From Syntrophomonas sp. (GTDB lineage Bacteria; Bacillota; Syntrophomonadia; Syntrophomonadales; Syntrophomonadaceae): DNA of 64,000 bases. Within the stretch, counting starts at the first letter, position 1. The number at the start of each line of letters is the position of its first letter. The stretch covers positions 1-64,000 of the forward strand of contig JAENYG010000012.1 in the NCBI GenBank assembly GCA_016841875.1. Direction: 5' to 3'. The position numbers and the translations under genes were made by a program. The notes under the pieces were generated by a model. That model saw only the letters and a list, made by a program, of their open reading frames with translations, was not told the DNA's origin and did not search any database. Of the stretch, positions 1-64,000 are shown piece after piece.

Positions 1-18
1 ATACATGGACTACCTCCT
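1..18 (-). CDS. 5' end of a gene running off the window
   Basis: Only the first two codons (Met-Tyr) lie inside the window, on the minus strand from base 6. The support is a strong AGGAGG at 13-18 placed six bases before an ATG. The ribosome binding site overlaps the TAG stop of the upstream truncated DUF1836 frame, so the two would be translationally coupled. Nothing can be said about the product. Confidence 0.4.
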
Positions 19-253
19 AACTTATTAGAAGTCCAGGTTTTCGTCCGCACCCCCCTTTTGCGTAGTTATTAATCATCGCTTTAGTTAATATTTTATCTTT
101 ATCGTTTCTTTTAAAACCACCCAGTTTATTATCAATATAAGTAGTAACCTGATCCATGTAAAGATCTATATCAGGAATATCTCCCGTCCTGAGCTGGGCG
201 GCAGATGAAATTTCCCGGATGAGATCGTCCAGATTCTCTTTATTCAGCATCAC
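17..253 (-). pseudogene. DUF1836 protein, truncated after its N-terminal domain
   Basis: The 78-residue frame matches the start of the DUF1836 family: the stretch around PDIDLYMDQVTTYIDNKLG and the ending KAMINNYAK are characteristic. Family members are usually two to three times longer and continue with a helix-turn-helix-like region; here similarity stops right after NNYAK, at a run of six G. The remaining residues (GGCGRKPGLLIS) do not resemble the family, and neither alternative frame after the G run restores it. I read it as a broken gene, though a short expressed product coupled to the next gene is possible. DUF1836 function is unknown to me beyond a suspected DNA-binding role. Confidence 0.55.
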
Positions 254-393
254 TATTCCCCCATCAATTAATTATTCAAAATATCTCTGCATAAATATTA
301 TTATTTATTGCCTGATTGCACAAGATATATTATTATATAAATATACTAATACGTGGTTTTAAAAACTATGTGTAAAGGTCAAGGAGGTTCTCT

Positions 394-1122
394 ATGTGTT
401 CAACTGATTCCGAAACGCAATCCCCGATAAAAGATGTATACCCGACTAAGTCTTCTGAATTGAGGATAATAAAATTTATCCGCCCCAATGAACTGGTCAA
501 CGGTTTGACTCATCTCCTGGGAGTATTACTTGCTGTTCCAGCTCTATACATCCTTATACAAGAGGCGCCTGCGGGCAGCAGCCTGGCCATATATTTGTCT
601 CTGTATATTTTCGGTGTCAGTCTTTTTCTTCTATACACCGCCAGTACAACTTATCATCTATTGAATATATCCGAGCGATGCACCATAAATTTAAGACGGG
701 TCGATCATATGATGATCTATATACTAATTGCCGGTTCTTATACCCCCATATGTATAATAGCCCTGCCCGGCTGGTGGGGATGGGGGCTGTTGATTGCGGT
801 ATGGAGTCTGACAATTGCAGGTATCTGTATTAAAATTTGGTTGTTTAACACCCCCCGTTGGTTATCTACCCTTTTATATATCCTTATGGGATGGATGGTC
901 ATGGTAGCAATTTATCCGCTTTATCTGCGGGTATCGCTTTCAGGGGTTTTATGGCTGGCCCTGGGAGGACTGAGCTATACTGTTGGAGCAGTAATTTATG
1001 CCTTAAAAAAACCAGATATCAAAATTAAATATCTGGGATTTCATGAAATATTTCATATATTTGTGCTGCTGGGCAGCTTTTGTCACTACTGGTTGGTTTA
1101 CAGATATTTGCTGCCGGTTTAA
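394..1122 (+). CDS. Hemolysin III / PAQR-family membrane protein
   Basis: A 242-residue integral membrane protein with about seven hydrophobic segments. It carries the family signatures: NELVNGLTHLLG at the first membrane entry, STTYHLL in the second or third segment, RRVDHMMIYILIAGSYTPI, and FHEIFHIFVLLGSFCHY near the C terminus. The conserved His, Ser and Asp residues are the presumed metal-site residues of the PAQR fold. The name hemolysin III comes from a Bacillus cereus protein; the role in most bacteria is unsettled. The start has AAGGAGG seven bases upstream. The N-terminal 40 residues are hydrophilic and longer than in many homologs. It stands alone, with a dispersed repeat immediately downstream. 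Confidence 0.88.
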   Translation: MCSTDSETQSPIKDVYPTKSSELRIIKFIRPNELVNGLTHLLGVLLAVPALYILIQEAPAGSSLAIYLSLYIFGVSLFLLYTASTTYHLLNISERCTINLRRVDHMMIYILIAGSYTPICIIALPGWWGWGLLIAVWSLTIAGICIKIWLFNTPRWLSTLLYILMGWMVMVAIYPLYLRVSLSGVLWLALGGLSYTVGAVIYALKKPDIKIKYLGFHEIFHIFVLLGSFCHYWLVYRYLLPV

Positions 1123-1136
1123 TAAAAGCTCTGGAG

Positions 1137-1285
1137 CTTTACCGACTTTGTCAAGCAGATAGCAGACCGGTGACAGAAAGCCGCGATTGAGACGTACCTG
1201 AGTATGTTGATGGAGCGGGCTTCTTTATTGCGAGCTAAGCGAGCTCAAATGATGGTCCTGTAGGGCTGATGCTGGAGCAGCGACG
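1137..1285. repeat. Dispersed intergenic repeat family A, copy 1
   Basis: Bases 1181-1226 resemble the reverse complement of 20403-20450 (inverted arms ending in GCGGGCTT around a GTAC core). The flanks share CGAGCTAAGCGAGCTCAAAT (1238-1257, compare CGAGCTTAGCGAGCCCAAAT at 20479 onward) and CCGACTTTGTC (1143 onward, compare 20547 onward). The modules occur in a different order in the two copies. The element fills the gap between the convergent hemolysin III and ABC permease genes. Confidence 0.7.
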
Positions 1286-1297
1286 GTAGTATAGAAA

Positions 1298-2461
1298 TCA
1301 ACTGCTAACTCGTTTTTGCTTGGAGATAGCCAGTGCCACTGTCAATAATGCTGCTGCAAACCCCAGCTGTATTAACATACTGTTAATGATTGGTGTTATA
1401 TTGGCCTGCTTAATGACCAGCAGTTGTTCAATATCATTTACTGCCTTTACATACCAGTAGGTTGGAGTAAAACTGGCAATAAAATTTACGGTTTTACCTA
1501 ATAACTGTTGGGATACAAACACACCACCCAGGAAGCAAAGACCAAGAGATAATACGTTGGCAATCGCCTGCTGCGCATCTCTGCTGGTAATAAGATTAGC
1601 AGTCAGAAAACTAAGGCTCAGACACACCACTGTAAAACAAAGTGCATTCACATAAAGCAGCACACTATTCAAATCAAAAGCAGCCCGACCTGAAATTGCA
1701 AAACTCAAGACCAGCATGATAAGCCAAACGGCTGCTGCAAAAGTCAGATTGCCCAGGAACAGCTGCATATTCATATTAAAGGACTTCATCGGTGATCCCA
1801 GGTTCCTTCTCTTGATATCGGCATCATTAAAAACCAGCATAATTGAAGTTGTTCCGAGGAAGATAACGGCGATCATAGCATAGGCCAGATAGGTATAATA
1901 AGCAGCAGTTTTATTGTCAGGCATTTGTCCATAGGATTTCAGCTGCACACTAGCCTGCTGGTCCAGATCGCTCTTTACCAGGCTTAATAATTCCGAATCA
2001 CTTATGCTGCTGGTATTCTCGGTGTAAAGATTCACTATGTTTAAATAACGGTTTATCAGGAAATCTAAATAGACACTGCTCTGAGACTCTTGAACTGATG
2101 TCTTTTCAATCTTTATATCATTTTGGCCACTCAAAAAGCTTTGGGAGAAACCTGAGGGTATTCTTACGATATACTCTACTTCCCGGAAAAACAATGCATC
2201 CTGCAGGCTCTCCTGATTATCGGGAATATTGATTATATTGGCATTTTCATTCAGATAATTTCCAAGACCTACTGCAATTCCAGAATCTTGGTCTTGATTA
2301 ATAAAAGCTATGTTTATTTTAGCCTTGCTAAAGCCCGGGCTCGTTGTTTCATTTCCAAAATAGGTGAGCATAAGCGTAATAATCAGAAAGACGCCTACAT
2401 AGATCGAGATGGCCGGCCAACTCTGTTTGATCACCTTAAAACATGCTCTATATACTTGCAT
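1298..2461 (-). CDS. ABC-2 type transporter permease (second subunit)
   Basis: A 387-residue membrane protein with the ABC-2 exporter layout: one transmembrane helix near residues 15-35, a large extracytoplasmic domain (about 40-180), then a block of five or six helices to the C terminus. The pattern resembles the YhgE/Pip and drug-exporter permeases. Its 5' end overlaps the 3' end of the preceding permease by 14 bases, so the two are translationally coupled and probably form a heterodimer driven by the ATPase at 3609-4541. Substrate cannot be told from sequence; with the adjacent two-component system, a role in export of or resistance to a membrane-active compound is likely. Confidence 0.85.
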   Translation of the reverse strand: MQVYRACFKVIKQSWPAISIYVGVFLIITLMLTYFGNETTSPGFSKAKINIAFINQDQDSGIAVGLGNYLNENANIINIPDNQESLQDALFFREVEYIVRIPSGFSQSFLSGQNDIKIEKTSVQESQSSVYLDFLINRYLNIVNLYTENTSSISDSELLSLVKSDLDQQASVQLKSYGQMPDNKTAAYYTYLAYAMIAVIFLGTTSIMLVFNDADIKRRNLGSPMKSFNMNMQLFLGNLTFAAAVWLIMLVLSFAISGRAAFDLNSVLLYVNALCFTVVCLSLSFLTANLITSRDAQQAIANVLSLGLCFLGGVFVSQQLLGKTVNFIASFTPTYWYVKAVNDIEQLLVIKQANITPIINSMLIQLGFAAALLTVALAISKQKRVSS

Positions 2462-3593
2462 AGCGCTGCCTCCTTAATACCAAGTAAACGATCAGGTAAA
2501 AGACAAGTGAAATTCCCAGAAGCAATCCGATATTAGTAAAGAACCTGCCATAGCTGTCGTAATAATATAAGGAATAAAATGCGTCGGTTATCAAGTTGGC
2601 CGGATTGATGTATGCCATAAGCGGGACGGCCTGAGTAACTATATACTTCATGTTTACCACCATAAGGCCTGCTAAAAATGAGCAGGTCATCGATACGCAA
2701 ACCAAGATTGCAGATTTGAAGTTTTCACCCTTTTTAATCAATGCTCCTATCATGGCTCCCATGGAAACACCAGCGGCACTTCCTGCCATACTGGCCAGCA
2801 GGATATAGAGCAGATCACTGCCAAAATTCACCTTTAAGACCAGGCTTAGATAAGCTAACAATATAATAATAGATAATATATGAATCAGGGTGGCTGTACA
2901 TAAAGAATAAGCAAAATACTTGAGCTTGTGTACCGGAGCCAGGTTTACTCGTGCGCCCTGGGGAGAAAGATCAGCCTGCACTGCAGATACTTCTTTAAGC
3001 CCCCAAAAGCTGCCAAAGAGGCAGGCCATAGCCACCAGCGCATAATAGTAGTTCAAGGTTGTATCAGGCTCCGCCCGGGTGGGTGATACTTCCTTAAGAT
3101 AGTTCTTATTTCCCATAGCATCAGCCGCAAGCCCGGTCCGGGCCTCAGGATTTTGTTTTATAATGCTAGATAAGGCTGAGTTTTTCTGGGTATAGTCATC
3201 CAAAAACTCTTTGATTATAGTCTCCTTAATGCCTGATTCTCTAACTGCCAGATTAGCCCCGCCATCCAATAAGATATAGCCTGTAATCTGGTTATTTTTC
3301 AGCAGGTCTTCAGCCTGTTCAAATGTGGTCAGCCTGAGCTTGAATAAACTTTTTTCTCCCGCATCCTTAGCACTTACAGCTGCCAGGGCAGATTGAAACG
3401 TTTGATTATTCTGGTACTCTTCATTGTCGACCACGGCTATATCTATTTCCCTGAATTCACCCTCACTGGATAAGTTGTTGAAGGCTAATCCAAAAAGGGT
3501 GGCTAAGACGATTGGAAACATCAAAGTCCAAAACATCGTCTCTTTGTTGCGAAGCAGGCATTTGCATCTGTTGACAAATATGTGTAATAACAT
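2448..3593 (-). CDS. ABC-2 type transporter permease (first subunit)
   Basis: A 381-residue protein with the same design as its neighbour: an N-terminal helix (residues 18-40) after a short basic stretch, an extracytoplasmic domain with alternating charged segments (45-190), and six C-terminal helices. It begins 15 bases after the stop of the ATPase gene and overlaps the next permease, giving a tight three-gene operon ATPase-permease-permease. The two permeases are similar in architecture but not close duplicates. Confidence 0.85.
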   Translation of the reverse strand: MLLHIFVNRCKCLLRNKETMFWTLMFPIVLATLFGLAFNNLSSEGEFREIDIAVVDNEEYQNNQTFQSALAAVSAKDAGEKSLFKLRLTTFEQAEDLLKNNQITGYILLDGGANLAVRESGIKETIIKEFLDDYTQKNSALSSIIKQNPEARTGLAADAMGNKNYLKEVSPTRAEPDTTLNYYYALVAMACLFGSFWGLKEVSAVQADLSPQGARVNLAPVHKLKYFAYSLCTATLIHILSIIILLAYLSLVLKVNFGSDLLYILLASMAGSAAGVSMGAMIGALIKKGENFKSAILVCVSMTCSFLAGLMVVNMKYIVTQAVPLMAYINPANLITDAFYSLYYYDSYGRFFTNIGLLLGISLVFYLIVYLVLRRQRYASI

Positions 3594-3608
3594 GCTGCAC
3601 CCCTCTCC

Positions 3609-4541
3609 TTAATCCCTGAGCTGCTTGCCAGTTATTTCGAGAAACACATCGTTTAAGGTGGGCAACTCGCAATAAATCCTGCCATAGGGAATATTTTCAG
3701 CTCGGAAATATTCAAGAACCACTCCCAGGTTGTTCTTGGCCCGCTCTGACTTAATAAGCAGTATGGGGTCATGGTATTCAAGCGAGCTTATATACGGCAG
3801 CTGTTTAAGGTTATCGATGTGGGCTGCTTCCAGGGCATAGATTTCAGCGCTTATTTTTTCACCGGCGTTGATCATGCTTTTGAGCTCATCTTTAGTACCG
3901 GTGGCAATGATTTTGCCCCGGTCCATAATGGCGATTCGGGTGCAGATTTGCTCTACCTCCTCCATATAGTGACTGGTATAAATAATGGTGGCCCCTCTGC
4001 GATTCAATTTTTGTATGCCTTCCAGGATATTGTTTCTGCTCTGCGGATCAACGGCTACGGTTGGTTCATCCAGAATAATCAGTTTGGGCTGATGTGCTAT
4101 TCCGCAGGCTATGTTGAGCCTGCGCAAGAGTCCTCCGCTGAGTTTGCGCGGATAAAAATTTCTGAAATCATGCAGCCCCACAAATTCGATGGCCTCCTCT
4201 ACCAGAGCGGTACGCCTTTTTTTATCCGAAATATAGAGACCGCAGAAATAATTTATGTTTTCTTGTACAGTCAGTTCATTAAAAACGGCTACATTTTGCA
4301 TGATAATGCCGATCTCTTGTTTTATGCTGTAGGCATCAGGAGACATAGTCTGACCGAACACCTCTATTGTCCCTTTATCGTATTTGAGCAGTGCTAAAAT
4401 GCAGTTGATGGCGGTTGTCTTGCCGGAACCGTTCGGACCTAAAAGGCCAAATATTTCCCCTTCATTCACGTCTAAATTAAAGTGATCCAGAGCAATAAGA
4501 TCACCGTATCTTTTTACCAGATTATTGACTTTGACTACCAA
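3609..4541 (-). CDS. ABC transporter ATP-binding protein
   Basis: The nucleotide-binding subunit of the exporter. Visible motifs are Walker A (GPNGSGKT), the Q-loop region, the ABC signature LSGGLLRRL, Walker B (LIILDEPTVAVDP) and the switch histidine in TSHYMEEVE, followed by a C-terminal domain of about 90 residues as in DrrA/CcmA-type exporters. I chose the TTG at 4541 because AGAGGGGTG sits just upstream and the protein then starts as family members do, right before the first strand. An upstream ATG at 4610 stays in frame but has almost no ribosome binding site and would add 23 hydrophilic residues. It is divergent from the sensor kinase gene. Confidence 0.88.
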   Translation of the reverse strand: MVVKVNNLVKRYGDLIALDHFNLDVNEGEIFGLLGPNGSGKTTAINCILALLKYDKGTIEVFGQTMSPDAYSIKQEIGIIMQNVAVFNELTVQENINYFCGLYISDKKRRTALVEEAIEFVGLHDFRNFYPRKLSGGLLRRLNIACGIAHQPKLIILDEPTVAVDPQSRNNILEGIQKLNRRGATIIYTSHYMEEVEQICTRIAIMDRGKIIATGTKDELKSMINAGEKISAEIYALEAAHIDNLKQLPYISSLEYHDPILLIKSERAKNNLGVVLEYFRAENIPYGRIYCELPTLNDVFLEITGKQLRD

Positions 4542-4610
4542 ATTTTTCACCCCTCTTGCTTCGTTATCATTATCGTACCGCTTATCTGCTTCAATCATAA
4601 GTGAATTCAT

Positions 4611-4811
4611 TCCCGATATGATGTGACAAATGTAATGTATTATCCCTGTTGTTCTAATGCTGAGTGAATAAGCAAAAGCATAGTATGAACCATGGTTACG
4701 TACAGCCCTATCTTGCTTGAGAACAGCTATTGGGTGTGATAGACTTAAGTTGCTTCTAATAGAAAATCATGGATAAAAACGATCCTAAAAGAACTACAGG
4801 CAGGTAGAGGT
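4611..4811. promoter_or_regulatory. Divergent regulatory region, exporter versus two-component system
   Basis: About 200 bases separate the divergent ATPase and sensor kinase genes. No strong palindrome is obvious. By analogy with LiaR and DesR systems, the response regulator encoded next door would be expected to bind here; that is inference. The kinase start at 4812 is preceded by the modest site TAGAGG. Confidence 0.4.
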
Positions 4812-5894
4812 ATGAACAAGCTGCTGGATAAGCTAATAATCTTTCTTTTTTGCCTTGTCTTCTATATTCAAAATACGGCTGACTTTTATATTATTGTGCC
4901 GGTGATAATAGCTATGTCCTGCAGCGCCATGAACAGCTTTTTTGAAAACGAGTATTTTCAATTAATAAGCTTCTCTCTATATATCGCAGCTTGCATTTAT
5001 TTCCCTGCTCTCCTCTTTTTTATACCCCTTATCACTTATGACATTATTTTGTTAAAATGGCAGCCTATAGTATTCCTGGCCGCGCTTCCTCTGGCCGTAA
5101 ACTATCAAATAATATCTCCTATCACCTGTTTTCTAATCGTTTTGCTGCTGGCCTTAGCCGGGCTGATGAAATACCGGGCAGTAAGTTCTGCCATGATAAA
5201 GTATGAATACATTAAGCTCCGAGATAATGCGAAAGAATTCTCCCTGCAGCTGGAAAGCAGGAATAAAGAGCTAATGGAAAAACAGGATTACGAAAAAAAC
5301 CTGGCAACTCTGCAGGAACGCAATCGCATTGCCAGGGAGATCCATGATAGTGTTGGGCATCTGCTTTCCAGCTCCATTCTTCAAATCGGAGCTTTGATAG
5401 CCATGTGCCAGGATGAAGGATTAAAGGAGAGTTTAAAAACTTTGAACCTTACTCTATCACAAGGTATGAATAGTATTAGAGATAGTATCCATGACCTTCA
5501 TGATGACTCACTCGACTTGTATACCCAAACCACTATCTTAGTTAACAATTTCTATTTTTGCCCGATCTCTCTTGACTATGACATTGCAGTTAGTCCTGAT
5601 AAAAGGATCAAATATGCTTTCATTGCTATAATGAAGGAAGCTTTAGCAAATATTATCAAGCACTCCAATGCCACCCAGGTCAATATTACCCTGCGGGAAC
5701 ATCCCGCATTATACCAACTGATTATCAAGGATAACGGCACCAAAGAACTTGTGAACTCTGATGGAATAGGGCTTAATAATATTAGGGACCGCGTCAATAG
5801 TTTGAGCGGAAACATCAATATCAGCAGTGAAAGAGGTTTTGTAATATTCATATCAATTCCCAGGGAGGGGTCTTATGAAAATTGTAATCATTGA
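4812..5894 (+). CDS. Sensor histidine kinase, NarL/DesK type (HisKA_3)
   Basis: A 360-residue membrane kinase. Residues 8-120 form about five closely spaced transmembrane helices with very short external loops, which is the intramembrane-sensing layout of LiaS, DesK and BceS-like kinases. A coiled linker (130-165) leads to the HisKA_3 dimerisation box NRIAREIHDSVGH with the phospho-accepting His178. The ATPase domain follows, with the N box EALANIIKHS and the G box DGIGLNNIRDRV. Its 3' end overlaps the response regulator gene by 20 bases, so the pair is co-translated. The short external loops suggest that it senses membrane stress, or the transporter itself, rather than a soluble ligand. Confidence 0.9.
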   Translation: MNKLLDKLIIFLFCLVFYIQNTADFYIIVPVIIAMSCSAMNSFFENEYFQLISFSLYIAACIYFPALLFFIPLITYDIILLKWQPIVFLAALPLAVNYQIISPITCFLIVLLLALAGLMKYRAVSSAMIKYEYIKLRDNAKEFSLQLESRNKELMEKQDYEKNLATLQERNRIAREIHDSVGHLLSSSILQIGALIAMCQDEGLKESLKTLNLTLSQGMNSIRDSIHDLHDDSLDLYTQTTILVNNFYFCPISLDYDIAVSPDKRIKYAFIAIMKEALANIIKHSNATQVNITLREHPALYQLIIKDNGTKELVNSDGIGLNNIRDRVNSLSGNINISSERGFVIFISIPREGSYENCNH

Positions 5895-6519
5895 TGATGA
5901 CAGACTGGTATGCACCTCACTGAAAACCATTCTTGAAGCATCCCCGGAGGTACAGGTGCTGGATATAGGACACAGCGGCAAAGATGCAATTGCCCTGTTT
6001 GAAAAATTTGAACCCGACATTCTGTTGATGGATATCAGAATGGACACTATGTCAGGATTAGAAGCGGGTGAAATCATATTAAGTAAATATCCAGGGGCTA
6101 AAATCTTATACCTTACCACCTTCGCTGATGATGAGTATATTATTACCGCACTAAAAATGGGTGCCAGAGGATACCTTTTAAAGCAGAATTTTGAAAGTAT
6201 AGTTCCATCTCTGATAGCGGTTAATGCGGGTCAGAGTGTATTTGGAGAAGATATCATTGCCAAAATTCCCTCGTTAATCAGGAATAACAAACCTGATATG
6301 GCCAAATACAACATTAGCAATAAGGAAATGGAAGTCATCACCCTTATTGCGGAAGGCTTGAGCAATAAAGAAATTGCCGGACGGTTGTTTTTAAGTGAAG
6401 GAACTATACGAAACAGTGTCACGGTGATTCTCGAAAAATTTCAATTGCGGAGCAGAACACAGCTGGCCATATTCTATTATAAAAACAGAGCTGAATTATT
6501 TTATAATAATATTGATTAG
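5875..6519 (+). CDS. Response regulator, NarL/LuxR family
   Basis: The 214-residue partner of the kinase just upstream. The receiver domain (1-120) has the acidic pocket IDDD at residues 6-9, the phosphorylation site Asp53 in LLMDIRM, and the switch lysine in GYLLK. A LuxR-type helix-turn-helix occupies about residues 145-205 (NKEIAGRLFLSEGTIRNSV). The start is set by GGAGGGG six bases before an ATG that lies inside the end of the kinase gene. The likely target is the divergent ABC exporter operon. Confidence 0.92.
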   Translation: MKIVIIDDDRLVCTSLKTILEASPEVQVLDIGHSGKDAIALFEKFEPDILLMDIRMDTMSGLEAGEIILSKYPGAKILYLTTFADDEYIITALKMGARGYLLKQNFESIVPSLIAVNAGQSVFGEDIIAKIPSLIRNNKPDMAKYNISNKEMEVITLIAEGLSNKEIAGRLFLSEGTIRNSVTVILEKFQLRSRTQLAIFYYKNRAELFYNNID

Positions 6520-6582
6520 GCCAAAAGCTGTTGTTTATTCTATATCGATTTGCTATTTAGGGATATGAATATATACTAATTG

Positions 6583-6624
6583 ATTCCACTGCAAAAACCC
6601 TAAAGATAACTTTTGCAGTGGAAT
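6583..6624. terminator. Hairpin between convergent genes
   Basis: A perfect 14-bp stem (ATTCCACTGCAAAA and its complement) with a 14-base loop lies between the convergent response regulator and aminopeptidase genes. There is no long T run on either side, so termination would rest on the A/T-rich stem end. Confidence 0.5.
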
Positions 6625-6687
6625 TACTAATTGAAATGTCTATCCGTTTTTGAACTTCAGGACCGCCTCTAACTTCAGAAATGGCTT

Positions 6688-7560
6688 TTATAAGGTTAGA
6701 ATTTCTACTCCATCTTCAGTTACTCGCACTGTATGTTCCCATTGAGCAGATAGAGATCCATCTATGGTAACGGCAGTCCAGTTGTCCCCTAGTACCTTAC
6801 AGCGATAATCCCCAACATTTATCATCGGTTCTACCGTAATTACCATGTTAGGTATCAGTACCATTCCTGATTCCTGCTGCCCATAATGCTGTACAAATGG
6901 ATCCTCATGAAATTTATTGCCAGTTCCATGCCCGCCATAATTCTGCACCACTGAATAGCCGTATTTTTTGGCATGTTGCTCAATAGCATAACCAATATGC
7001 CCGGTGCGATTAAAAGGTTTAACCTGTTCTATTCCCAGGTTCATGCATTCTCGGGCTGCTTGCACCAGGGTTCGAGCCTCTTGCGAAGCTTCTCCCAGCA
7101 AAAACATTCGGCTCATATCTCCATAGAATCCCTTTAGAATGCAGGTTATATCAACGTTAAGTATGTCCCCATCTTTTAAAACCGTATCACCAGGTATTCC
7201 ATGGCATATAACATTATTAAGGGAAGTGCAAACGCTCTTGGGAAAACCATTATAACCCAGCGGGGCCGGAATGGCGCCATTTTTTATGGTTAAATCATGA
7301 ACCCAGGTATTGATATCCTCAGTCGTTATCCCCACCTGTATTTTCTCTGAAATAGTGTCCATAATTTTCTTGCTTACCTGGCATGCTTTACGAATGTCTT
7401 TAATCTGAGCTTCAGTTTTTATTAAATTACGTCCCGGGATGGGAACTCCCAGCTTCCTCATCTCTTTCAGCTTTTCGTCCTGCTCCATATGGCATTTCTT
7501 GTATTTATTCCCGCTGCCGCACCAACAGGAGTCATTACGGGATATCTTTTTAAAAAACAT
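6688..7560 (-). CDS. map: Methionine aminopeptidase type I with SEC-C zinc motif
   Basis: Removes the initiator methionine from new proteins. The N terminus carries a SEC-C metal-binding motif (CWCGSGNKYKKCH), seen in a subclass of clostridial enzymes. The pita-bread catalytic domain has the full set of metal ligands: two Asp in DILNVDITCILKGFYGD, His in GGHGTGNKFHEDP, Glu in VEPMI and Glu in WEHTVRVTE, plus the substrate His in CHGIPG. I take the ATG at 7560, giving 290 residues, since family members begin MFxKKIxRNxxCxCGSG. The reading frame stays open for 48 more codons upstream, but that part is not family-like. An AAGGAG lies 15 bases before the ATG, which is rather far. Confidence 0.93.
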   Translation of the reverse strand: MFFKKISRNDSCWCGSGNKYKKCHMEQDEKLKEMRKLGVPIPGRNLIKTEAQIKDIRKACQVSKKIMDTISEKIQVGITTEDINTWVHDLTIKNGAIPAPLGYNGFPKSVCTSLNNVICHGIPGDTVLKDGDILNVDITCILKGFYGDMSRMFLLGEASQEARTLVQAARECMNLGIEQVKPFNRTGHIGYAIEQHAKKYGYSVVQNYGGHGTGNKFHEDPFVQHYGQQESGMVLIPNMVITVEPMINVGDYRCKVLGDNWTAVTIDGSLSAQWEHTVRVTEDGVEILTL

Positions 7561-7722
7561 CTTTAGATAAATAATCTCCTTTCCATACCATCCTTGATCC
7601 AAATATTTGTTCTTATCTATCTTACCCCTAAGTAGATTGATTTTCCACTGTGGTTTGATATATCTTATGGTTTCTGGGCCAACCTTAATTAGGAAACTCT
7701 GCAACTTAAAATGAGGGCTATA

Positions 7723-8382
7723 TTAGCATAACAGCTTTTCTAATTCTGATACCGTATCTACTATATATGAAGGCTGGGAATATAATAATTCTTCCCGGGA
7801 AGCATAACCGTAAGCAACGGCAGCCACATCAATCCCATTAGCACGAGCACCTTCCACATCATGTTTTCTATCCCCCACCATAATGATCTGATCACCTGGC
7901 AGGTACTCAAAGTTATTAAGCACTAACCCTATTAGCTCTGCTTTATCTGTCATACTGCCATCCAGGTTGCTGCCAAGAACTTGGTCAAAAAACTTTAGCA
8001 GGTCGAAATGGTCCAGTATTTGTTCAGCATAGACACCTGGTTTAGAAGTCGCAACCGCCATCAGCCGGCCATACTTCTGAAGACAATTTAGTAATGATGG
8101 TATGCCGTTATAAACCCTATTTTCGAACATACCATTTAAGGCATAATATTCTCGGTAATATTGTACTGCCTGCCATGCATCGTGGCTGCTCAAAGCATAA
8201 AATTGCTCAAATGAATTTACCAGCGGCGGACCTATAAAAGCCCGGAGTTTATAGCGATCATCCTCTGCTATACCTAGTTTTTTCAAAGCATACTGCACTG
8301 AATTTATGATGCCCTCAGCGGAATCAGTCAGGGTTCCGTCCAAATCAAATATAACCAGTTTATATTTCTTCAATTTTATCAT
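7723..8382 (-). CDS. HAD-superfamily phosphatase (PpaX/Gph-like)
   Basis: A 219-residue haloacid dehalogenase-fold hydrolase. Motif I is FDLDGTLTDS with nucleophile Asp13 and acid Asp15, motif II is the Thr-Ser of VATSKPG with its lysine, and motif III is GDRKHDVEGA. The cap domain (residues 18-80) is of the alpha-helical C1 type typical of phosphoglycolate phosphatase and pyrophosphatase PpaX. Sequence alone does not separate these; a pyrophosphatase or 2-phosphoglycolate role is equally plausible. It lies 19 bases upstream of the extended aminopeptidase frame and is probably co-transcribed with it. Confidence 0.85.
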   Translation of the reverse strand: MIKLKKYKLVIFDLDGTLTDSAEGIINSVQYALKKLGIAEDDRYKLRAFIGPPLVNSFEQFYALSSHDAWQAVQYYREYYALNGMFENRVYNGIPSLLNCLQKYGRLMAVATSKPGVYAEQILDHFDLLKFFDQVLGSNLDGSMTDKAELIGLVLNNFEYLPGDQIIMVGDRKHDVEGARANGIDVAAVAYGYASREELLYSQPSYIVDTVSELEKLLC

Positions 8383-8451
8383 TCCTCCGCCACCCCAATA
8401 TTACCTGCCCAGGTAGTATGATATCCGCCCCCGCTATCAGGATAATCAAGC

Positions 8452-9216
8452 TTATCGGGCTATCCATCCTCCGTCTATGCACAAAACTTGAGCATTTATA
8501 TAAGCTGCATCTCTTGAAAGGAGAAATACACAGGCACTGGCAATTTCTTCCGGTACAGCCAGCCTTCCTGCAGGAATCTCATCCAGTAAAGTCTTCATGT
8601 CCTCTTCATCCAGATGAGAGTATATCATATCGGTTGCCACTGGACCTGGCGCAATAGCATTCACAGTTATTCCAGAAGGGGCCACTTCGCTTCCCAGAGA
8701 CTTGGTAAAGGCTATCAGCCCTCCTTTGGAAGCGGCATAAACCGACTCAAAAGAAGCTCCGTTTATCCCCTGGGTAGATGCAATATTTACTATTCGACCA
8801 TATTGATTCCTGATCATATGGGGCAATACCTGTTTGCAGCACAAGAAGGCACCCTTTAAGTTAACATTTATAACTCGATCCCACTCATCAGTACTGGTAT
8901 CCTGTACCAGGGATCTGATAGTTACCCCAGCATTGTTTACCAGCAGGTCAACTTCACCCACAGTATCTCTGATCTCTGCAAATAATCTATTGACATCCTG
9001 CTCCCTGCTGATATCCCCTTGCAGTGCGAGCGCGGTATATCCATACTGCTGCAATTCTGCAATTAATGTCCGGGCTTCTTTATGGGAAGAATTATAATTC
9101 ACTACCACCCGGGCCCCCCTGGCGGCAGCCGCCCGAGCCACAGCCGCACCTATACCTCGGCCCGCTCCTGTTATCAGGCATACCTGCCCTTCCAGACTGT
9201 TTTTTATTTGATCCAA
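8452..9216 (-). CDS. Short-chain dehydrogenase/reductase, FabG-like
   Basis: A 254-residue classical SDR. The Rossmann signature TGAGRGIG starts at residue 16, NNAG is at 94-97, and the catalytic triad is Ser147, Tyr160 and Lys164 (YAASK), with the structural Asn in INVNL. The family includes 3-oxoacyl-ACP reductase, which reduces 3-oxoacyl-ACP with NADPH in fatty-acid synthesis. It is not in a fab operon here, so 3-hydroxybutyryl-CoA or another hydroxyacyl substrate is also possible. The gene is preceded by a long non-coding stretch that contains a structured RNA and a terminator. Confidence 0.82.
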   Translation of the reverse strand: MDQIKNSLEGQVCLITGAGRGIGAAVARAAAARGARVVVNYNSSHKEARTLIAELQQYGYTALALQGDISREQDVNRLFAEIRDTVGEVDLLVNNAGVTIRSLVQDTSTDEWDRVINVNLKGAFLCCKQVLPHMIRNQYGRIVNIASTQGINGASFESVYAASKGGLIAFTKSLGSEVAPSGITVNAIAPGPVATDMIYSHLDEEDMKTLLDEIPAGRLAVPEEIASACVFLLSRDAAYINAQVLCIDGGWIAR

Positions 9217-9382
9217 AGCTGCACCTCCAGGTTCGCCAATTTACAGTATATGACTAGCATAGAATCTATACGCATAACCGTATTAAGCCCTGTAAACCAT
9301 TATAATATAATCAGCAGATTAATTCATTTGTCTCATCAGCACTGCATCCGGCATGTGTAAACTGCTATTTGAGAAGAAACAG

Positions 9383-9413
9383 AAAAAACTCCGGCATAAT
9401 TATCCTGCCGAAG
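9383..9413 (-). terminator. Rho-independent terminator of the structured RNA
   Basis: Read on the minus strand, ACTTCGGCA and TGCCGGAGT form a 9-bp stem with one mismatch and an 8-base loop, directly followed by six T. Confidence 0.8.
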
Positions 9414-9594
9414 TCTGATTACCTGCTTTGATTTGTCAGGTGGCGGAGTAGATTATAAGACTCATGACCAAACAAAAAGGAACATTTGCCAACCGCTCTC
9501 AACAACCCAACTAATATACATAAAACCAAAATATATGGTAAACCGTGGAAAAGATTTCGCTAAACCTGCTTGTTAGTTTTTTCTCCGCCACCTT
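9383..9594 (-). ncRNA. ssrS: Structured RNA, 6S-like (candidate)
   Basis: On the minus strand a sigma-A-type promoter (TTGACC, 18 bp, TATAAT; 9601-9630) points to transcription from about 9594. The transcript would open with AGGTGGCGGAG (9583-9593), which pairs perfectly over 11 bases with CTCCGCCACCT (9438-9448). A second helix pairs AACAAGCAGG (about 9566-9575) with CCTTTTTGTT (about 9473-9482), with one mismatch and one G-U pair. The rest is unpaired or weakly paired and there is no open reading frame. A terminator hairpin with a T6 run closes the unit at 9383-9413. Total length is near 210 bases. A strong promoter, end-to-end closing stem, rod shape and terminator fit 6S RNA. A riboswitch for the downstream reductase gene is the main alternative. 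Confidence 0.5.
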
Positions 9595-9600
9595 TATTAA

Positions 9601-9630
9601 ATTATAATTCGGCTCTCGGGATATGGTCAA
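9601..9630 (-). promoter_or_regulatory. Strong sigma-A promoter of the structured RNA
   Basis: The -35 box TTGACC (9625-9630) and the -10 box TATAAT (9601-9606) are separated by 18 bp. The start point falls seven bases downstream, at the first base of the closing helix. Confidence 0.7.
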
Positions 9631-9796
9631 CAACCATATTTTGGATATAATTGAGATAGGACTTTTTAAAATATTACCATTTAAATGTAAAAAACGGTGC
9701 ACTAGAAAATGTAGTCATAATATCCTTCCAATGGCTGTTATAAAGGCATAATAACTCTTCCTATAAGAATTTTAAAAACATTCCGACTACTACGTC

Positions 9797-9825
9797 TTGA
9801 CAAAGAGGCCTTCGTCTCATACAAT
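9797..9825 (+). promoter_or_regulatory. Strong sigma-A promoter, long leader ahead of the acetate transporter
   Basis: TTGACA (9797-9802), 17 bp, then TACAAT (9820-9825). It points to the acetate transporter gene 490 bases away. In between are only A/T-rich sequence, a minimal eight-codon frame (ATG at about 9849, preceded by TTGGAG) and short repeats near 10190-10220. It therefore drives either a long 5' leader or a separate small RNA. I see no gene between 9631 and 10313. Confidence 0.55.
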
Positions 9826-10313
9826 TAAATCACCTTGGAGACTTTTTGTATGCAAGATATTTATTTCAATTCTTAAATTAGTTTTAAATACACTACATAA
9901 CTAGAGTTTACCCGACCCATAATAGCTGAAAATTTAAATAGGTTTTCTGAATAATTTTGAAATCTGTAGAATAATGATTAATACGTCAAAAACCCAGTTT
10001 TATAAATCAGCAAGAAGGCCGGCGATGAATTTTTGTAGTTATCCATTCTAGCTTATTCACATCAAAGATCATATTCCGCTAAAACAAATCAGGATATAAG
10101 CCTGAAAGTATTTATTCATTTCACAGTTAATTTCCACAACACAAGATCGGCCTGGACTAATTTTCTAACTCTTTTACTCAGAATAAGAACTTTCGGATTC
10201 CAACCACGGAGTGGGATTCGATGTAAAATACATGATAAGGGGGTGTACAAATAGTAAGCTTTTTCCCTTTAGTTAGATAGATAAGAGTTCAAATGAGAAA
10301 AGGAGGAGTTTAA

Positions 10314-10928
10314 ATGTCTGGACATGGAAGTGGTTGGGCTAATCCCGCCCCCGCGGGTTTGCTTGCTCTGGCAATAGCATGTTTTACTTTTTATGCAATT
10401 TTGGGAGGTAAGGTTGAACATTCCTGTATACCATTACTTGGCTGCTGGTTGCTCGGTGGTGCCGTGGTGCAGTATAGAGTAGCGGTTATTGAACTTGAAG
10501 AAGGGGCTACAACCGGTGGTAACGTATTCCTGTTCTTCTCAGCTTTCTTCATGATGGTTGGTGGAATAGAATTTATTTTCAAATATCTGGCTCTTGCTAA
10601 TGGATGGCCAGCAATAGATGCTCGGATTGACGGCTATGCCTGGTTGGCATTATGGCTCGGTCTCTGGTTGTGGACCCCGGCATATTTCAAGTCTCCACTG
10701 GTTATGACCCTTGTGGTTCTTTTCCTTGACATAGCAGTTCCTATCGTTTGCCTGCAGGATATGGGAGCAATCGGTCATGATTATGCATGGCTGGCTGCTG
10801 ATACGCTTCTTGCGGCTGGACTTTGTGGTATTTACATGGCATCAGCTATTATACTCAATACCGAGTTCGGAAAGGTTATACTTCCTACAGGGGGAGCATT
10901 AATAAAACCCAAAAATATAGGAGCATAG
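10314..10928 (+). CDS. Acetate uptake transporter, GPR1/FUN34/YaaH family
   Basis: A 204-residue protein with six transmembrane helices. It has the family signature NPAPAGLLALA at residues 8-18, which lines the substrate path in SatP. Characterised members carry acetate and succinate with protons or in channel-like fashion. In a fatty-acid-oxidising anaerobe it could serve for acetate export as well as import; that is inference. AAAGGAGGAG lies seven bases before the ATG, and it stands alone between a long leader and a strong terminator. Confidence 0.92.
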   Translation: MSGHGSGWANPAPAGLLALAIACFTFYAILGGKVEHSCIPLLGCWLLGGAVVQYRVAVIELEEGATTGGNVFLFFSAFFMMVGGIEFIFKYLALANGWPAIDARIDGYAWLALWLGLWLWTPAYFKSPLVMTLVVLFLDIAVPIVCLQDMGAIGHDYAWLAADTLLAAGLCGIYMASAIILNTEFGKVILPTGGALIKPKNIGA

Positions 10929-11015
10929 GCTATAATAATATAAATAATTTGTTCCCAAACAGGGAACCTTATATCCGGTTGTGAAAAGTCTTTATAACAT
11001 AAAAAACTATAGAGC

Positions 11016-11054
11016 AAAAAAATTAAGTGGGCATATGGCCCACTTAATTTTTTT
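11016..11054. terminator. Bidirectional terminator
   Basis: A near-perfect 17-bp stem whose outer part is A7/T7 and whose core is AAGTGGGC/GCCCACTT. It follows the acetate transporter gene and also faces the convergent cysteine desulfurase operon. Confidence 0.9.
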
Positions 11055-11165
11055 CTATCGAAAGCTGGGATACCATCCATCCATGCCTAGTACCAGTAAA
11101 TTTAAAGGGCAGTCATCCAATTTCTTATACAAATAACATGAAACAAACCTGCTTTAATTATTTAT

Positions 11166-12317
11166 CTATATTGAGACAGCAATTTTATGGACTGCTCGGA
11201 TAACTGTTTCAACATCTTCTATGCTGCTAAAATAGCCCGGGCTCAGTCGGCAGGAACCACTTTCAAAAGTACCTATAGTTTTATGGGCTAAAGGTGCACA
11301 ATGAAGTCCCGAACGGGTTACTACTCCATATTTATAATCCAACTGGGTGCTGAGTTCTCCACAATCCATATCGTTTATATTGAAAGCTACCACCGCTGTT
11401 TTCTTGCTGCTATCAGCAGGCCCATATACCATAACCCCAGGAATTTCTTCAAGGCCGCTCATAAGCCTTTCACATAATTCCTGCTCATGTCGGCGAATTC
11501 TATCCAGGCCATTTTCTTTAACAAAATTTACCCCGGCTAAGAGGCCTGCTATACCAGGAGTATTATGAGTACCACTTTCAAGCATATCCGGCATCAAAGA
11601 AGGATGATCCAGATATTCAGATAATGAACCGGTTCCACCCTGTTTTAAAGGTTTGATACTCAGACCTGGCCTAAGGTATATACCGCCGGTACCCTGGGGT
11701 CCCAACAAACCCTTATGACCGGTAAAAGTAAGTACATCAATAGACTGCTTTTCCACATCAATCGGTACCACTCCGGCTGTCTGAGCTGTATCCAGCACAA
11801 ATACCAGGTTATGTTCTCGAGCAATTTTCCCGACTTCCTCTGCCGGCAATAGGGTCCCGGTAAGATTGGAAGCATGCAGCATGCATATCATTCTGGTGTT
11901 AGGCCGAACCGCCTTCCTTACGTCTTCTGGATCCAGGGTTCCATCCCCATCACATGGAACTATTGTCCACTCCACCCCATCCTGCTGGTACATAGAAAAA
12001 AGAGGACGGGCGACGGCATTATGTTCCATACTGCTGCTGATGACGTGGTCACCTGGGTTGAGAATACCTTTCACAGCTATGTTTATGGCTTCAGTTATAT
12101 TAATGGTAAAGGCTATATGCGAACTATCTGCGATGTTAAAGAAATCGGCTAATGCGTCCCGGCAGTCCAGCAGTATCGAACCAGCCTGCAAAGTAGCTTT
12201 ATTGCTTCCCCGTCCCGGGTTCCCCCCCATATGACGATTAAAAAAGTCTACTGCCTGGTATACCTGTTCTGGTTTAGGAAAAGTAGTAGCAGCATTATCC
12301 ATATAAATAGTCCGCAT
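11166..12317 (-). CDS. Cysteine desulfurase / selenocysteine lyase family aminotransferase
   Basis: A PLP enzyme of class V (383 residues) that takes sulfur from cysteine, or selenium from selenocysteine, as a protein persulfide or selenide. It starts MDNAATTFPKP, as in the subfamily found next to YedF genes. His201-Lys202 in TGHKGLLG holds the PLP, with Asp176 and Gln179 in DTAQTAG; Cys340 in RSGLHCAP is the persulfide cysteine. It lies 11 bases downstream of a YedF gene and is the last gene of the unit. The neighbours point to selenium delivery rather than general Fe-S assembly, since no IscU or SufU scaffold gene is near. That is inference. Confidence 0.88.
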   Translation of the reverse strand: MRTIYMDNAATTFPKPEQVYQAVDFFNRHMGGNPGRGSNKATLQAGSILLDCRDALADFFNIADSSHIAFTINITEAINIAVKGILNPGDHVISSSMEHNAVARPLFSMYQQDGVEWTIVPCDGDGTLDPEDVRKAVRPNTRMICMLHASNLTGTLLPAEEVGKIAREHNLVFVLDTAQTAGVVPIDVEKQSIDVLTFTGHKGLLGPQGTGGIYLRPGLSIKPLKQGGTGSLSEYLDHPSLMPDMLESGTHNTPGIAGLLAGVNFVKENGLDRIRRHEQELCERLMSGLEEIPGVMVYGPADSSKKTAVVAFNINDMDCGELSTQLDYKYGVVTRSGLHCAPLAHKTIGTFESGSCRLSPGYFSSIEDVETVIRAVHKIAVSI

Positions 12318-12328
12318 TATATCCTCCT

Positions 12329-12922
12329 CTAAATAGTAATAGTCTTAGCAGCTCCAGCCATGGTCTCAACCGCCGAATACATGTTAGTAATCTTTCCCAC
12401 CGCTAACGCGTCGGTTTTTTGGTAATAATCCAAACAAGTACCACAGGATAAAACTTCTACACCCTTTTTCTCCAGGGTCTGTATATGCTCTATAACGGGT
12501 GAATCATTAATGGTGAGAAAAATCCCTTTATTCATAAATATCAGGGTTTTCAAATCCGCTTCCAGTTCATTTAAGGTATAGAGAAAACCTTTCATCAGAA
12601 CTCTACCCAGCTCTTCGTCCCCTTCACCAAACAAGCTGCTTTTGATTAATATGACTATGTCTCCAGAGCTTGATGGCTTATCTTCATCCAAACTTACGGT
12701 CTTATACATATGAATATGATATTCTCCTTCTTTTTGCTCCACCTTGTACTCATAGCCCTGATTTTGAGCCAATCTCTTCACATTTTCCCTGGCAACATCT
12801 CTATCCACAATCGTGGTAAGTTGGTCTGCGCCGCCTCCTTCATCCATGGCTTTTTTAGTTAAAATGACCGGCTGGGGACAATCCAGACCCCTGGCATCGA
12901 CTATTTTACTCACCTGCATCAA
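12329..12922 (-). CDS. yedF: YedF: TusA-like domain plus DsrE-like domain, selenium metabolism
   Basis: A 197-residue two-domain protein. The N-terminal TusA/SirA domain (residues 1-75) has the sulfur-relay motif DARGLDCPQPVILTKKA with its active cysteine. The C-terminal domain (about 88-197) is DsrE-like, with two cysteines in SCGTCLDYY. The family occurs with selenium-using enzymes and is thought to handle selenium or sulfur on its cysteines. The ATG at 12919 may be the real start. It sits between a cysteine desulfurase and a DUF1858 protein, so the desulfurase may load its cysteine. A paralog without the TusA domain is encoded at 29602-30159. Confidence 0.9.
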   Translation of the reverse strand: MMQVSKIVDARGLDCPQPVILTKKAMDEGGGADQLTTIVDRDVARENVKRLAQNQGYEYKVEQKEGEYHIHMYKTVSLDEDKPSSSGDIVILIKSSLFGEGDEELGRVLMKGFLYTLNELEADLKTLIFMNKGIFLTINDSPVIEHIQTLEKKGVEVLSCGTCLDYYQKTDALAVGKITNMYSAVETMAGAAKTITI

Positions 12923-12939
12923 TCCTTTCCCCTAATTTT

Positions 12940-13143
12940 TTAGGCTTGATCATAAACTGCTGTTGCTAGATTATTAATTATCTCCTCTAAGTCCAATCTA
13001 TACAGGACTGCCAGCTCATTAATGGTATCGAAAAGATGCTGACATAGTACGCAGCATCCTGCCTTTTCGTCATATCTTCTGAATATCTCTTCAGTCTGTG
13101 GATATTTATATACTATGTCAATAATTTTCATATCATTTATCAT
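12940..13143 (-). CDS. DUF1858 redox-disulfide protein
   Basis: A 67-residue cytosolic protein starting MINDMKIIDIVYKYPQTEEIF. It has the DUF1858 pattern, in which a helix-turn resembling the N-terminal part of hybrid-cluster proteins leads into a cysteine group, here GCCVLCQHL. The ATG at 13143 is chosen because GGAGGGG lies exactly six bases upstream; an earlier in-frame start would add 25 residues with no similarity. The clustered cysteines suggest a thiol or metal role in sulfur/selenium transfer with the two genes downstream, but no function has been shown for the family. Confidence 0.75.
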   Translation of the reverse strand: MINDMKIIDIVYKYPQTEEIFRRYDEKAGCCVLCQHLFDTINELAVLYRLDLEEIINNLATAVYDQA

Positions 13144-13197
13144 CGACTGCCCCTCCGATAAATATGCAGTAAGAATTACCTTTAAATGTGAAAATAA

Positions 13198-13224
13198 ATA
13201 AGCATGACATTCCATCATGCTTAT
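13198..13224. terminator. Hairpin terminator after the Mop gene
   Basis: A perfect 10-bp stem (ATAAGCATGA and its complement) with a 7-base loop. Read on the minus strand it is followed by TTATTTTC, so it can end transcripts of the molybdate-binding protein gene before the DUF1858-YedF-desulfurase unit. Confidence 0.65.
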
Positions 13225-13336
13225 TACAAATATATCATTTTAATCTTTATATTAAAAATTACTTTTAGTTATATATCGTGCCCATTGAGATACAATTTCA
13301 TTCTATATATAGCAGGACCCCTATCCATGATAACAA

Positions 13337-13540
13337 TTATTTTACCAGAATTACATGTATGGCCTTGGTTAGCGCGGTAACTGTATCTCCAACTTTTATA
13401 TCCATTTCCTGCACAGATTCAGCAGTCATAACCGAACTAATTATAGTGTCTCCTACTTTGACTTTAACCTGAGCCATGATAGTATCAGTCTTTATCTCTA
13501 CAACTTGTCCCTCAAATCTGTTTCTCACACCGGCTTTCAT
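13337..13540 (-). CDS. Molbindin-type molybdate-binding protein (Mop/TOBE domain)
   Basis: A 67-residue single Mop domain: MKAGVRNRFEGQVVEIK, then AQVKVKVGDTIISSVMTAESV and VGDTVTALTKAIHVIL. Proteins of this size oligomerise and bind molybdate or tungstate at subunit interfaces, buffering it in the cytosol. An AGGAGG seven bases before the ATG fixes the start. A MOT1-type molybdate transporter gene lies 500 bases away in divergent orientation, which supports the assignment. Confidence 0.9.
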   Translation of the reverse strand: MKAGVRNRFEGQVVEIKTDTIMAQVKVKVGDTIISSVMTAESVQEMDIKVGDTVTALTKAIHVILVK

Positions 13541-13599
13541 TTTATTACCTCCTTCATCTATTCTTCGTTTTGTAAACTTAAAATAATAAAAAGCTCCGT

Positions 13600-13923
13600 T
13601 TATGTGAGTTTACCATGTACTGCCAGCCATATACAAGGAGGTGCACTGGAAGTATATTCCACTCGGTGTTTTTTGCCTGCCGGTATCAAAATCCAGTCAC
13701 CTTTATCTAAGTGGGTTTGCTCTCCCTGCTCCCATAATATACCAGCTTCACCCTGCAGCAGAACTACCCATTCATCTCGGTCCTGCTGGTACCAGAAATT
13801 CGGCGGGGAAGAATGCCCACGGGAAACTATTCTTTCAATTAAAATTCCATTATCCGGTATAATAGCTTCAAATAGTTCATCAGCTGGGAGATTATCAGGC
13901 AGTGTAAACAAGTTAATATTCAT
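13600..13923 (-). CDS. Cupin-domain protein
   Basis: A 107-residue single-domain cupin. The metal-site motifs can be followed: GHSSPPNFWYQQDRDEWVVLLQGEAG corresponds to cupin motif 1 with one Gln or Asp in place of a usual His, and GDWILIPAGKKHRVE is motif 2 with its conserved Pro and His. These small cupins are often sensors or isomerases; the substrate is unknown. It lies between the Mop gene and the divergent molybdate transporter, so a regulatory role there is possible but unproven. Confidence 0.75.
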   Translation of the reverse strand: MNINLFTLPDNLPADELFEAIIPDNGILIERIVSRGHSSPPNFWYQQDRDEWVVLLQGEAGILWEQGEQTHLDKGDWILIPAGKKHRVEYTSSAPPCIWLAVHGKLT

Positions 13924-14057
13924 AAATACCTCCTATTAAGTCTTTTATGATGTTAAAATCAATATGCAGCACTAAATATTATGGCCGGAGACGAATTGAT
14001 ATTTTTATTGGGCCAGGTGCAAATCCGGGTTAATAATGAACAAAAAGGATAGATGGT

Positions 14058-15173
14058 ATGCACAGCAAATTAAACAGCATTAAAGGCGACATATCAGGTT
14101 CCATTGGGGACCTGGGTACATTTCTGCCCTTTGTGGTGGGAGTAATAACTCTGGGTGGTATGGACGCCACCGGTGTTCTTTTCGCTTTTGGACTCATGTA
14201 CATTTTCACTGGTCACTTTTATCAAGTTCCGGTACCGGTGCAGCCGATGAAAATTATAGGTGCCGCGGTTCTGGTTAACGGTCTTACTACGGGCGAAATT
14301 GCTGCCTCTGGTATCCTGATGGGCCTGACCCTGCTTGTATTTGCCTTTACCGGACTGGTTGATAAACTTGCCCACTTGACTCCTGCCAGCGTAACTGCTG
14401 GTATACAAGCAGGTCTGGGGATAAGCCTGGCTCTGCTGGGAATTAAATTCATCACCAGCGATCCGATACTAGGCTTGACCATCCTGATAATCATGTTCAT
14501 GTTGATGGGGAATCCTAAAATACCGGTTTCTCTGGTAGCAATAGGGGGAGGGGTTATATTAGCTATGATCATCCATCCTGAACTCCGTCTGCCCACTGTA
14601 TCTTTTGGGCTCAATCTACCTCACCTTATTTTACCGCAATGGAGTGATTTTTATCGAGGATTCACCCTGGCTTTCCTGCCCCAGCTTCCCTTGACCCTTA
14701 CTAATTCAGTACTGGTTACCGCTGCTTTCGCCCAGGAACTTTATTCTGATCGAGCCCATAAAGTAAGCGAAAGAAACCTTTGCCTGACACTGGGCATAGG
14801 CAATTTGATCAGCATGCCTCTGGGTGGATTTGTTATGTGCCATGGCAGCGGCGGAATGGCTGCCCACCACCGCTTCGGAGGGCGAACCGGTCTTACTACA
14901 ATAATCATGGGAGCGTTTCTATTATCAATCGCCGTTCTTCTAGGCCCATCCAGTATCAATGTCCTGGAAGTAATACCCCGGGCGGTACTCGGCTGTCTGC
15001 TTTTCTACAGCGGGATAGATCTTACTACCAACATTAAGGGCCTCGATAACAGAAATAGTATATATACTTTTGTTGTGGTTGTAATAATCAGTATTGCAAT
15101 TAACCCCGGGGTAGGATTCCTGGTAGGACTCCCCTTAATGTATTTGCTCGATAAAGGGCTGGTAAAATTATAA
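14058..15173 (+). CDS. Molybdate transporter, MOT1/sulfate-permease-like
   Basis: A 371-residue protein with about ten to twelve membrane segments. It shows the MOT1-family signatures: GDISGSIGDLGTFLPFVVG near the start, QVPVPVQPMK after the second or third helix, and a second PQLPLTLTNSV repeat in the middle (about residues 210-220). The GGxxMCHGSGGMAAHHRFG segment is also typical. Eukaryotic homologs carry molybdate with high affinity, and the neighbouring Mop gene fits. Sulfate or tungstate uptake is a possible alternative. It is followed after 17 bases by plsY. Confidence 0.85.
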   Translation: MHSKLNSIKGDISGSIGDLGTFLPFVVGVITLGGMDATGVLFAFGLMYIFTGHFYQVPVPVQPMKIIGAAVLVNGLTTGEIAASGILMGLTLLVFAFTGLVDKLAHLTPASVTAGIQAGLGISLALLGIKFITSDPILGLTILIIMFMLMGNPKIPVSLVAIGGGVILAMIIHPELRLPTVSFGLNLPHLILPQWSDFYRGFTLAFLPQLPLTLTNSVLVTAAFAQELYSDRAHKVSERNLCLTLGIGNLISMPLGGFVMCHGSGGMAAHHRFGGRTGLTTIIMGAFLLSIAVLLGPSSINVLEVIPRAVLGCLLFYSGIDLTTNIKGLDNRNSIYTFVVVVIISIAINPGVGFLVGLPLMYLLDKGLVKL

Positions 15174-15190
15174 TTTTTCAAGGAGGCAGT

Positions 15191-15751
15191 ATGTATCTAC
15201 TGATAAGCATTACCAGCTACCTGCTGGGCAATATTCCCAGTGCCTATCTGCTGGGTAAAATATACCAGATCGATATCCGGACTAAAGGCAGTGGAAATGT
15301 TGGCACTATGAATACCAGAGCAACCCTGGGATGGAGACCCGCTCTGCTGGTGCTGATCATGGACCTGGCCAAAGGAATGGCGGCAGTATACCTGGCACAG
15401 GTTGCCGGAGTTGATCTCATGTTTGCCGCCAGTATGGCGGTGCTAGGCCACGTTTGTCCAGTATGGTTGAAGTTTAAGGGTGGAAAGGGACTGGCAGTTG
15501 CCGCAGGAGCTTTAATTGCAGCAGGTTATACGCTTACGGTGATAGTTTTTCTTATTTTTTTCCTTCTTACCTATCCACTGGTGAAAAAGGATAACTGGCT
15601 TAGCCTTCTAGGAACTGCTGCAGCTGCCGTTATATCCACCATATTTTGTGGTTGGGATGGCTTTCTCATCTTACTAGCCTTGATAATATGCATTAAACAT
15701 ATAGGTGTAATAATTCAGAATAACAAAGAGTTTAATAAAATTTCCGGATGA
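15191..15751 (+). CDS. plsY: Glycerol-3-phosphate acyltransferase PlsY
   Basis: A 186-residue membrane enzyme that transfers the acyl group of acyl phosphate to glycerol-3-phosphate, the first step of phospholipid synthesis. Motif 1 (TKGSGNVGTMNTRATLGW) is near residues 32-49, motif 2 (KFKGGKGLAVAAG) near 92-105, and there are five membrane helices. AAGGAGG precedes the ATG. The last motif lacks the usual E-N pattern of some homologs but ends near IKHIGVIIQNNKEF, as expected. Two PlsY-like genes are not unusual in this group, so this may not be the only one. Confidence 0.9.
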   Translation: MYLLISITSYLLGNIPSAYLLGKIYQIDIRTKGSGNVGTMNTRATLGWRPALLVLIMDLAKGMAAVYLAQVAGVDLMFAASMAVLGHVCPVWLKFKGGKGLAVAAGALIAAGYTLTVIVFLIFFLLTYPLVKKDNWLSLLGTAAAAVISTIFCGWDGFLILLALIICIKHIGVIIQNNKEFNKISG

Positions 15752-15843
15752 TTTTTTCTCAGCACCTCTTTTGTTTCCAACTGCCTTATGAGCTATAATA
15801 ATCAGATGATACGTTATACTTGATATTACAAGGAGCCTTAGAT

Positions 15844-16734
15844 ATGAGTGATGCAGGTATTTATAATAAGCAGGGGGCAGCTGGACTTTTATTTTTGATG
15901 GTGACAGGAATTTTAATATATTTGCTGTTGGGAGACCAATCAGCCCTGGATGCCCCGGCCTTAACTCTTACCACCGGTATATTCCTGATTGTAAGCGGTT
16001 TAATGGCCGGTTTTTTTGGTTCACTGACCGGAGTAGGAGGTGGGGTCATTCTTTTGCCCATCCTGCATTTTGGGTTGGGTTATCCTTCACCTATAGCAGT
16101 AGGTACTTCTTTGTTAATAGTAATGTTTTCTTCCGCTTCGGGAGGCTATGGTCACATTATAAGAAAAAACGTGAGTATTGAAGCAGTCAAGCGGACAGCC
16201 CCTGCAGCTATAGGGGGAGTTCTACTAGGTTCCTGGTTATTCACCCACTTGGCAAACGATACTCCAGCCCTGGGCCTGCTTCTAGGTATAGCATTTATCA
16301 TACCAGCCTTACTTATGATATGGGAGAGCGTTTATCCAGCCAGGTTTAAATCCAAACTGGATAAATTAATAATCAGCCCGAATTACATGGCCTGCCTGGG
16401 TCTAATATCAGGTACTTTAACCGGGTTGCTGGGACTTGGAGGCGGTTATCTACTAGTGCCGGGCCTGATATATTTCTTTCACCTTCCAGTATTCCTCACT
16501 ATGGGTACATCACTAACTGTGATATTTCCTGTTTCAGTCATTGGCAGCATTTTAAAGCTATCCGGAGGATATGTTGACATCCTGGCTGCCCTTATTGCCT
16601 CAGCCGGTACCGTTGTTGGAGCACAGATAGGTGCAGGTACTATGAAATATTTTAAACCCCAGACGCTTAAACTGATTTTCAGTATATATTTTATCTATGT
16701 ATCCATAAAATTCATCACCAGTTTCTTTATGTAA
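15844..16734 (+). CDS. TauE/SafE-family sulfite or sulfonate exporter-like permease
   Basis: A 296-residue membrane protein with eight helices in two repeated halves. Each half begins with the family pattern GxxxGxxGxGGG: MAGFFGSLTGVGGGVILLP and SGTLTGLLGLGGGYLLVPG. The family moves sulfite, sulfoacetate or other small organic anions, mostly outward. The start is the ATG at 15844 with AAGGAG nine bases upstream; an in-frame TTG at 15820 overlaps that site and is unlikely. Confidence 0.85.
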   Translation: MSDAGIYNKQGAAGLLFLMVTGILIYLLLGDQSALDAPALTLTTGIFLIVSGLMAGFFGSLTGVGGGVILLPILHFGLGYPSPIAVGTSLLIVMFSSASGGYGHIIRKNVSIEAVKRTAPAAIGGVLLGSWLFTHLANDTPALGLLLGIAFIIPALLMIWESVYPARFKSKLDKLIISPNYMACLGLISGTLTGLLGLGGGYLLVPGLIYFFHLPVFLTMGTSLTVIFPVSVIGSILKLSGGYVDILAALIASAGTVVGAQIGAGTMKYFKPQTLKLIFSIYFIYVSIKFITSFFM

Positions 16735-16738
16735 TAGG

Positions 16739-16935
16739 GACCTGTAATGGGGACCTGTAATGGGGACATTCCTGCGGAGCAGGTGTGTCCCCTGACCTTA
16801 GCCGGCAGGTGTGTCCCCTGACCGTCTATACCCAGGGACATTCCCACAGCCAGGTTCACCAAGTAGGTGTGTCCCTGTTCCTTAGCCTGAGAACCCCGCT
16901 ATACTTCCTCCTAATCTTGAAATCCACTCAGCATA
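16739..16935. repeat. Dispersed intergenic repeat family B, copies 1 and 2
   Basis: Two tandem units built from GGGGACATTCC and AGGTGTGTCCCC arms, which form an imperfect hairpin, followed by a TTCCTTAGCC...GAAATCCACT tail. The direct repeat GGGACCTGTAATG occurs at the left edge. The same unit is seen at 22885-23060. There is no credible gene between 16735 and 17105. Confidence 0.75.
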
Positions 16936-17105
16936 CGTATGTATCTCCCGACCCGCTCTGTCCCCCGGCTTATTTTGTTAAGAACAGAAAAGGATGTCAT
17001 GGATTCTATGTAAATAATCATTTAGAAAGTAATCATTTAACATTGAATCAACGACATCCTCTGAACATATGCACTAAAATCTATTGTATAAAAAGAATGC
17101 TTTTC

Positions 17106-18278
17106 TTACAAATTCTCTGCGGCCTGAGCTAGTGCCTCTGAAAGCGCGCTGATATCCTCAATACTGGCATTTATCTCCTGAGTAGCTGCAGCCTGCTGTT
17201 CAGCAGTTGCCTGGGTTTTACTGGCTACTTCCGAAGCCATCTCAATCTGACCCCTGATCTCGCCGATGAAATTGACGATCTCAGCCACAGTATGTTTGGA
17301 TTGTTCAGACAGTTTCCTAATTTCCTCAGCTACCACACTGAAACCGCGTCCGGCTTCTCCTGCCCTGGCAGCCTCAATAGAAGCATTCAAACCCAGCATC
17401 TTGGTTTCATCTGCTACCTCTTTGATAAACCCTGATACGCTCTCAATCTCCCCGGACGCAACCGCTATCTTTTCAACCTGCATCGATAACTGGTTCTGCT
17501 GGCTTGAAACTTCTGTCACTGAAGCAGCTACTTCTTCGACCGCAGCAGCGATCTGCTGTATACTGTCTTTAAGCATGTTTATCTGTTCTTTGACTTTATC
17601 ATTCAGTTCCCGATCAATAACTAGGCATAGAGTTCCAATGGCATCCTCGTTAACGATAAGCGGGTATGCAGCAATCTCACAAGCCACACCAAAAACACTG
17701 CGAGGGATTTTGACATCCACGGTCATCTTCTTGGAAATGGCGACCCCGGCTGCACCGTCTGAGGTAAGCTCTGCCCCTGGCTGAACACTCGCGATATTAC
17801 TATAGGTCGTTGTTAAGTACTTAGTAGTATCAATAATCTTGTTCTTATCGGTTAAATAGAAATTCATCCGGCCTTTCATGATTTCATCAATCATCTCGCC
17901 AAGCATAGTGAAGGATTTAACCATAGGATGGCGCTGTGGATAGGCCATGAGCCAGGTCCCCACTGCTTCCCCCTCTTCGTTTACAACTGGATAACCTACA
18001 ACCCCTACTTTAAACCCTACCTCCGCTATTCCATATCGCGCACCATCGACATCAGCATGAAATAGTTTTCCTGCCTTTAGAATCTGATCGGCCACACCTC
18101 CCTTTTGGTTAGGCACACCTACATCGGTCCCAGGCACATCGAACTTGGTTGACTTCTGCTTAAAAGTAACTTGATTTAAATCGGTCACAACCATACAGGC
18201 CCCATCTTCGAACAACTCTATCAACGCCAGCGCTACCTTCTGCAAACTTTCTGCATCCGACAATAACAGATTATCCAT
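17106..18278 (-). CDS. Soluble methyl-accepting chemotaxis protein
   Basis: A 390-residue receptor without any transmembrane segment. The first 235 residues form a cytosolic sensor domain I do not recognise; it contains two sub-repeats ending [17 protein letters not shown] and [17 protein letters not shown], which resemble each other and suggest a PAS/GAF-like pair. Residues 240-390 are a short MCP signalling hairpin whose tip reads [20 protein letters not shown]. The lack of a C-terminal extension and of a membrane anchor suggests an intracellular energy or metabolite sensor. The CheW protein at 27563-28036 is the only other chemotaxis gene in the window. Confidence 0.88.
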
Positions 18279-18464
18279 ACAATCCCCCTAAAAAATAAAA
18301 TTCTACCAAGCATATCTCCTTCAAGGTAAATATCTATGCCCATTCCCACATGTTCCCTTAATATTATCGAGATTTCTTACCATTTCGATTAGTTCTTATT
18401 TCTAAATATGATTGCCTCTTAAACCTGCCAGCATGAGAATCCCGTGCTACTTCCGACATTTCGC

Positions 18465-19235
18465 TTAGCCATAAACCAGCTTCTTAACAGCAGAAAAATA
18501 TTTAGGAATGTCTCTTATTATTACGTCATTATGTCCTGCCCGAGGTATAGTAACTATTTCCTTATCCATGGATCCAAGTGTGTTATACACCAGATGGCCC
18601 TCCTCAGGCAGCACTAGATTGTCTATCTCGCCATGAATAATCAGGGCGGGTATTTTTATTTCAGCTATCACATCCAGACACTCCCGTTCTATTTGATCCA
18701 GATAAGGATTGGGGTCCATAATGCCCAGATGGTATATAAGCCGGTTTATACTGGCAAATCCGCTTTCTATTATCAGCCCTTTTAAGTTATCCTGATAATG
18801 ATAAGCCAGCTCCAAGGCTGAAATACTACCCAAAGAACGACCCATAATATAAAGGTCGGAGGTATAATTGCGGTTGCCCAGTTCATTCTTGACAGCAATA
18901 TATATATGGTGGGCATCCCTGACCATGCTGGTGAAATCAGGAGTACCAGTACTGGATCCATAACCCCGGTAATCTGCCACCACCAAATTAATCTCCTGGG
19001 CGAAGTACAGGGGAGCCAGGTCATCATAATCAGGTACTACTTCTCCGTTGCCATGAAAATACAAGATCCACGGCCACTGCTCACCTCCTGAATAAAATCG
19101 AGCCGTAATTCTAACATTATCTGCTGCATCTATAAACAGGTCAAAAGCATTATTTGGGGGTCTGGTAAAATCAGGTCGAGGATAAAAAAGCATCTGCAGA
19201 AAATAGGGCTGGTCTACATAAGAATAATCAGGCAT
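18465..19235 (-). CDS. Alpha/beta hydrolase
   Basis: A 256-residue cytosolic hydrolase. The nucleophile elbow is GRSLG with Ser134, the oxyanion segment is YFHGNGE near residue 60, the acid is Asp in HGEIDNLV (about 204) and the base is His in AGHND (about 236). It resembles the BAAT/FrsA-like bem46 group of serine hydrolases; the substrate is unknown. The gene is monocistronic, convergent with nothing and divergent from panE. Confidence 0.82.
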   Translation of the reverse strand: MPDYSYVDQPYFLQMLFYPRPDFTRPPNNAFDLFIDAADNVRITARFYSGGEQWPWILYFHGNGEVVPDYDDLAPLYFAQEINLVVADYRGYGSSTGTPDFTSMVRDAHHIYIAVKNELGNRNYTSDLYIMGRSLGSISALELAYHYQDNLKGLIIESGFASINRLIYHLGIMDPNPYLDQIERECLDVIAEIKIPALIIHGEIDNLVLPEEGHLVYNTLGSMDKEIVTIPRAGHNDVIIRDIPKYFSAVKKLVYG

Positions 19236-19412
19236 AGCTTCCTCCTTAAAAATTTTGTTAGTAATATATTAAAGGCCGTCAGGTTACTTCCTTTCTCCTT
19301 TACATTTTATCCATAATAAAACAATTAATGATATAAAAAGCACAATAGTTTATAATAATACTGTTAATCACAGTCAATATAGGAATTTATATAGAAGAGG
19401 TGACAGTAAAGC

Positions 19413-20354
19413 ATGAAAATTTTGGTGTTTGGACTGGGTGCATTAGGTACTGTGTATTCTTGTTTACTACAGAAACAAGGACATGAGATTATTGGCGTAG
19501 ATCATCAACCTGTGGTTAGAGCGATCAAGCAGGACGGAGTTCAAGTGACCGGTATATGGGGGGATCACGAGGCAGTACTGAATCAGGTAGTATGCAGCCT
19601 GGACGAACTTGAGGAGCAGGTTTTTGATTTGATAATTGTCAGTGTCAAAGCTTATGAAACTGAAGAAGTTGCACGCCAGCTTAAAAATATAATTGCAGAT
19701 ACTACCTATCTTATGCTGGCCCAAAATGGGTATGGAAATTTCGAAACAGCATCGAAACATATACCTGCAGATCAAATAATACTCGGGCGGGTAATTTTTG
19801 GTTCTGAAACTATCGGTGCAGGGGCTGCCAGAGTAAGTGTTATTGCTGATGATGTAATACTAGGTTCACCTGCCAATTTAATAGACATGAAGGTACTCCA
19901 GCAGTTTGCGGATATTTTCTCTCAGGCGGGGATTCCCACCCGGGCTTCTAACGAAATAATGCGCTCTGTATGGGGAAAAATAATATACAATTCTGCCCTT
20001 AATCCACTGGGTGCTATACTGGAAGTACCTTATGGCAAACTGGCAGAAATAGATTTTAGTAAGGATCTAATGGATCAGGTTATTGAAGAAATCTTTGCTG
20101 TTTTGAAAGCAGTCAATCAAACTACAATGTGGGAGAATGCTGCCGCCTACAGTAAGGATTTTTATTCCCAACTGGTTCCATCCACCGCCGCCCATCATGC
20201 TTCAATGCTGCAGGATATACAACGAGGACGCAAAACGGAAATCGATTCGCTAAATGGAGCGGTAGTTGAACTCGGGCAAAGATATGGTGTGGAAACTCCA
20301 GTAAACAGATTTATTACGATGATGCTTAAGGCTAAAGAAGCCATGCTGACTTGA
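19413..20354 (+). CDS. panE: 2-dehydropantoate 2-reductase (ketopantoate reductase)
   Basis: A 313-residue ApbA/PanE-family enzyme that reduces ketopantoate to pantoate with NADPH in CoA synthesis. The N-terminal Rossmann motif is VFGLGALGT. The catalytic lysine lies in VWGKIIYNSALNPLGAI (about residue 192), and the C-terminal domain has STAAHHASMLQDIQRGRKTEID, the typical PSTAASMLQDxxxGRxTEID segment. The start has GAGGTG about nine bases upstream. Some family members act on other 2-keto acids, but the full signature supports panE. No other pan gene is near. Confidence 0.88.
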   Translation: MKILVFGLGALGTVYSCLLQKQGHEIIGVDHQPVVRAIKQDGVQVTGIWGDHEAVLNQVVCSLDELEEQVFDLIIVSVKAYETEEVARQLKNIIADTTYLMLAQNGYGNFETASKHIPADQIILGRVIFGSETIGAGAARVSVIADDVILGSPANLIDMKVLQQFADIFSQAGIPTRASNEIMRSVWGKIIYNSALNPLGAILEVPYGKLAEIDFSKDLMDQVIEEIFAVLKAVNQTTMWENAAAYSKDFYSQLVPSTAAHHASMLQDIQRGRKTEIDSLNGAVVELGQRYGVETPVNRFITMMLKAKEAMLT

Positions 20355-20371
20355 TTATCAGCACATTCAAA

Positions 20372-20560
20372 GCTTCTTTTCTCTAATATCTGCGTTATTT
20401 CAAAAAGCCCGCTCAATCAACGTACTTAGTACGCCTCAATCGCGGGCTTTTCTTATGCCTTGATCTTCGCTTCAGTATTATTTCGAGCTTAGCGAGCCCA
20501 AATTGTGGTCCCCGGAGGGGGCTTCTGTCATCGGTCTGGCAGCTTGCCGACTTTGTCGAC
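20372..20560. repeat. Dispersed intergenic repeat family A, copy 2
   Basis: The core 20403-20451 has AAAAGCCCGC and GCGGGCTTTT arms around a second inverted repeat CGTACT-T-AGTACG. It is followed by CGAGCTTAGCGAGCCCAAAT (20479-20498) and TCTGTCATCGGTCTGG (20525-20540). Related modules lie at 1137-1285 and 35807-35845. The core could also act as a terminator for panE. Confidence 0.75.
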
Positions 20561-20595
20561 AAACTGACCCATGCTGCTGCAGCATGGGTCAGTTT
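20561..20595. terminator. Perfect 16-bp hairpin
   Basis: AAACTGACCCATGCTG and its exact complement with a 3-base loop (CTG), ending in GTTTTG. It lies between convergent panE and the amidohydrolase unit and can serve both strands. Confidence 0.8.
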
Positions 20596-20717
20596 TGTTC
20601 CAGCACATTATATTTTGTGCCAGTACCATTATTGTTTTACCTTATAAATGTTTCTCTATATTCGTTAGAGACCCCTGTCTGAATCTCCTTCTTCTCTTTA
20701 TTAATACCGCTCGGCAG

Positions 20718-20909
20718 CTAATGTAGAAATTTCTTGGCCGGGAATAAAGCATCCAAATCGGTAAGTGGAATGTGTACGATATTTTCCTGACTCACCACCG
20801 CTAGTATGGCTATTTCTTCCCCGGTGTATTCTTCATTGTAAGTGCCGACAACGCATACTGTGATCATCACACCATTTAAATAAACAGTAAATAGGTCTCC
20901 TCTATTCAA
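20718..20909 (-). CDS. Small conserved-type protein of unknown function
   Basis: A 63-residue acidic protein with the pattern of a small beta-barrel: alternating hydrophobic strands (LFTVYLNGVMITVCVVGTY, then EIAILAVVSQENIVHIPL). The TTG at 20909 is preferred since GGAGGGGG lies five bases upstream; a GTG at 20924 would overlap the amidohydrolase gene. It starts two bases after the stop of that gene, so the pair is surely co-translated. I do not recognise a family. Confidence 0.6.
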   Translation of the reverse strand: MNRGDLFTVYLNGVMITVCVVGTYNEEYTGEEIAILAVVSQENIVHIPLTDLDALFPAKKFLH

Positions 20910-20911
20910 GT

Positions 20912-22048
20912 TTACCCCCTCCACGTTATTCCATCCACGATGACCATTTCCACTCGAGAGCGAAATTCAAGGGGATGGCCGCTGTATATTACTATATCAG
21001 CTTTTTTACCCCTGGAGATGGATCCCAGGTCCTGCGATACATTTAGTATTTCAGCTGGCCATGAGGTTATTGCTTTCAATGCATCATCTTCATCCAGCCC
21101 TTCTCGTGCAGCTATGGCTGCGCAAACCCTTAGGTGTTCAATAGGCACCACCGGATGATCAGTGATCAAGCTAAATTTTACTCCCCGTTCAGCCAGCAGC
21201 ATAGCAGTTCTGAAGGATACTTCCTGGAGTTCAACTTTAGCTCGATTAATCAGCAGCGGGCCCAGAAACACCGGTACATTCCTTTTAAGCAGTTCGTCGG
21301 CTACTTTTACCGCCTCGGTACCATGTTGAATTATCATATTAATATCAAATTCATCCTTAATACGCAGAGCAGTTAGAATATCGTCTGCTCGGTGTACATG
21401 AATTAATAAAGGCATTTCTTTTTTTAAAACTTTTTGTAATGGATCCTGTTGGTATGCATCAGCCGCCTTTATATCCTCTTTATCCATATTTCTAGCTGCA
21501 ATATATAATGCTTCTCTTAGAAGGCTGGCATTAGCCATCCGAGTAATGGGTGATTTTTTTTGCTCAGCATACACTCTTTTGGGATTTTCGCCCAGGGCCG
21601 CCTTCAGTCCCCAGGGATTTTTATATACCATATCTTCCGACCTCTGCGCCAGATGTTTCAAAAATACTGCCTGCCCACCGATAATGTTGGCACTGCCAGG
21701 CATGCTCAATGAACGAGTAACTCCACCTTTCAGTGCATCTTCAAACGCCAGATCCCAAAAATTTATGCCATCCAATGCTCTTAATTGTGGTGTAATGGGA
21801 TCAGATATTTCGTTTACATCGCTTCCCTCGATCCTGTATATCTCCTCTTCCAAACCTATATGAGTATGAGAATCTATGAAGCCAGGGACTAAATATTTGC
21901 CTGCTGCATTATAAATGTCGCAATCATCAGGAATAACTACATTCTCTCCAACCTCTATTATTGAATCTCCATCCAGTATCACAGTCGCATTTTCAAGTAA
22001 TCCTGGTTCAGCCATGGTAAGTACTCTGGCACCCTTTATCGCTAACAC
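20912..22048 (-). CDS. Amidohydrolase, imidazolonepropionase-like
   Basis: A 378-residue metal-dependent hydrolase of the amidohydrolase superfamily. The first metal motif is GFIDSHTHIG, the later ligands are His in LIHVHRADD and His in IIQHGTEA, and the catalytic Asp lies in LITDHPVVP. The N-terminal composite beta-domain and the C-terminal KKADIVIYSGHPLE segment are typical. I chose the GTG at 22048 with AAGGAG six bases upstream; the frame stays open for 13 codons further but without family similarity. The usual metal-bridging lysine is not obvious, as in other members of this subgroup. The substrate is unknown. Confidence 0.82.
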   Translation of the reverse strand: MLAIKGARVLTMAEPGLLENATVILDGDSIIEVGENVVIPDDCDIYNAAGKYLVPGFIDSHTHIGLEEEIYRIEGSDVNEISDPITPQLRALDGINFWDLAFEDALKGGVTRSLSMPGSANIIGGQAVFLKHLAQRSEDMVYKNPWGLKAALGENPKRVYAEQKKSPITRMANASLLREALYIAARNMDKEDIKAADAYQQDPLQKVLKKEMPLLIHVHRADDILTALRIKDEFDINMIIQHGTEAVKVADELLKRNVPVFLGPLLINRAKVELQEVSFRTAMLLAERGVKFSLITDHPVVPIEHLRVCAAIAAREGLDEDDALKAITSWPAEILNVSQDLGSISRGKKADIVIYSGHPLEFRSRVEMVIVDGITWRG

Positions 22049-22163
22049 TGACTTCTCCTTCCTTATCTTATGAAAAATTGCAAACACCTGTTCAATGATA
22101 ATATTTGTATTATCTACCTGTCTTTTTCAATTATATTATAAATGGATAGGTGTGTCCCTGACC

Positions 22164-22874
22164 TTATCCGGGTGAGCTTCTGTCTCGCATATCTGTTGCC
22201 TCTATCAGGGCTTCAAATAAATAATCGGCATAAACATCTTCCATGCATTCTGGATGCCACTGAATACCCACAGCAAATTGATGCCTGCCGGAGAATTCAA
22301 TAGCCTCTATGGTTCCATCAGATGCACAGGCCGATATTCTCATACTTGGGCCAGGAATTTTAACTGCCTGATGATGAAAACTATTTACCTCAATCTCTTC
22401 GGTTTTTAATATTGCCGCTAATTTACTATGGTTCTGAACGAATACCTGGTGAGAGGCATAATCCCTGGGAGCCTTTTGCTGGTGCATAAACTTTCCTTCA
22501 ATATTCTGAATAATGCTTCCCCCGGCCGCAATATTAATAATCTGGCAGCCCCTGCATATACCTAATACCGGTTTTCGAATTTTCATTATATTCCTGACCA
22601 ATTCTATCTCAAAAATATCTCTCAAGGGACTGACTTCTCCCAGTTCTTTATCTGGCAGTTCTCCCCAATAAGAGGGATGTGCATCTCCACCTCCAGAGAG
22701 CACTAATGCATCGCAGATTTTAGTATACGATTGAATAATATCATTTTCAGCAACTGCAGGTAACATTATCGGTACTCCTCCAGCCTTCAATATCGCCAAT
22801 ATATAATGATCCCTAAGCAAATGAGCTTTCTCATCATTATCATAACTGGTACTAATCCCTACTATCGGCTTCAT
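22164..22874 (-). CDS. Gamma-glutamyl-gamma-aminobutyrate hydrolase-like peptidase C26
   Basis: A 236-residue class I glutamine amidotransferase-fold hydrolase. The nucleophile is Cys in VLGICRGCQIINIA, and the other two members of the triad are in GIQWHPE. The N terminus KPIVGISTSYDND and the segment ALVLSGGGDAHPSYWGE match PuuD-type enzymes, which cleave gamma-glutamyl amides. No putrescine-degradation genes are near, so the substrate is open. A family B repeat lies at each end of the gene. Confidence 0.87.
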   Translation of the reverse strand: MKPIVGISTSYDNDEKAHLLRDHYILAILKAGGVPIMLPAVAENDIIQSYTKICDALVLSGGGDAHPSYWGELPDKELGEVSPLRDIFEIELVRNIMKIRKPVLGICRGCQIINIAAGGSIIQNIEGKFMHQQKAPRDYASHQVFVQNHSKLAAILKTEEIEVNSFHHQAVKIPGPSMRISACASDGTIEAIEFSGRHQFAVGIQWHPECMEDVYADYLFEALIEATDMRDRSSPG

Positions 22875-22884
22875 CTAACCCCTC

Positions 22885-23060
22885 CTCAAGCTCGAGACTT
22901 CCATCACACTGCCCACCGTACACAAAATCCACTCAGACCTGCCACGGGGACATTCCTACAACAAGGGAGCCCCAAGGTAGGTGTGTCCCCATTCCTTAGC
23001 CGGAGACTTCCACCACACTTCCTACCATTCTTGGAATCCACTTATCTAACTCCAAGCTCC
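22885..23060. repeat. Dispersed intergenic repeat family B, further copies
   Basis: A partial tail (GAGACTTCCATCACACTGCC, 22894 onward) is followed by a full unit: GGGGACATTCCT (22950 onward), AGGTGTGTCCCC (22978 onward), then TTCCTTAGCCGGAGACTTCC and GGAATCCACT. A lone right arm, AGGTGTGTCCCTGACC, lies at 22149 on the far side of the peptidase C26 gene. Confidence 0.75.
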
Positions 23061-23081
23061 CCCCCCGTCCCCCCGGCCAAT

Positions 23082-23112
23082 AAAAAAACAGGTTCTTAAC
23101 ATTCAACCTGTT
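23082..23112 (-). terminator. Terminator of the acpS-alr-mazEF unit
   Basis: AACAGGTT and AACCTGTT form an 8-bp stem with a 10-base loop; on the minus strand it is followed by a run of seven T, just past the mazF stop. Confidence 0.8.
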
Positions 23113-23161
23113 CTGTAGAGTAATATGATAATAATATTATGTAAAGATTATTTCCAGGCAT

Positions 23162-23509
23162 CTACATTTCACTGAGCCCCATGCTTATTTCCAGGGCTTG
23201 ATCGACATTACCCATCATTTCTTCATCTAAAATCGCAATCCTCTGTTTTAATCTGGTTTTATCTATAGTCCTAATCTGTTCGGCCAGTATTACCGAATCT
23301 CTTTCCAGTCCATACTGCTCAGCTTTAAGCTCGATATGGGTTGGCAGCTTGGCCTTATTAATCTGAGATGTTATAGCCAGCACAATGGTGGTCGGACTGT
23401 ATTGGTTTCCTATATCATTCTGTATTACCAGAACCGGTCTAATGCCTCCCTGTTCTGATCCTACTACCGGGTTCAGCTGGGCAAAATAAATTTCCCCTCG
23501 TTTAATCAT
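23162..23509 (-). CDS. mazF: MazF/EndoA-type endoribonuclease toxin
   Basis: A 115-residue PemK/MazF protein that cuts mRNA at short single-stranded sites. [32 protein letters not shown] at the N terminus contains the catalytic Arg of the GxxRP loop, and TIVLAITSQ gives the second catalytic strand. The segment [27 protein letters not shown] is nearly that of Bacillus EndoA, which cleaves UACAU. It follows the antitoxin gene by nine bases. The gene order after alr is the one conserved across Firmicutes, so this is the chromosomal housekeeping copy rather than a recent import. Confidence 0.93.
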
Positions 23510-23518
23510 ATAATTATA

Positions 23519-23788
23519 TCACTCCAACAATTTTTCTATGCAGGTGGTCAGAGCTTCGTCATCCAGCCCTGTGTTTTCACAGGCTATATTGAGGTTAATT
23601 TGTGCCATTTCCAGATAACCTTTTTTCATCTGCTCTTTCATTAAATTCCTTTTACGCTCCCCCAGATAAAACTTTATGGCTTCTCTTATTATTTCACTAC
23701 GATTTTTAGATTCCACAGCAGTAACACAGTCCATTTCACATAAGAGACTTTCTGGCACGGTTATAATGATTCTTTTAGATACTGGCAA
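23519..23788 (-). CDS. mazE: MazE/EndoAI-type antitoxin (ribbon-helix-helix)
   Basis: An 89-residue CopG/ribbon-helix-helix antitoxin. The strand SKRIIITVPESLL is followed by two helices with NRSEIIREAIKFYLGERKR, and an acidic C-terminal tail (TGLDDEALTTCIEKLLE) should wrap MazF. The start is probably the TTG at 23788, which has GGGGGTG six bases upstream; a GTG at 23797 is the alternative. It is co-transcribed with alr and mazF and likely represses its own expression. Confidence 0.88.
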   Translation of the reverse strand: MPVSKRIIITVPESLLCEMDCVTAVESKNRSEIIREAIKFYLGERKRNLMKEQMKKGYLEMAQINLNIACENTGLDDEALTTCIEKLLE

Positions 23789-23885
23789 AGCGAACACCCC
23801 CAGAAATAGATAGCAAACCCGATATATCTATTATATTGATAAGTTAGGTGACTCGCAAATCCAATAATTACAAATATGATACTTA

Positions 23886-25007
23886 TTATACATAAGTTCT
23901 GGGAACTCGCGAGCTCACTGAGCAAACTATCTCATAATTAATAGTATCTGCAATCATTGCCAGATCATCTGCTGTTATCCCATCTGCGTCTCTGCCAAAA
24001 AGAATTACTTCATCTCCTTCTGCAATGTCTTCTCTCCCGCTTATTTCAAACATACATTGATCCATGCATACTACACCCAACGAATATGCTCTTTGGCCAT
24101 TTATTACGGCCCAGGCTCGATTAGAAAAACTTCTGCGGTACCCATCTGCATACCCGATCGGCAGCGTAGCCACCCGGGTCTCCCGGTCACATATATGAGT
24201 ACGGCCATAACTGACCCCATGCCCCTCAGCGAGGTTCTTGACCATGCTAACCCGGCTCTTTAAAGTCATGGCTGGCACAATACCTAAATTCATACTCTTC
24301 ATAAACTGGGAAGGGTATAATCCATACAGCATTATGCCTGCCCTTACCATATCGAGATGGGTTTCGGGGTACCTGAATATGGCGGCACTATTGGAGCAGT
24401 GTTTAAGTGGAATATAAACACCTCTCTCATCCAGTTCTCTGGTGACATCCTGAAATGCCTTAAATTGTTTCATGGTAAACTGGTCATTTTCAAGGTCTGC
24501 TTCCGCAAAATGAGTAAAAATACCCTCCACATTTATACCTGGTAAGGCGGCGATATTTTCAATAATTCGTATAGAAGCAGAAACCGGGGCAAAACCTATC
24601 CTACCCATGCCAGTATCAATCTTAATGTGTATATGTGCAGGGCGCCCTTGTGCTTGTGCCGCTGTTGACAGTGACCTGGCAAAAGATGCATCATATACAG
24701 CAGTCCTTATATCGTGACTAACTATTAGGTCTGCATACTGCCGGGGAATGTAACCAAAAACCATAACTGGAGCCGCAATACCCTCATCACGCAGTTCCAG
24801 GGCTTCATCCAGGGTTGCTACAGCCAGAATATCAACCATCTCTTCCAGACAAACCCGGCTTATTTCCTTGACACCATGTCCATAGGCATTAGCTTTAACA
24901 GCTGCTATAATCCTGGTTCCAGGGCTTAAGGCTTTTTTTATACAGTGCAGATTATTTCTAATAGCTGCTAAATCTATTTCTGCCCAGGTTGGTCTCTTAT
25001 TATCCAT
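23886..25007 (-). CDS. alr: Alanine racemase
   Basis: A 373-residue PLP enzyme making D-alanine for peptidoglycan. The PLP lysine is Lys38 in AAVKANAYGHG, and the second catalytic residue is the Tyr in SYGRTHI of the C-terminal domain. Other signatures are HIKIDTGMGRIGF and LPIGYADGYRR. The first codons overlap the last codons of the upstream CBS-domain gene by eight bases. In a spore former a second racemase gene may exist elsewhere; D-alanine metabolism also links to germination. Confidence 0.95.
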   Translation of the reverse strand: MDNKRPTWAEIDLAAIRNNLHCIKKALSPGTRIIAAVKANAYGHGVKEISRVCLEEMVDILAVATLDEALELRDEGIAAPVMVFGYIPRQYADLIVSHDIRTAVYDASFARSLSTAAQAQGRPAHIHIKIDTGMGRIGFAPVSASIRIIENIAALPGINVEGIFTHFAEADLENDQFTMKQFKAFQDVTRELDERGVYIPLKHCSNSAAIFRYPETHLDMVRAGIMLYGLYPSQFMKSMNLGIVPAMTLKSRVSMVKNLAEGHGVSYGRTHICDRETRVATLPIGYADGYRRSFSNRAWAVINGQRAYSLGVVCMDQCMFEISGREDIAEGDEVILFGRDADGITADDLAMIADTINYEIVCSVSSRVPRTYV

Positions 25008-25455
25008 TATTGCTTACCATAGCTTTTAAAATATCGTTGCGGGTAATAATTCCCACCAATTTGTCATGCCTGAGGACTGGTACGCGATTAACCTTTTTAT
25101 CCTGCATCAACTTTACTATATTACCAACCGGCTCATCTTCATCCACTGCTATTACTTTGGTAGTCATCGCATCTTTAACCCTGGAAGCAGTATATTTTTT
25201 TAGCTCATTATTAAACCGCATAGTATTTTCCAAAAATATAATACTATCAAACAGGGTTATGTAAAATGGTATTTTTAGCTCTCCAGCTTTAATTATTAGA
25301 TCTTTCTCACTAATTATTCCCAGCACCTTATCTTCCGCATCAACTACAGGTATGCCGCTGATTTTATTTTCCAGAAGTATCCTGGCAACTTTTTCTACGC
25401 TGTCATTTGGTCTAGCCACCAGTACCTCCCGGGTCATTATATCCCTTGCGCGCAT
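25000..25455 (-). CDS. CBS-domain pair protein
   Basis: A 151-residue protein made of two CBS domains (about 1-60 and 88-151). Each ends with the usual pattern, VVDAEDKVLGIISEKDLI and VLRHDKLVGIITRNDIL. Such pairs bind adenine nucleotides or ions and regulate a partner. It is placed between nnr and alr and overlaps alr, so it may report energy state to cell-wall precursor synthesis, but no partner domain is attached. That role is a guess. Confidence 0.88.
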   Translation of the reverse strand: MRARDIMTREVLVARPNDSVEKVARILLENKISGIPVVDAEDKVLGIISEKDLIIKAGELKIPFYITLFDSIIFLENTMRFNNELKKYTASRVKDAMTTKVIAVDEDEPVGNIVKLMQDKKVNRVPVLRHDKLVGIITRNDILKAMVSNNG

Positions 25456-25513
25456 ATTTCAACCCCTCACTATCCTTATAATTTGTCTCTTTATAAATTA
25501 TATTTTAATATTA

Positions 25514-27061
25514 TCACTCAAAACCAGATATTATATCCGAAATAGCATCTATAATATCCCCGGCTACTATGCTTCGCTCACCCTTATTTTGTTTACTCAG
25601 GTCCCCCGCCAGACCATGGAAGTATACTCCTGCAACTGCAGCATCCTGAGGCTTCAGCCCCTGAGCAATTAGACCGGTGATCATTCCGCACAGCACATCT
25701 CCGCTGCCTGCAGTCGCCATACCCGGATTACCGGTTATATTAATATATATGTTTCCGGATGGGTCTGCTATTACAGTTTTGTTGCCTTTCAATACCAGGG
25801 TGACTCCCCATTCCTGTGCATAATGGGCAGCGATATCCAGACGGTTAAGCTGTATTTCTTCTATGCTCTTACCAGTCAAACGCGCCATTTCTCCCGGATG
25901 GGGCGTCAGGACTACTGGAACCTGTCTGTCTTTCAGTACTCCGGTATCATCTTTTAGAGCATTGAGCCCATCCGCATCTATAACCAGGGGAATACCGGAT
26001 CGCTCCAGGACAAAACGCAGGACCGCATTTCCCTCGGGATATCCTGACATCCCAGGACCAATAACGCATACTGAAGCGGTATCCAACAGGTTCTCGATGG
26101 CCGGCAGTGCCTCCAGGGATATATAGCCTTGTGCATTTTCCGATAGAGGAGCAGTCATTACTTCCATTAAATGCGATTCAACAATAGGAAGCAGTGACTC
26201 AGGAAGAGCGGCAGTCACCAGACCGGCACCAGTCTTGAGCGCAGAATAGGCTGACATAATTACTGCTCCTGTCAAGCCGGGAGACCCACCTATCACTAAA
26301 ACATGGCCATAGGAACCCTTATGTGATTCTGCAGACCGGGGCTTGATCAACGGCCTGATCATCTTATCGTCTATTAAATTTTTCTTTAACTTCCTATCTT
26401 CCAATAAAACTCGAGGGATAGAAATATCTGCCACACTTAACGTACCCGTATATTCCCTGCCTGGTTCAAAAACCAGTCCCAGTTTGGGCAACGCAAAAGT
26501 TACCGTATGCGCTGCCCTGACTGCCTCCCCATAGACCTTGCCCGTATCTGCTTCTACCCCGGATGGAACATCCACCGCCACAACTGGCAGATTGCTCCAG
26601 TTAACCATTTTTACTACTCGCGTTTCAAATTCACTCAGACTTCCTTTAAATCCATTACCATATATGGCATCCACCACTAGATCACCAGACAAAAGAGAAA
26701 GCATCAATTTATCCAGATCTTCTTCTCCTAACAGCTGGAAAATATTTCGGCTTAGTTTAGAAAGCACCTTATAATTGGTATATGAATCGGCAGTTATTTC
26801 ATCGGGAAATGCCAATAGAAAAGTTTCCACATTTACTCCTGAGTTTACCAGGTGCCTGGCAATAACTAATCCATCACCACCATTATTGCCCTTTCCCGCC
26901 AGGACAATAACATTCTTGCCCCCCCCGCGTTCCAGCAAATCTTCAACTACTTCCACAACTCTTATTCCAGCATTTTCCATCAACACGATGCTGGGAATAC
27001 CATATTCGTTAATGGCCTGATAATCAATTTCTCTCATTTCCCGGGAATTTAACAACTTCAA
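25514..27061 (-). CDS. nnr: Bifunctional NAD(P)HX epimerase/dehydratase
   Basis: A 515-residue repair enzyme. The N-terminal YjeF domain (about 1-215) is the epimerase, with the NAD-binding segment VIVLAGKGNNGGDGLVIARHL and the catalytic Asp in VVDAIYGNGF. The C-terminal ribokinase-like domain (about 230-510) is the ADP- or ATP-dependent dehydratase, with SHKGSYGHVLVIGGSPG and NPGMATAGSGDVLCGMI. Together they restore NADH and NADPH from their damaged hydrates. The gene lies seven bases downstream of acpS, an arrangement common in Clostridia. Confidence 0.95.
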   Translation of the reverse strand: MKLLNSREMREIDYQAINEYGIPSIVLMENAGIRVVEVVEDLLERGGGKNVIVLAGKGNNGGDGLVIARHLVNSGVNVETFLLAFPDEITADSYTNYKVLSKLSRNIFQLLGEEDLDKLMLSLLSGDLVVDAIYGNGFKGSLSEFETRVVKMVNWSNLPVVAVDVPSGVEADTGKVYGEAVRAAHTVTFALPKLGLVFEPGREYTGTLSVADISIPRVLLEDRKLKKNLIDDKMIRPLIKPRSAESHKGSYGHVLVIGGSPGLTGAVIMSAYSALKTGAGLVTAALPESLLPIVESHLMEVMTAPLSENAQGYISLEALPAIENLLDTASVCVIGPGMSGYPEGNAVLRFVLERSGIPLVIDADGLNALKDDTGVLKDRQVPVVLTPHPGEMARLTGKSIEEIQLNRLDIAAHYAQEWGVTLVLKGNKTVIADPSGNIYINITGNPGMATAGSGDVLCGMITGLIAQGLKPQDAAVAGVYFHGLAGDLSKQNKGERSIVAGDIIDAISDIISGFE

Positions 27062-27067
27062 AGCATA

Positions 27068-27436
27068 TCACCCTTTCGATGCAATTACAGCGGCAACAGC
27101 CTGTTGGGTAGCATGCGACAGGCTGACAGACAGGCTGCTAATTCCGACCTGTCTGCCCTTTTCCTCAGCTCTACCGTGTAAACGTAAATCAGGTTTTCCG
27201 TTTTTACCTATAACTATTTCAACGTCATGAAATTTTATCCCCGCTGAAAACACCGGATCAAGTTTACGGACCGCCTCCTTGGCGGCAAATCGAACTGCCA
27301 GTGACGGATAAGGATTAGCCTTACTTAAACAATACTTGAGTTCTTGATGGGTAAAGACCCTTTCTAGAAACCGGGGAGTTCTTTCTGCACTTTTCCTTAT
27401 CCTATCAATATCAATTATATCTATACCTATCAGCAA
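27068..27436 (-). CDS. acpS: Holo-[acyl-carrier-protein] synthase
   Basis: A 122-residue enzyme that transfers the phosphopantetheine arm of CoA to acyl carrier protein. The magnesium-binding residues are Asp6 in GIDIIDIDRI and Glu in RFAAKEAVRKL (about residue 57). The C-terminal strand SLSVSLSHATQQAVAAVIA is typical of the trimeric AcpS. It is the first gene of the unit that runs through nnr, the CBS protein, alr, mazE and mazF. Confidence 0.94.
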   Translation of the reverse strand: MLIGIDIIDIDRIRKSAERTPRFLERVFTHQELKYCLSKANPYPSLAVRFAAKEAVRKLDPVFSAGIKFHDVEIVIGKNGKPDLRLHGRAEEKGRQVGISSLSVSLSHATQQAVAAVIASKG

Positions 27437-27510
27437 TTCGCCCCCCCCTTATGATATTATAATTTATACCTATAAACAATTTTACCATTTATATTGATCT
27501 ATATAACATT

Positions 27511-27542
27511 AAACCCTGAAACCTATAAAGATTTCAGGGTTT
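27511..27542. terminator. Hairpin after the cheW gene
   Basis: AAACCCTGAAA and its complement form a perfect 11-bp stem with a 10-base loop, immediately past the cheW stop on the minus strand. No long T run follows. Confidence 0.6.
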
Positions 27543-27562
27543 AGAGACTTTCAACAAATAAC

Positions 27563-28036
27563 TTAGGCACTCATGCTCACAGCAAGATCAGCTTTTTCAG
27601 CATCATTTAGTATTCTATTCATGTCCAGCAGTATTAACAGCCTGCCATCGTGTTTGCCCACCCCGGTGATAAATTCCTCCGAAATGCTTCCTATTAAGCC
27701 CGGCGGTGGTTCAATGCCCTCTATGGGTAAACGCAGCACTTCACTTACCTCATCGACTATTATTCCTACGGTCTGTCCTTCCACCTCGACTACTACACTT
27801 CTTGCCTCAGCATTAGTATCAGCTGATCCCATATTAAATTTCTTTTTCAAATCGATGATGGGTATGATTTGTCCCCTGAGATTAATAATGCCTTCCACAA
27901 AACCTGGTGTTCCAGGAACTTTCGTAGGTGCACTCATAGGTATTATTTCCTGCACATTTACAATTGGTACCCCGTATTCACAAATGGTCCCATGATTATT
28001 CAAAGTAAACACCACTAATTGAATTTCATCAGCCAT
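27563..28036 (-). CDS. cheW: CheW chemotaxis coupling protein
   Basis: A 157-residue CheW-domain protein linking receptors to the kinase CheA. The order of beta-barrel strands is clear: QLVVFTLNNHGTICEYGVPI, VQEIIPMSAPTKVPGTPGFVEGIINLRGQIIPIIDL, VVVEVEGQTVGIIVDEVSEVLRL and a final LLILLDMNRIL. AGGAGG precedes the start. It is isolated from any cheA or receptor gene here, so it may belong with the soluble receptor at 17.1 kb or with a distant operon. Confidence 0.92.
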   Translation of the reverse strand: MADEIQLVVFTLNNHGTICEYGVPIVNVQEIIPMSAPTKVPGTPGFVEGIINLRGQIIPIIDLKKKFNMGSADTNAEARSVVVEVEGQTVGIIVDEVSEVLRLPIEGIEPPPGLIGSISEEFITGVGKHDGRLLILLDMNRILNDAEKADLAVSMSA

Positions 28037-28139
28037 AAGCCACCTCCTCCAATTACAATTTATTACATTAGACCTATACTATATTGTTCTTCTTCTACAC
28101 TAGTTAATTATTTCCTCCTATTAAGCAAATAAAATTAAA

Positions 28140-28182
28140 AAAATCCTCCTATGATATTATTGAATATCCATAGAAGGGTTTT
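28140..28182 (-). terminator. Terminator of the YedF-like/mgtE unit
   Basis: A long imperfect stem (18-19 bp, with AAAATCCT and AGGGTTTT ends) with a 6-base loop; on the minus strand it is followed by seven T. Confidence 0.75.
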
Positions 28183-28226
28183 GATTTACACGCACTCAGT
28201 CCAGCATATAAAAATTCAGTTCACTT

Positions 28227-29576
28227 TTAAGTCACTAGTTTGAGCAGCCAGGTGGAGATAGTTAAATAAATTAACAAACCAGTTGCATCAGTAATAGAGG
28301 TAATCAATGGATTACTGGCTACAGCAGGATCCAGATTCAGTCTGGTTAATAAAAAGGGCAGCATGACCCCAATTATATTGGCCACGATTACTATAGAAAC
28401 CATAGATAAACAGACTATTATAGCAATTTCAGTTCCACCCCGTATAATTCCCAGGGCAGCGCCAGCAGCACCCATAGTGATACCCAGCCCGGCACCAACG
28501 CTAAGTTCTTTGATTAAAGTAACAGCCCATTGACTTAGCTCGATATCTCCAGTACCCAGCGCACGAACCATTAATGTTGCTGACTGAGCTCCTGCATTAC
28601 CGCCGCTGCCTATGAGAAGTGGTATAAAGAAAGTTAAAGCAATTGTCGAGGCCAGTAATTCCTGGTAAGATGCCAGGATCTCAAGAGAAATCAGGTTGAC
28701 AAAAACCAGACCAACCAGCCATCCAATCCGCTTTCTATACAGTTCTCCGATTCCTGTTTCATAATAACTATTTTTTAGTGGCGCTACCGCTGCTCCTTTA
28801 TGGAAGTCTTCGGTAGCTTCTTCTTCAGCAACATCCATAACATCATCAAAAGTAACCACGCCCAGCAGAACCCCTTCTGAATCCACCACCGGCAGAGCAG
28901 CCATATCATACTTGGACATCACATGAACCGCTTTTTCCCTATCCTCAAAGGCCGATAGGCTAACAAAAGAATTGTCCATAATCTTTTCAATACTGGTATC
29001 CGGGGAGTTAAAGATAAAGCGCTGCAATTCTAGTGCATCAATTAGTTTCCAATTCGAATCCGTAACATAGATAACATTCAGGGTCTCACTGTCCTCTTTG
29101 CCTTTAGCTCTAATCTGCTCCAAACCTTGTTTAATAGTCCACCCTGACCTGACTGCCACATAATTGGGAGTCATTATCCTGCCGATGCTTTCTTCAGGAT
29201 ATCCCATCAATTCTCTAGTTTTTTCCAGTTCCTGGGGGGTTAAAAGATTAAGCAGCTTCTGGGTAACTCTTCCAGGTAATTCTTCAAATAGATCAGCCCG
29301 GTCATCCGGTTCCAAATTATGCAGCAGACTTCTGGTCTCCTCATCACTCAGTGCAGCCAGTAATGCATTGCGCTGCTCCTTTTTCAAAAAAGTAAAAACT
29401 TCGGATGATATGTGTCGTGGTAAGAGTCGAAAAACAATTACCTGGTCGGCTCTATCTAATTCAAATAAGAAATCACCTATATCAGCTACCGGCCAGGCAG
29501 ACAGCTCTTCACGCAATTTGCCCCACTGCTTGTCTTCTATTAAGCTTTGCAAAACTGTTGTATCTAATTCCAGCAA
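28227..29576 (-). CDS. mgtE: Magnesium transporter MgtE
   Basis: A 449-residue magnesium channel. The layout is complete: an N-terminal superhelical domain (about 1-130), two CBS domains (about 135-260, ending VLLGVVTFDDVMDVAEEEATEDF), a plug helix, then five transmembrane helices (about 285-449) with the pore segment FIPLLIGSGGNAGAQSATLMVRAL. The cytosolic domain closes the pore when magnesium is plentiful. There is only a 25-base gap to the preceding YedF-like gene and no room for a magnesium riboswitch directly ahead of it. Confidence 0.95.
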   Translation of the reverse strand: MLELDTTVLQSLIEDKQWGKLREELSAWPVADIGDFLFELDRADQVIVFRLLPRHISSEVFTFLKKEQRNALLAALSDEETRSLLHNLEPDDRADLFEELPGRVTQKLLNLLTPQELEKTRELMGYPEESIGRIMTPNYVAVRSGWTIKQGLEQIRAKGKEDSETLNVIYVTDSNWKLIDALELQRFIFNSPDTSIEKIMDNSFVSLSAFEDREKAVHVMSKYDMAALPVVDSEGVLLGVVTFDDVMDVAEEEATEDFHKGAAVAPLKNSYYETGIGELYRKRIGWLVGLVFVNLISLEILASYQELLASTIALTFFIPLLIGSGGNAGAQSATLMVRALGTGDIELSQWAVTLIKELSVGAGLGITMGAAGAALGIIRGGTEIAIIVCLSMVSIVIVANIIGVMLPFLLTRLNLDPAVASNPLITSITDATGLLIYLTISTWLLKLVT

Positions 29577-29601
29577 TACCTTATCCCCTGCCTATATAAA
29601 T

Positions 29602-30159
29602 CTAGATCGTAATAAGTCTGGCCGCCGCAAACAGCTTTTCAGTAATAGAATACATATTACTAAAATATCCCACTCTCAGCTTATCCTTCAAATTATAGTA
29701 CTCCAGACAACTGGCACTGGAAATGATTTCTACGCCTCTCTCTTCCAGCAGCTGTAAGTGCTCTAGCACCGGCGAACCCTCACTGACCAGAAACACCCCG
29801 CTATTTATAAGTATTATTGTGGCAGGAACACTTTCCAGACGTGTAATAGCATATACAAAACTGTTCATTAAGGTGCTGCCCTGCTGATCATCTCCATGAC
29901 CCAAAACGCTGCTTCCTATAAGCAGTACCAGGTTAGCATACATACTTATGCTCAGACTGATATTGCTGATACTCTCCTCCTTACCTATATCAATATAATA
30001 ACCGCCGCATTTATTCTGATTTTGGTTGGCAACTTTGCTTATTGACCTCATGGCAGTGTTAATCTCAGTATGCAGGTCCGAATGTGCAGCAGCAGTTAGC
30101 GGTCTTTCTCTTACCACGTGTTCAAGGGCTCCATTGTCCGAATCTATCGTATTTTTCAT
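29602..30159 (-). CDS. YedF paralog lacking the TusA domain (DsrE-like domain only)
   Basis: A 185-residue protein. Its last 115 residues align with the C-terminal DsrE-like half of the YedF encoded at 12329-12922, including VLLIGSSVLGHGDD (compare VILIKSSLFGEGDE), SPVLEHLQLLEERGVEIIS and NMYSITEKLFAAARLITI. The first 70 residues do not contain a CPxP-type TusA motif; they are hydrophilic and unlike anything I know. Of the two cysteines of YedF (SCGTC) only the second is kept (SSASC). It precedes mgtE on the same strand. Function is unknown; a single-cysteine sulfur or selenium carrier is one guess. Confidence 0.7.
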   Translation of the reverse strand: MKNTIDSDNGALEHVVRERPLTAAAHSDLHTEINTAMRSISKVANQNQNKCGGYYIDIGKEESISNISLSISMYANLVLLIGSSVLGHGDDQQGSTLMNSFVYAITRLESVPATIILINSGVFLVSEGSPVLEHLQLLEERGVEIISSASCLEYYNLKDKLRVGYFSNMYSITEKLFAAARLITI

Positions 30160-30273
30160 GGTCTAACAGCTCCTTAAAATATCCCTCATATTTCCTATTT
30201 TATCATACCCTGACTTCCCTTAAAGTATCATAAAATAACCAATTTTAACAGTAATATAGATACCTGGTTGATA

Positions 30274-30308
30274 AAAGCAGAGTTTATTATTTTTTCAAAC
30301 TCTGCTTT
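30274..30308. terminator. 12-bp hairpin in the divergent intergenic region
   Basis: AAAGCAGAGTTT and its complement form a perfect stem with an 11-base T-rich loop, between the YedF-like gene and the FadR-type regulator. It is upstream of both genes, so its role is unclear. The rest of 30160-30513 holds no gene. Confidence 0.5.
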
Positions 30309-30525
30309 AACTTATAAAATAATTAAGAAATATTTCTTATAACTATTAATGAAGAGGGAAAATCCGAAAGACAGGGAGCCTAATAGATAGCCCACCTTAC
30401 GGTGCGTTTTCTCATTTCGACAATTAGTGAATTTTTTCACCATATGCATTAGGCATAAATTCAGGTAAAATTAGCTATGGAGCCTATTATATAAATATGT
30501 TCATAGAAAGCAGGTGCTTACTAAT

Positions 30526-31242
30526 TTGGTTTTTCAACCTATAGTAACCAAGAAAATATATGAAGAAATTGTTGACCAGCTCCGGGATTTGATAGCCAGG
30601 GGAGAATTAAAGGCAGGACAAAAACTGCCTTCCGAAAGAGAAATGTCGGAATCTATGGGAGTAAGCAGAGCATCAGTAAGAGAAGCATTAACCGCCATGG
30701 AAGCCTTCGGCATTCTGGACATCCGTCCTGGCGAAGGTACCTTCATTAGAGAAACCAGCAGCTCGGAAACCTTTAAACCGCTGGCCTTTGTACTGGCAGT
30801 TGAAAAGAATCCCGGCCAGCAAATGATGGAAGTCCGACGGGTACTGGAAAGTGAATCAGCCGCCCTGGCTGCCTTACGGGCAGATGAAGCTAATTTGATA
30901 AAGATAAGAAAGAGCCTGGATCGTATGAAGTCCGCAGAAAATACCCAGCTGGCAGTGGAATACGATTTAAAATTTCACTTTGCTATAGCCGAAGCTACTC
31001 AGAATTCCATACTGCTGAGAATCATGAACACAGTAGCTGACCTTATGCACCATACTTTCAGGATTGATAGGGAAAAGCTCTTATCCAGAAACAGCAGCGA
31101 GATATACAGTGAGCATGAAGCCATATACGAAGCTATAAAAGAAAGAAACCCCCAAAAAGCAAGAGAAAAAATGATTGGACATATCAATAATATCGAAAAA
31201 GGCATGGAACAGAGCTTTGAGCTGGAACAGCAGGAAAGCTAG
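30526..31242 (+). CDS. FadR/GntR-family transcriptional regulator
   Basis: A 238-residue repressor-type protein. The winged helix-turn-helix occupies residues 5-75 (KLPSEREMSESMGVSRASVREALTAME, then GEGTFIRE). The FCD ligand-binding domain follows (about 95-225), with its metal-site residues in DLKFHFAIAEAT and SEHEAIYEAIKERNP. The TTG at 30526 has AGGTG eight bases upstream; a GTG at 30514 is an in-frame alternative. FCD regulators sense organic acids such as lactate, pyruvate or gluconate. No target operon adjoins it, so it probably acts elsewhere or on itself. Confidence 0.9.
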   Translation: MVFQPIVTKKIYEEIVDQLRDLIARGELKAGQKLPSEREMSESMGVSRASVREALTAMEAFGILDIRPGEGTFIRETSSSETFKPLAFVLAVEKNPGQQMMEVRRVLESESAALAALRADEANLIKIRKSLDRMKSAENTQLAVEYDLKFHFAIAEATQNSILLRIMNTVADLMHHTFRIDREKLLSRNSSEIYSEHEAIYEAIKERNPQKAREKMIGHINNIEKGMEQSFELEQQES

Positions 31243-31248
31243 ACTCAT

Positions 31249-31272
31249 AGGGGGCTACGCCCCCTTTATTTA
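31249..31272 (+). terminator. Terminator of the FadR-type regulator
   Basis: AGGGGGC and GCCCCCT with a TAC loop, followed by TTATTTATT; it lies six bases after the stop codon. Confidence 0.85.
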
Positions 31273-32232
31273 TTCAATCATTCCCAATGCCCGGTAGGTT
31301 GCTTCATCAACCACTCCAGTGGGTTCCAGACCATGCCAGAGTTGAAAGTATTTAACCGCCAGTTCAGTCATATTGCCAAACCTGCCGTCCGCACCATCAA
31401 ATTCAACTCCTAGTTCCTTCAGTCTGCTCTGCACATAGACCACTTTCTGCCCACTTGATTTTATCTTTAATTCCACTGGTTTTATGGTTTCCGGTACCAT
31501 TTTTCCATTATTGACAATTTTCACCCGGCAGCCCCAGGGAACCAGCGGATATAGTTTCTCTACATCCTGGTTTAACATCCGTATACAACCATGCGAAGCA
31601 TAACTGCCTATGGAACCAGGTTTATTAGTACCGTGGATACCAAAAATACCCCAGGGCACATTGAGCCCCATCCATCGTGAACCAAAACCGTTTCCCCAGC
31701 CCACAGCCTTATGAATAACTTTCCATTCTCCAATAGGGGTGGGTGTTTTCGATTTTCCCACCGCGATAGGATACCGGCATACTTCTTGGTCATCTTCATA
31801 TAAAACCAGCATCCGGGTATCCACATCGATAACTATTAACATCCGACCCTGTTTATCTTGTTCAGCTGCGGTAGCACAAAATGAATCTTCCTTATCGCTG
31901 CCTAGCAGGGCCATCCATACCGCCTCATTCACAATGCCATCAGGTTTTAATCCATTGGAAAGCTGAAACAGGCTCACTGTGGTGCTGGTAGCTCTATCAT
32001 ATATTCCATTAGGCTCTATATCATATCCCATTTCTTTTAAGCGAGCCTGTACCATCCAGACCGCTTCTCCCTGTATAGGCGTTTCCGCTAAATATAAAGT
32101 GGGATAATCAGTATTATCAATTATCAGACTTCCGGTGCTGTTTGCCCCGGCCAAAACTATATCACTACAGGTTGAAATGACTAAAAAGACTGATAAAAAT
32201 ATTATTGGCAGAATTCTTTTAAGCAAAAGCAA
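31270..32232 (-). CDS. L,D-transpeptidase with two peptidoglycan-binding domains
   Basis: A 320-residue secreted cell-wall enzyme. An N-terminal signal peptide (residues 1-29) leads to a PG_binding_1 repeat (about 52-112), the YkuD catalytic domain (about 130-242) and a second PG_binding_1 repeat (about 258-318). The active site is HGTNKP...SHGCIRM with His200, His214 and Cys216. YkuD enzymes form 3-3 cross-links in peptidoglycan and give carbapenem resistance in some species; in spore formers many act on the spore coat or cortex. The two flanking wall-binding repeats are an unusual but known arrangement. Confidence 0.92.
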   Translation of the reverse strand: MLLLKRILPIIFLSVFLVISTCSDIVLAGANSTGSLIIDNTDYPTLYLAETPIQGEAVWMVQARLKEMGYDIEPNGIYDRATSTTVSLFQLSNGLKPDGIVNEAVWMALLGSDKEDSFCATAAEQDKQGRMLIVIDVDTRMLVLYEDDQEVCRYPIAVGKSKTPTPIGEWKVIHKAVGWGNGFGSRWMGLNVPWGIFGIHGTNKPGSIGSYASHGCIRMLNQDVEKLYPLVPWGCRVKIVNNGKMVPETIKPVELKIKSSGQKVVYVQSRLKELGVEFDGADGRFGNMTELAVKYFQLWHGLEPTGVVDEATYRALGMIE

Positions 32233-32303
32233 GTTATCATCTCCCTTAAATCATATTAACTTTTATAGCTTTCCATGAACTAATAAAGTTAATACAAAAT
32301 AAA

Positions 32304-32377
32304 TGGTGCCAGGCACTAACTTATTAACTTATGCTTTATAGATTTGGGCATAAGTTAGTAAGTTAATGCCTGACCCC
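32304..32377. repeat. Long imperfect inverted repeat
   Basis: Two arms of about 29 bases, 32305-32333 and 32349-32377, are near-complementary. They share ACTAACTTATTAACTTATG and CATAAGTTAGTAAGTTAAT at the core and GGTGCCAGGCA/TGCCTGACCCC at the ends, around a 15-base loop. It lies between two co-oriented minus-strand genes and could act as a terminator or be a small mobile hairpin element. Confidence 0.7.
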
Positions 32378-32382
32378 CTGGA

Positions 32383-34431
32383 TTAGCTTTGCATGAGCTG
32401 CTGGTTGAATGCGTCCAGAGAATTTACGGGCGGCAGGCAGGTATTTTTATCACAAAGATATACTGTCGCCTGGTCATCTATTTTCTTCATTTCCTGAAGA
32501 AATGGAATCTTATCCATAAATTCATTATCCTCTCCCTCTTTGAACAAAACCATGGCCCGGGGCATAAAGCTGCTGTTGATCTTATCTAGAAACCCTAAAC
32601 TGGCTGGATCCTGTTTATCCCCTACTATTACTATTTCCTTACCGGGATGGAAGTAATTCAACGCAGAAGCCAGGAAAAATGAATACGCTGCTGGATGTTC
32701 CTTGATCTTACCACTGAATAGTCTTATGGCTTGCTCAGCTTTCTGTTCCAATGTAAAATCCCCGCTTATACGACTCAGCCTTAGAAAATTCATAACCATT
32801 AGAGAGTTGCTGGAAGGAATAGCCCCATCATAAATCTCTTTAGGTCGGGTCAGCAGCTGTTCACCATCCTTACCATAGAAAAATACTCCTCCCTGCCCTT
32901 CATCCCAGAAATAGGTGATCAAATCCTGGTTTAACTCCACCGCAGTTTCCAAATACCGGCTGTTAAATCCAGCTTGATAAAGCTCGATCAGTGCCCATAC
33001 CATACAGGCATAATCCAGTGCATAAGCAGGGTAAAGCGATTGTTGGTCTCGGTAGCGGGCCAGCAGTCTTCCGTCTTCCCTTCTCATTTGGTCCAGGATA
33101 AAAGCCGCTGCTTTTTCTGCCGCCTTCAGATATTTTTGATCTTTTAATACCCGGGCACCTACCGCCAGGGCTGCTATCATCATCCCATTCCAGGCCGTCA
33201 AAATCTTATCATCTTTGTGTGGGTGCACTCTTCTCTCCCGGTAATTAAAAAGCATTTCCCGTACCGGTTCGATCTGCTGCCTGGCATCCTCATCAATCAT
33301 ACCTTTGATAAGATTAGGAATGTTTTTGCCTTCAAAATTCCCGTCTTTGCTTATGTCATATAACCGGCAGAAATGCGTACCCTCTTCCTCCCCCAGCAGT
33401 GATATGATTTTCTCTTCCGTCCAAACATAGAATTTCCCCTCTACGCCTTCCGAATCAGCGTCCTCCGCAGAATAAAACGCCCCTTCGGGAGAAGTCATAT
33501 CCCGTAAAATATAAGTGAAGATTTCCCGGGATGCTCTGGCATACAATTCCTTGCCAGTAAGCTGATAGGCTTCCAGGTAAGCAATTGCCAGCAAAGCATT
33601 ATCATACAGCATTTTTTCAAAATGGGGTACTAACCAGTACCGGTCGGTGGAATAGCGGGCAAAGCCAAAACCTATATGGTCATATATCCCTCCCTGATAC
33701 ATGGATTGGAGGGTTTTCTCCACTATTTCTAATGCTTTAACTTCACCTTTCAATTCATAGTAGCGCATCAAATAAAAGAGGTTATGGGGACTGGGGAATT
33801 TGGGAGCGCGGCCAAATCCTCCGTATAGTTCGTCAAAATTAGAAGCAAGCTGATCGAAGGCCTTAGCAAAGATTTCATTTGATATTGTGGAAGAAGGAAT
33901 ATTTTCATCCAGGGTCTTTATATAGCCGCTTATATGGTCACTGGAATTCAGCACCATATCTCTTTCAGTCATCCATAATTGATGCAGTTTGGCTAGCACC
34001 TGTATCAGGCCGCTCAATCCCTGACGGCTGTTCTTCGGCAGATAAGTAGCCGCATAGAAAGGCTTTTTCCCCGGGGTCATGATAATGGTCAGCGGCCAGC
34101 CGCCATGGCCAGTCATAGCCTGGCATACATCCATATAGATGGTATCAATATCCGGCCGTTCCTCCCTATCGACTTTGATAGAAACAAAGTCTTTATTAAG
34201 CAGATCAGCTACTTCCTGGTCCTCGAAAGACTCCCTTTCCATGATATGACACCAATGACAGGTCGAATAACCTATACTTAAAAATACCGGCTTGTCCTCA
34301 GCTTTGGCCCGGGCAAAAGCTTCTTCTCCCCATGGATACCAATCTACGGGGTTATATGCATGCTGCAACAGGTATGGAGACTTCTCATGAACTAATCTGT
34401 TGGGCTTTTGCTGTATATTTCTATTCTGCAT
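32383..34431 (-). CDS. YyaL: thioredoxin-fold DUF255 protein
   Basis: A 682-residue protein of the widespread YyaL/SPATA20 family. The N-terminal thioredoxin-like DUF255 domain (about 1-165) has the conserved start [20 protein letters not shown] and a CxxC centre at Cys58-His-Trp-Cys61. The rest (about 200-650) is an alpha/alpha-barrel of the glycosidase/cellobiose-epimerase type, with [10 protein letters not shown]-like and [16 protein letters not shown] segments. Biochemical activity is not established. The first 60 codons and about 60 bases upstream are duplicated at 35568-35785. Confidence 0.9.
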
Positions 34432-34454
34432 TTTATCACGCTCCCTTCATCGTT

Positions 34455-34725
34455 TGATTACATTAGTGTATCCAAAAAATAGTGCAGTAAGTCAAATTCT
34501 TTGCTGCAGTATTCACCGCTTCTATACTGAATATCTGGCCGGTCATAACAACATACAAATAATAAAAACCGCAAAGCTCTATTTAGAACATCACGGCTCT
34601 CAGTTCGATTATTTGCCTGCTAGCCAACGAAGAGTATTATTCACCGAGTTTCTGAGTGTCCACCATGGCTTGCGATTATTTTGTGAAGTGCTGCTAAAAT
34701 TCTGCTTTCCCTATCTTCGTCGGTA
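34455..34725 (+). pseudogene. Decayed copy A of an unidentified coding sequence
   Basis: A plus-strand stretch with protein-like content, broken by stops at its left end. The best part reads YTEYLAGHNNIQIIKTAKL and continues LEHHGSQFDYLPASQRR. The same sequence recurs, differently damaged, at 35966-36150 and 39520-39590. No family is recognised. It adjoins the YyaL 5' end on one side and the HepT/MntA pair on the other. Confidence 0.5.
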
Positions 34726-34743
34726 GTAGGTGAAATAAAAGAG

Positions 34744-34767
34744 GCTAATGTTAAGTTCTACATTAGC
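34744..34767. terminator. Hairpin after the HepT gene
   Basis: GCTAATGT and ACATTAGC form a perfect 8-bp stem with an 8-base loop just downstream of the hepT stop. Confidence 0.5.
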
Positions 34768-34789
34768 GTAGTAATGAGAGGAATATTAT

Positions 34790-35113
34790 TTACATAATTT
34801 TATTTATAGAATCTTTCAGAACTGGTAAATCCTTCACAACAACTTCCCATACCATATCTATATCAACGCCCATATAATCATGAATCAGAACATCCCTTAT
34901 CCCCGCAATCTGTCTCCAGGGGATCTTCGAATGGCTTTCTCGAAAACCTGGGGAAAGCTTCTTTACAGCTTCACCAATGACCTCCAAATTTCTTATTACT
35001 GCATCCTGAAGCAAGCTTGTTTGCATAAAAGCTTTCTTCCCCGCCTTAGTATAGTCTTCAATTTTGTTTATACATTCCAGTACATGGATTAGATATATCT
35101 TATCACTTTTCAC
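34790..35113 (-). CDS. hepT: HepT-type HEPN ribonuclease toxin (DUF86)
   Basis: A 107-residue all-alpha HEPN protein. The RNase motif R-x4-H-x-Y is intact: RDVLIHDY (about residues 80-87). Tyr in this motif is the residue AMPylated by the antitoxin in studied HepT-MntA pairs. Upstream signature: AVIRNLEVIGEAVKKLSPGF. The start is a GTG whose GTGA overlaps the TGA stop of mntA, so translation is coupled. Two broken relatives lie at 39390-39495 and 39608-39875. Confidence 0.92.
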   Translation of the reverse strand: MKSDKIYLIHVLECINKIEDYTKAGKKAFMQTSLLQDAVIRNLEVIGEAVKKLSPGFRESHSKIPWRQIAGIRDVLIHDYMGVDIDMVWEVVVKDLPVLKDSINKIM

Positions 35114-35418
35114 AGTACCACCGCCTCTTCTATGACGGAGTCACGTATCAGTGGGTGCAGTGATTTTTCAGTTACAATATCCACCCTTCGGCCTAACAAG
35201 TCTTCGAGTTCTAGCTTAACATTTATCAGATCAAATAAACTTCTACCATGAGAAAACTCTACTAGAAAATCGATATCGCTGTTATCATTATCTTCTCCTC
35301 TAGCAACAGAACCAAAAATGCGTACATTGGATGCACCATATGTTTCGGCTATATTAATAATATTATCCTTTTTTAATCGAAGATCATTAAAGATGGAATC
35401 AAAGTTGCTATTTGCCAT
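35110..35418 (-). CDS. mntA: MntA-type minimal nucleotidyltransferase antitoxin
   Basis: A 102-residue MNT protein with the nucleotidyltransferase signature GSx10DxD exactly met: GSVARGEDNDNSDIDFLVEF. A further acidic residue lies on the strand DIVTEKSL. In characterised pairs MntA neutralises HepT by adding AMP groups from ATP to the toxin tyrosine. AAGGAG lies eight bases before the ATG, and the gene overlaps hepT by four bases. A 12-bp inverted repeat over the promoter suggests autoregulation. Confidence 0.93.
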   Translation of the reverse strand: MANSNFDSIFNDLRLKKDNIINIAETYGASNVRIFGSVARGEDNDNSDIDFLVEFSHGRSLFDLINVKLELEDLLGRRVDIVTEKSLHPLIRDSVIEEAVVL

Positions 35419-35431
35419 ACCATCTACTCCT

Positions 35432-35480
35432 TATAATTAAACCTTGGTTTAATTATACCAAATATAGTAAACTGGTAAAC
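35432..35480 (-). promoter_or_regulatory. mntA-hepT promoter with palindromic operator
   Basis: Perfect inverted repeat TATAATTAAACC (35432-35443), two bases, GGTTTAATTATA (35446-35457). On the minus strand its upstream arm contains a TATAAT -10 box (35452-35457), and a weak -35 (GTTTAC, 35475-35480) lies 17 bp further up. The repeat therefore covers the -10 region, 14 bases before the mntA start codon. Confidence 0.65.
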
Positions 35481-35567
35481 TCGAATAGCCTTCCTATCTA
35501 TTTTCATTATAAATATACTCTTAAGAAGAATTTGACTGAGAAAAGCGTTTTATTGGTTTATCTGGCC

Positions 35568-35785
35568 AACATGGCACCAATGACAGGTGGAATAACCTAT
35601 ACTCAAAAATACCGGCTTGTCCTCAGCTTTGGCCCGGGCAAAAGCTTCTTCTCCCCATGGATACCAATCTACGGGGTTATATGCATGCTGCAACAGGTAT
35701 GGAGACTTCTCATGAACTAATCTGTTGGGCTTTTGCTGCATATTTTTGTTCTGCATTTTATCACGCTCTTTTCATCGTTTGATTT
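35568..35785 (-). pseudogene. Duplicated 5' fragment of the YyaL gene
   Basis: The frame from 35756 encodes 62 residues almost identical to the start of YyaL ([20 protein letters not shown] onward, to STCHWCH) and then runs into unrelated sequence (VGQINQ). The DNA matches 34247-34460, including the upstream bases TTTATCACGCTC and TCATCGTTTGATT. The match stops right after the CxxC codons, so this is a remnant of a segmental duplication, not a functional protein. Confidence 0.9.
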
Positions 35786-35968
35786 AAGCATCGAAAGCAC
35801 TCTGCTAGCACCACAATTTGGGTTCGCAGGCTCAAAAGTATAAGGTAGAAACTGCAGAGCAGTTTCTACACACCGCTGCAACGAGGCGGGGGATTAAAAC
35901 CCGCCGCCTGTTTTGTTAATAGAAACCCGACCGCTTAAAGAAGCTGGGGACATCTTTTCGCCTCGTTA
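35786..35968. repeat. Inserted hairpin-rich segment with repeat A fragment
   Basis: Relative to copy A of the duplication this stretch is an insertion between GATT(T)A and ATTAGTGT. It holds a family A fragment (CACCACAATTTGGG, 35809 onward, the complement of 20491-20504) and two hairpins: GTAGAAACTGC/GCAGTTTCTAC with a 3-base loop (35845-35869) and GGCGGG/CCCGCC (35885-35905). Confidence 0.6.
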
Positions 35969-36150
35969 TATTAGTGTCTCCAAAAAGCACTGCGGTATGT
36001 TAATTCAAGCTGATTTTGATTGCAGTATTGACCGCCTGGATATTGCATGCCTGGTCGTCGGTCATACAATCTGCAAATTAATAAAAGCCATAAAGCTCAA
36101 TTCAGAACATTACGGCTCAGATTTTTTTTGATTACTTACCTGCGATAGTG
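35966..36150 (+). pseudogene. Decayed copy B of the unidentified coding sequence
   Basis: It starts TACATT/TATATTAGTGT(C/A)TCCAAAAA as in copy A and then reads IDRLDIACLVVGHTICKLIK in frame, against YTEYLAGHNNIQIIKTAKL in copy A. It ends GSDFF with a stop, where copy A continues. Its similarity to copy A shows that the duplication included this sequence as well as the YyaL 5' end. Confidence 0.5.
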
Positions 36151-36284
36151 TGGATTACATTGCTTGTTTTGGTTGGCAAATCATATTCTAATAAAATTGA
36201 TTGGTTGTTAAGGTAAAAGGGTTTTTCCCGTATCTTCACTTTATTATTATCAGCAATAGACTCTCACCCTGTTTTTTTCCTGCA

Positions 36285-37091
36285 TTATACTTCGCCGTCA
36301 TCTATTTTTTCACCCAGTGTTCTCATATACCTTATGCTAACAATTACAGCAAGTAGGATTACAATTGGTTGAACCACATAATAATACTGAAATACATGAT
36401 AGGGTAATATAGATAACAATGGTGAGAAACCTATACTAATCCAAATTAATGTCACTGCGCCCAAACATGTTAGATACTTGGTTAATTCAATGCCAGGTTG
36501 ATACAACTGCTTTCCTATCTGCCGGTATAAAAAATATAATGCTACTAACGGGAGGATAATGAAATAATAGGGCATATTATTTTCTAGTGAACGCTGTGCC
36601 ACTAATTTGATCATTGAGGAAAATAGATACATAGCTGTAAAAGCAATTCCGCCATACACCCATTTCTTTCTCGATTTCAGTTCTTCTTCACTATCCCTAT
36701 ACTTATATCTGATATATATATCAATTCCCATAGCAATAAATACAATCAGTATATAATGAACGAACATCAGAGGTAAAAACCCTACAACAAAAATTAAAAC
36801 CCACAAAAAAAAATGGTCTATAAGATAGGGGAAAAATGGTACTAGCATAAAATAGAGAACTGCACTCCCAAAGAAGAAATGATAATAGGTTGACATACTA
36901 TACTTGGTTTGAACAAACTGTATCCCGGCAGTAAAAAAATATAGATAAACTAACCCGCCGAACAACCACAAATATATGTATCTGCCTATCTCTGGTCCAT
37001 TAAGCTCCATATGAAATATTATGGCAGCAGGAACAAAAAACACCAGAAACAGAATCGCATCTTTCCTTATTAGCTCAGATTTGCTGCTCAT
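36285..37091 (-). CDS. Polytopic membrane protein of unknown function
   Basis: A 268-residue protein with about eight hydrophobic segments and short basic loops. The first helix follows a SKSELIRKDA lead, and the last ends VSIRYMRTLGEKIDDGEV. No signature residues are recognised. GGGAGGTGAAAGG precedes the ATG. It stands downstream of the VWA protein gene on the same strand but beyond a hairpin, so it is probably a separate unit. Confidence 0.7.
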   Translation of the reverse strand: MSSKSELIRKDAILFLVFFVPAAIIFHMELNGPEIGRYIYLWLFGGLVYLYFFTAGIQFVQTKYSMSTYYHFFFGSAVLYFMLVPFFPYLIDHFFLWVLIFVVGFLPLMFVHYILIVFIAMGIDIYIRYKYRDSEEELKSRKKWVYGGIAFTAMYLFSSMIKLVAQRSLENNMPYYFIILPLVALYFLYRQIGKQLYQPGIELTKYLTCLGAVTLIWISIGFSPLLSILPYHVFQYYYVVQPIVILLAVIVSIRYMRTLGEKIDDGEV

Positions 37092-37155
37092 CCTTTCACC
37101 TCCCTAAATGAGTCGGATAAAAAATAAAACAACAGATTGTTGTAGATTGAGATTA

Positions 37156-37186
37156 AGTAGGAGAGGACTCTCTATCCTCTCCTACT
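37156..37186. terminator. Terminator after the VWA gene
   Basis: AGTAGGAGAGGA and its exact complement (12 bp) with a 7-base loop, between the VWA gene and the membrane protein gene. Confidence 0.7.
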
Positions 37187-37263
37187 CTTAGTCTTTAATG
37201 AAAGTATTCTACAAATATATGGAAAATCCTGCCACTATCATTCGCCCCTTGATGCTCACCATG

Positions 37264-39396
37264 CTAGCAAAAGTCTGCCGCCATCTGTATCATCAACCAG
37301 GCCTGCCCAAAGTGGTCAATGGCATCATCCATATCACCATTTTCAATTGCCAGGGAGGCTTCCTCCATCTCTTCTTCCGCTCGGTCTATGTATATATTAT
37401 ACATCATCAGCTTGAACATATTAGTCGGAGGATTCTGCTGAACTTCATCTAGAGCCGTACTAACCAGCATCTCATCTGCCATAATAAGGTAATCTAGAGT
37501 TGACGACAGTACACTCTGCAATTCATGATTTTCAGTTTCATTAATAGCTGTTAGAAGTGTTTCAGCCGCCATTTGTTCATTTACAAAAACTGAATATCCC
37601 GATGTTTGGTTAAGGTGAACATCATCCAACCAAAATGACTCATTTAAAGATAAGCTTATATAACCTTCAGCTAAAGATATCAATGTTTCCACCTGGGGGT
37701 CATCCATTTGAATTGATTGGAGCTGTGTCAGAGCATGCGTTTTGTATAATTGGGGATTTTGAGGTATGTCTGGTACAACCGTTACTATAACCTCATCGGT
37801 AGCAGAATTTCCAGCCGGGTCATAGACAGTTAAGGTAACTGGGTATACTCCCGGATTTTCATAAATAAATGCACCTATACTATAGTAACCCTCTACTTCA
37901 ATCCCATCGCCAAAATTCCAGGTACAATGATCAAGATCCTGTGAATTAATAGCATCAAACCATACTATTTCTCCCACCGTAACAGTCTGGTCGGGTCCTG
38001 CATCTGCTATCGGTGTTTGAATATCAATAATAAATTCCTTTTCGATGCATTTGCTGCCATAATTACTATCATTGAACCAATACATAATTGAATGTCGTCC
38101 ATCTTCGATTTCATTAGGATTAAGGATATATGTAATATCTATTTCAGTCTCGTCGCTTAATTCATAAGTCTCTACAATACTACCATCTAGAAAAATCGAG
38201 GCCTCGATTAAACCATCCGAATCTTCAGCGTGACCAGTTACAGTAACTGGCGCATCTAATATACTCCCATCTTCAAATGCCTGTATGGTCACCTCTGGAT
38301 TAGAAATTTCGCTGGTATTAAGTGATAGCTGTACTGATTCTCCTTCTGCAGGAACCTCATTTGCTGTTATTATATATTCCCATTCTCCAAACAGGGGCCA
38401 ATCTACTGTATAAGAAACATAGGTTGGACCTTTGACATAGCTGAAATCATGTTCGGGGGAATCAGGATTCAATATGCGTCCATCTGGGCGAATCAGGGTT
38501 AAATCAAAATCGCTCCCACTCCATAGGATATTGAAACGACTGTAAATAGTATTTGGTTCAACATTTACTGAATATTGTACTTCATCTCCCTGCTGCATCG
38601 CTTCGGTTTCATATACGATCTGTTGAGAACCACCGCTAATGTCCTCACTCAATTCCATATAAATGCTTTGGAGTGCATCAGCATTGCTTACAGCATAATA
38701 CCTCCCCCTTGTTTCATCAGCTATTCTTTGTAATAATTCAGTATCTATACCATCTCCCAAACCAACAGTATAAATTCTGATACCGCTTTCTGTACATTGC
38801 AGATGTTCATCTTGATAGGAACTCTCCCCATCAGTGAGAAGTATTATAGCTTTACTAATTTCTGCTATCGTATCTGTATTCAGCTCTTCTTTACCAACCA
38901 AGATTCCTTCACCAATATCAGTACCACCGCTTGAAGTAACCTGATCAACAGCTTGTTTAAGATTATCCCGGTCCTCTTGCCCATTTATTTCCTGGAGCGC
39001 TGCAAAAATATATGCATCATAGGTAAAGCCTATTACTGCTATTTTGTCTCCTTCGGCAGCTAAATCAATAAATTGTTTGGCAGATTGTATGCGTAAATTA
39101 TCTGGGTCATTCCAATCCATGCTGCCACTGCAGTCTATCACCAGTGCTGCATCAACCGACTTTTTAGCCTGTGCCTGAGGAGGATCGATAAAAATGGGAC
39201 TGGTTATCGCTACATCAGAAGTAAGATCATTAAACTCTAGTTTTGCAAATATGTATTTATTTTGTGTCACCGTGTAATCGATAGTAAATGACCCAGATTG
39301 ACTATCTAGCTGATTTAATGTCTCAAATGGCATCACCTTTCCTACAGCATCTACGGCACATTCATATAATGTTATGCTGGTACTTCCGGGTGACAA
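37264..39396 (-). pseudogene. VWA and PKD domain protein, 5' end missing
   Basis: A 710-codon frame. The von Willebrand A domain (about 80-250) has an intact MIDAS: DCSGSMD with Asp88, the Thr in GGTDIGEGI and the Asp in LLTDGESS. Ig-like repeats follow, then a PKD domain (about 485-570, WNFGDGIEVEGYY) and a helical C-terminal part. The protein should be secreted, but no signal peptide is present: the first usable codon is a TTG at 39396 with no ribosome binding site, and immediately upstream the sequence switches to an inverted HepT fragment (from about 39390). I conclude that the gene lost its start through a rearrangement. The rest of the frame is undamaged, so the event is recent. Confidence 0.75.
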
Positions 39397-39495
39397 AAGT
39401 GATGCGGTATATCTAATCCATATACTTGAATGTATAGCTAAAATTGAAGATTATACTAAGTTCGGAAAAAAAGCTTTTATGCAAACAACCTTAAT
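39390..39495 (+). pseudogene. HepT N-terminal fragment, plus strand
   Basis: In plus frame this reads KSDAVYLIHILECIAKIEDY and then TKFGKKAFMQTT, matching the start of the intact HepT (KSDKIYLIHVLECINKIEDY, TKAGKKAFMQTS). It begins GTGACAAAAGTGAT, as at the intact hepT start, and stops matching after about 33 codons. It is oriented opposite to the other HepT genes here. Confidence 0.85.
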
Positions 39496-39519
39496 GCCTG
39501 CTTTTCCCCTGGTCCCAAC

Positions 39520-39590
39520 AAAGCTTAACCTATTTTAGAACATCATGGTTCTCAATCCGATTATTTATCTGTTACCTGCAAGAAGGTTAT
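39520..39590 (+). pseudogene. Decayed copy C of the unidentified coding sequence
   Basis: Bases 39521-39590 carry TTAGAACATCATGGTTCTCA, matching TTAGAACATCACGGCTCTCA of copy A; read in frame, LEHHGSQSDYLSVTC against LEHHGSQFDYLPASQ. It lies between two HepT fragments, just as copy A lies beside the intact hepT. Confidence 0.6.
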
Positions 39591-39607
39591 CCCGTTAGGC
39601 AAGCGTT

Positions 39608-39875
39608 TCAATCGTTCGGATTAATCTCCAAAAGGAAGTCTTTCAGAACTAGCAAATCCTTTGCAACAACTTCCCATACCATATCTATATCAACGCCCAT
39701 ATAATCATAAATCAGAACATTCCTTATCCCCGCAATCTGTCTCCAGGGGATCTTCGACTGGCTTTCTCGAAAACCTGAGGAAAGCTTCATTACAGCTTCC
39801 CCAATGACCTCCAAATTTCTTATTACTGCATCCTGAAGGAAGCTTGTTTGCAAAAGCTTTCTTTCCCGCCTTCAT
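39608..39875 (-). pseudogene. HepT C-terminal fragment with lost active site
   Basis: From about 39875 the minus strand matches hepT from KAGKKAF onward. A two-base deletion (TTTTGCAAAC for TTTTATGCAAAC) shifts the frame and removes the ATG; the remaining frame of 81 codons runs from a TTG. The motif of the intact toxin RDVLIHDY is changed to RNVLIYDY, so the catalytic His is Tyr. The fragment has neither its 5' end nor an antitoxin partner. Confidence 0.88.
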
Positions 39876-40081
39876 AACCCAAATATACCAACTATAGTTT
39901 TGTTAATGATCATTGATATGGACGGCAGTGTGATTCCTGTGGAAATCATAATGCTAAGAATAAAGCCAGCCGACCATAAAACCGTAAAGCATATTAATTC
40001 CCGCCACCATTGTTTTTTAACCAGAGCAGGGATTTGTATTAAGGCCACAATGCCGAACCCCATGATCAATAGGGCAATCAT
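39872..40081 (-). CDS. Small membrane protein at the end of the ger operon
   Basis: A 69-residue protein with two transmembrane helices (about 1-20 and 28-50) and a hydrophobic tail. Its ATG overlaps the stop of gerKB by four bases (ATGA), so it belongs to the operon. Small proteins of this kind are encoded in some germinant receptor operons (the D subunits), which modulate receptor function. Its final codons and stop lie at the junction with the HepT fragment, so the original C terminus may have been a little different. Confidence 0.7.
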   Translation of the reverse strand: MIALLIMGFGIVALIQIPALVKKQWWRELICFTVLWSAGFILSIMISTGITLPSISMIINKTIVGIFGL

Positions 40082-41178
40082 ACCTGGTCACCCCCTGTTT
40101 GAGGTAGCTTGCGCAGTTTGGCTACTACAAGAGTAATAAGCGGAATTCCGATTTGAAAGGGTACTGCATAGATAGGGTAGCCCTTATTGGCGAACTCAAA
40201 CATTTCGAAAGTATTCCCGGCACTCGTCAATGCCAAAATCACCATGAGAATCCCTACCGGAAGAATTATGGGTTGGTAGCTACGCAAATTAAAAACCTGG
40301 GCCAGACCTAAAACCGTTCCATAAAACAGAACCGAGATTTTGATAAACCCCATGGTGATTAAAGTAATGCCAACCACAACCTCGAAACGAGTGAGGATAT
40401 CACCAATGTCGATGACTTGCGCCATAAGGTAGGATGGATAATTGGTAATTACGGCCATTGGTCCTAATACCGCAGCATTTCGGGCTACAGCCATAATTAG
40501 GAAAAATCCCGCTATTAATAAACCCCTGGAAACAGCAGCAGGCCCTTTTTCCGGCTTATCTACAAAAGCTAACACCATTAAAAATGCTACTGTTTCCGCA
40601 AAGGGAAAGCTGGCTGCCCCCTGACTTGCCCATAATAGTTTTTCGCTGGGCACATCCAGAATAGGCATCAAGTCATTGAGGTCAATATGCGGAATTAGTA
40701 GAAGCGTATCTACAGGTATAAGCAAGATGGTAAACGGCACTAGAATTACGCTGCATCTGGCTAATACTTCGATCCCTCTGCCTACGGTCGAGGCACACAC
40801 CAGCATAAGTAAAAGAAAAAGAACTGTTTTCGGAGTATTGGGGTAGATTTCCAATTTAAAAAACCTGGCATAATTGTCTAAAACCAATGCCCCCAGGTGA
40901 AAAAGATACCATATGAACAGAACAGATATGCACTTGCCCAGAATCTTTCCGTAGACAAGAGAATTTATTTCTATAATCGTCTTATATTTAAATTGCCTGG
41001 CCAGGGCAGTAAATATCCAGGCTATTAGTAAACCTTCCATCAAGCCTAAAGCAACCGCAATCCAGGCATCGTGTCCAGCGCCCTGGCCAGGAGAAATAAT
41101 GACGGAAGAACCTAAAACAAAGCCTGTTATTAAAACGCTTAATTGCAAATTAGATATTTTACCTTGCTCTAAAAACAC
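40078..41178 (-). CDS. Spore germination protein, B subunit (GerKB-like)
   Basis: A 366-residue APC-superfamily permease of the endospore GerB family, with ten transmembrane helices. KISNLQLSVLITGFVLGSS at the start and VEIYPNTP-like and GRGIEVLARCSVILVPF segments in the middle are typical. In the inner spore membrane it binds the germinant and works with the A and C subunits to open ion release. It starts 22 bases after gerKC. Confidence 0.93.
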   Translation of the reverse strand: MFLEQGKISNLQLSVLITGFVLGSSVIISPGQGAGHDAWIAVALGLMEGLLIAWIFTALARQFKYKTIIEINSLVYGKILGKCISVLFIWYLFHLGALVLDNYARFFKLEIYPNTPKTVLFLLLMLVCASTVGRGIEVLARCSVILVPFTILLIPVDTLLLIPHIDLNDLMPILDVPSEKLLWASQGAASFPFAETVAFLMVLAFVDKPEKGPAAVSRGLLIAGFFLIMAVARNAAVLGPMAVITNYPSYLMAQVIDIGDILTRFEVVVGITLITMGFIKISVLFYGTVLGLAQVFNLRSYQPIILPVGILMVILALTSAGNTFEMFEFANKGYPIYAVPFQIGIPLITLVVAKLRKLPQTGGDQV

Positions 41179-41200
41179 AGATCACACTCCTGCTCCTACC

Positions 41201-42385
41201 TTAATCCTTTAATAAAGCTTTTCTGATATCCCCGATTTCATTCAAATGAGTTTTTGCCTTTACCACAACTTCAATATTGGGATATATTTCGTCCCACCTC
41301 GATTGAAGATCTTTCCATTCCTTTTTATATTTACGATGAACCGCCTCTCCAAACCCAAAAACATCTGCATCTAGAGCAAAGGATTTTTCGACTGCGGCCA
41401 TAACTTGATTCTCAATCTCTTTAGCCTGCCCCTCTTCTAATTCTTGCAGAATATCCGAAGTCAAATCCTGGTGCCCGGTATACTCAACCAGGTTTGACTC
41501 TTCATCTATTTCAACAGTAATTCTTATTTGATCGCCCTGCAGCTCAGGAACAATTTCACCCTTAGCCCGCACAATTTCCAGACTAGCTTCTGGTATTATT
41601 ACAAACCCTTTTTTTATTTTGTTAATAGTCCACAGAAGTCCACTCGATTCCCGTTCATTTAGCTGTCCAATCATCCTATCCTCTTTAAAAACCGCCGTAC
41701 CCATAACGCGAAGTCTTTTGACTTTTTCACCTTGCGAACTAATCTCCTCAGCTATACCTACAATAGGGGCAATAGGAGCCGTAGTTTTACTCAATAAGCG
41801 TTTTTGAAAATCCAAACGTGTGACTGACGGGTATTTGGAAAATTGCGCTGACAGTTCTATCTCCGCCGCCATTCCGAATGCCTGAATTTTTTCCATGCCA
41901 TCCTGAATTCCAAGAATATCGCTGGCTTTTTTCTCTGAGACTACTATTAAGGCGTTGGGGCGGCTTACCGGATTCCTGGCCTGTGTATCTAGGAAACCGT
42001 AAATCCCCTTTTGTGCTCCATCCTTTCCGAAGACATATACCTGGGTATGCTGATAAAATGGAATACGGCTTCCATGTTGGGTAAACCGGTTTAATACGTC
42101 ATACGGGGATGAACCCGTATCCTGATCGAGTTGAATAGCACGAAGTGCGCTGCCCCCCTTTTGTTCCCCGCCTCCATCCATACCTGATGTACTTTTAATC
42201 TCACTGGGAATAATTGATTGATAGGTCAGCGTGACCTCACCCGTATCCGGATCAAGATCCCAGCCCAGACCTGATACAATTGATATTTTATTCAACTCCT
42301 CACTATCCCAACACCCGGATAAGCACACTAGTATAATCACTAATATAATAGCCAAGTAAATTCTAAAACATGGTTCCCTTTTCAT
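41201..42385 (-). CDS. Spore germination lipoprotein, C subunit (GerKC-like)
   Basis: A 394-residue Ger(x)C lipoprotein. The signal peptide ends in the lipobox LSGC at Cys27, followed by WDSEELNKISIVSGLGWD, the hallmark start of the mature family. The three-domain pattern is visible through FTQHGSRIPFYQHTQVYVFG and the C-terminal AVHRKYKKEWKDLQSRWDEIYP. It attaches to the outer face of the spore inner membrane. Its ATG overlaps the end of gerKA by four bases. Confidence 0.94.
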   Translation of the reverse strand: MKREPCFRIYLAIILVIILVCLSGCWDSEELNKISIVSGLGWDLDPDTGEVTLTYQSIIPSEIKSTSGMDGGGEQKGGSALRAIQLDQDTGSSPYDVLNRFTQHGSRIPFYQHTQVYVFGKDGAQKGIYGFLDTQARNPVSRPNALIVVSEKKASDILGIQDGMEKIQAFGMAAEIELSAQFSKYPSVTRLDFQKRLLSKTTAPIAPIVGIAEEISSQGEKVKRLRVMGTAVFKEDRMIGQLNERESSGLLWTINKIKKGFVIIPEASLEIVRAKGEIVPELQGDQIRITVEIDEESNLVEYTGHQDLTSDILQELEEGQAKEIENQVMAAVEKSFALDADVFGFGEAVHRKYKKEWKDLQSRWDEIYPNIEVVVKAKTHLNEIGDIRKALLKD

Positions 42386-43995
42386 TGATTTCCCCCTTGG
42401 TTAGATTCGGTTTTGGGTACCTGGGGCATTTGATCAGGTCCTTGTCTCTTCTTATCAACCAGGTCTAAAGACTCAGGACGGCTGTCCATTGCCCACAAGG
42501 GTGCTCGCAGAAAAGTATCTTTCAGTCCGCGAATGTTGAGTGGTGCTACAGGAGATAAATAGGGAACCCCCAGGGAACGTAAACCAGCCAGATAGCTGAG
42601 TATTTCCAGCTGAACAATAATCATTCCGAATAGACCCAAAAAGCCTGCCACTATCGTCATTAAAAGGCGCAACAAGGCTCCAATGTCAGCAAAGGGGACA
42701 ACTAAAAAAGAAGCAATAGCCGTGGCTGCGATCACTATTACCATGGGTGCACCTACCAAACCGGCTGATACGGCTGCCTGCCCGATTACCAGGGCACCCA
42801 CAATACTAACTGCCTGACCAAGTGATCGGGGCATCCTAAGGCCCGCCTCCCGCAGGACCTCGAACAGCATCAGCATTAACAGGGCTTCTAATACAACCGG
42901 GAAAGGAAGTCCCTCCCTGGCTCCCGCCACCGAAACCAGCAATGGGGTGGGGAATAATTCCGGGTGAAAAGCTTTTAATGAAACAAAAACACCTGGCAAG
43001 TAGATACTTAGGATAAAACCCAACAATCTAACCCACCGTATTAATGAAGCAAAAAATGGATGGGCATAATAATCCTCCGGGTTTTGAAAACCTTCAATAA
43101 ATAAAAAGGGCATGGTCAGGGCCATCGGAGAACCATCAACCAGAATGGCGGCACGGCCTTCCAGAATTTTAGCCGCCGTGACATCGGGTCGTTCAGTATA
43201 ACCGATGGTAGGGAAAAGGGATATGGGATTGTCTTCAATAAATTGCTCTATATAGCTGCTATCAAGAACGGCATCGGTATCTATTCGTTTTAAACGTTGA
43301 TTGATTTCCTCGATTAGACTATCCGGGGTGATACCCTTGATATAAACAACCGCAACATCTGTTTTTGACCGCTCCCCAATTTGCAGGCTCTGAAATGTTA
43401 AGCGCGGATCCCTAATCTTGCGTCGCAGTAAAGTCGTGTTGGTACGCAGTGTTTCAGTAAAACTGTCTTTTGGACCCCGAATCGACACCTCGTTAGTGGT
43501 TTGTTCAATGCCTCGTGTTTCCCATCCCTTAGCATCAATAAGCAAGGTCTGGTTTACGCCTTCTGCCAATATTGCGGTATGGCCTTTCAGAACGTCGGAA
43601 ATAACCCTGTCAATATCCTCTGTACCAGTTATTTGCCCCACGGTTAACACGCTTGATTTAATAAAATCGATTAGGCTAGCGTGGTTTTGCCTAATATGGT
43701 CCTTAATTAATTGCAGGTTAAACATCAATGGCTGCAGGATATCCCGATTTAGCAAATTCCTATCGACCAGACCATCAATATAAATAACGGCTGCATCAAC
43801 GTTTGAATCTGAGCTAATTTTCATTTCACGAATAATTACATCACTGCTTTGACCAAGGGCCTCTCTAAGAATCTGAAGGTTCCCCTCCAAATTCTTGGAA
43901 AGGTAGACCGGGGAACGCTCTGGGTTTGTTTGAGTTTGATCTTTGCTGCTTAATATCTGCCAACGGCGCAATTTTCTTGATAACAACCTGAACAC
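42382..43995 (-). CDS. Spore germination protein, A subunit (GerKA-like)
   Basis: A protein of about 537 residues of the GerA family. A hydrophilic N-terminal half (to about 300) carries DVIIREMKISSDSNVDAAVIYIDGLVD and RIRDPRLTFQS-like segments, then EGRAAILVDGSPMALTMPFLFIEGFQNPEDYY leads to five C-terminal membrane helices. The first gene of gerKA-KC-KB and the small protein. The GTG at 43995 has AGAGAGG nine bases upstream; an in-frame TTG at 44004 directly abuts that site and is less likely. GerA subunits assemble with B and C in spores; the germinant cannot be predicted. Confidence 0.94.
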   Translation of the reverse strand: MFRLLSRKLRRWQILSSKDQTQTNPERSPVYLSKNLEGNLQILREALGQSSDVIIREMKISSDSNVDAAVIYIDGLVDRNLLNRDILQPLMFNLQLIKDHIRQNHASLIDFIKSSVLTVGQITGTEDIDRVISDVLKGHTAILAEGVNQTLLIDAKGWETRGIEQTTNEVSIRGPKDSFTETLRTNTTLLRRKIRDPRLTFQSLQIGERSKTDVAVVYIKGITPDSLIEEINQRLKRIDTDAVLDSSYIEQFIEDNPISLFPTIGYTERPDVTAAKILEGRAAILVDGSPMALTMPFLFIEGFQNPEDYYAHPFFASLIRWVRLLGFILSIYLPGVFVSLKAFHPELFPTPLLVSVAGAREGLPFPVVLEALLMLMLFEVLREAGLRMPRSLGQAVSIVGALVIGQAAVSAGLVGAPMVIVIAATAIASFLVVPFADIGALLRLLMTIVAGFLGLFGMIIVQLEILSYLAGLRSLGVPYLSPVAPLNIRGLKDTFLRAPLWAMDSRPESLDLVDKKRQGPDQMPQVPKTESNQGGNQ

Positions 43996-44372
43996 AATTA
44001 TCAACCTCTCTTAAAGAAGTTAAATTCTTTTGGATATAATTGTCGATACGTAAATCTAATTCCAATTTGATATATCTTTCCCGCATAAGGAATCGGTATG
44101 CAAAAGACCTTAGCTATATCTTGGGCAGGATAACTAAAGCATTTTCGGTCATATAATGAATGTGTTAGGCAAGCAGAAAATGAAACAAACGCAATAATAA
44201 GTGCAGCATCCTAAATAAGTACCCGAATAATTTTTTATCAACCAGTGATTTGTCTATAAGATATATTCGGACCAGTGATCCTGGGATACAAAAAAACCAC
44301 AATCCGGTTTTATTTTTAAAATGATTAATACTGGGCTGTTATGGTTATAACTAGCTTTAATAATGGATAATC

Positions 44373-44403
44373 TTGACTAAATAGTCGTTATTATCAATAA
44401 TAA
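44373..44403 (+). promoter_or_regulatory. Promoter and metal-regulator site ahead of the znu operon
   Basis: TTGACT (44373-44378), 17 bp, AATAAT (44396-44401). A perfect 7-2-7 inverted repeat TTATTAT-CA-ATAATAA covers 44388-44403, overlapping the -10 box. The position and A/T-rich repeat fit repression by a Fur-family zinc or iron regulator; no regulator gene is in the window. Confidence 0.55.
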
Positions 44404-44448
44404 TAATATGTTATCCTAAAGGATGATGCTTACGAGGAGGAAAAAACA

Positions 44449-45342
44449 TTGAAAAAGTCCGTTTCTATATATACTCTTATCCTGGTCGCCCTATCTCTTT
44501 TGATGCTGGCCGGATGCAGTTCGGACAAAAACACGACCGCACCTGCGGATGGAACTCCCAAAGCAACTATCGCCGTTTCTATTGTTCCCGAGCAAACCTT
44601 TGTAAAAGCGGTAGCAGGTGATCTAGTTGATGTGGTAGTCATGGTCCCTCCCGGTTCCAATCCAGAGAATTATGCACCCACACCGCAGGAAATGGTAAAA
44701 TTAAGTAATGCGGTCTTATATTTTGCTATCGGGGTACCTACCGAAAAGACTAATATATTACCTGATATCCATGATTTAAACCCGCAGATCCAAGTGGTTG
44801 ACCTGCCTGCAGCGGTGGCCAGGGTATATCCGGAACGGGAATTTACACCTGGTGAACGTGATCCCCACATATGGTTATCACCCTCAAGAGCACAGGTGAT
44901 CGTCGCTACTATAGCAGATGAACTGAGCAAGATGGACCCGCTTAATGCAGACACTTACCGGGCCAATGCAGAAACTTACCAGCAGCAGCTGGAGCAGCTG
45001 GATAATAATATTAAATCCTCCCTGGCAGGACTGGAACAGAAGTCCTTAATAGTATATCATCCTGCTCTGGGATATTTCGCGGACGATTATGATCTCCGAA
45101 TGGTGGCCATAGAAGAAGAAGGGAAGAATGCTACTGCTGACCATATTCAAGAAATCATTGACCTGGCCAAAAGCGAGGGCATTAAGGTGATATTTTATCA
45201 AGCTTCAGTCAGCAGCAAACAGGCTGACGCCATAGCTGAAGACATTGGTGGTTATACAGAACAAATCGATCCCCTGGCAGCAGATTATATAGATAATCTA
45301 CAAAAAATTGCCGATACCTTTGCCCGGATACTGCAGCAGTAA
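44449..45342 (+). CDS. Metal ABC transporter substrate-binding lipoprotein (ZnuA-like)
   Basis: A 297-residue cluster 9 solute-binding protein. The signal peptide ends in LAGC (lipobox). Metal ligands seen: His in DPHIWLSP, His in VYHPALGYFA and Asp in EQIDPLAADY. The first His of the usual PHxYxPTP motif is replaced: the sequence is NPENYAPTPQE, with Glu in its place, as in a known subgroup. The start is TTG with GAGGAGG eight bases upstream. It delivers zinc or manganese to the permease encoded by the next two genes. Confidence 0.9.
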   Translation: MKKSVSIYTLILVALSLLMLAGCSSDKNTTAPADGTPKATIAVSIVPEQTFVKAVAGDLVDVVVMVPPGSNPENYAPTPQEMVKLSNAVLYFAIGVPTEKTNILPDIHDLNPQIQVVDLPAAVARVYPEREFTPGERDPHIWLSPSRAQVIVATIADELSKMDPLNADTYRANAETYQQQLEQLDNNIKSSLAGLEQKSLIVYHPALGYFADDYDLRMVAIEEEGKNATADHIQEIIDLAKSEGIKVIFYQASVSSKQADAIAEDIGGYTEQIDPLAADYIDNLQKIADTFARILQQ

Positions 45343-45356
45343 AGATAGGAGACAGT

Positions 45357-46127
45357 ATGAAAACGGTTGTGGAACTTGAAAATGTGAGTGTTTATTATGG
45401 AAATGTCCGGGCTATTTCTGATATCAGTTTGAAAATTGAGGAAAAAGAATTTCTAGGAATAATTGGTCCTAACGGCAGCGGCAAAAGTACTGTTTTAAAG
45501 TTAATAGCCGGCCTGGTAAAACCGTCATCGGGAAGCGTCTGCGTGCTGGGGCTGCCACCGTGCAATACTCACGGGAAAATAGGTTACGTCCCCCAGCGCT
45601 TTAATTTAAACCGGGAATTTCCTTTTAGCGTAACGGAAGCGGTATTGACCGGACGTCTTACCAAACACAATCTCTTCCTGCACCGTTATACGGATGCTGA
45701 TTTTACGGCCGTTGAAGATATCATGCACCAGCTGGAGATTTATGATTTAAAAGACCGGCAGATCAGCCAGCTTTCGGGGGGGCAAATGCAGCGGGTACTG
45801 ATTGCCCGGGCACTGGTTATGGAGCCTGAGATTCTTCTGCTGGATGAACCTACCGCCAGCCTGGATGCTGGATCCAAGTCACATATTTACTCGATACTGA
45901 AAGAAATCAATGAGTACATAACCATCATTATGGTCAGCCATGACATGGGAGTTGTATCTTCCTATGTTAAGAGTCTGGCCTGTTTAAATGTAAGCTTGTT
46001 TTATCATGGAGCCCCGGAATTAACTGACACCTTATTGGGCCAGGTATACGGGTGCCCGGTCGAATTGATAGCCCATGGAGTACCGCACCGGGTACTACCT
46101 CAACACGGGGAGGAATACCATGATTGA
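45357..46127 (+). CDS. Metal ABC transporter ATP-binding protein (ZnuC-like)
   Basis: A 256-residue ATPase. Walker A (GPNGSGKS), Q-loop (YVPQR), signature LSGGQMQR, Walker B (EILLLDEPT) and H-loop (MVSHDMG) are all intact. The C-terminal part ends [17 protein letters not shown], a His-rich tail common in zinc uptake ATPases. It lies 14 bases after znuA and overlaps znuB by eight bases. Confidence 0.93.
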
Positions 46128-46938
46128 CGCTCTGTTAAACTATAACTTCCTGCAGAATGCATTTTTCAGTGCTATCCTGGCCAGCATTGCCTGTGGAATA
46201 ATTGGTACCATCATCATAGAAAAACAGCTGGTAATGATGAGCGGCGGTATAGCTCACACTGCTTTTGGGGGAATAGGTCTGGGCTATTACCTGGGGATAG
46301 AGCCTTTAATTGGTGCCCTGGGTTTTGCTGTCCTCTCGGCCCTGGGTATCCGCCGCCTGCAGCACAAAACGCATATAACCCCGGAAGTGGTCTTAGGAAT
46401 GTTCTGGGCCCTGGGTATGGCTCTGGGTATTCTCTTTATCGCTTTCACTCCCGGTTATCCACCAGATATCACCTCCTACCTGTTTGGAGACATACTTACT
46501 GTTTCCAGATTGGACTTGATAATAACCATAATTATGAATTTGATCATTGTAAGTACCATAGTAGTATTTTTTAACGCTTTTAAAACCTACCTGTTCGATG
46601 AGGAATTTGCCCAGGTGATAGGTCTCCCTACAGCTCTTTTGGAAAACATAATTTATGTGCTTGTTGCCCTGACGGTGGTAGTTTTGATCAGGGTGGTGGG
46701 AATAATGCTGATAATTGCACTTTTAACTGCCCCACCATCAATAGCGCGTCAGTATACCTATAGTTTGCATCATACGATGATACTCTCCATTGTTCTGGGC
46801 ATTATCTTTTGTCTGGGAGGACTGTGGGTGTCTTACGTCATGGGCATCCCCTCCGGTGCTGCTATTATCGTAATTGCAGTGGCCACCTACTTCATTATCT
46901 CCGTTCTTAAAAATCCTGCTCGAGCATCCCATATTTAG
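46120..46938 (+). CDS. Metal ABC transporter permease (ZnuB-like)
   Basis: A 272-residue permease of the ABC-3 family with about eight helices. GGIAHTAFGGIGLGYYLG and FALALGMALGILFIA-like segments and the ALLTAPPSIARQYTYSL stretch near residue 200 are characteristic. I chose the ATG at 46120, with GGGGAGG six bases upstream, over an earlier in-frame start inside znuC. With znuA and znuC it forms a complete zinc or manganese importer. Confidence 0.92.
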   Translation: MIDALLNYNFLQNAFFSAILASIACGIIGTIIIEKQLVMMSGGIAHTAFGGIGLGYYLGIEPLIGALGFAVLSALGIRRLQHKTHITPEVVLGMFWALGMALGILFIAFTPGYPPDITSYLFGDILTVSRLDLIITIIMNLIIVSTIVVFFNAFKTYLFDEEFAQVIGLPTALLENIIYVLVALTVVVLIRVVGIMLIIALLTAPPSIARQYTYSLHHTMILSIVLGIIFCLGGLWVSYVMGIPSGAAIIVIAVATYFIISVLKNPARASHI

Positions 46939-47189
46939 CTGCTCCTTAATAAACACAGTGCAGCTGCCCAGTAAGTAAAAACCAGTTCTGGCAAATATAC
47001 TAAAGTTAATACCGCTTTATTACGAAATAAGGATTAGGCATTAATAATACCGCGCCTGGTATAAAGACTCATTTCATCAGCTTCGGCATCAAGCCTTTGT
47101 CTATCCATAATGCTTTAGATGATTTATCAGATTTTTTTAGAACATCTTTTGAAAAACAGCTACAAATGGTGAACACGAGGAGGATTAAT

Positions 47190-47984
47190 ATGAAATATTT
47201 CATATTTTACGGGCCCACAGCATCTGGTAAATCAGCGCTGATGGAATATCTGCTGATCAACGATTCGGATTACCTGGAGCCCCTTATCTCTTTTACCACC
47301 CGGGCTATGAAAACAGGTGAAAAAGAGGGGACCGATTACTACTTTATAAGCAGAGACCAGTATTTGGAGTACCGTACCGGATGTAAAGTAGTGGAACAAA
47401 TCCAGTACCTGGATCAGTTCTATGGCATTACTTCTGATGAGCTGAAAAGGGTAGAGGCTGCCCATAAGAATGGTGTGGCCATTATGAATTTGGAAGGCAT
47501 AAGAAGTTTAAAGGCCAAAGTTGGTTATCAAAAGGTAATCAGTATATTTATCTACCGGGATTTAAATGAAATTATTAAAAGCATAAAACAAAGCGGTATA
47601 GACAATGCCGAACAACAAAAAAGAATAGCCCTGGCCCAGGAAGAATTAAGAGATATTAATACCTGTGACTATGTAGTATATAATATTAGTTCTTTTGAAA
47701 CAGTCTACCAGCAGCTGCACCAAATTATCCGAAACGAGATAAACTCGCAGCCTATTGATTTTAACATCAAACCCGGGCAGAAATACCAGGATCCCCAGGG
47801 TAATATAGTAGAGATTATCACCGATGCTGCTGAGCACACTGTAAATGGCAGTATTCTGATTATATACCGAGATTTAAAGAGCAAAGCATTATTTGCTCAG
47901 CCCTACGAGAAGTTCTGTGGTAAAAGGGGAATAGGTAAAGGTAACAGTGAGGTTCATTTTAAGTTGATCGAAGACATAGTTTGA
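47190..47984 (+). CDS. Guanylate-kinase-like protein fused to a DUF1653-like domain
   Basis: A 264-residue two-domain protein. Residues 1-185 resemble guanylate kinase: P-loop GPTASGKS, SFTTRAMKTGEKEGTDYYF matching the GMP-binding region, and LDQFYGITSDEL. Residues 200-255 (PGQKYQDPQGNIVEIITDA...ALFAQPYEKFCGK) look like DUF1653, a small beta-barrel domain. GAGGAGG precedes the ATG at 47190; an earlier start at 47097 lacks a site. Not the housekeeping gmk, judging by divergence and the fusion. The substrate is unknown. Confidence 0.75.
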   Translation: MKYFIFYGPTASGKSALMEYLLINDSDYLEPLISFTTRAMKTGEKEGTDYYFISRDQYLEYRTGCKVVEQIQYLDQFYGITSDELKRVEAAHKNGVAIMNLEGIRSLKAKVGYQKVISIFIYRDLNEIIKSIKQSGIDNAEQQKRIALAQEELRDINTCDYVVYNISSFETVYQQLHQIIRNEINSQPIDFNIKPGQKYQDPQGNIVEIITDAAEHTVNGSILIIYRDLKSKALFAQPYEKFCGKRGIGKGNSEVHFKLIEDIV

Positions 47985-47991
47985 AATAATT

Positions 47992-48025
47992 AATAAGTTC
48001 GGTACCTGGTACCAACTTATTTTAT
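47992..48025 (+). terminator. Terminator of the kinase-like gene
   Basis: AATAAGTT, a one-base bulge, GGTA, a CCTGG loop, then TACC and AACTTATT followed by TTATC, eight bases after the stop. Confidence 0.65.
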
Positions 48026-48053
48026 CTGCCGGTGGCGTAAAAGACATCTAGAT

Positions 48054-48090
48054 AATCAGGGAAGCCTATGATAGGCTTCCCTGATTTTGT
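48054..48090. terminator. Terminator of the first CARDB protein gene
   Basis: AATCAGGGAAGCCTA and its exact 15-base complement with a TGA loop, between convergent genes. The AGGGAAGCC core recurs in the terminator at 52000-52024. Confidence 0.8.
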
Positions 48091-48096
48091 TGCTTA

Positions 48097-51000
48097 TTAT
48101 TCGTCCATGTATATTTCCTGGGCCGTGTTTTCATCCCAGCCGGTTACTACATAAGTGCCAATTTTGGTAAATTCTTTGGCCTTGGGATCCCATTCGATAA
48201 GTACCCGATCTCTATTGTACCGAACCGCTGGATTGGTCACACCATTATCCGGGTCAACTTTCAGGTAATATTTGATCCGGCAGTTATTCCAGTTTACTGC
48301 CTGGTCAGGTGAGTATGCATAGTCACCGTTGGTATCGGAATATATAGAATCAAGCTCTACTCCATCGGATACTATGACAATTTTCTTGATCCTGACCTTG
48401 GTATGATTGGTACTGTGATTGCCTGCTTTTATTACAAGATCGGGTGGAAGTATGAAAGAAACTGCATCTACATCTGCATAACAAATTGGCCCCACAGCCA
48501 TAAATTCGTCGACACCCCAGTAGCCGGTAACACTGCTGTAATACCACCAATCTGGCTCAGTGTCAATTTCCAGGTGGGTGATAATTGAATCATTAACTAT
48601 CATGTAGGTATCCAGGTCAAACATACCGTAGATGGCTTCCACTTCATATTCATCGTTATAGTAGGTGCCAGGTATGGACGCACATATTGCCCAGGGTGTT
48701 ATCTGTGCTTCCATACTAGAGAGGATTTCGCCAGTTGTAGAAGTATCTGCTGCAGGTTCAAATGACATATCGCACCTGTCTTCCAGACCTTGATCCAGGA
48801 ATACTCCCTGGATAGCATATAAGCCTCTTCCAGTCACCTGAATTCCCGCATCCATCGAGGTACTGGCAAGGGGCACCTCCAGGTAATAATTGCCATCGGA
48901 TCCAGTGGTAGTTGAAACCAGCACGGTTTTGCTTACATTGACAGCATCAACAGTCATACCGGACATAGGATCACCGTTCTGGTCATATACCGTTCCAAAA
49001 ACATAGGCTTTGTTAGTTGTGTTCATGCTAAAGCTATTGGTTATCGAAGAAGCTACTGACAGGTTAATACTTTCGTTTACTCTAGCATAGCCTATTTTCC
49101 GGTATTTCACGGTGTAAGAGCCGGCCGGGAGCTTCAGGGTATAATTCCCGCTGCTGTCGGTGGTAGTATTGTAATTGGTACCGTCTGCCTGTACGGAAAC
49201 ACCTGAAAGGCCGCTGCCGCCAGATTTAGTTATCCTGCCGGTAAGCTGGGCCTTGTTATCCAGATATATATGAGTATAATCGTCCTTATTGCCTTCATAC
49301 AGGTACTCATCATAAGATCTGCCTTCGTTATAACCCGCTTTCCACACCACCACTTCGTAAGCACCGAAAGGCACATTATAGAAGGAGCAATAGCCATATG
49401 AATCGGTCTCCGCAGTGCCCTGTTGTCCTCCTGCCTTAATTATCACCGTAGCCCCTCCAACGTCATTCTTGCTGGAATTCTGTACCCAAACATAAACCGT
49501 TCCCGGGGCAGAGGGTAGGGTTACGCTCAGTGGTACCGGCCCGGCGGTATTATTGTTTTCATTGCTTTCCTGTATTCCGTTATTCGGATCGACTTTTACA
49601 CTGAAGTTTATGCTGCCGGCTCCTGCCTTCGGGCTGATATACCCGGGGACTCCGGTTATGCCTGTACCTGTAGCAGTATTGCTGGTCATGGATGGAACAC
49701 TATACATGAAACTGGTTTTAACAGAACCATAGGCAGGCAGGTTCAAGGTTTTGCTGCCTACTACGGCCCCATTCACAATAAAGTTCACTGCCGCTCCTGA
49801 AACGGCTACCGGTCCCCGGTTATAGATAGTGGCTTTCAGCTCTGCTTCCCGGCCGGGACAAATATATTCGGTAGAAGTACCGGTTCCGGATAATTCTCCA
49901 ACCGCCAGGTCAGCACGGGCCAGGGGCAGCACTATGGTAGCCTGGTTATCGTTAGGATTATCTCCGGTCAGTTTATGACCAGGATCGATGGTCACCGTAA
50001 AGACCGGATCAGAGGTCAGGTTGTCAGGTGCTGTCCACATCTCATAAGTAACGGAATACTGACCTCCCTGAATGCCTGACATAGTGGTATTCTTGGGATC
50101 CAGCTGCTGGCCATTCACGGTAAAATATCTCGTTATGGATGAGGCTGAACTTTCAGAGGCATTATTGTGGATGGCTGCCATCAACTGTACCTTCTCTCCA
50201 GGTACGATCGCACTGGGCGAAAACCATAAGTCTGCCGCACTAATCGATAAATTAGCTCCGCTGCTTCCTGTTGGCTCTACCGGAATCGTAGCCGTGGCGG
50301 TATTATTACCCTCCTGAGTCTCATCAAAGAGATTGCCCGGATCCACAATCACCTTCACATCGAGTAGTCCACTGTAACCAGCAGGAACATTATATCCATA
50401 ATATACACTGCCCATATAAGGTACCGTACCAGATGGAGTATCAATCTCAATAGGCTCCGAAGGGGTACCATTCACGACAAAAACTACTCGCAGGTTATCC
50501 CCGCTGTAGCCAAATGGCATGCGGGTGTTTTTGTGAATCTTGCTTCTTATCTTTACTACCCGACCAGGAACAATTTTTCCTCCCGATGTATATTCCCAGG
50601 AAATATCCTGATTATGAACCTGGAAATCATATGGTTCTACCGGCACCGACAGGGAAGCTTCCTCACCATTTTCGAGCTCCACCCGGCAGTTCAGAGTGCC
50701 AGTACAATTCCAGGGTACATAATAAGAAATCGCCTTAAAGCCTTCTCCCGATTTTGCAACATAACAGGGCTCTTCAGCAACCAGACTGTTATTAACATAA
50801 AGCCGAGCGCTCGTATATCCATCGCCTCCCTGCAGATTTACCTTCAGGGTAAGCGCACTGCCCGGCTTGGCAATATTGGTGCCGATATCACTGGTGGCTT
50901 CAATAGCAGATATACTTGCATTCGCCGGAACATCATTCGATATGAATTCTATTCCATGAACAAAGGTATCCATCTGAGCACGGTTATTGCTGGCATTAGT

Positions 51001-51825
51001 ATCTGAACTCAGAGCATCGGCCTCTACCTGGGCTTCAAAGCGGAGCGAAACCTGCTGGCCTTCATCCAGGCTCAAATACTTATCCATAGCCATCCGGTAG
51101 TAAGTCTTAACAATAACATAAGGATAATTCATCGATGCATTCATATAAAAAGGCACACTATCCACCAGCTGTCCATCCAACATAAAGTTGACTTTGCCAC
51201 TCCCGGCAACGCCTGGAGTATTATTGATAACTTTCGCCTGCAGGGTTAGCTTCTCACCAGGCCTTATATAACCTCGTCCAGTACTGCTAGTCTCCCCGCA
51301 GATCAGGTCCGCTGCCGATAAAGAGTAGTCGATGGGGGTTTTAGGCAATCCGGTAAACACCGGGGCTGCACCGGTAGTACTGATATAAACACTGCGGGTA
51401 GTACCATCCCAGCTCACACTGCCACCGAAAGCTTCCCCCACGAAACGAAGGGGGGCCAGGGTCCGGCTATTGACAATCCTGGCCGGAACATCCAGGGGTA
51501 CTACCACGCCATTGATAGTCGGGCTAAGTGATCCTATGGTCAGCATGACCGTAGTGCTGCCTTTAATCCCGGTTGCAGTCTGGGTAGCGCCATTCCAGGT
51601 AACCACCGCTCCCATGGCTTCAAAAATAGCCCGCAGGGGCACCATGGTTCTGCCGTTAATAATCATCGGTGGTACATCAAAAGATATTCGCTGTCCGTCA
51701 ACATACACCTTGATCTCATCGCTGCTGGCCTGCAGGGGCGAATAACCTGCGCTGCTGCAGAGCAGAGCGCATACCAGGAACAAACTCAATAACACCCGGT
51801 AACTCTTTCTCCTCATTAATTGCAC
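48097..51825 (-). CDS. Secreted stalk-domain/CARDB surface protein, tandem copy 1
   Basis: A 1242-residue protein. After a signal peptide (1-33) come two copper-amine-oxidase-N-like stalk domains (about 36-150: PPMIINGRTMVPLRAIFEAM and PARIVNSRTLAPLRFVGEAFG). Then follow five or six CARDB-like beta-domains with the hallmark VDPNNGIQESNENNNTA (about 165-800), and three carboxypeptidase-regulatory-like domains (about 805-1040: GYCSFYNVPFGAYEVVVWKAGYNEG and similar). The last 200 residues are unassigned. No sortase motif or membrane anchor is visible. It is a near twin of the next gene, sharing length and order throughout. Role: probably cell surface or matrix; the ligand is unknown. Confidence 0.85.
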   Translation of the reverse strand: MQLMRRKSYRVLLSLFLVCALLCSSAGYSPLQASSDEIKVYVDGQRISFDVPPMIINGRTMVPLRAIFEAMGAVVTWNGATQTATGIKGSTTVMLTIGSLSPTINGVVVPLDVPARIVNSRTLAPLRFVGEAFGGSVSWDGTTRSVYISTTGAAPVFTGLPKTPIDYSLSAADLICGETSSTGRGYIRPGEKLTLQAKVINNTPGVAGSGKVNFMLDGQLVDSVPFYMNASMNYPYVIVKTYYRMAMDKYLSLDEGQQVSLRFEAQVEADALSSDTNASNNRAQMDTFVHGIEFISNDVPANASISAIEATSDIGTNIAKPGSALTLKVNLQGGDGYTSARLYVNNSLVAEEPCYVAKSGEGFKAISYYVPWNCTGTLNCRVELENGEEASLSVPVEPYDFQVHNQDISWEYTSGGKIVPGRVVKIRSKIHKNTRMPFGYSGDNLRVVFVVNGTPSEPIEIDTPSGTVPYMGSVYYGYNVPAGYSGLLDVKVIVDPGNLFDETQEGNNTATATIPVEPTGSSGANLSISAADLWFSPSAIVPGEKVQLMAAIHNNASESSASSITRYFTVNGQQLDPKNTTMSGIQGGQYSVTYEMWTAPDNLTSDPVFTVTIDPGHKLTGDNPNDNQATIVLPLARADLAVGELSGTGTSTEYICPGREAELKATIYNRGPVAVSGAAVNFIVNGAVVGSKTLNLPAYGSVKTSFMYSVPSMTSNTATGTGITGVPGYISPKAGAGSINFSVKVDPNNGIQESNENNNTAGPVPLSVTLPSAPGTVYVWVQNSSKNDVGGATVIIKAGGQQGTAETDSYGYCSFYNVPFGAYEVVVWKAGYNEGRSYDEYLYEGNKDDYTHIYLDNKAQLTGRITKSGGSGLSGVSVQADGTNYNTTTDSSGNYTLKLPAGSYTVKYRKIGYARVNESINLSVASSITNSFSMNTTNKAYVFGTVYDQNGDPMSGMTVDAVNVSKTVLVSTTTGSDGNYYLEVPLASTSMDAGIQVTGRGLYAIQGVFLDQGLEDRCDMSFEPAADTSTTGEILSSMEAQITPWAICASIPGTYYNDEYEVEAIYGMFDLDTYMIVNDSIITHLEIDTEPDWWYYSSVTGYWGVDEFMAVGPICYADVDAVSFILPPDLVIKAGNHSTNHTKVRIKKIVIVSDGVELDSIYSDTNGDYAYSPDQAVNWNNCRIKYYLKVDPDNGVTNPAVRYNRDRVLIEWDPKAKEFTKIGTYVVTGWDENTAQEIYMDE

Positions 51826-51944
51826 CTTCCCTCTCTTATATCTCTTACTTTAGTGACCATATCTGCTGCAGATCTATCTGCTTTTTTCTCTAGTTTCAGA
51901 ATTTACCTAAACTAAATTATAAAGGAAATGTTTCCCAGTAACAA
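51826..51944 (-). promoter_or_regulatory. Promoter and leader of CARDB copy 1
   Basis: On the minus strand TTGTTA (51939-51944), 17 bp, TATAAT (51916-51921), then a leader of about 85 bases to the ATG. The leader and promoter are closely repeated upstream of the second copy. Confidence 0.7.
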
Positions 51945-51999
51945 TTATCTTTCTCCGGCCTTTTGGCTACCTTACCAGGCACAGGTCATCTAAATATTC

Positions 52000-52024
52000 A
52001 GGGAAGCCCATTGCGGGCTTCCCT
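52000..52024. terminator. Terminator of CARDB copy 2
   Basis: AGGGAAGCCC and its complement with a 5-base loop, downstream of the second CARDB gene on the minus strand. Confidence 0.75.
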
Positions 52025-52070
52025 GCTAAGTCGTACTTCCTTAATTATTTCCCTGGATTAAAATAGACTA

Positions 52071-55000
52071 TTATTCGTCCATGTATATTTCCCGAGCCGT
52101 GTTTTCATCTATACCGGTAACTACATAGTTGCCGATCTTGGTAAATTTTTTGGTCTTGGGATCCCATTCTATAAGTACCCGGTCTCTATTATACCCGGCG
52201 GCTGGATTAGTCACACCATTATCCGGATCAACTTTCAGGTAATATTTGATCCGACAGTTATTCCAGTTTACCGCCTGATTAGGTGAGTAGGCATAGTCGC
52301 CAATAGTATCGGGATAAACTGGATCATCCAATTCAACCCCATCGGATACTATGACAATTTTCTTGATCCATACCTTGGTATGATTGGTACTGTGCATGCT
52401 CACCGCTATAGGGATATCCAGCGGAAGTATCATAGAAGCTACGTCTATGACTGCTTCTGTAATCTCATCTACTTCGAGCAAATCAGCGGGACTCCAGGAA
52501 CTGGAAACACTGCTGTACAGCCAGTAATCCGGGTCAGTATCAATTTCCAGGTGGGTAATAACAGAGTCGGTGGCCATTATGTAAGTATCCAACTCAAACA
52601 TACCGTAGATGGCTTTTACTTCATAATCCGAGTTGAACATGGTTCCCGGCATAGAAGCACATTCCACCCATGGTGATACCTTACTCTTAACACTGGATAG
52701 AATTTCACCGGTAGTTTCCGGGGCAGGTTCAAATGACATATCGCACCTATCTTCCAAACCCTGATCCAGGAATACTCCCTGGATAGCATATAAACCTCTT
52801 CCACTTACTTGAATTCCCGCATCCATGGAGGCACTGGTCAGCGGTACCTCCAGGTAGTAGTTCCCGTCAGCTCCAGTGGTAGTTGAAACCAGCACGGTTT
52901 TGCTTACATTGACAGCATCAACAGTCATACCGGACATAGGATCACCATTCTGGTCATATACCGTTCCATAAACGTAAGCCTTGTTAGTGGTATTCATGGT
53001 GATGTTCTTGGTTAGCGATGAAGCCGTGGACAGGTTTATATTTTCGTTTGCTTTAGCATATCCTATCTTCCGGTATTTCACAGTGTAAGATCCGGCCGGG
53101 AGCTTCAGGGTGTAATTCCCACTGCTGTCGGTAGTTGTCTTGTAACTGGCGTAACTGCTGCCCTCTGCCTGTACGCTAACACCCGCAAGGCCGCTACCGC
53201 CAGATTTCGTTACCCTACCGGTGAGCTGGGCCTTATTATCCAGATATACATGAGCATAATCATATTTATTCCCATCATACAGATACTCATCATAAGATCT
53301 GCCTTCGTTATACCCGTTTTTATTGACCACTACTTCATAAGCACCAAAAGGTACATTATAGAAGGAGCAATAGCCGGTTTGATCGGTAACAGCAGTGCCC
53401 TGTTGTCCTCCTGCCGTAATTACCGCCGCAGCCCCGCCAACATTATTGCTGCCGGAATCCTTAACACTGACATATACTATTCCCTGGGCAGAGGGTATAG
53501 TTACGTTCAGTGGTACCGGCCCGGCGGTATTATTGTTTTCATTGCTCTCCTGTATCCCGTTATTCGGATCGACTTTTACACTGAAGTTTATGGTGCCGGC
53601 CCCTGCCTGTGGACTAGTATACCCGGTGACTCCGGTTATGCCTGTACCTGCAGCAGTATTGCCGGTCATGGATGGAACACTATACATAAAACTGGTTTTA
53701 ACCGAACCATAGGCAGGCAGGTTCACGATTTTACTGCCTATTACGGCACCGTTTACAATAAAGTTTACTACCGCTTCTGAAACGGCCACCGGGCCCCGGT
53801 TATAGATGGCAGCAGTTAGCTCGGCTTCTCTGCCACTGAGGATATAGTCCGTCGAGGTGCCGATCCCGGATGTCTCCACCGCCAGGTCGGGGCGGGCCAG
53901 GGGCAGTACGATGGTGGCCTGGTTGTCGTTAGGATTATCTCCGGTCAGTTTATGTCCTGGATCGATGGTCACCGTAAAGACCGGATCAGAGGTCAGATTA
54001 TCGGGTGCTGTCCACATTTTATAAGTAACATAATACTGCCCTCCTCGTATGGTGGCTGATACATTAGGATTATTGGAATCAAGCCGCTGGCCATTTACCG
54101 TAAAAGCCACTTCTTTGCTGGAAGGTGCATTATCAGCCGCATTATTATGAATGGCCGCCATCAGCTGCACCTTTTCTCCGGGTACAATCGGGTTGGGAGC
54201 ATACCATAAATCGGCTGCGGTGATGGACAGGTCAGGCCCGCTGCCTCCTGATGCCTGCACCGGGATAGAAGTCTGAGCCAAGTTATTTCCTTCATTTGTT
54301 TCACCAAAGAGGCCGGCGGCATCAACCATTACCTTCACATTAAGTGGTCCATTGTTTCCTTCTGGAACTGTATAACCATAATAGGCACTGCCCATGTATG
54401 GAACTGAGCCGGAGGGCAGAGTAATCTTTATTGGTTCAGACGGGACTCCATTTACAACAAAAACTACCCGCATGGGATCCACGGTATGGGTGAAAGATGT
54501 GCGGTGGTTTCTTTGAATCTTGGCCGTTATCCCAACCTTCCTACCAGGTATTAGCTTCCCTCCAGAAGAGTATTCCCATGATATATCCTGGCTGCGAATA
54601 ACAAAATCATAAGGTTCCACCGGTACTGCCAGGGAGGCTTCCTCGCCATTTTCAAGTTCCACCCGGCAGTTGAGAGTACCGGTATATTCCCAGGGTACAT
54701 AATAATATATGGAACTAACGGTTTCGGCTCCAGATTTGGGAACGCTGCACTGTTTTTCATCGACAAGACTATTGTTCACATAGAAGCGAACACTCGTATA
54801 ACCTCCTGAGCCCTGCAGCCGGACCTTAAGGTTAAGAGAATCTCCTGGTTTGGCAACACCGCTGCCTATATCACTGCTGGCTTCCAGAGAAACAATATTG
54901 GGGCTGGCCGGAGCATCATTGGATATTAGTTCTATACCCTGGACAAAGGTATTGATCTGGGCATGATTATTGCTGGCATTAGTGTCGGAGCTAAGGGCAT

Positions 55001-55799
55001 CTGCCTCCACCTGGGCTTCACAGCGCAGGGAGACCTGCTGACCTTCCGCCAGGCTTAAATATTTATCCACGGGAAGCAGGTAATATACCTGTATAAACGT
55101 ATACTGTTCAGCAGCATTGAAAAAGAACGGTACACTGTCTACTACTGTTCCATCCAGCAGGAATTTCACTTTACCTCCACCAGAGATACCAGGGGTATTT
55201 TTATATACTTTTGCCCTCAACTGCAGTTTGATCCCAGGGCGAACATACCCTTTGCTCATGCTGCCACTTTCCCCGCAAACCAGGTCGGAAGAGGAGACGG
55301 AGTAATCGATGGGGGTCTTAGGGAGGCTAATTTGAGTTGCAGCTCCAGTGGTGCTGATATTTACCGTTCTGGTAGTACCATCCCAACTCACACTGCCGCC
55401 GAAAGCTTCCCCCACAAAACGAAGCGGGGCCAGGGTCCGGCTATTGACAATCCTGGCCGGAACATCAAGGGGCACTACCACGCCATTGATAGTCGGGCTG
55501 AGTGATCCTATGGTCAGCATGACCGTAGTACTGCCTTTAACCCCGGTAGCAGTCTGGGTAGCTCCATCCCAGGTGACCACTGCTCCCATGGCTTCAAAAA
55601 TAGCCCTTAGGGGCACCATGGTTCTGCCGTTAATAATCATCGGCGGTACATCAAAAGATATTCGCTGTCCGTCAACATACACCTTGATCTCATCGCTGCT
55701 GGCCTGCAGGGACGAATAACCTGCGCTGCTGCAAAGCAGAGCGCATACCAAAAACAAACTCAATAATACCCGGTAACTCTTTCTCCTCATAAATTGCAC
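52071..55799 (-). CDS. Secreted stalk-domain/CARDB surface protein, tandem copy 2
   Basis: Same size (1242 residues) and same domain order as the gene at 48097-51825. The stalk domains and the regions GGSGLAGVSVQAEGSS and GVTNPAAGYNRDRVLIEWDP are nearly the same. Differences cluster in the CARDB-like domains (about 150-460) and in the region 1060-1140. Each copy has its own insertions and deletions that cancel in length. Both open frames are intact, so both are likely expressed. Confidence 0.85.
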   Translation of the reverse strand: MQFMRRKSYRVLLSLFLVCALLCSSAGYSSLQASSDEIKVYVDGQRISFDVPPMIINGRTMVPLRAIFEAMGAVVTWDGATQTATGVKGSTTVMLTIGSLSPTINGVVVPLDVPARIVNSRTLAPLRFVGEAFGGSVSWDGTTRTVNISTTGAATQISLPKTPIDYSVSSSDLVCGESGSMSKGYVRPGIKLQLRAKVYKNTPGISGGGKVKFLLDGTVVDSVPFFFNAAEQYTFIQVYYLLPVDKYLSLAEGQQVSLRCEAQVEADALSSDTNASNNHAQINTFVQGIELISNDAPASPNIVSLEASSDIGSGVAKPGDSLNLKVRLQGSGGYTSVRFYVNNSLVDEKQCSVPKSGAETVSSIYYYVPWEYTGTLNCRVELENGEEASLAVPVEPYDFVIRSQDISWEYSSGGKLIPGRKVGITAKIQRNHRTSFTHTVDPMRVVFVVNGVPSEPIKITLPSGSVPYMGSAYYGYTVPEGNNGPLNVKVMVDAAGLFGETNEGNNLAQTSIPVQASGGSGPDLSITAADLWYAPNPIVPGEKVQLMAAIHNNAADNAPSSKEVAFTVNGQRLDSNNPNVSATIRGGQYYVTYKMWTAPDNLTSDPVFTVTIDPGHKLTGDNPNDNQATIVLPLARPDLAVETSGIGTSTDYILSGREAELTAAIYNRGPVAVSEAVVNFIVNGAVIGSKIVNLPAYGSVKTSFMYSVPSMTGNTAAGTGITGVTGYTSPQAGAGTINFSVKVDPNNGIQESNENNNTAGPVPLNVTIPSAQGIVYVSVKDSGSNNVGGAAAVITAGGQQGTAVTDQTGYCSFYNVPFGAYEVVVNKNGYNEGRSYDEYLYDGNKYDYAHVYLDNKAQLTGRVTKSGGSGLAGVSVQAEGSSYASYKTTTDSSGNYTLKLPAGSYTVKYRKIGYAKANENINLSTASSLTKNITMNTTNKAYVYGTVYDQNGDPMSGMTVDAVNVSKTVLVSTTTGADGNYYLEVPLTSASMDAGIQVSGRGLYAIQGVFLDQGLEDRCDMSFEPAPETTGEILSSVKSKVSPWVECASMPGTMFNSDYEVKAIYGMFELDTYIMATDSVITHLEIDTDPDYWLYSSVSSSWSPADLLEVDEITEAVIDVASMILPLDIPIAVSMHSTNHTKVWIKKIVIVSDGVELDDPVYPDTIGDYAYSPNQAVNWNNCRIKYYLKVDPDNGVTNPAAGYNRDRVLIEWDPKTKKFTKIGNYVVTGIDENTAREIYMDE

Positions 55800-55920
55800 C
55801 TTCCCTCTCTTATATCTCTTACCTTAGTGACCATACCGGCTGCAGATCTATCTGCTTTTTTCTCTAATTTCAAAATATTTGCCTAACTTTAATTATAAAA
55901 GAAATACTTTCCAGGAACAA
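55800..55920 (-). promoter_or_regulatory. Promoter and leader of CARDB copy 2
   Basis: TTGTTC (55915-55920), 17 bp, TATAAT (55892-55897) on the minus strand. The region 55800-55936 is highly similar to 51826-51957, so the duplication included the promoter. Right after it the sequence is that of a broken deacetylase gene. Confidence 0.7.
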
Positions 55921-55922
55921 TT

Positions 55923-56558
55923 AGCTTTCTGCTGCTCGATACTAGAGGCGAACTGGTCGCACTTACTTTTGATGATGGCCCAGATCCGCGTTACACCCCT
56001 CAGGTACTAGCTATCCTGGATCAATACCACATAAAAGCCACCTTTTTTGTAGTAGGAGAACAAGCTGAAAACTACCCTGGTTAAGTTCGATGGGCAGTAG
56101 AGCAGGGGAATGAAATAGAAAATCACACATTTACCCACCCGGATTTAACCCAGGAATCTGATTGTCAAATTGGTATAGAAATCATGAAAACTCAAGAGGC
56201 TATTGAAGGCATTACTAACCGGTCGCCGGTTTATTTCCGGCCGCCGAAACGATTATTTAGCCGTCAGGTTATCCAGCTTGTGGAGCAGAACGGATTGAAA
56301 GCTGTTCTATGGACTATAGGAGTTGAACATAAACAGAGCCAGACGGTTCAGGACATGGCGGAGCAGGTAATCAGCCATGCTGGTCCTGGCTGTATTATCC
56401 TGGCCCATGACGGTCGTCTGGATCGCAGTCGAACCCTGGATGCATTACCCCTTATTATAGAAGCCTACCAGCATATGGGTTATAGATTTGTTACCCTGGC
56501 AGAGCTGATGCAGCATCAGCGGGAGCCGGAATGTATTATGATGGAATCTGTTTTGTAA
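55923..56558 (+). pseudogene. Polysaccharide deacetylase (NodB domain), broken
   Basis: The frame shows the NodB signature [17 protein letters not shown], with the metal and base Asp, followed by [16 protein letters not shown], a stop (TAA at 56082), then VRWAVEQGNEIENHTFTHP with the two metal His, FRPP and ILAHDG. The order is complete, but an in-frame stop replaces the codons after NYPG and there is no start codon: the 5' end is cut by the CARDB duplication boundary near 55930. A product from the ATG at 56184 would lack the catalytic part. Confidence 0.85.
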
Positions 56559-56682
56559 GGCTATTCAAACTTACCACGCAGCCTATGCAGCAGTAGGTTT
56601 ATTGGTCTAAATTTAAAATGATTATGAACTCACTATTTGACCTTGAATTAATTCCTGGTTTACGGTACAATACTTATTGCGT

Positions 56683-56759
56683 CGGGATGTAGCGCAGCTT
56701 GGTAGCGCGTCTGGTTCGGGACCAGAAGGCCGCAGGTTCAAATCCTGTCATCCCGACCA
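56683..56759 (+). tRNA. tRNA-Pro (CGG)
   Basis: The acceptor arms CGGGATG/CATCCCG, a D arm with AGCGCAGCTTGGTAGCGC, the anticodon arm TCTGG-TTCGGGA-CCAGA with anticodon CGG, the T arm GCAGG-TTCAAAT-CCTGT and an encoded 3' CCA are all present. It reads CCG codons. A terminator follows. Confidence 0.97.
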
Positions 56760-56772
56760 GTTGGTATATAGG

Positions 56773-56795
56773 ACCCGCCAGTGATGGCGGGTTTA
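56773..56795 (+). terminator. Terminator after tRNA-Pro
   Basis: ACCCGCCA and TGGCGGGT with a GTGA loop, followed by TTATTTGTTTT. Confidence 0.9.
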
Positions 56796-56878
56796 TTTGT
56801 TTTCTGAATTTATTTCATATTTTACGTTTCACCGCCAAAACCGTCGCCCTAAATTTCGATTCTTATAGTGGCTGTGGA

Positions 56879-57016
56879 TGCAAAAAGCCCAAGAAAAACC
56901 CGTATACCAGTAAACTCTACCGTGGAGTATTGGCCAAGTATGGTGCTATACAGAGTATGAGCACCACGGGAAACTGTTATGATTATGCCCGGATGGAGTC
57001 TTTATTGCTTGTTTAA
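56879..57016 (+). pseudogene. IS3-family transposase remnant
   Basis: In frame: NPYTSKLYRGVLAKYGAIQS followed by MSTTGNCYDYARMES. This is the end of the integrase core of IS3-type OrfB, where the catalytic Glu lies in the final GNCYDxAxMES motif. Both the front of the gene and the C-terminal region are missing, and no terminal repeats are seen. The following stretch 57017-57326 has no convincing gene. Confidence 0.85.
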
Positions 57017-57326
57017 AGGTAGGTAATATTATGTGTAATAATCATAGCGTGGCAATATTACCCAGTGATATACTGAAAAGAAAAATGGCAAACTCCTATC
57101 TATTATCTATTCAACCTGCTGCTTACGAACTTAGAAAGGAGGGGATTATTGACTACCAAAGACTACCCCGGCAGAAAGGATATATCGGAATGCCATCCTG
57201 CCCTGGATTGAAGGGTTTCAGACAGGTCAAGAACCATCTGTCAATTCAGTTTTGAACTGGCCGACAGGAAGAAATTCGACCGACAGCAAAGGGACTACAG
57301 CGAGCATAGAAGAGGGGGGTTAATAA

Positions 57327-58466
57327 ATGAATTTTAATTATACTGAAGAACAGCTTATGTTAAAGGACTCGGTGAGAAAATTTTCGGAGAATGAGATTGC
57401 TCCTCTGATCAAATGGATGGAAACCGAAAAGAGGACGCCCTGGGATCTGATCAAACAGATTAAAGATTTAGGGTGGTGCGCCATCCAATACCCGGAAAAA
57501 TACGGCGGGACGGGAAATACCTATGTTGAGTATGTTATTATGCAGATTGAGATGGCAAGGGTATATTGTTCAACTGCGTGTACCATCTCTGTCAACGGCA
57601 TGCTGGGGGCGAATATCTCTAAATTCGCGAGCGAAGAGCAGAAGCTGAAATTCCTCCCGGAGTTGCTTAATAGCGATGGGATTGGTAGTTTCGCCTTTAC
57701 CGAGGCAGCAACCGGCTCCGACCCGAATGCGCTCCGGACAACATGTGTCCGCGATGGGGATGAATGGGTCATCAATGGAGAAAAGATTTTTATCACCAAC
57801 GCAACCCTGCCAGGTTTGATGGGCATATTCTGTAAGGATGTCGAAATGGACGGCAAGTGCACAAACATCATCATACCCAAGGGCATCAAGGGATATTCCA
57901 CCCCGAAGATTTATGAAAAGATGGGCATGCACGGACTGGAAGTTGCCGATGTTGTATTGGAAGATGTAAGGGTGCCCTATGAAAATACGACCGGTGGTGA
58001 GGCCATGCGGGGCAAGGGGTTCCAAGTACTGCTCGGTTCGACCCAGATAGGCAAACTGTCGGTCTGCGCCCAAGCCGTGGGTATGGCTCAGGCGGCCCTG
58101 GAGGCGGCAGTTAAGTACTCCAAGGAGCGGGTACAGCGCGGCAAACCCATCTCCAATTTCCCGACCATCCAGTCGTTGATTGGCGATATGGCCACCGACG
58201 TGATGGTAGGGCACCAGATAGTCCTGGCTACCGCTTTTAAGGCGTCAGAAGGTAAAGAACTGGCCTCCGATGCCGCAAGAACCAGACTATTTACTTCTGA
58301 GGCCGTTCACCGGGTGGCAAGCAAAGCCATGCAGGTCATGGGAGCTTTCAGCTATACAACCGAGTTCCCCATTGAGCGCATCTTCCGCGATGCCAAGCTA
58401 ACCGAGATTTATGAAGGCGTAAATGAAATTCAGCGCCTCATAGCTGCATCTGATTTACTGCGCTAG
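57327..58466 (+). CDS. Acyl-CoA dehydrogenase, short-chain (butyryl-CoA type)
   Basis: A 379-residue flavoenzyme that oxidises an acyl-CoA to the 2-enoyl-CoA and passes electrons to ETF. The FAD and substrate signature FAFTEAATGSDPNALRT is close to the family pattern, and the catalytic Glu is in EIYEGVNEIQR near the C terminus. Length and pattern match short-chain enzymes. GAGGGGGG lies nine bases before the ATG. The coding sequence is visibly richer in G and C at third positions than the surrounding genes, and an IS3 remnant lies 300 bases upstream. Transfer or strong expression are both possible. No ETF genes are near. Confidence 0.92.
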   Translation: MNFNYTEEQLMLKDSVRKFSENEIAPLIKWMETEKRTPWDLIKQIKDLGWCAIQYPEKYGGTGNTYVEYVIMQIEMARVYCSTACTISVNGMLGANISKFASEEQKLKFLPELLNSDGIGSFAFTEAATGSDPNALRTTCVRDGDEWVINGEKIFITNATLPGLMGIFCKDVEMDGKCTNIIIPKGIKGYSTPKIYEKMGMHGLEVADVVLEDVRVPYENTTGGEAMRGKGFQVLLGSTQIGKLSVCAQAVGMAQAALEAAVKYSKERVQRGKPISNFPTIQSLIGDMATDVMVGHQIVLATAFKASEGKELASDAARTRLFTSEAVHRVASKAMQVMGAFSYTTEFPIERIFRDAKLTEIYEGVNEIQRLIAASDLLR

Positions 58467-58579
58467 CGTGTTGATTATATTTATGATCGAAAATAAAGCC
58501 CAGTAGTAGTGGATATCTTCATTGAGTTGGAATGTAATAAAGTAAGAATGTTAAACTTTATTATATAAGGGTGATGAAG

Positions 58580-58840
58580 ATGCTGGTAGAAATGAAGCAA
58601 AAATCCCAGGTGACTATTCCCAGTGAACTGGTAAAAAAGCTCAAACTCAAACCTGGCGACAAGCTGGAAATAGAAGAAAAGGACGGTTGTATTATTATTA
58701 CTCCGGTTGCCATTATTCCCCGGGATCAGATGTGGTTTTGTTCTAAAGAATGGCAAGCGGATGAACTGGAAGTCGAACAACAAATACGGGAAGGCCGGGT
58801 GAAAACGGCTGAGTTTGGGAGCAAAATAGCCTGCATTTAA
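58580..58840 (+). CDS. SpoVT/AbrB-domain protein (MazE-like)
   Basis: An 86-residue protein. Its first 45 residues form an AbrB/MazE swapped-hairpin DNA-binding domain: KSQVTIPSELVKKLKLKPGDKLEIEEKDGCIIITP. The tail resembles those of antitoxins (WFCSKEWQADELEVEQQIREGRVKTAEFGS), but no toxin gene follows. The ATG at 58580 has AAGGGTG six bases upstream. Either an orphan antitoxin or a small transcription regulator. Confidence 0.85.
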   Translation: MLVEMKQKSQVTIPSELVKKLKLKPGDKLEIEEKDGCIIITPVAIIPRDQMWFCSKEWQADELEVEQQIREGRVKTAEFGSKIACI

Positions 58841-58870
58841 TTTGATCACACATCGTATTATATATTATCA

Positions 58871-58898
58871 AGCAGGGGAAAAACCCCCTGCTTTCTTA
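58871..58898. terminator. Terminator after the AbrB-domain gene
   Basis: AGCAGGGG and CCCCTGCT with a 6-base loop, then TTCTTATTTTTC. It also faces the convergent DUF4013 gene. Confidence 0.85.
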
Positions 58899-58922
58899 TT
58901 TTTCTATTTTATTGTGCTTTGA

Positions 58923-59516
58923 TCAACTGTTGGTGGCCTGATGGTAAAGCTGGCCCATATAATTGGCATATACTACCCAGCTGTAGAACATCAGAAAAAT
59001 ACCTGCAAATGAAATTATGGGGATTCCTACTACGATAGCGGGAGCTATGGCGGTAATGAGTGCCATAATAAGGTAGGCCGGAGCGTAATAATCAATTACT
59101 TGCTTTATGTTATACATTATTTCTCCAAATTTAAAGGCATCCAGGATATTAGAAGTGATCGCGCAGTTGGCAATCGCCATAGGCACCATAGCTCCGGCCA
59201 GCAGCGTTACTATAGACGATACCATGATTCCCAGTATGGGCACGATGTGCAGAATAAAAGTGAATAACATGGGGATACCCAAATAAGCGACAAAAATCAG
59301 CAGGGTCATTAAGCCCTGCCGCAAATACAATTCCCAATCTGCCCAGTCGGGAAGCATGGTTTTTCCCCGAATTCCCAACCTTATGCACTCCACAAAATAA
59401 CCTAGAACTAGAATATTTACTATGGGGATAATCATGAAGATACATCCCAAGAGCATCTTTTTCAACCATTCCCGGTCGTGAAAAGGAAATTTTATATATT
59501 CAAAATAATCCATCAC
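58923..59516 (-). CDS. DUF4013 membrane protein
   Basis: A 197-residue protein with about five membrane helices. It starts with the amphipathic lead DYFEYIKFPFHDREWLKKMLLG and GYFVECIRLGIRGKTMLPDW, both typical of DUF4013. The second half repeats a similar pattern. The start is GTG with AGGAGGG eight bases upstream. The family has no known function. Confidence 0.8.
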   Translation of the reverse strand: MMDYFEYIKFPFHDREWLKKMLLGCIFMIIPIVNILVLGYFVECIRLGIRGKTMLPDWADWELYLRQGLMTLLIFVAYLGIPMLFTFILHIVPILGIMVSSIVTLLAGAMVPMAIANCAITSNILDAFKFGEIMYNIKQVIDYYAPAYLIMALITAIAPAIVVGIPIISFAGIFLMFYSWVVYANYMGQLYHQATNS

Positions 59517-59612
59517 GCAATAATCCCTCCTTCAATAACTAATATTATATACTGAAGAAGGAATTTATTACCGGAATTTAGATTTTAAATACCTTTATCT
59601 AGAAGGTATAGT

Positions 59613-59885
59613 TTAGTCCTGTAGGCTTCCCGACGGTTCGTATCCACTACTGTATTTACTCTGTATATCCTGCACCTGGGCTGCCCAGTTCTGAATTCTT
59701 TCCCGGACATTGGTCTCTTTGGCCTGATCCACGATTAAGACGTCGTTATCATTTAGCTGTATGCCTATGTTATAAAATCCTTGTTCATCCGAACATACCA
59801 GCAGTCCTTCATACTGCTCCTTCACAAAAGAACTGTTATTTACCAGAGATTCTTTGTTTATTATTCTGCCCTTTTTATCAGACAT
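59613..59885 (-). CDS. Small hypothetical protein
   Basis: A 90-residue soluble protein with a beta-rich middle (EGLLVCSDEQGFYNIGIQL) and a C-terminal helix. I recognise no family. The ATG at 59885 follows GGAGG by seven bases, which rules out the longer frame. It is flanked by the DUF4013 and GIY-YIG genes on the same strand but spaced from both. Confidence 0.6.
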   Translation of the reverse strand: MSDKKGRIINKESLVNNSSFVKEQYEGLLVCSDEQGFYNIGIQLNDNDVLIVDQAKETNVRERIQNWAAQVQDIQSKYSSGYEPSGSLQD

Positions 59886-59969
59886 ATTTAAACCTCCTAA
59901 TTCTATTGATTGATATCTTTTGCATATTATCCCCTCCTGCACGGTTTTTATGTGGGATAATCCAAATAC

Positions 59970-60230
59970 CTAATCAAGAACGGGAGGTTCACTGGCATGG
60001 ATCAACTTTTCTTTGGCAGTTCTTTTCATTTTTTTTATTTCAATTTCTCTTTTTAAAGCGCTGCTCCTGCTTTCAGCTTCTTCCCAGTAGACATATTTAG
60101 CCGGGAGTCGTCCTCTGGTATACCTACTGGCTTTACCTTCGTTATGTTTTTTAAGTCTACCCGGCAAATTTGTAGTATACCCGGTGTAATAAGTTTCATC
60201 ACTGCATTTCAGGATATAAACATAGTGCAT
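59970..60230 (-). CDS. GIY-YIG endonuclease-superfamily protein
   Basis: An 86-residue single-domain GIY-YIG protein of the YhbQ/UPF0213 type. The signature HYVYILKCSDETYYTGYTTN carries the two Tyr, KKHNEGKASRYTRGR the Arg, and the Glu lies in REIEIKKMKR. The ATG at 60230 has AGGGAG six bases upstream. Presumed nuclease or DNA-repair accessory; the function in cells is uncertain. Confidence 0.92.
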   Translation of the reverse strand: MHYVYILKCSDETYYTGYTTNLPGRLKKHNEGKASRYTRGRLPAKYVYWEEAESRSSALKREIEIKKMKRTAKEKLIHASEPPVLD

Positions 60231-60406
60231 AAACATCTCCCTTGTAATCCTGGTAAACTGGCTCAGCAGTAAATTCTACTTTCCAGTATAAATGCTTTGC
60301 TGCTCACAAGCAGATAATTTATATTTATAAATATTTTCTTACCCCTATCATATCACTGCCAAAATAAAAGCCGAGGGAACTGATCCCCCAGCTGAAGTCC
60401 ACTACT

Positions 60407-61234
60407 CTAGCAGCGGTGATGGGTTACTCTTAAAGGCAGATTAAACTTATGGGTAATAGTATTTCCTACTGTTTCTATATCCTCCATGGTAACATCGATA
60501 ACCAGGCACTTCAGTTTGGCATAAATACGGTAAGCATTATCCAGTTCCTCCGCTACCATTTCATCCAGACTATCAATATCCTGAGGAAGATCAAAACTCC
60601 TCATGCGCTCCTTACGGAGTTTCATTAAGGTTTCTATATCAATAGTTAATCCTACCATAGACACTTTCCCTTTAAGATCCACAATTTCCTGGGGTATTTC
60701 TGTATCAATCTCTATAGGATAATTGGCTACTTTGATTCCCAAATTAGCAAGATGCATAGCTAATGGGGTTTTCGATGTTCTGGGCAGCCCCAGGATGATC
60801 AAATTAGCTTCATGTATGGTTTCTAAATTTTGACCATTATCATGTTCAATAGTAAATTCAATCGCCTTCATACGATTGAAGTACTGGTCATCCAGTGTAT
60901 GAGTTAAACCAGAAATGTATGCGGGCTTCAAACCAGTTTTGATTTCGATAACCTTAAATAACGGCTCCATAACATTTACCGCTAAAATACCTTTTTCTTT
61001 GGCATGTATTTCCATGTATTTGCTCAACTCAGGTTTCACGATAGTATATACAATAACTGCATCTTCTTCAACGGCTTTGGCGACAATTGTTCTTACCTGT
61101 TCTTCTTTATTCACCCGTGAAAAACGTGTAACATTCCGATCTACTTCAAATTGCAGAACTGAAGCAATAGCTATTTTTTCAGCAGTTTCACCTACAGAGT
61201 CTGACACGGCAAAGATGTGCAACTTTTCAGACAT
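60407..61234 (-). CDS. Pyruvate, phosphate dikinase regulatory protein (PpsR/DUF299)
   Basis: A 275-residue bifunctional kinase/phosphorylase that controls pyruvate, phosphate dikinase or PEP synthase by ADP-dependent phosphorylation. It starts EKLHIFAVSDSVGETAEK and contains the P-loop-like GLPRTSKTPLAMHLANLG, followed by KVANYPI, which is the family pattern. The ATG at 61234 is spaced nine bases from GGGGG. The partner gene ppdK is not in the window. It points to gluconeogenic flow from pyruvate. Confidence 0.93.
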   Translation of the reverse strand: MSEKLHIFAVSDSVGETAEKIAIASVLQFEVDRNVTRFSRVNKEEQVRTIVAKAVEEDAVIVYTIVKPELSKYMEIHAKEKGILAVNVMEPLFKVIEIKTGLKPAYISGLTHTLDDQYFNRMKAIEFTIEHDNGQNLETIHEANLIILGLPRTSKTPLAMHLANLGIKVANYPIEIDTEIPQEIVDLKGKVSMVGLTIDIETLMKLRKERMRSFDLPQDIDSLDEMVAEELDNAYRIYAKLKCLVIDVTMEDIETVGNTITHKFNLPLRVTHHRC

Positions 61235-61362
61235 AATTATCATCCCCCTATCTGGTTGTGTAAGTCCCCTATTATAAACTATTCTACAATATTGGATTAT
61301 TTCCCTTCTTTTTTGAGTTCCAGAAAAAGGTTAATCAGTTTGTGCAGCTGTACATCTCCCCA

Positions 61363-62487
61363 TCATGACCATATTTCAACTGCTCCTTCAGGGTAGTCGC
61401 TGCTTTCATTAGAGGCAATATAACTGGAATCTACACCAAGCAGCTCACATATCTCTTCTATCGGGGCATATACAACACCATCGACTGAAATAGGAGGTTT
61501 TTCCAAAGCATATTCTTTTTGATTGACTGTATATCTTCGCTCCCCAACGATAACCGTTATATTCTTTCCTCCATCGATGTTAAAACTAAACAGCCCATAA
61601 CCGTATAAAGTATCAAATCCTGCTGTTCCAAGATCGATGGCCTGGTAATTAAGCATGTTTTTCAGATCCTCTGATGAAGGATAATGCCCAAAGCGCATCA
61701 GGGTGCGGGAGTAGATCAAGGCGGCTGCTCCCGTAATATGGGGAGCTGCCATTGACGTACCCGAAAGTTTAACATACTTTCCACCAGGATAAGTGGAATA
61801 AGTATCTACCCCGGGTGCCACTATATCAATTCGGTCATTAGAATCGCTGAAATCGGCTATCCCGGTCTTTAAATCTACTGCTCCTACAGCGAGACTCTCA
61901 GGGTAATAAGCTGGATATGATATTTCACGGGTGTCAGGGTCAGCATCTCCTGAATTGCCGGCCGCGCAGACTACGGTTATACCTGCTTCAACCAGATTGA
62001 TAATCTCCTGATGCATCGCAGTATTCGGGAAAGGACCTCCCAGGCTCATATTTACTACATTTACTTTTTCACCAGCAGAACCCGTCCAGCTGCGCGTCCA
62101 CTTCAAGCCTTGAACTATATCGCTGTATGAGCCAAAACCATCTTTACTCAATACTTTTACTGCCAGCAGTTTGGCCTGAGGAGCGACCCCCAGCAGTACT
62201 CCATTGGCCGCAATAGTTCCTGCCACATGAGTTCCATGTCCGTTCAAATCAAGATAATCAGGTTCGCCTGGCACAAAACTGATCCCCCCTATTACATTGG
62301 CTTTAAGATCAGGGTGGGTGTAATCTATGCCAGTATCGATAATTGCCACCACGGAACCCTCTCCCTGTGTGGACGGCCACATTTTTCTAGCTGCGATGAG
62401 AGATACCCCTGGAGGTGCCCATCCCTCCTCCTTTTGGAATAAACTATCATAAATCTGAATGATTTCAGGTTTTATTATATACATCAA
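61363..62487 (-). CDS. Subtilisin-like serine protease (S8) with stalk-like tail
   Basis: A 374-residue peptidase. The catalytic triad is Asp51 (VAIIDTGIDYTHPDL), His84 (GHGTHVAGT) and Ser245 (GTSMAAPHITGAAAL), with the oxyanion Asn178 (AAGNSG). There is no signal peptide or long propeptide, as in intracellular subtilisins. The last 65 residues (KNITVIVGERRYTVNQKEYALEKPPISVDGVVYAPIEEICELLGV) resemble half of the copper-amine-oxidase-N stalk domain that opens the two CARDB proteins. That domain is usually extracellular, so the location is unclear. The gene stands alone. Confidence 0.88.
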   Translation of the reverse strand: MMYIIKPEIIQIYDSLFQKEEGWAPPGVSLIAARKMWPSTQGEGSVVAIIDTGIDYTHPDLKANVIGGISFVPGEPDYLDLNGHGTHVAGTIAANGVLLGVAPQAKLLAVKVLSKDGFGSYSDIVQGLKWTRSWTGSAGEKVNVVNMSLGGPFPNTAMHQEIINLVEAGITVVCAAGNSGDADPDTREISYPAYYPESLAVGAVDLKTGIADFSDSNDRIDIVAPGVDTYSTYPGGKYVKLSGTSMAAPHITGAAALIYSRTLMRFGHYPSSEDLKNMLNYQAIDLGTAGFDTLYGYGLFSFNIDGGKNITVIVGERRYTVNQKEYALEKPPISVDGVVYAPIEEICELLGVDSSYIASNESSDYPEGAVEIWS

Positions 62488-62662
62488 CTATCACTCTCCT
62501 TGCTTTATTCTAAGCAGGAGAAAGAAATGTGTTCATGCTTATATTTAATTAATTATTATTATTCAAATTTAATATTTATTTCACTTTGTTAGGTTAACAT
62601 ATGTTTTTTTTAAAATAATAATGATAATATAAGTATTAGGAAATATTAGGGTGAGTGATCAA

Positions 62663-62788
62663 ATGGGTACCGAGGAATCAACAGCACTAGTAATAATCAT
62701 TATTGTTCTTAGTCTGGGCCTGATAGCAGGAATAATCGGAGTCTTAATTTTTAGCAGCAACCTTTCCGATTGGTTTAAAAAATTATAA
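62663..62788 (+). CDS. Small single-helix membrane peptide
   Basis: A 41-codon frame from ATG (62663) to TAA. A polar lead (MGTEEST) is followed by a hydrophobic helix of about 22 residues (ALVIIIIVLSLGLIAGIIGV) and a C-terminal NLSDWFKKL. AGGGTGAG lies seven bases upstream. The family is unknown; the layout is that of many regulatory or stress-induced membrane peptides. It is isolated, 175 bases from the S8 gene on the other strand. Confidence 0.6.
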   Translation: MGTEESTALVIIIIVLSLGLIAGIIGVLIFSSNLSDWFKKL

Positions 62789-62955
62789 ACCATAAAATGC
62801 GCATATTGCTTCAATAGGGTTCTATGTACTTTTTTAAGATACTTAATGAGCAGGGTATTATATACTCTGCTTTCGCTTTTTTCACCTTTATTTCAGGGAA
62901 CGTATGTTTGCTTATGCTATAATTATAAAAAATAATGGGTTTTGAGGTCTGTACA

Positions 62956-63138
62956 ATGAAAACCGGAATTGCTACCCTCCCTCTGCACGGAGGCAAATGC
63001 CCTGCATGGCTCTTTAATCATGACTCACAAGCCGCTATTTGCTGCGATCTAGCAGCTGCCCCTACCCTTAATATGGTATCGGCTGCTAATAGCGATATTA
63101 CCTATATACTTCAACCCCGCCTTTTTAACGACTGCTGA
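62956..63138 (+). pseudogene. DUF763 gene, N-terminal fragment
   Basis: Starts MKTGIATLPLHGGKCPAWLF, the conserved opening of DUF763 proteins (about 370 residues), with a GAGG site eight bases upstream. After AWLF the match ends, and the frame runs on for 41 unrelated codons to a stop. No continuing DUF763 sequence is seen in any frame to the window end, so most of the gene is gone. Confidence 0.75.
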
Positions 63139-63340
63139 TCAACCGGGACTTGTTTCAAACAGAGCTACTTCGCCAATATTATTAGTTCAACCTATCCGCA
63201 TCGGGCTACGGCAGTTAAGGCTCACATTGCGGCCACTTATCGTCATGCAATGCCTTTGCAGAACCTCAATCCATACTAAATGCTGTGAAATTAAATTTTC
63301 CTTATACCCCGGTATAGAATAGTCTTACAGACTTATCTAT

Positions 63341-63373
63341 TGATTATGGTGGTGAGTGATAGCACCATAATCA
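63341..63373. repeat. Perfect 11-bp hairpin
   Basis: TGATTATGGTG and its exact complement with an 11-base loop, in a stretch between two broken coding fragments. It could be a terminator left from a lost gene. Confidence 0.5.
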
Positions 63374-63516
63374 TTGTCGAATTTGCTCGATATTTGCTAC
63401 CATATTGGCAGGGTTAGTCTGATGCTGCAGATGTGCACATACGGAATTGACCGCAACTACCCGTTGAGCAAGGGCAAGGTTTATGACCTCGACATAGTAA
63501 CTCCAGATGCCAGTAG

Positions 63517-63789
63517 ATATTAAGTATACTGCTGCAGGCCAATGAAAAGAAAGGCTGTAAAATCCTGCTGGAAAAATTTGTTCAATATGGTTTTAAAGAA
63601 TTAAAGTTATGTGAAATGAGAGAAAATTATGAACTTGATCGTGAATATAAGCTCTTCTCCCCAATCGGGGAGTATTCATTTTATTACTCAAATAAATGTC
63701 CTGGCCTGCATTTGACAATGGCAAGCCCAAGACATTATTCGACCAATTATATGTTATCATCGTTTTATTACGCCAGAAAAATATTTTAA
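63517..63789 (+). pseudogene. Fragment of an unrecognised protein
   Basis: An open stretch of about 90 codons without a good start: LLEKFVQYGFKELKLCEMR, later FSPIGEYSFYYSNKCPGL, ending in a TAA. Composition and smooth reading suggest real coding sequence. The bases just before it (63422-63523) hold another short frame reading MCTYGIDRNYPLSKGKVYDL. I recognise neither. This suggests that two genes were broken at the end of the window. Confidence 0.4.
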
Positions 63790-63896
63790 ATAACTTCAAA
63801 TAATATATTGCACATTTTGTCGCTTTATGTAATAATATAGTTAACCTTCACCCCCCATATAATATAAAAACATAAATTCCATCACATTCCCTCTCC

Positions 63897-63921
63897 ATAT
63901 GAGCCCGCAAAGGGCTCATAT
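63897..63921. terminator. Terminator-like hairpin near the window end
   Basis: ATATGAGCCC and GGGCTCATAT with a 5-base loop. The rest of 63790-64000 is A/T-rich with no gene. Confidence 0.7.
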
Positions 63922-64000
63922 ATCATTTCATGTGAATTTTTTTATTTATAAAACAACTATATTCTACAATTTCCTAAATTAGCAGTTTATTCCGATAGGA

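Follow-up and report, generated by a model that had tools for sequence, protein, structure and literature searches.

A noncoding RNA family with a covarying closing helix and a variable interior loop in Syntrophomonadales

Introduction

6S RNA (RF00013) is about 200 nt in length, has its own promoter, and pairs its 5′ and 3′ ends. Y RNA, a ligand of Ro60/TROVE proteins, has a sequence-conserved terminal stem and a variable internal loop. CsrB and CsrC each repeat a short motif many times, while retron msr-msd RNAs have inverted a1/a2 ends. Here I describe a locus of a Syntrophomonas species whose family is compared with these RNAs. A free-standing trans-acting RNA is a known kind of molecule, while the architecture and the family reported here are new. 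A sequence-only reading of the window (the whole stretch of 64,000 nucleotides analysed here) had proposed a 6S-type RNA at this locus. The locus was compared with the genomes of the Syntrophomonadales order and beyond.

Results

The elements of the locus are listed in Table 1. The promoter, the start point at one arm of a perfect helix, and the T6 terminator of the sequence-only reading were all found on the minus strand, and the 5′ arm of the 11-bp perfect helix starts about 8 nt past the −10 box. The stretch is gene-free as had been stated; the interval 9217–10313 contains no convincing gene, and its sole frame (63 codons, 9511–9702) is not conserved. The locus has a minimum free energy (MFE) of −57.3 (z = −2.4), and equal stability was reached in three of 200 shuffles. 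Across the genus, the 9-bp core of the terminator retains seven to nine pairs. A 64-kb dinucleotide shuffle contains, on average, 0.45 instances of a 10-bp inverted repeat (100–330 nt apart) behind a −10-like box, so the window sequence alone is insufficient for the claim. Taken alone, such an arrangement is no rarity, and it is the conservation that makes the locus real. Judging from the sequence comparisons below, the segment 9630–9383 of the minus strand is on balance likely to be an autonomous gene for a noncoding RNA of roughly 210 nt that belongs to a new family.

Table 1. Features of the RNA locus and its downstream gene in the Syntrophomonas sp. window
Feature	Position	Strand	Remarks
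−35 box, TTGACC	9625..9630	minus	TTG kept in nearly all members
−10 box, TATAAT	9601..9606	minus	18-nt spacer to −35 box
Closing helix, 5′ arm, AGGTGGCGGAG	9583..9593	minus	predicted transcription start 9592/9593
C-poor interior loop	9449..9582	minus	
Genus-conserved segment, GGGTTGTTGAGAGCGGTTG	9490-9508		within interior loop; local form of GGYGGTT motif
Closing helix, 3′ arm, CTCCGCCACCT	9438..9448	minus	
Intrinsic terminator	about 9383..9415	minus	11-bp hairpin, then U6
SDR gene (FabG-like, PF13561)	8452..9216	minus	co-directional, downstream; outside RNA

Is the locus conserved in other genomes? BLASTN located it in each of the genus's five genomes, and a 28-nt match in another genus indicated the same ends with a different interior. 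When the order was searched with the arm only, eight inverted pairs about 170–310 bp apart were found, each flanked by a TATAAT-like box on one side and by a terminator on the other. When 84,980 genomes were scanned for the exact promoter-plus-arm pattern, 36 loci were returned. Sixteen of them, from Syntrophomonadales, carry the 3′ arm, while the others (from IMG/VR, Chloroflexi, Psychrobacillus, and others) lack it, except that one archaeal locus has a chance pair with one mismatch. Sequence models of the promoter and the 5′ arm (A2 and R1), which are blind to the 3′ arm, gave strong matches (E < 1e-5) only in the Syntrophomonadaceae. The genome of the window has exactly two strong matches, this locus (E = 3.7e-9) and a copy on contig 42 (E = 8.7e-11). 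L186, from another family of the order, is a weak but real member. Weak model matches in S. wolfei and two congeners were rejected as coding-gene starts, and those checked elsewhere in the phylum have no partner arm.

In summary, 46 diverse members were found in 37 of 63 Syntrophomonadales genomes, mainly of the Syntrophomonadaceae, with one or two copies each; by my own count, 17 of the 29 genera of the order have at least one copy. Most members were collected by requiring paired ends, while the divergent ones were not. The members are 147–313 nt in overall length and have the ends GGTGGCGGAG...CTCCGCCACC, with a terminator soon downstream and, in nearly all cases, a −10 box 7–9 nt before the 5′ arm. 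No account of the family was found in the literature searched, and it has no match in Rfam 15; at both gathering and relaxed thresholds, the window and 16 other family loci gave only tRNA and spurious microRNA models. As far as these searches reach, the family is uncatalogued and confined to Syntrophomonadales. That it exists as a distinct RNA family can be held with high confidence. As a separate observation, the contig 42 locus (L073) has sub-threshold microRNA-model matches on both strands at 717–794, probably due to a long hairpin upstream of mscL.

The closing helix, 10–12 bp in length, is nearly invariant across the family, and its positions 1–10 are paired in 455 of 460 cells (46 members). 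Double-sided changes were found at six of 12 helix pairs (45 rows), against a shuffle mean of 1.0, and six was reached in none of 500 shuffles; these changes stem from a handful of independent events, and most pairs are nearly invariant. Sliding the helix partner abolishes the signal. Examples of the changed pairs are GGTGGTGGAG/CTCCACCACC in L180, GGTAGCGGAG/CTCCGCTACC in L197, and AGTGGCGG/CCGCCACT in L195. The divergent members (L180, L181–L183, L186, L195, and L197) were found by a promoter-plus-5′-arm model. The 3′ arm is invisible to this model, so the changes in that arm test the helix independently. The helix also contains G-U pairs, which favours an RNA over a DNA palindrome. The earlier proposal of a structured, expressed-looking noncoding RNA with an end-closing stem is supported, and its closing helix shows the covariation that had been suggested as a check in related genomes. 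In L181–L183 (genus g3), the interior has repeated GTTTAGGTTT-like words and the start of the helix is changed to AATGGCGGAGAAG.

The second, inner helix of the sequence-only reading (AACAAGCAGG/CCTTTTTGTT) is present in the window with nine of ten pairs but is not conserved within the genus, where four relatives have 8, 4, 1, and 0 pairs. In contrast, the closing helix is paired at 10 of 10 positions in all five genus members. RNAalifold revealed no inner helix common to all groups. A single inner helix for all members was also rejected as a model, since a CCAC/GYGG pairing is possible in some of them but is not general.

Clusters of similar interiors do not extend beyond a genus or its vicinity, and the interiors hardly align between genera. 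They are C-poor (14.6% C) and fold slightly less than dinucleotide shuffles do (mean MFE z = +0.58, p = 0.02, for 35 representatives; +0.62 across all 46 members), which is a weak average effect. Short words are enriched in them: GGTT (134 observed vs 63 expected), RGTTA (104 vs 47), and GGYGG (21 vs 5), while GGA (53 vs 75) and ANGGA (14 vs 23) are depleted. The best-kept interior word is GGYGGTT; in most members, AGGYGGTT or a near form sits in the 3′ third, 50–83 nt before the 3′ end. In the contig 42 copy, AAGTTAGTTAAYCC-like repeats form an array. A few members (L063, L195, L205, and L181) are richest in such repeats, and there are few inside the copy of the window.

The conservation of GGYGGTT would suit a base-pairing regulatory sRNA, in which GGYGGUU/GAGAGGUU seeds might recognize C-rich stretches of mRNAs while the clamped ends give stability. 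Hfq, found in 58 of the 63 genomes of the order, might also seem to favour it, but a protein so nearly ubiquitous in the order is uninformative. For the best conserved type-I segment (19 nt), the genome contains no further complementary site when up to three mismatches are allowed, and conservation between genera does not extend to the rest of the loop. Base pairing as the main function is rather unlikely on this evidence.

In 18 genomes of eight genera, the next gene downstream is an SDR ortholog on the same strand, separated from the RNA by a terminator. In G012–G014, the gap between the RNA and the SDR gene is only about 72–102 nt and a promoter is not apparent by eye. This recurrence suggests some cis connection for at least some copies, and a cis-acting, riboswitch-like leader or attenuator of the SDR gene would account for it. 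However, about ten copies have a convergent downstream gene, including the second copy of this genome, which has tlp on one side and a convergent histidine kinase gene on the other. A co-directional target gene is thus not found downstream of every copy. Sir2 and further unrelated genes follow some of the remaining copies, and the terminators are not related in sequence. No element was found upstream of the SDR gene in S. wolfei or in the other genomes lacking a match. As for the switch that the sequence-only reading had considered, the competing hairpin (ACCT...AGGT) is retained in only three of five genus members as read from the alignment, and no conserved terminator/antiterminator switch is seen; a switch is conceivable only for the copies upstream of the SDR gene. 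A cis-acting leader is therefore improbable as an explanation of the family. Since about ten copies, including the second one here, face a convergent gene, the RNA probably acts in trans and forms a unit of its own. Most simply, its gene is independent, and the site next to the SDR gene is an old location.

Some further neighbours were observed. The second copy (L073, G000:C42, 1341–2067) lies 66 nt behind tlp, which encodes a small acid-soluble spore protein (PF19824), and in three genus relatives (L024, L048, and L049) the copy likewise follows a tlp-like ORF. In one group of genus g17 members (L044, L065/L085, L066, and L068), the RNA is located upstream of a co-directional Sir2-family gene.

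The clamped ends and the strong promoter suit a housekeeping RNA, and an RNA polymerase-binding RNA that is Ms1-like and not descended from 6S RNA might be considered. Nevertheless, the loop shows nothing resembling an open promoter, making this very unlikely.

The sequence-only reading had assigned the locus to 6S RNA for its end-closing stem, its promoter, and its length of about 200 nt. The assignment fails, as does that of a degenerate 6S paralog, and both are almost certainly wrong. RF00013 has no match in the region at the gathering score or up to E = 10, and at the same relaxed E-value the other Rfam models match at chance level only; neither 6S RNA nor another Rfam family thus matches the region. 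The genuine 6S RNA of this genome, its sole RF00013 match, lies at G000:C38:109666-109841 (84 bits), and a search of 20 other relatives with RF00013 found at least one 6S RNA in every one of them. Moreover, the interior lacks consistent helices and is unlike a rod with a single bubble. One relative, G007, has two 6S RNA genes (C1:530630 and C1:765563, with 106.6 and 64.3 bits, respectively).

A MITE, a small inverted-repeat transposable element with the helix arms as terminal repeats, would explain the invariant ends, variable interiors, and scattered copies, but is just as implausible, because the promoter and the terminator lie outside the arms with the same polarity throughout, copies within one genome are dissimilar rather than near-identical, their positions are orthologous within a genus, and the helix has compensatory and G-U pairs.

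Discussion

By analogy with described RNAs, I tentatively prefer, as a first choice before base pairing, that the end-clamped RNA binds or sequesters an RNA-binding protein. A sigma-A-type promoter would set the start at the first bases of the 10–12-bp helix joining both ends, and the intrinsic terminator would end the RNA shortly after the 3′ arm. The helix would guard the RNA ends, and its almost unchanging sequence makes a second role as a recognition site probable. The open loop may present a short single-stranded motif several times over to a putative RNA-binding protein, and its open, motif-rich nature suggests multivalent binding. The RNA might then act in trans by protein binding, sequestering, or scaffolding, like CsrB, Y, or 6S-type RNAs. 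More speculatively still, the family could be a new class of housekeeping noncoding RNA in syntrophs, with a single-stranded motif-repeat loop, a helix recognized by its sequence, and a dedicated putative protein partner.

At least 17 genera retain this uncatalogued, covariation-supported family, and they belong to a group with a central part in methane formation and in the anaerobic oxidation of fatty acids. Fixed ends are combined with a motif-rich loop that evolves freely, which is an unusual architecture. Since the cultured species Syntrophomonas palmitatica JCM 14374 carries the family, expression and partner proteins are directly testable.

How does the family compare with known RNAs? 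Its ends resemble the inverted a1/a2 ends of retron msr-msd RNA, and no reverse-transcriptase gene was recognized among the neighbouring ORFs inspected, part of which were scanned against Pfam. The family shares the terminal stem and variable loop of Y RNA but has no Rfam match, and a TROVE protein was found in none of the 63 genomes of the order, while the control search was positive in Deinobacterium. A Y RNA in the usual sense is thus excluded by the absence of Ro/TROVE from the order. The likeness to CsrB and CsrC is a mechanistic analogy only: the motif of the new family is GGUU/RGUUA, and a CsrB-type RNA with repeated CsrA-bound GGA was rejected since GGA is depleted and not displayed on hairpins. 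The family differs from 6S RNA in having neither a covariance-model match nor a rod-like fold, and it coexists with a 6S RNA in the same genome.
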